The notes under the pieces are model-generated. The model saw nothing but the letters and a program-made list of their open reading frames with translations, ran no database searches and was not told the origin of the DNA. Position numbers and translations under genes: made by a program. Positions 1 through 16,406 of a DNA stretch of 16,406 bases are shown here, one piece after another. Source of the stretch: Candidatus Altarchaeales archaeon WOR_SM1_86-2 (GTDB lineage: Archaea > Altiarchaeota > Altiarchaeia > IMC4 > MCBC01). Numbering within the stretch: position 1 is the stretch's first letter; every line of letters begins with the position of its first letter. Where the stretch lies: the NCBI GenBank assembly GCA_001723855.1, contig MCBC01000141.1:1-16406 (forward strand). The letters are read 5' to 3'.

Positions 1-2
1 AG

Positions 3-101
3 GATATAGATTTAAAAAGTCGGTATTACACAAATGATAAAACGAAGTGGTTGAAGAAGGACACAAACGGAAGAAACAGTAGCCGTAAGCAGTATTTTTA
101 A
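3..101 (+). CDS. C-terminal tail of an unidentified protein (partial, 5' end outside window)
   Basis: A frame open from the window edge runs 32 codons and ends at TAA (99-101). The tail is strongly basic and polar (ends RKQYF, with KWLKKD in the middle). The other two + frames close within the first 40 bases, so this is the only frame that could carry a gene in from the left. It is too short to identify a family, and an open stretch of this length can occur by chance. I call it a probable gene end because it fits the all-plus layout and is followed by a gap. Confidence 0.35.
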   Translation, partial: DIDLKSRYYTNDKTKWLKKDTNGRNSSRKQYF

Positions 102-149
102 ATTGGATTATATCTAAAACCAGTTAACTATCATAGACCTGTGGGAAAC

Positions 150-248
150 ATGGGTTTTATTAGAAAATTTATTAGAAAATCAACCGCTTTTATGAATCAT
201 ATCCCAGCCCGCTTCAACAAGATGATGTGCTATTTTTATAGGTCTTGA
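150..248 (+). CDS. Possible 32-residue cationic small protein
   Basis: ATG at 150 to TGA at 246-248 gives 32 residues starting MGFIRKFIRK. It has seven Lys/Arg and no acidic residue. The FIRKFIRK part is encoded by a perfect tandem 12-bp repeat (156-167 and 168-179). A TATA-like stretch (TTATATCT, about 108-115) lies roughly 35-40 nt upstream. It fills the only sizeable gap before the next gene. There is no homology evidence; it could equally be random open sequence in an AT-rich spacer. If real, it would be a small basic peptide, possibly membrane-active or nucleic-acid binding, but this is speculation. Confidence 0.25.
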   Translation: MGFIRKFIRKSTAFMNHIPARFNKMMCYFYRS

Positions 249-250
249 GA

Positions 251-258
251 TTATATTG
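251..258 (+). promoter_or_regulatory. TATA-like box before the duplicated-domain membrane protein
   Basis: TTATATTG is centred about 28 nt before the ATG at 283. That is the normal archaeal TATA-to-start distance, so the transcript would be leaderless or nearly so. No Shine-Dalgarno motif precedes the ATG. Inferred from spacing and composition only. Confidence 0.45.
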
Positions 259-282
259 TATCTATAACAAATAATACAATAA

Positions 283-1104
283 ATGGAAAACGAAACGAAA
301 AAACGGGTGGCGCTGATCGTCATCCTGCTGGCGATAGGGGCAATATTGGGGGGTGTGGGAAACATTTTCGGCGGAGGAGAAGTACATCCGGAAATTACAA
401 AAAAGGTAATCACGGTAGAGATGACGGAATACAGGGATAAGGTGGTAATGACAATGTACGAGGACGGTGGAATTATAGATACTTCTACCAGGATAAAGGA
501 GGAAGGGGAGGGGTGTGGAGTGTACGCAAAAGAGGCGGATAATTTGCTTGAGACAGCCGGGAAAGATAGTGGAGTAAAGGGGTTAATTGAAGGGAAGGAC
601 TATAAAGCAATTGGGTTTAAACCGGTCCTTGAACCGGATATGCCGGAGGGTGTATCTGACAGTAGGGTTTTCTTTGTAGTTTTGATACTCGAAGTTGAAG
701 GCAGTTACTATGAGGTCCTGATAGAGAAGTACAGTGAAACTGTAAAATCAATAGACAAAGGTTTAGAATCATATGATGAAGAGGTGATACTGAAACCAGA
801 GGATGACATGGAGGACTGTGACCCCGATAAAGAATTTGAGAAAATGGCGAACAGCCTGCTTGAGATTGCTATGAACGACAGCAGAGTACGGGAATTGATT
901 GAAGGGAAAGAATATCAAGTAATTAGCGTGTCGCACCTGATGCTGATGGGGGAAAGAAAACTACCAAAGCCGCTGGAGGAGAAACCACAGAACATCACAA
1001 CAACCCTGATGCTCGAAGTTGAAGGGAGATGTTATAATATCGTAATGGATATGGGTCCGGAGGGAGAAATGGTAAGAGCGGTAGAAAGAGGTTGTAACAA
1101 ATAG
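283..1104 (+). CDS. Signal-anchored extracellular protein with two copies of a PepSY-like domain
   Basis: 273 residues. A hydrophobic helix at about residues 8-30, preceded by KKR, acts as an uncleaved anchor or signal peptide and places the rest outside the cell. The exported part holds an internal duplication. Residues about 82-160 (LLETAGKDSGVKGLIEGKDY, then LILEVEGSYYEVLI) match residues about 183-271 (LLEIAMNDSRVRELIEGKEY, then LMLEVEGRCYNIVM). Each copy is a helix, an LIEGK(D/E)Y turn and two strands, resembling PepSY-like modules of secreted archaeal proteins; that family link is inference. The segments are strongly acidic. The start is supported by a TATA-like box 28 nt upstream. A T-rich stretch after the stop (1115-1133) may end transcription. 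I do not recognise a specific function. Confidence 0.85.
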   Translation: MENETKKRVALIVILLAIGAILGGVGNIFGGGEVHPEITKKVITVEMTEYRDKVVMTMYEDGGIIDTSTRIKEEGEGCGVYAKEADNLLETAGKDSGVKGLIEGKDYKAIGFKPVLEPDMPEGVSDSRVFFVVLILEVEGSYYEVLIEKYSETVKSIDKGLESYDEEVILKPEDDMEDCDPDKEFEKMANSLLEIAMNDSRVRELIEGKEYQVISVSHLMLMGERKLPKPLEEKPQNITTTLMLEVEGRCYNIVMDMGPEGEMVRAVERGCNK

Positions 1105-1114
1105 AGCGCCATCA

Positions 1115-1133
1115 TTTTTTAATTTTTGATTTT
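1115..1133 (+). terminator. Possible T-tract terminator
   Basis: Three T-runs (six, five and four Ts) follow the stop at 1104 within 30 nt, without a hairpin. Archaeal RNA polymerase commonly terminates on such T-tracts. The same AT-rich stretch could instead serve as promoter for the next gene at 1149, so the call is tentative. Confidence 0.3.
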
Positions 1134-1148
1134 AATTCAAGATGAAAA

Positions 1149-1640
1149 ATGAAAATCAAAGGAAAAACTGCATTTGTGATGATATTGTTTGTTGTAGCAG
1201 CATTCATACTCACCTTAAAAATACTCACCCCTTCCCATGTGAATGTCTATGTTGAAGAAAGCAGGACTGTGATAGACACCGGACTTAAGTCATTTTCACT
1301 CATGGATGTTGCGGTGATGCTCATCGCGGCAGTTGTGCTCACGATATGCGGGATGTATCTGTTGTTCTCTGATCGTGCTGTGCGGATGGGAAATGCCGTG
1401 GAGACAATTCTAAATGATAGAAAGAAGCGATGGAAAGAAATATCAAAAACGTTGAAAAATGATGAGCAGGTGATACACGAGGTGATAATTAATTCTGATG
1501 GAATTATTGCCCAGAGCGAGATTGTAGAGATGACAGGACTTTCAAAATCAACTGTCAGCAGAGCGTTGGATATGATGGAGAGTAAAGGATTGGTTGAGAG
1601 AAAGAGGAGGGGGATGGGGAATCTCGTTTTGTTGAGGTGA
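1149..1640 (+). CDS. Membrane-anchored winged-helix regulator
   Basis: 163 residues. Two hydrophobic helices (about 7-25 and 52-74) bracket a short, probably extracellular loop of about 25 residues. A basic segment (RKKRWKE, 91-97) and a C-terminal winged-helix DNA-binding domain (about 100-163) follow. The domain contains AQSEIVEMTGLSKSTVSRAL, with the recognition helix around 132-145, and a wing ending LVERKRRGMGNLVLL, as in MarR-like or HTH_24-type domains. By the positive-inside rule the DNA-binding part is cytoplasmic, giving a one-component transmembrane regulator. The start at 1149 is chosen because an ATG at 1142 is out of frame. Two palindromic AAACGCATTT elements lie just after this gene, before the next one, and are candidate binding sites. 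The target and signal are unknown. Confidence 0.85.
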   Translation: MKIKGKTAFVMILFVVAAFILTLKILTPSHVNVYVEESRTVIDTGLKSFSLMDVAVMLIAAVVLTICGMYLLFSDRAVRMGNAVETILNDRKKRWKEISKTLKNDEQVIHEVIINSDGIIAQSEIVEMTGLSKSTVSRALDMMESKGLVERKRRGMGNLVLLR

Positions 1641-1649
1641 GATTATAGA

Positions 1650-1681
1650 AAACGCATTTTACACTTCCGTGAAACGCATTT
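1650..1681 (+). promoter_or_regulatory. Tandem dyad elements upstream of the four-helix membrane protein
   Basis: AAACGCATTT occurs at 1650-1659 and 1672-1681. Each has dyad symmetry around CGCA (AAA-CGCA-TTT; the second extends to TGAAA-CGCA-TTTCA, 1671 region). Their centres are 22 bp apart, about two helical turns, which would put bound factors on one DNA face. A TATA-like GTTTATTA (1690-1697) follows about 10 bp later and sits about 33 nt before the ATG at 1727. The arrangement suggests a regulator site next to a promoter; the protein that binds is unknown. Confidence 0.4.
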
Positions 1682-1726
1682 CATCCGCGGTTTATTAGTT
1701 GTTTCACCATAGATTCTATAATAACG

Positions 1727-2392
1727 ATGAAAAAATCAATCCTGGAATTTTTAAAGCCAACGAAGGAGAAGATCCTGGTGATCCTGCTTATCGGGTTACT
1801 GGTCGCCTTAGCTGTGAGCGGTTTCTTTTGCAGCTGGGGTCTGCGGGAGCCGTGTCATCCCGTGGAAGATAACATATTGATTAAGACCTTTGTTGCGGGA
1901 ACGTCATACTTTATGTTTGTTCTGTATTCGCCTGTGATATGGGCTGCAGGAATCGTTTCCGGGATCGGTTACTATTTGATGCCTCACTCCTATCACCACT
2001 TTGATTTGGCGTTCATGGTATTTCTGTTTTCGCTGACGGCCGCATATACACACACCCTGTCATGCATAACCGTATTTTTGTCCAAAAAAATCCTTGAGAA
2101 ATTAAAATTAGATGGGTCGGGAGTAAAAAATATCGCCTCAATGGCTGCCGGAATCTTTGCGATCGGGATGATCATCCTTCTTTACGGCATCTTCAGTTAC
2201 GCCTCCGTGAGCGGCAAATGCTGCAGTAAATGCATGGAGGAGTATGAAAAAGAAGCGGGATTATGGTATGACAATACAAAAGAAGACAGTCCAAATTGCA
2301 GCGGTTACGACATACCCGGACAGGAATGCAGGGAATTTTTTGAGAAATATGGCATGGACACATATGATTGCTCAAATATCTTTACAGACTAA
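1727..2392 (+). CDS. Four-helix membrane protein with cysteine-rich C-terminal tail
   Basis: 221 residues. The N terminus carries a basic FLKPTKEKIL segment typical of small archaeal membrane proteins, then hydrophobic helices at about 16-35, 60-84, 94-118 and 138-161. The last 60 residues are soluble and hold six cysteines (165, 166, 169, 191, 201, 215), including a CCSKC cluster, suggesting disulfides if extracellular or metal binding if cytoplasmic. A further Cys pair (35, 43) lies in the first loop. The positive SKKILEKLK loop between helices 3 and 4 conflicts with a simple N-inside four-helix topology, so orientation is unresolved. A dyad pair and TATA-like box lie upstream; the first copy of the 56-bp repeat begins 9 nt after the stop. 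I do not recognise the family. Confidence 0.8.
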   Translation: MKKSILEFLKPTKEKILVILLIGLLVALAVSGFFCSWGLREPCHPVEDNILIKTFVAGTSYFMFVLYSPVIWAAGIVSGIGYYLMPHSYHHFDLAFMVFLFSLTAAYTHTLSCITVFLSKKILEKLKLDGSGVKNIASMAAGIFAIGMIILLYGIFSYASVSGKCCSKCMEEYEKEAGLWYDNTKEDSPNCSGYDIPGQECREFFEKYGMDTYDCSNIFTD

Positions 2393-2400
2393 TATCACAT

Positions 2401-2456
2401 AACTACGAAACCATTCGTAGCTATGCGTTTTTATGTTTGTAATTCCAGGTGTATAA
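2401..2456 (+). repeat. 56-bp intergenic repeat, copy 1 (hairpin plus TATA-like end)
   Basis: This element matches 3017-3072 at 50 of 56 positions, with a 31-bp identical core. It opens with a perfect 7-bp inverted repeat, CTACGAA (2403-2409) and TTCGTAG (2414-2420), around a 4-nt loop. It continues through ATGCGTTTTTATGTTTGTAA and ends in GTGTATAA. That last box is centred about 25 nt before the ATG of transcription factor E, as expected for a leaderless archaeal promoter. The element also lies just after a stop codon and has a T-run, so a role as 3' processing or termination signal cannot be excluded. Confidence 0.75.
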
Positions 2457-2477
2457 CCAATTAATAAAAACGCGAAC

Positions 2478-3002
2478 ATGAATACAAAAAGACTGCTCAG
2501 GGCATATAAACCAACACTTTCACAGGCCATGGGCGGGGATCACATAAAAGTTCTGCAGAAACTTTCCAGGCCAATGTACGACCATGACATATCCTCTTCC
2601 ATGAAAGTAAAAACAACCACGGTGAGGAAACTGTTGAATGAACTGTATGACTTCGGCCTGGTGGAGTATGAAAGACTGAGGGATAAAAAAACAGGGTGGT
2701 ACACCTACCTCTGGAGCAGGCGCGATGACAGGGTTGCGGGCTACATAAAGGATTCCCTTGAGAAAAGCCTGGGGGGTCTGGAGAACAGGCTTCTGCAGGA
2801 GCGCGATAATATAATGTTTGCGTGCGAATGCCAAAACGGCGGAGAGAACGGACACGTGACTTTCGGTCAGGCGATGGAATACGACTTCATATGCCCCGTA
2901 TGCAATACATCCTTCAGGCAATTCGATAACTCTGCCGTCATCTTGAAATTGGAGTCTGGCATCCTGGAATTAAGGAGAGGTCTTAAAGGGATTGGAGGGT
3001 AG
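2478..3002 (+). CDS. tfe: Transcription factor E, alpha subunit (TFIIE-alpha homologue)
   Basis: 174 residues, the normal length for archaeal TFE. This basal factor binds the TBP-TFB-RNA polymerase complex and helps open and stabilise the promoter bubble. The N-terminal winged helix (about 12-80) contains DISSSMKVKTTTVRKLLNEL and the family signature GWYTYLW (73-79). A charged helical linker (about 85-112) follows, then a zinc ribbon with C116 and C118 paired with C139 and C142, around the conserved TFGQAMEYDFICPVC segment. The first pair is CxC as read here, whereas many homologues have CxxC. It is a single gene between membrane-protein genes, flanked by two copies of the 56-bp repeat. Whether it is the only copy in the genome or a paralogue cannot be told from this window. 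Confidence 0.93.
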   Translation: MNTKRLLRAYKPTLSQAMGGDHIKVLQKLSRPMYDHDISSSMKVKTTTVRKLLNELYDFGLVEYERLRDKKTGWYTYLWSRRDDRVAGYIKDSLEKSLGGLENRLLQERDNIMFACECQNGGENGHVTFGQAMEYDFICPVCNTSFRQFDNSAVILKLESGILELRRGLKGIGG

Positions 3003-3016
3003 TTTGAAACCAATAT

Positions 3017-3072
3017 AACTACGAACCGATTCGTAGCTATGCGTTTTTATGTTTGTAATCCATAGTGTATAA
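3017..3072 (+). repeat. 56-bp intergenic repeat, copy 2 (hairpin plus TATA-like end)
   Basis: Second copy of the element at 2401-2456, 14 nt after the TFE stop. The stem CTACGAA / TTCGTAG (3019-3025 and 3030-3036) is unchanged; only loop bases differ (ACCA in copy 1, CCGA here), and four differences lie in the 3' part. Differences confined to the loop argue that the dyad is under selection. It again ends with GTGTATAA (3065-3072), here about 90 nt before the next ATG, so a transcript from this box would have a leader of about 60 nt. Confidence 0.75.
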
Positions 3073-3108
3073 TAATAGATTTTAACCGGGCTGTTTTTAT
3101 TATTATAA

Positions 3109-3129
3109 TAAACTTTTAAAAAAAGTTTA
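3109..3129 (+). promoter_or_regulatory. AT-rich hairpin in the leader of the VIT/VWA gene
   Basis: TAAACTTTT (3109-3117) and AAAAGTTTA (3121-3129) form a perfect 9-bp inverted repeat around an AAA loop, 29 nt before the ATG at 3159. It could be an operator, an mRNA leader structure, or chance in very AT-rich DNA. An AT-rich TTATTATTATAATA stretch (about 3096-3110) just upstream could be an alternative TATA box giving a leader under 30 nt. Confidence 0.35.
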
Positions 3130-3158
3130 ATCAAAAAAATAAAAAAATAATAACAAAA

Positions 3159-5429
3159 ATGAAAACGATTAAATTGGTTGGGACAGGAATCTTATTTATA
3201 TTACTGGCAGCAAATGTAATGGCAGACGGCATAATAATCCCCGAGCCCCCGGCGCCGGAGATCCATGTTGAGCTTCTGGAGATCAAATATCATCACGTAA
3301 ACGTAACGATAAGTGATCAATATACCGAAACATCCATTGACCAGGTCTTTCACAACCCGAATCACAGGGACCTGGAGGGCACGTACCTATTTCCTTTACC
3401 AATAGGGGCGTCCATCTCGGACTTTTCAATGTTCGTGGATAACGAGGAGATCAAGGGGGAGATCCTGGACAAAGACGATGCTAAAGAGATCTACGAGAGC
3501 ATAGTGAGGAGGATGAAGGATCCCGCGCTTCTGGAATACGTGGACAGGAACACATTTAAGGCAAGGGTCTACCCGATACCGGCCGGGGGGGACAAGAGGA
3601 TAAAGATGCGGTACGAGGAGGTTTTAACATGCGATAACGGCGTGTGCAGGTATGTTTACCCTCTTGACACGGAAAGATTCTCGTCAAAGAACCTTGAAAG
3701 CGTTCTCGTCTCCGTGAAGATCCACTCAGAAAACCCGATAAAAAGCATATACTCGCCAACCCATAAGATCGAGGTGAAAAAAGAGGACGACTATAACGCT
3801 GTCGTAACCTACGAGGAAAATAATGTCAAGCCGGACAAGGATTTTGAGTTATACTACACCCTCTCGGACAAGGATTTCGGGGTCAGCCTGTTAACGCATG
3901 AGGACTATTTTATGCTCCTGGTTGCGCCAAAGGTTGAGCTCTCGGAAGATGAAATCTCAAGAAAAGACATCATTTTTGTGTTTGATAAGTCCGGGAGCAT
4001 GTCCGGGGAAAAGATCGAGCAGGCACGGAACGCTCTTTTATTCTGTTTGAATAATCTAAACAAAGAGGACCGGTTCAACATAATCCCGTTCTCAACGGAC
4101 GTGGATTCATTTAAAGATGAGCTGTCGGGGGCGAATTCGCAGAACATAGACGAGGCATTGGACTTCGTCGGGGATATGGGCGCCAGCGGCGGAACAAACA
4201 TAGACGGCGCGTTAACCCTGGCGTTAAACCAGTTCTCGGGCAACAACAGGGCAAAGATGATAATATTCCTGACGGACGGTCTGCCGACGGTGGGGGAAAC
4301 AGACGTTGAGAACATACTGGCGAATGTTAAATCAGCAAACGAACAAAATATCCGGATTTTCGTTTTTGGCGTCGGATACGACGTCAACACAAAACTTCTT
4401 GATAAGATATCCTCGGAAAACCAGGGCGTTTCGGAATACGTTAAGCCGGGAGAGGACATCGAGGTTAAGGTAGGCAATTTCTACACGAAGGTCGCAAGTC
4501 CGGTGCTGTCGGATATCAGCATGGACTTTGGGGACATCAAGGTCGAGAAAATGTATCCCGGGGATCTCCCGGATTTATTTAAGGGCAGCCAGTTGATTGT
4601 GCTTGGACGGTACTCCGGGGAGGGCAATGCGGCGATAACATTAACCGGGTTTGTAAACGATAGGAAGCAGAAATATGTTTATGAGGGAACCTTCGCCGAC
4701 ACACCAAAAAACTCTTTTATCCCGAGATTGTGGGCGCAAAAAAGAATCGCGTATCTCCTGGATGAGATACGGCTTCACGGCGAAAACGAAGAGCTGGTTG
4801 ACGAGATAGTTAAGTTAAGCAAGCAGTACGGCATAATAACCCCGTACACTTCGTTTCTTGTGGCGCCGGAGGCTAAGAAAAGCGATTACAGGGGTTGGGA
4901 CGCCAATGTTGTATCCCGCGAGGAAACGGAATCTGCACAAAAGGCGATGGACTACGCATTCGCTCCCTCGAGCGGGGCGGGGGCTGTTAACGCGACCGTG
5001 GGCATACAAAAACTTAAGGAGGAGACGGTTGAGTACAGTCACGGGGAAATAAAATCAGTTGGCTCAAAGACATTTATCTACAGGGGCGGCGTATGGGTTG
5101 ACACGACCTATTCGGAACAGGAGATGGTTGACGTGAAATACGAGAGCGGATTGTATTTCGAGACCCTCTACAACAACACGGGATTGGGGGCGTATTTCTC
5201 GATCGGCAAGAGCGTGATCGTCTGTGATGAGGATACATGCATCAAGATCAGCGAAGATACTGGAGGAACATCCGGCACGGTGCCGCAGATCAATGTGACC
5301 GGAGGGGATGATGTTGACGGGGGAGGCGGGGATGCCGCCGGAAAGGGAATCAACTGGGCTGTAGCCGTAATCTGCCTGGTAATTCTCCTTTTCATCGCCC
5401 TTATTATAATCCTTTTGAAAAAAAAATGA
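3159..5429 (+). CDS. Secreted, membrane-anchored VIT + von Willebrand A domain protein
   Basis: 756 residues. A signal peptide (cleavage probably after about residue 22, VMA/DG) is followed by a VIT domain (about 28-160) with hallmarks LEGTYLFPLP, AKEIYESIV, DPALLEYV and FKARVYPIPAGGDKRIKMRY. A VWA domain (about 268-450) has a complete metal-ion-dependent adhesion site: D276, S278 and S280 in DKSGS, T346 in GGTN, and D373 in LTDG. The conserved segment KQYGIITPYTSFLVAPE follows, as in inter-alpha-trypsin inhibitor heavy chains and their prokaryotic relatives. A Gly/Asp-rich stretch leads to a C-terminal helix (about 732-753) ending KKK, which anchors it with the domains outside. No LPxTG-type or archaeosortase motif is seen. 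It is probably a metal-dependent adhesion or ligand-binding surface protein. The next gene starts 3 nt after the stop, so the two are almost certainly cotranscribed. Confidence 0.92.
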   Translation: MKTIKLVGTGILFILLAANVMADGIIIPEPPAPEIHVELLEIKYHHVNVTISDQYTETSIDQVFHNPNHRDLEGTYLFPLPIGASISDFSMFVDNEEIKGEILDKDDAKEIYESIVRRMKDPALLEYVDRNTFKARVYPIPAGGDKRIKMRYEEVLTCDNGVCRYVYPLDTERFSSKNLESVLVSVKIHSENPIKSIYSPTHKIEVKKEDDYNAVVTYEENNVKPDKDFELYYTLSDKDFGVSLLTHEDYFMLLVAPKVELSEDEISRKDIIFVFDKSGSMSGEKIEQARNALLFCLNNLNKEDRFNIIPFSTDVDSFKDELSGANSQNIDEALDFVGDMGASGGTNIDGALTLALNQFSGNNRAKMIIFLTDGLPTVGETDVENILANVKSANEQNIRIFVFGVGYDVNTKLLDKISSENQGVSEYVKPGEDIEVKVGNFYTKVASPVLSDISMDFGDIKVEKMYPGDLPDLFKGSQLIVLGRYSGEGNAAITLTGFVNDRKQKYVYEGTFADTPKNSFIPRLWAQKRIAYLLDEIRLHGENEELVDEIVKLSKQYGIITPYTSFLVAPEAKKSDYRGWDANVVSREETESAQKAMDYAFAPSSGAGAVNATVGIQKLKEETVEYSHGEIKSVGSKTFIYRGGVWVDTTYSEQEMVDVKYESGLYFETLYNNTGLGAYFSIGKSVIVCDEDTCIKISEDTGGTSGTVPQINVTGGDDVDGGGGDAAGKGINWAVAVICLVILLFIALIIILLKKK

Positions 5430-5432
5430 AAA

Positions 5433-7982
5433 ATGAGAAAGAAAAAAATAGAAATAGGCGGGGGAGGAGATAAAAAACTCATAGTCCTGCCGCTGGATGA
5501 GAACTCAAAGGAGATCAGCCAGATACTGGCGAACGACACCGCCAGAAAAATACTGGAAACCCTGGCTGAAAAGCCCCTCTCCGCCACCGAGATCGCGGAC
5601 AGCCTTGATTTAGCACTCACCACTGTCCAGTATGACATTAAAAAACTTCAAGACGCGGGGCTGATAAGGGTCGTGGATACCAGGGCAAGCGAGAAATTAA
5701 AGGAGGTTAAGGTATACGGTCCCGAGGAGAAGTTCATAGTCATCGCCCCGAAAAGCGTAAAGAGGAGCGACGCCCTGGCGATGCTTAAGAAAATCCTGCC
5801 GCTTATTTTTGTCGCAGCAGTATGTGTTTTCGGGGCATATCACTTCATGCAGCTCCCTGGAGGATCTCCAGGCGAACAAGAAGGATGGGACGGGATCGGA
5901 GACGCGGACATAAAGAAATTCTCGTCTCAACAGGAACTTAACGCGTTCATAAAATACTCCGCGGAAAGTGGGGAATATTATGCCTATCGTGGAGTGTTCG
6001 AAGGGTTTGCTGCCGAGGATACCGATGCGCTGTCTGTCCAGGCTCCGGGGGCAGAAAAATCTTTTGCCACAACCGGCGGCGATGAGGGAGCGGGTGCGGA
6101 AGATTTCTCAACAACCAACATCCAGGTGGAAGGCGTTGACGAAGCGGATATAGTAAAGAATGACGGCAAATACATTTACGTCATATCCGGGAAGAAGGTT
6201 GTGATAATAGATGCATATCCTGCGGAAAACGCGGAGATTTTATCCGAAATCGAATTTGATGAGCAGCCGTCGGAGATTTTCATAAATGGCGACAAACTCG
6301 TGGTTTTCACGCAGGAATATGATCACGGGGCGTATCGGGATTATTACTACGGCTCGAGCACAAAAACAAATGTGCTCGTCTATGACCTCTCTGACCGTGA
6401 AGTCCCTGTATTGGAGTGGGAGATTTCGGCTGACGGCAACTACTTTGACTCCCGCATGATCGGGGACTACGTGTATGTGATAGTCAACGAGCCAATCTAT
6501 TACTACACCTGCCCGGTTTATCGCGGGGAGGAAGTGGATTTGAAATGTATCGCCCATGACATAAAGGTTCCTGAGACCACGGTAAACGACAAAAAAATTG
6601 ATGAGACCTTCCCGGACATCTACTACTGGGATATTTACGATTACTCGTACAGGTTTACGACCATCCTGGCGGTTAACGTGCGGGATGAAAAAATAAACAA
6701 GAGATTGTTTGTGATGGGCACGTCCCAGGATATGTTCGTTTCGCTCGAGAACATTTACCTCACAAGAACCAAGTGGATGAGCCAGCGTGAACTTCAGGAG
6801 CGGGTTTATGACGAAGTGGTGATACCAAGCATGCCCGGGGAAAAGCAGGATGAGATAAAGGAGATCGAGGATTCAGGCAAGAGCTTCTATGTCAAGCGGT
6901 ATGAAAGGGCGCTGGCGGTTAAAAATTACCTCGCGGACCTTAATGACAGCGAGACGGGGGAGCTTCAGGATAAAATAAACAAGAAAACCCGGGACCTGCA
7001 AAAGGAATTTGAAAAAAATCAGGAGCAGACGGTTATAAACAAGATCGCGATAAAAGACGGAACGATAGTTCCAACAGCATCAGGCAGCGTGCCGGGGACG
7101 GTTCTCAACCAGTTTTCAATGGACGAATATAAAGATAATTTCAGGATAGCGACAACCACCAGGCGAACGGGCTGGTTTGGCGACAGTTCAAGGAACAATG
7201 TTTATGTGCTGGATGAAGACATGGAGATTACAGGTAAACTCGAGGATCTGGCGCCAGGCGAAAGTATCTACTCTGCGCGCTTCATGGGCGAAAGATGCTA
7301 TCTTGTCACTTTCAGGAAGATTGATCCGTTATTTGTAATAGACCTTTCTGACCCGAAAAATCCAGAGGTCCTGGGCAAACTGAAGATCCCCGGCTACTCG
7401 GATTACCTGCACCCTTACGACGAAAACCACCTCATAGGGATCGGTAAGGAAACGGTTGAATCAAAAGTGGGTGATTTCTCATGGTACCAGGGCGTTAAGA
7501 TCTCGCTGTTTGATGTGAGCGACGTCTCAAAGCCAAAGGAGATTGCAAAATATGAAATCGGCGATAGAGGAACGGACTCGTATGCGCTGAGTGACCATAA
7601 AGCATTCTTGTTCAGCAAATCAAAGGACCTGCTTGTTATCCCCATCCTGCTTGCGGAAATCGATGAGGAAAAATACCCGGGGGGAGTCAGCCCAAGCCAG
7701 CACGGCGACTATGTCTGGCAGGGGGCTTATGTTTTCAAACTCACGGTCGATGACGGCTTCGAACTGAAAGGCAGGGTAACACATTCGGATGCTTACGAGT
7801 TCATCAAGAGCGGCTGGTATTACCATGACTCTCCGACTTCGGTCAAGCGCTCCCTCTACATGGACGATGTGCTCTACACGATCTCGAATAAGAAGGTGAA
7901 GATGAACGACCTGGATGACCTGGATGAGATCAATGAGGTTGAACTGCCGTATGAAGGAAATGGAGAATATTATTATGGATAA
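5433..7982 (+). CDS. Winged helix - transmembrane helix - beta-propeller fusion protein
   Basis: 849 residues. The N-terminal ArsR-like winged helix (about 30-105) includes ILANDTARKILETLAEKP, SATEIADSLDLALTTVQYDI and a wing ending VKVYGPEEKFIVIAPK. One hydrophobic helix (about 121-139) follows. The rest is a secreted-type propeller domain of the Beta_propel family (PF09826/COG4880), recognised by TTNIQVEGVDEADIVKNDGK (about 228-246), IDLSDPKNPEVLGKLKIPGY, YLHPYDENHLIGIGKE and VPGTVLNQFSMDEY. A charged helical stretch interrupts the propeller (about residues 460-530), as in archaeal relatives. Topology places the DNA-binding domain inside and the propeller outside, as in ToxR-like one-component sensors, although direct regulation is inference. 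The start 3 nt after the VIT/VWA stop implies an operon with that gene; the propeller may report on it or bind it. Confidence 0.9.
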   Translation: MRKKKIEIGGGGDKKLIVLPLDENSKEISQILANDTARKILETLAEKPLSATEIADSLDLALTTVQYDIKKLQDAGLIRVVDTRASEKLKEVKVYGPEEKFIVIAPKSVKRSDALAMLKKILPLIFVAAVCVFGAYHFMQLPGGSPGEQEGWDGIGDADIKKFSSQQELNAFIKYSAESGEYYAYRGVFEGFAAEDTDALSVQAPGAEKSFATTGGDEGAGAEDFSTTNIQVEGVDEADIVKNDGKYIYVISGKKVVIIDAYPAENAEILSEIEFDEQPSEIFINGDKLVVFTQEYDHGAYRDYYYGSSTKTNVLVYDLSDREVPVLEWEISADGNYFDSRMIGDYVYVIVNEPIYYYTCPVYRGEEVDLKCIAHDIKVPETTVNDKKIDETFPDIYYWDIYDYSYRFTTILAVNVRDEKINKRLFVMGTSQDMFVSLENIYLTRTKWMSQRELQERVYDEVVIPSMPGEKQDEIKEIEDSGKSFYVKRYERALAVKNYLADLNDSETGELQDKINKKTRDLQKEFEKNQEQTVINKIAIKDGTIVPTASGSVPGTVLNQFSMDEYKDNFRIATTTRRTGWFGDSSRNNVYVLDEDMEITGKLEDLAPGESIYSARFMGERCYLVTFRKIDPLFVIDLSDPKNPEVLGKLKIPGYSDYLHPYDENHLIGIGKETVESKVGDFSWYQGVKISLFDVSDVSKPKEIAKYEIGDRGTDSYALSDHKAFLFSKSKDLLVIPILLAEIDEEKYPGGVSPSQHGDYVWQGAYVFKLTVDDGFELKGRVTHSDAYEFIKSGWYYHDSPTSVKRSLYMDDVLYTISNKKVKMNDLDDLDEINEVELPYEGNGEYYYG

Positions 7983-7994
7983 GAATAAAATGGC

Positions 7995-8047
7995 TTTACT
8001 TTATAGGACACAAAAACAACGCATTTATTTACTTTATAATGTAAAGT
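7995..8047 (+). promoter_or_regulatory. Promoter region of the ATPase gene with direct and inverted repeats
   Basis: An 11-bp sequence, TTTACTTTATA, occurs at 7995-8005 and 8028-8038, 33 bp apart (about three helical turns). The second copy overlaps an inverted repeat, ACTTTA (8031-8036) and TAAAGT (8042-8047). TATA-like boxes sit within ATTTATTT (about 8023-8030) and TTTATAAT (about 8033-8040), the latter about 25 nt before the ATG at 8062. AACGCATTTATTT at 8018 echoes the dyads at 1650 and 1672. This looks like an independent promoter with an operator, separating the ATPase gene from the operon upstream. Confidence 0.45.
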
Positions 8048-8061
8048 GATGATAAATAACT

Positions 8062-9414
8062 ATGAAAATTAATAGAACAACGCTTGAAAACGCTCTCGCG
8101 ATCCAGAATTCTTGGTGGAAAACAAAACAGGTCAAGAAAGAAAAGCTTGGTGAGTTCCAGCGCGAGATGTTATTGAAAATTTATGAAAAACTTGATGAAA
8201 ATAATGTTGTCTCCATAATCGGTCCAAGAAGAACCGGGAAAACAGTACTGCTTCACCAGATAATCCAGAAACTTCTTGATGATGGCATTAATGAAAAGCG
8301 GATAGTTTATCTGCCACTTGACAACCCGAATGTGCGCGGAGATAACCTCCTTGATGAACTTATGGATTTTATTACAAGTATGGTATATGAGCCAGCAGAT
8401 GATCTAACAGAACCCGTTTATATATTTCTTGATGAGGCCCATAAGCTTGAAACATGGAGCCAGCAGATAAAATACTGGCATGATCTCGGATTAAAAATAA
8501 GTTTTATCATCTCCGGTTCATCTGCTCTGAGGATACTCAAGGGGTCTGGGGAATCATTGCTTGGCAGAATTGATCATAATATACTCCTTCCATTGAGTTT
8601 CAGGGAATTCCTGAGTGTTCGCTACGGTTTGAATGTTGAAGCACACGAACTTGATATCGGGAAAATAAAAAAGAATCACTACGACCTTATTCCAAATCAA
8701 CAGAAGATTAAAATTGCATTAAAGGACTATCTCCATAGAGGAGGATATCCGGCACTTGTTAACACAAGTATAGACAAAACATTTCAGATACTCCTTGAGT
8801 ACAAGGATCTGTCAATCCAGCGAGATATATTTGAAATAGAGGAGATAAGGAACACAAAAACGCTGAACGAATTAATCTATTTACTCGCAAGTTTGGTTGG
8901 AAACCGGCTCAGTTATAACAAACTTGGGAGTGCTATTTTATCGCGGGTTAACACAGTAAAGAGGTATCTTGCGATGCTTGAGGACATATATCTCGTCAAG
9001 GAATCATTGGTGTATAAAAAACCATATTCGGCAGTCAGGCAGGAACGAAAGGTGTTTTTTATAGACACCGGAATGGTTAATGCATTGAATATGAACTACG
9101 AACTAAAAGATATGCCTGCATTAGTTGAAAATGCAGTGGCATCTATGGTTTATAGAAAAAACCTAAAATCAGAGATAAACCCTCTGCAGCATTACTGGGT
9201 TGAAACAAAGGAGGTTGATGTTGTCGCAAATATTAGGGGTAGTGTGATACCAATAGAGGTTAAGTATCGCGAAACGCCGTCAGACATCGGAGGTTTGCTC
9301 AGATTTATGGAAAAATTTAATGCCGAGAATGGAATTGTAGTAACAAAGAATTTATTCAAAGAAGACGGCGATATCTTGTATGTTCCAGCATGGTTGTTCA
9401 TGCTGTGTGTTTGA
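8062..9414 (+). CDS. AAA-family ATPase with DUF4143 C-terminal domain
   Basis: 450 residues, usual for this family of archaeal and bacterial ATPases. The N-terminal P-loop domain has Walker A GPRRTGKT (54-61), Walker B VYIFLDEAH with D124 and E125, and a sensor-like SFIISGSSA (about 147-155). The LPLSFREFL segment follows, typical of AAA_14/DUF4143 proteins. A winged-helix-like stretch (about 266-312) leads to a C-terminal nuclease-like fold with VENAV (E356), EVDVVA (D386) and IEVKYRE (E399, K401), the PD-(D/E)xK pattern of DUF4143; catalysis is not established. Cellular roles are mostly unknown. Composition looks more AT-rich than in the neighbouring VIT and propeller genes, and the protein is cytoplasmic in an otherwise envelope-linked locus, so it may be a later arrival. 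It has its own promoter-like region and probably shares a transcript with the lipoprotein gene 12 nt downstream. Confidence 0.93.
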   Translation: MKINRTTLENALAIQNSWWKTKQVKKEKLGEFQREMLLKIYEKLDENNVVSIIGPRRTGKTVLLHQIIQKLLDDGINEKRIVYLPLDNPNVRGDNLLDELMDFITSMVYEPADDLTEPVYIFLDEAHKLETWSQQIKYWHDLGLKISFIISGSSALRILKGSGESLLGRIDHNILLPLSFREFLSVRYGLNVEAHELDIGKIKKNHYDLIPNQQKIKIALKDYLHRGGYPALVNTSIDKTFQILLEYKDLSIQRDIFEIEEIRNTKTLNELIYLLASLVGNRLSYNKLGSAILSRVNTVKRYLAMLEDIYLVKESLVYKKPYSAVRQERKVFFIDTGMVNALNMNYELKDMPALVENAVASMVYRKNLKSEINPLQHYWVETKEVDVVANIRGSVIPIEVKYRETPSDIGGLLRFMEKFNAENGIVVTKNLFKEDGDILYVPAWLFMLCV

Positions 9415-9426
9415 AAAATAAGAAAG

Positions 9427-9798
9427 ATGGAACCTAGAGTTGGAATCCGGATTGGAATATTGGTTACTGGCGCGGTTTTAATCAGCGGATGCGTTGAAGA
9501 AAAACCAGTGGAAAAGCCACCGATAAAATGCGTGATAGAAAATTGCCATGGTCTTAATATCAGTTGCGGCCCCAATGTTCCGGAAGTTTGCACAGAGATC
9601 TACATGCTCGGGGACGGATGTCGAGAATATGCAAGTTGCAGGATCATTGACGGAAAGTGTCAATTAACAAAAGAGCCGGAGTTTGATGAATGCAAATCCT
9701 GTGTTGAAAAATGCCTAGAGGATTTCAAGGATGATGCCACCGAAGTTTTTCAATGTGAAAGTGAATGCAGGGAAAAATTAAAAGAGGAAGTTGCATAA
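9427..9798 (+). CDS. Cysteine-rich lipoprotein, eight-cysteine-cluster-like with a twin Cx3C tail
   Basis: 123 residues. A short hydrophobic signal ends in the lipobox LISGC (C22), so the mature protein should be lipid-anchored outside the cell. Twelve more cysteines follow. The first eight (35, 40, 47, 55, 65, 71, 78, 89) sit in a pattern resembling the eight-cysteine-cluster domain found in some bacterial and archaeal lipoproteins (CGP, then CREYASC, then DGKC); I make that match from memory. The last five form C89-C92-C96 and C110-C114, so C92-x3-C96 and C110-x3-C114 make a twin Cx3C pair 13 residues apart, the pattern of a disulfide-stapled helical hairpin. The start is 12 nt after the ATPase stop, too close for a separate promoter. 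It precedes the macroglobulin gene. Specific function unknown. Confidence 0.82.
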   Translation: MEPRVGIRIGILVTGAVLISGCVEEKPVEKPPIKCVIENCHGLNISCGPNVPEVCTEIYMLGDGCREYASCRIIDGKCQLTKEPEFDECKSCVEKCLEDFKDDATEVFQCESECREKLKEEVA

Positions 9799-9806
9799 GT
9801 AAATAC

Positions 9807-9814
9807 TATTAAAT
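9807..9814 (+). promoter_or_regulatory. TATA-like box before the macroglobulin-like gene
   Basis: TATTAAAT in the 46-nt gap is centred about 34 nt before the ATG at 9845, which would give a leader of about 8 nt. The gap is AT-rich and has no Shine-Dalgarno motif. The gene could also be read through from the lipoprotein gene. Confidence 0.35.
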
Positions 9815-9844
9815 CTATAACACCTATAACAATTGCAATAAAAA

Positions 9845-12800
9845 ATGGAAACAAAAAATATGTTAAAGCTGGCGATACCGGTTATTTTACTGCTGACAAC
9901 CGTGCAGGCGTCTGCAGAGACAAAGGTAATCGCGCTATTTGAGCAGGAGTACTATGAACCCGGGAGCGGGGTGGACATCACGTTCATATACTACGATGAA
10001 GACGGGTTGAGTGACGGGGTGCTTACAACGGTTATCATCAATGATCCCCGGGGCGAGGTTATGGAAAAAATGCAGTTTAAGCCATCTGGTTTCATGTATA
10101 CTCACACTTACACGATACCGGAGGGTGAACCCCCTAAATTTGATGAGGTGTGGTTCGGCAGATGGAGCATCGAGGCGTATGCGGAAGATTTTAAATTCAG
10201 TGGAAATTTTGAGGTGCGAAGGTCTGTGGGGAAAAGATATTACGAGGGGCTGTACGCCATAGAATACGGATCGAGAGACGACGACCTCCAGAGCATCGTA
10301 GTATCCCCAACGAGAAATATCTTTGTTGAGAATGAGGGTTTTGAACTCCCGATAACGATGATCAACGGTACAAAGCCGTATCATGGAGTTGCAATGCTGC
10401 GTTTGTACAAATCAGGAAATTTAATTGAGGATGAGATTAAATTCATCGATAAATCAGATAACGGAAAGTGGAATCCTGAATTAAATCTTGAAAAGGGCGT
10501 ATATCTTGCGGTTGTCGATACCTTCGCAAATGATAAAAGGCAGACCCAGATGAAGGCAATTTCAATTGCTCCCGCGGTTGTTCTTATGCCCTCGAACAGG
10601 GTGGACAGGGAGTACCATGTTATCTTTCTTGATCCCGTGACATACTTACCTGTTGAGGGGGCGTTGGTCACGATTCAAACAAAAGATAGTGAGGAAATCC
10701 AGCGGGAACTTTTGAATAAAATAAAAGAAGAAGAGAATACTCTCCTGCAGGGTGATATATCAGAACCTGAAATTAATGAGATATCTGAGGAAATCAAGTC
10801 ATTAAATCAAAAATTAGAGGAAATCAGAAGAAGTGAAGTGCAGACAAAGAAGACAGATGAATTCGGGGACTGTGCGTTCCCGGAAAATACGATCCCACAG
10901 GGCACGTTTACAATTAAGTACATGCTGCCGAATGATGACGAGGGCGAGATCCTGGCATACGGTGCAAAAGAATATGAATATAACTGGCTTGACATAACCC
11001 TGCAGGTTGATCGACCAATATACGCCCCGGGGCAGGCCGTAAACTTCAGGGGCTACACATGGGGCATATCATCGGAGGTTAAACCGGTGAACACCTCCCT
11101 TGTCGTAAAACTGAGGGACCCGGAAGGCTTCATCCTGCTTGAACAGAAACTTCACTCAAATAACCACGGGATATTCAATGGAAGCATCACTCTGCCGATG
11201 AACATCGACCCCGGGGACTATACCGTGGAGTGCCGAAAAGAAGAGTACAGTGACTGGCACTACGGCTACGGCTCTCAGAGAATAACGGTTAAGCACTTTG
11301 AAAGAGAGCAATTGATCACCGGGATCTTCACGTCAGATAGATCCTATGATCACGGGGACATGGTTTCCGGGAATGTCTCTGTCAGGTACTATTTCGGAAA
11401 ACCCTCCGCCGGCTCAGAGGTTTTACTGGACGTCTGGTGGGCATCTACATCACCTGGAGGTTATTATGTGCCCTACTACGGCTATGAGGGATACGATGAA
11501 TACCTGGGCACGAGAATCGGCGCGTACCCGCAATTTGGAGACAATTACTATCCGGAGCATAATCTCGTGAGACTGGAAAGATATAAAATTTTGAATCTGA
11601 CAACCGATAAAGACGGCATAGCGAGTTTCAATTTCTCTCTGGGGTATCTGAGAGGAACACACATCATAGCATACGCCAACATAACAGACCCCGCCGGAAG
11701 GAAGGAGACCATATCAACAAACGTGAGACTTGCGCCCTCTCTAACGGTCGATTTTGATGCAAACTATTCAACCGACGAAATTTTGAATATCAAAGGGAAC
11801 ATAACCGCATTCAAGGAAGATATTATTGAAGAATTAAGCGCGGAAATAGTTGGGTTACTGCCTGCCGGGTATAACAATGAGGAAAAGATAAAGAATATAG
11901 GTCTTGAATTGGGAGATGATGGAAAATTTGCTGCAAATACAGAAATACAGAAAAGCACGGCGCTTAAATACACCCATCTCAGGATTAAGATAACCGCGGT
12001 TGATAGATATGAAAGAAAGTGGACAGCATACAGGGATGCGGATACGGGAAAATATACTGTCAAATTTGATGTTCGAAGGGACGGGGATTCTGTTGTGGGG
12101 GATATTGAGTTTATTGATAACCTGGAGGGTAAGGTTGTGCCGCCAAAGGATTTCTCATGGGGTTTTTCAGGACCCGATGATCGCTCGGCGGTTTATCACA
12201 ATATAAACTACCGGGATCATAAATTTTCCGGCAGGGATACAATAAAGATCCCGGTAAACCACTATCCTTCAGGTTCTTATAAATTTACGATAAATTCAGG
12301 GAATTATAATTTCAGAAAAACCGTTACAAGAGACGTGAATATTGGCAGGGCGCATAATGTTTCCGTTTATGCGGAAAAAGAGGAGATAGAGGCGGGCGAG
12401 ACCGCAAAATTCAATTATAGATTTGACGGTTTTGACCGGGACGTGTATGTTGTCTTACAGGAATACGACCGCAGCGGGTTGATGGATACACACGTAACCA
12501 GGGTCTCTCCGGGTAAGGGATACACTCACTTAATTGAAACAACAGAAGACATGGTGGGCAGTGTCTCACTGACCGCATTCACACTTGCTGAAAACGGCAT
12601 ATGTTACGGGGGCGGAAATCACACGGAAATTAAGGTAAAGGGGTTAAAAACAAGAATCTATTTTGAAAATAGGACATATAAGCCAGGAGAGAAACTGGAG
12701 TATAAGATAGAGGTCACTGATAAAGAAGGGAGTGCAGTACAAAATGCGGCTCTTGGTCTGGTAATCGCGGATAAAAGCGTTCTTGATATTAAAGAAATGT

Positions 12801-15800
12801 ATGAGGGCACACCTTTTGTACAAAATTATTGGAGCGTTTATGAATATCCTTTTGTGTATGCATCCTCAAATATAGAAGCATGGAGCCTGGACGGTCTGTG
12901 GAGATATGATCTGGGGTTAAGCAAATATAAGCCGATCGTTTATTCATCCATGAGTTGTGTTCCCTGGGGATATGCATACTATTATGGAGGGGGTGGAGGA
13001 TATGCTGCCCCTCCAATGGGGGTTGCTAAAATGGCGGCTGGAGAGGGCGATACAATGATTTATGATATGGAAGAATCCGCGCTTGCGGCTGGAGGGGCCA
13101 TCTCGCTAACAGGGGGGGAGGTTGAGGATATTCTTGCGGGGACCCAGACAAGGACATTGTTCCCGGAAACGGCACTCTGGGAACCTTTCGTGGTAACGGA
13201 TGAGGACGGCGTGTACACAGGGGAGCTGACGCTTCCGGATACATTAACGACATGGAATTTCAGGGTATATGCTTCAACAAAAGACTGCGAGTACGCGGAG
13301 AATGAAACCGCATTCGTGACCCGGAAGGACTTCTTTATAGAACCGTATATACCCGCGTACATCACACAGGGCGATAATACCTCGCTCTCTCTTACCGCAC
13401 ACAACTACCTGAATCGTTCCCTGATGACAATCATAGGTATAAAACAGGAGGACTGGTTTGACCTCTATACACCTAACGCGTATGAGTTTGAAATTATGCC
13501 CGATGTTCCGTTTGGTTATATGTGGCACCTGAGGGCAAGAGACCCTTTCTATAATAATGTGACTTTTTTTGCGGTCGGGGGTGATGAGAAAGAAAATATG
13601 AGTGACGCGGTAACTAGGGATATATGGGTCAGGCCAAACGGCGTTGAGTGGGACGAAAAATTCTCGGGTGAGACAGAAGAGGAGTCCGTAACATACCACC
13701 TTTTCATCCCTGATGAAGCATACGATATCTCAATTCGCGGATATGCTAACTTTGGCTCTGAATCCCTTCCAATATACAGGAATTATGCATACCGCCCCTA
13801 TTCTTCTTATCCTAATACCGAGCAAACGGTGTCGGAGATCATACCGTATGTGCTTCGATATGAGTATATGGAAAAACTGAAAGTTAATTATTGGAACTGT
13901 AAACCGTGTATTGAACAGCCCATGATGCGGCTTCTCTTCCTTCGCCACGAAGACGGCGGATGGGGCTGGTGGAAGAAAGGCCCGTCCACGCCCTATATGA
14001 CCTCTTATGCCCTGCGGGGACTTTATACCGCGAAAAAAACGGTTTATGTGAATGATGCGTATATAAGCGATGCCGTCACATGGTTGGAAAAATCGCAGAA
14101 CGAGGACGGATCATGGAACGCAACCGACTGGCTTACGGGCAATGATCCCGGCATGACTGCACTGGTTGCGAGAAACATGCAGATCGCAGGTCATGGGGAA
14201 AGCGGTGCCGTAAAGAAAGCAATAGATTATTTAAATAAAAAATGGGGCGATGGTGAGATAAAGGATCCGTACACGATTGCTGTTTATGCTTTAATCCTGG
14301 AAGATTCCGGAGACGATGAAGACCTTGAAAGCGTCCTTGGTGCACTAAAGGATATGAAGAAGGAGGATGAAGAGCAAGAGTATGTGTACTGGAGCAGGGG
14401 ATACAGTTTAGGGGGTCCTGATGAAACAACTGCTCTTGCCGCCCTTGCACTGCTTAAAAGTGATGATGAGGAAGATATAAAGATCGCAAAGAAATCACTT
14501 AAATGGTTAAGGGAAGACAATCCATGGGAATTTACGACGCCGGTTGATATGATCTCGGCATTGGATGCGCATCTTGCGCTTATTGAGATAGAGCCGCCGG
14601 TTATTCCAGACATGAACATAGACCTGTACGTGAACGACAAAAAAGTAGACAGCGTGCACCTTTTTGGTATCCGGGGGGACGCAGATAAGATGAGGCTGAC
14701 AGATTATCTTCATAAAGGAGAAAACACGATAAAGATAGTCAGAAGCGGGGAAGGTAAGTTGATGTATGATCTGTGGTTCGAGGCTTATCTCGGGGGTAAA
14801 ATCAAGGGCGAGATTTCACAGCAGCCGGAAATTAACGGCATAATCCCGGTTATGATAAGATTAACGCCCGAAACAGATGCCGCAGTCCCTGCGAGGATAA
14901 AAATTGAACTTCCTCGAAGTGAGGGCTATGTGATCGTACCCTCGCCTGGAGTATACATTCCATACTTGAATGAAACACAGGAGTTTATCGTTTATTACGC
15001 TCCGACAACATCAGACCCGGGCGGTTTTTCTGCAAACGCCGGATGCGAGTACCAGTTAAGCTATAATAATAAGATAGAAGGCCTGCAGTTTGATACGTTC
15101 AATGTGAGCATTGATGCGGCGGGAGGCATGGAAATTACCGATGACATGCTCTTTGTAAAACGCGTTGACATGGAAGGTAACGTTGAAAACGGCTCACTTG
15201 TGGAATTATCCGTAACGAATAACGGCAGGGAAAGGGATGTCGAGATCCATGATTTCATACCCCCGGGGCTGAGAGCCGGGGAGTACGGTGATGCGGAATA
15301 TAAAGACAACAAACTCGTCTGGAAGTTAAGAATACGCCAGGGAGAGGAGGTTATGAAGAGATACATCGTCAAGGGCGGTGCCGGCAGATACGACCTTGGC
15401 AGGGGTATTGTAACGGCAGATAAAACGTATGTCCTGTCTAATGCCGCAGAAACAACGCTGTATTCGGATGATATTGTTGTTACAAGGGAATTTTCAGATA
15501 ATATTATCGCACAGGGGGACTCAACAGAGGTGGATATCGCAGTCACGTCAAAGTCCCGTCACTACTTTACGGTAATTGAAGAGCCCATACCCCCTGGCTT
15601 CACGATCGTCAACTACCAAAGCCCGAACGGCACATTAAATGTGATTGTGCAAGGCGATAAAATCGTATGGTTCCTAAACGGTCTCAGCGATAAAAGATTG
15701 TCATATACCCTGAAAGCCGACGCTGAGGGAAAAGTCCACGCCCCTCCAACCGTGGTTTATCCAATGTACCAGCCAGAGTACAAAGCATATTCAAGGGAAG

Positions 15801-16406
15801 AAATATTAAGTGTTGGAAAGATCTCGGCAAGTATTGATTTTTCAGAAATTGAAAATAAATTTAAAATTAATGTTAAAAATAAAGGGGAAAGGATAGATGC
15901 CGAGATTACCGTGAGGATATTCCTGGATACCAGGGTAATAAACGATGACGTGATAAAGAAAACGATAGATACGGGGATAACAACATTTGAAGTCTCGCCT
16001 TCTGGGGGGTGGGATAGAATAGAGGCATACATTAACGCTAAAAACTATACCATGGGCCCCTTTATTATGGAATCCGAAGCAAAAAGTCAGGAAACGCCAA
16101 CATCAAGGGATACCGAGGAGGTGCATGATATGGGAATGCCTTATGAACTCTTTATATATATAGTTGGCAGTGTGGCTGTCTTATTACTTGCCGCTGTGTT
16201 CGTCATTTTCCTATCCCGGAGGAAAGGTAAGGGAAGCGGAAGATTAATCATTGCCTTTGCTGTGATGTCTGCGGTGCTGTTAGTTGCCGGATACGGAACA
16301 CTTCAATGCACCTCGACACCGGCCACTGTGCCGGATGCTGCCCAGGATGCTCTGCAGCAGGCGGATATACATGAAAAACCACTGTTTATTTATCCGCAGG
16401 TGGGCG
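9845..16406 (+). CDS. Alpha-2-macroglobulin-like giant surface protein with intact thioester motif (3' end outside window)
   Basis: The frame stays open for 2187 codons to the window edge. A signal peptide (about 1-24, cleavage after ASA) is followed by beta-sandwich modules, including an MG2-type segment near 383 (LDITLQVDRPIYAPGQAVNF). ALGLVIADKSVL (969-980) marks the MG6-like part. A Gly/Ala-rich stretch (about 1040-1100) lies where the bait region sits in macroglobulins. The A2M domain begins FPETALWEP (1106) with LPDTLTTWNFRVYA (about 1130). The thioester motif CIEQ is complete (C1355, Q1358), and an alpha-toroid thioester domain (to about 1580) follows with GGWGWW and NEDGSW repeats. 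DUF11-like modules occupy about 1762-1850 and 1883-1960 (FTVIEEPIPPGF), and a further module about 2000-2075. Two membrane helices (about 2102-2123 and 2134-2151) follow. Macroglobulins trap proteases or bind targets covalently. There is a predicted coiled coil at about 283-335. No pbpC-like partner is seen. Confidence 0.93.
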   Translation, partial: METKNMLKLAIPVILLLTTVQASAETKVIALFEQEYYEPGSGVDITFIYYDEDGLSDGVLTTVIINDPRGEVMEKMQFKPSGFMYTHTYTIPEGEPPKFDEVWFGRWSIEAYAEDFKFSGNFEVRRSVGKRYYEGLYAIEYGSRDDDLQSIVVSPTRNIFVENEGFELPITMINGTKPYHGVAMLRLYKSGNLIEDEIKFIDKSDNGKWNPELNLEKGVYLAVVDTFANDKRQTQMKAISIAPAVVLMPSNRVDREYHVIFLDPVTYLPVEGALVTIQTKDSEEIQRELLNKIKEEENTLLQGDISEPEINEISEEIKSLNQKLEEIRRSEVQTKKTDEFGDCAFPENTIPQGTFTIKYMLPNDDEGEILAYGAKEYEYNWLDITLQVDRPIYAPGQAVNFRGYTWGISSEVKPVNTSLVVKLRDPEGFILLEQKLHSNNHGIFNGSITLPMNIDPGDYTVECRKEEYSDWHYGYGSQRITVKHFEREQLITGIFTSDRSYDHGDMVSGNVSVRYYFGKPSAGSEVLLDVWWASTSPGGYYVPYYGYEGYDEYLGTRIGAYPQFGDNYYPEHNLVRLERYKILNLTTDKDGIASFNFSLGYLRGTHIIAYANITDPAGRKETISTNVRLAPSLTVDFDANYSTDEILNIKGNITAFKEDIIEELSAEIVGLLPAGYNNEEKIKNIGLELGDDGKFAANTEIQKSTALKYTHLRIKITAVDRYERKWTAYRDADTGKYTVKFDVRRDGDSVVGDIEFIDNLEGKVVPPKDFSWGFSGPDDRSAVYHNINYRDHKFSGRDTIKIPVNHYPSGSYKFTINSGNYNFRKTVTRDVNIGRAHNVSVYAEKEEIEAGETAKFNYRFDGFDRDVYVVLQEYDRSGLMDTHVTRVSPGKGYTHLIETTEDMVGSVSLTAFTLAENGICYGGGNHTEIKVKGLKTRIYFENRTYKPGEKLEYKIEVTDKEGSAVQNAALGLVIADKSVLDIKEMYEGTPFVQNYWSVYEYPFVYASSNIEAWSLDGLWRYDLGLSKYKPIVYSSMSCVPWGYAYYYGGGGGYAAPPMGVAKMAAGEGDTMIYDMEESALAAGGAISLTGGEVEDILAGTQTRTLFPETALWEPFVVTDEDGVYTGELTLPDTLTTWNFRVYASTKDCEYAENETAFVTRKDFFIEPYIPAYITQGDNTSLSLTAHNYLNRSLMTIIGIKQEDWFDLYTPNAYEFEIMPDVPFGYMWHLRARDPFYNNVTFFAVGGDEKENMSDAVTRDIWVRPNGVEWDEKFSGETEEESVTYHLFIPDEAYDISIRGYANFGSESLPIYRNYAYRPYSSYPNTEQTVSEIIPYVLRYEYMEKLKVNYWNCKPCIEQPMMRLLFLRHEDGGWGWWKKGPSTPYMTSYALRGLYTAKKTVYVNDAYISDAVTWLEKSQNEDGSWNATDWLTGNDPGMTALVARNMQIAGHGESGAVKKAIDYLNKKWGDGEIKDPYTIAVYALILEDSGDDEDLESVLGALKDMKKEDEEQEYVYWSRGYSLGGPDETTALAALALLKSDDEEDIKIAKKSLKWLREDNPWEFTTPVDMISALDAHLALIEIEPPVIPDMNIDLYVNDKKVDSVHLFGIRGDADKMRLTDYLHKGENTIKIVRSGEGKLMYDLWFEAYLGGKIKGEISQQPEINGIIPVMIRLTPETDAAVPARIKIELPRSEGYVIVPSPGVYIPYLNETQEFIVYYAPTTSDPGGFSANAGCEYQLSYNNKIEGLQFDTFNVSIDAAGGMEITDDMLFVKRVDMEGNVENGSLVELSVTNNGRERDVEIHDFIPPGLRAGEYGDAEYKDNKLVWKLRIRQGEEVMKRYIVKGGAGRYDLGRGIVTADKTYVLSNAAETTLYSDDIVVTREFSDNIIAQGDSTEVDIAVTSKSRHYFTVIEEPIPPGFTIVNYQSPNGTLNVIVQGDKIVWFLNGLSDKRLSYTLKADAEGKVHAPPTVVYPMYQPEYKAYSREEILSVGKISASIDFSEIENKFKINVKNKGERIDAEITVRIFLDTRVINDDVIKKTIDTGITTFEVSPSGGWDRIEAYINAKNYTMGPFIMESEAKSQETPTSRDTEEVHDMGMPYELFIYIVGSVAVLLLAAVFVIFLSRRKGKGSGRLIIAFAVMSAVLLVAGYGTLQCTSTPATVPDAAQDALQQADIHEKPLFIYPQVG

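Follow-up and report, generated by a model that had tools for sequence, protein, structure and literature searches.

At the end of the window, the stretch of 16,406 nucleotides analysed here (contig MCBC01000141.1 of Candidatus Altarchaeales archaeon WOR_SM1_86-2), is a gene for a very large macroglobulin. Judged by its sequence, the protein appears to be an α-2-macroglobulin (A2M) superfamily member without a thioester, located at the archaeal cell surface. Our first-ranked reading, to which we give a probability of about one half, is a non-covalent protease trap on that surface. The frame and its features are as follows.

9845–16405, + strand: macroglobulin-family open frame (residues 1–2187; the window end cuts off the rest)
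9860–9916, + strand: hydrophobic stretch at the N-terminus, probably a signal peptide (residues 6–24; hydropathy of P0001, which starts at Met6)
10997–11245, + strand: MG2 domain (residues 385–467; Pfam PF01835, E = 2.9e-21)
12365–12787, + strand: bait-region domain, A2M_BRD (residues 841–981; Pfam PF07703, E = 4.6e-08)
12788–13147, + strand: candidate bait loop (residues 982–1101; putative bait role, from position)
13169–13426, + strand: A2M domain (residues 1109–1194; Pfam PF00207, E = 3.8e-17), with FPETALWEP starting at residue 1106
13814–14524, + strand: TED, the thioester-domain fold (residues 1324–1560; TED_complement, Pfam PF07678, E = 4.5e-22; structure model and PDB matches)
13814–13825, + strand: thioester-site remnant N1324-T-E-Q1327, with Asn where relatives have Cys
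13898–13918, + strand: look-alike C1352-K-P-C1355-I-E-Q1358, in the next helix and not in P0002
15503–15778, + strand: bMG10 domain (residues 1887–1978; Pfam PF17973, E = 1.2e-10)
16130–16312, + strand: probable transmembrane hairpin (about residues 2096–2127 and 2129–2156, joined by a short basic loop; from P0001 and P0002 hydropathy)

The single frame of at least 2187 codons given in a preliminary description of this DNA is borne out: it comprises 2187 codons and is still open where the window ends. Going by the near-identical P0001 (99% identical to the window protein, 2498 residues), the full-length protein would have about 2,500 residues. A whole-length search of about 5.8 billion proteins returned two members of this family, P0001 and P0002 (39% identity over 91%, also 2498 residues); the matches after these, starting at E = 4.8e-39, cover 3–33% of the query. 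No third member was found with P0002 as query (7987 candidates scored, with a sensitivity limited enough that P0001 itself was missed) or with 191 well-conserved P0001 residues, which recovered P0001 and P0002 only. The known distinct members of the family are two, P0002 being the only one besides the window protein and its near-copy P0001. PADLOC gave no match for the macroglobulin, an Rfam search gave zero matches at gathering cut-offs, and the two peptide patterns used on viral contigs found no relatives there.

Membership of the superfamily, and the MG2 domain and FPETALWEP-bearing A2M domain named in the preliminary description, are supported by Pfam: MG2, A2M and TED occur in order with scores above the curated cut-offs, within the sequence order MG2, bait-region domain, A2M, TED, MG10. 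The bMG10 match in P0002 lies just under its cut-off (24.7 versus 26.2). The solved relatives by sequence are A2M, A2ML1, TEP1 and complement C3, C4 and C5, and the predicted fold of the TED-bearing half resembles solved superfamily members (structure model and PDB matches). Bacterial A2Ms are divided into Type I, which have CXEQ and lie beside pbpC in a number of bacteria, and Type II, which lack CXEQ (PMC5764988).

The preliminary description had taken CIEQ at residues 1355–1358 for an internal thioester through which the protein would attach covalently to proteases, other cells or the S-layer. The motif is genuinely present, but it does not occupy the thioester site. We aligned the A2M–TED region in 81 rows (the window protein, P0002 and 79 other homologs; 110 homologs were found, 81 with a matched span above 350 residues, the near-copy P0001 being dropped). 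The catalytic Cys column holds N1324 in the window and C in 63 of the 81 rows, with C, E and Q together at the site in 57; six rows with C but no EQ (P0036, P0040, P0045, P0051, P0061 and P0110) are doubtfully aligned there. A 38-row alignment concurs (C at 1324 in 33), and phmmer alignments to solved A2Ms place PYGCGEQ opposite PYSSYPNTEQ of the window. In P0002 the site reads SYPTTEVT, with Thr for Cys and the Gln lost too, and CxEQ is absent across the whole protein; two further A2M genes from the metagenome-assembled genome (MAG) bin of P0002, taken as a control, carry GCGEQT and GCFEQT. The Cys-x-Glu-Gln at the canonical TED helix start, common to the thioester-containing subset (Type I, TEP, C3/C4 and the archaeal CxEQ set), is lacking here, and the absence of the motif from its site agrees with Type II.

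The look-alike is an uncommon coincidence, off-site. CxEQ arose in 1.48% of 5000 P0001 shuffles anywhere and in 0.16% within the TED stretch, a rarity that speaks for a functional thioester, as do the flanking prolines and the placement of CIEQ by the structure model at the start of a helix, within its first two turns. That helix, however, is the one after the canonical helix, the motif begins 31 residues past the aligned site, Cys at 1352 or 1355 occurs in the window alone among the 81 rows, P0002 has no CxEQ, and C1352-K-P-C1355 might equally form a disulphide. CIEQ as a thioester was rejected on the alignment column and the model placement, and we consider such a bond very unlikely; with Asn at the canonical Cys in the window and Thr in P0002, covalent attachment is unsupported. 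Apposition of C1355 and Q1358, proposed earlier as a test, does not discriminate, because residues i and i+3 are close in any helix; the alignment column does. A variant in which the thioester moved, the canonical Cys becoming Asn and the new proline-flanked C-I-E-Q one helix on working in this lineage only, has a slim chance at best, and no case of a re-sited thioester is known to us from the superfamily. The stretch before the TED helix, ending at N1324, is modelled with low confidence (pLDDT 58–59).

On a quick midpoint-rooted tree, the window protein and P0002 stand together on a long branch, separate from the other Cys-less rows, and the ‘no Cys’ label needs seven changes; three of the 18 ‘no Cys’ rows (P0054, P0067 and P0077) are gapped at the column, and six ‘Cys’ rows lack EQ. 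Loss of the catalytic Cys from both distinct members could mean a decaying gene, the thioester having gone since the protein stopped working. This we regard as the least credible explanation: P0001 and P0002 both have intact 2498-residue frames and share 41% overall identity. Part by part, identity is 57% in the A2M domain, 54% in TED and 53% in the stretch linking them; TED is evidently retained without the reactive bond. It falls to 38% in the bait-region domain, to 31% in the candidate bait loop, where 33 columns are gapped, and to 19% in the stretch preceding the hairpin. The loop at 982–1101, partly rich in Gly, Ala, Tyr and Met, immediately precedes the well-conserved FPET strand, and is a candidate assigned from its position and variability only. 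With its bait-region domain match and the variable loop ahead of FPET, the protein may have kept a bait region as Type II A2Ms have, cleavage there being a prediction.

Conservation of TED despite the lost warhead also suits a surface scaffold or receptor resembling complement C5, in which TED and MG domains would make non-covalent contacts (adhesion, S-layer or partner binding) with no trapping. We hold this as a tentative second choice. C5, which is described as thioester-less (PMC9156758), is among the closest structural matches. The complement proteins C3, C4 and C5 differ in having anaphylatoxin and C345C domains; no Pfam match to either was found in the window protein (2187 residues, E 0.01) or in P0001 and P0002 (2498 residues, E 1). 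In favour of the scaffold, P0001 has 25 NxS/T sequons where 13.8 would be expected, a count attained in 2 of 1000 shuffles, but P0002 shows no such excess (13 versus 11.4), and the retained bait-region domain and variable loop argue against a scaffold.

The signal peptide of the preliminary description finds its counterpart in the hydrophobic N-terminal segment, seen on P0001. The two anchoring helices it had placed at the C-terminus do exist, but not as the C-terminus, which we rejected: P0001 and P0002 have two hydrophobic stretches at about 2090–2150, with a short loop between, and both run on to residue 2498. About 350 residues follow the hairpin in P0001, nearly all past the window end. 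This C-terminal part (2151–2498 of P0001) is 40% identical to P0002, rising to 52–55% over 2341–2460, which favours the scaffold; its model is poor (mean pLDDT 45.9) and mainly strands. Since the loop is basic in the window, it is probably inside and both flanking parts outside, a topology read solely from hydropathy, and surface exposure of the macroglobulin is probable. Of 14 internal differences between the window protein and P0001, 12 fall in residues 2066–2187 (window 16040–16405) and two in 6–2065; the cluster at the contig end could reflect strain recombination or an assembly junction.

All window genes taken as real are on the + strand, and those upstream of the macroglobulin include the following.

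2478–3002, + strand: TFE-like gene (Pfam TFIIE_alpha, E = 5.6e-17, above cut-off)
3159–5429, + strand: VIT-VWA protein with a hydrophobic C-terminus (VIT, E = 8.4e-31; VWA, E = 4.9e-23)
5433–7982, + strand: HTH–hydrophobic helix–β-propeller fusion (winged-helix DNA-binding domain; secreted-type propeller PF09826, E = 2.6e-167)
8062–9414, + strand: AAA_14/DUF4143 ATPase (matches PADLOC candidate family PDC-S01, E = 1.6e-59)
9427–9798, + strand: small Cys-rich lipoprotein-like ORF (lipobox-like ISGC near the start; no Pfam match)

The archaeal setting is backed by the TFE-like gene, which also matches TFE models of NCBIfam (E = 6e-38 and 2.9e-31, both below curated cut-offs). Its product shows 26–35% identity to the proteins it matches in 10 Undinarchaeota genomes. 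Just past a stop codon on either side of this gene are two 58-base direct repeats (window 2399–2456 and 3015–3072), 90% identical, each beginning with the perfect palindrome CTACGAA-N4-TTCGTAG (two found, 0.04 expected); they may be terminator-like or regulatory hairpins, and their 32-base core has no exact copy in viral contigs. Four genes upstream of the macroglobulin is the VIT-VWA gene; VIT and VWA form the domain pair of inter-α-trypsin inhibitor heavy chains. The HTH–helix–propeller chain is possibly a one-component transmembrane sensor-regulator; in the same 10 Undinarchaeota genomes it has a long match in one (43%, propeller part) and weak HTH-only matches in two more. The lipoprotein-like ORF, after the ATPase, stops 46 bases ahead of the macroglobulin frame. 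Together with the VIT-VWA and β-propeller proteins further up, this same-strand ORF lends the scaffold some support; against it, these neighbours are not common to the P0002 contig.

The preliminary description had noted the lack of a pbpC partner. This holds for the eight other window ORFs scanned, a view limited to the upstream side of the macroglobulin, and pbpC was also absent from 14 ORFs scanned on the P0002 contig, where some short or partial ORFs fell outside the scan. The absence is unsurprising, because pbpC adjoins thioester-bearing Type I A2Ms in a number of bacteria and the protein here is thioester-less. Type I bacterial A2Ms have a lipid anchor. With those of E. coli and Salmonella, encoded beside pbpC, the window protein shares domain kinship, bMG10 included; it differs by the CxEQ missing from the site, by the absence of pbpC from the part in view and by a hydrophobic hairpin in place of the lipid anchor.

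The P0002 gene lies on a 127-kb contig (L001) of a MAG labelled Undinarchaeales; of the 115 matches that a pattern search gave in the genome collection, it is the sole relative. We distrust that label: the MAG has 3.8 Mb against 0.6–1.1 Mb in nine others of the phylum, and it is mixed, with four TFE matches. Among 10 genomes of the labelled phylum, this MAG alone has the family. The contig looks archaeal because it encodes a geranylgeranyl reductase, which scores above a broad family's cut-off, and a TIGR01177-type methyltransferase, which scores below its own. A tblastn search with nine window proteins matched only the macroglobulin on it (none for the eight others, E 1e-3). Directly downstream of the macroglobulin gene, in opposite orientation, is a TnpB/IS605 OrfB-like gene (L001 17487–18650).

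Archaeal A2M homologs are already in print: Makarova et al. 2021 list 27 of them, from 24 genomes, in which CxEQ is intact and of which some lie close to other putative surface proteins (PMC8416519). The archaeal assignment of the preliminary description is supported; archaeal A2Ms as such are not new. The window protein shares with that set the signal peptide and the MG and TED domains, and differs in lacking CxEQ at the site (PMC8416519). Our searches, which were not aimed at that phrase alone, met no published report of a thioester-less archaeal A2M, and we claim no absence.

In the non-covalent trap that we rank first, the macroglobulin would be exported and its hairpin would anchor it in the membrane, so that the large MG/TED part, like the C-terminal part, would lie outside the cell. 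A foreign protease would cleave the variable loop ahead of FPET, cleavage would change the shape of the macroglobulin, and the protease would be retained by that shape with no covalent bond, in the way that the Type II protein MagD is reported to work; TED would serve as a binding or packing domain rather than a covalent warhead. MagD of Pseudomonas aeruginosa holds TEV protease non-covalently once its bait is cleaved (PMC5764988), and it also protects against some cell-wall-targeting type VI secretion effectors by an unknown mechanism (PMC12663445). Monomeric A2ML1 and rat A1I3 need the thioester and tetramers do not (PMC9156758). We place the trap first and the C5-like scaffold second because MagD traps without a thioester, as tetramers can and monomeric A2ML1 and A1I3 cannot.

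Several points weigh against the trap. The single-chain inhibitors studied so far (A2ML1, rat A1I3) rely on the thioester, thioester-free trapping being reported for tetramers and MagD, and a thioester-dead Salmonella A2M mutant was unable to trap its protease (PMC5764988). MagD resembles the window protein as an exported, membrane-associated macroglobulin with TED and no thioester motif, but its gene is one of six in the mag operon, whose products act as its partners, and MagB recruits it to the inner membrane (PMC5764988). The window protein, by contrast, carries a hydrophobic hairpin of its own and an extra C-terminal part. Directly upstream of it, the side in view, are the ATPase and the lipoprotein-like ORF, and no mag-like operon is seen among the upstream ORFs scanned with Pfam. 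The positional bait loop, the hydropathy-based topology, the low pLDDT up to N1324, the slight room that the 0.16% of shuffles leaves for a moved thioester, and a family of two distinct members also count against it.

The protein is a warning that a CxEQ string within TED does not prove a thioester. The role of TED appears separable from the thioester, since few parts of this 2,500-residue surface protein are as well conserved as TED, whose reactive bond is gone. The lineage carrying this protein is very rare and archaeal, and archaeal macroglobulins gain a form that lacks the thioester and has a membrane hairpin. Protease trapping free of a covalent bond, as reported for bacterial MagD, thereby becomes testable on archaeal cells too.
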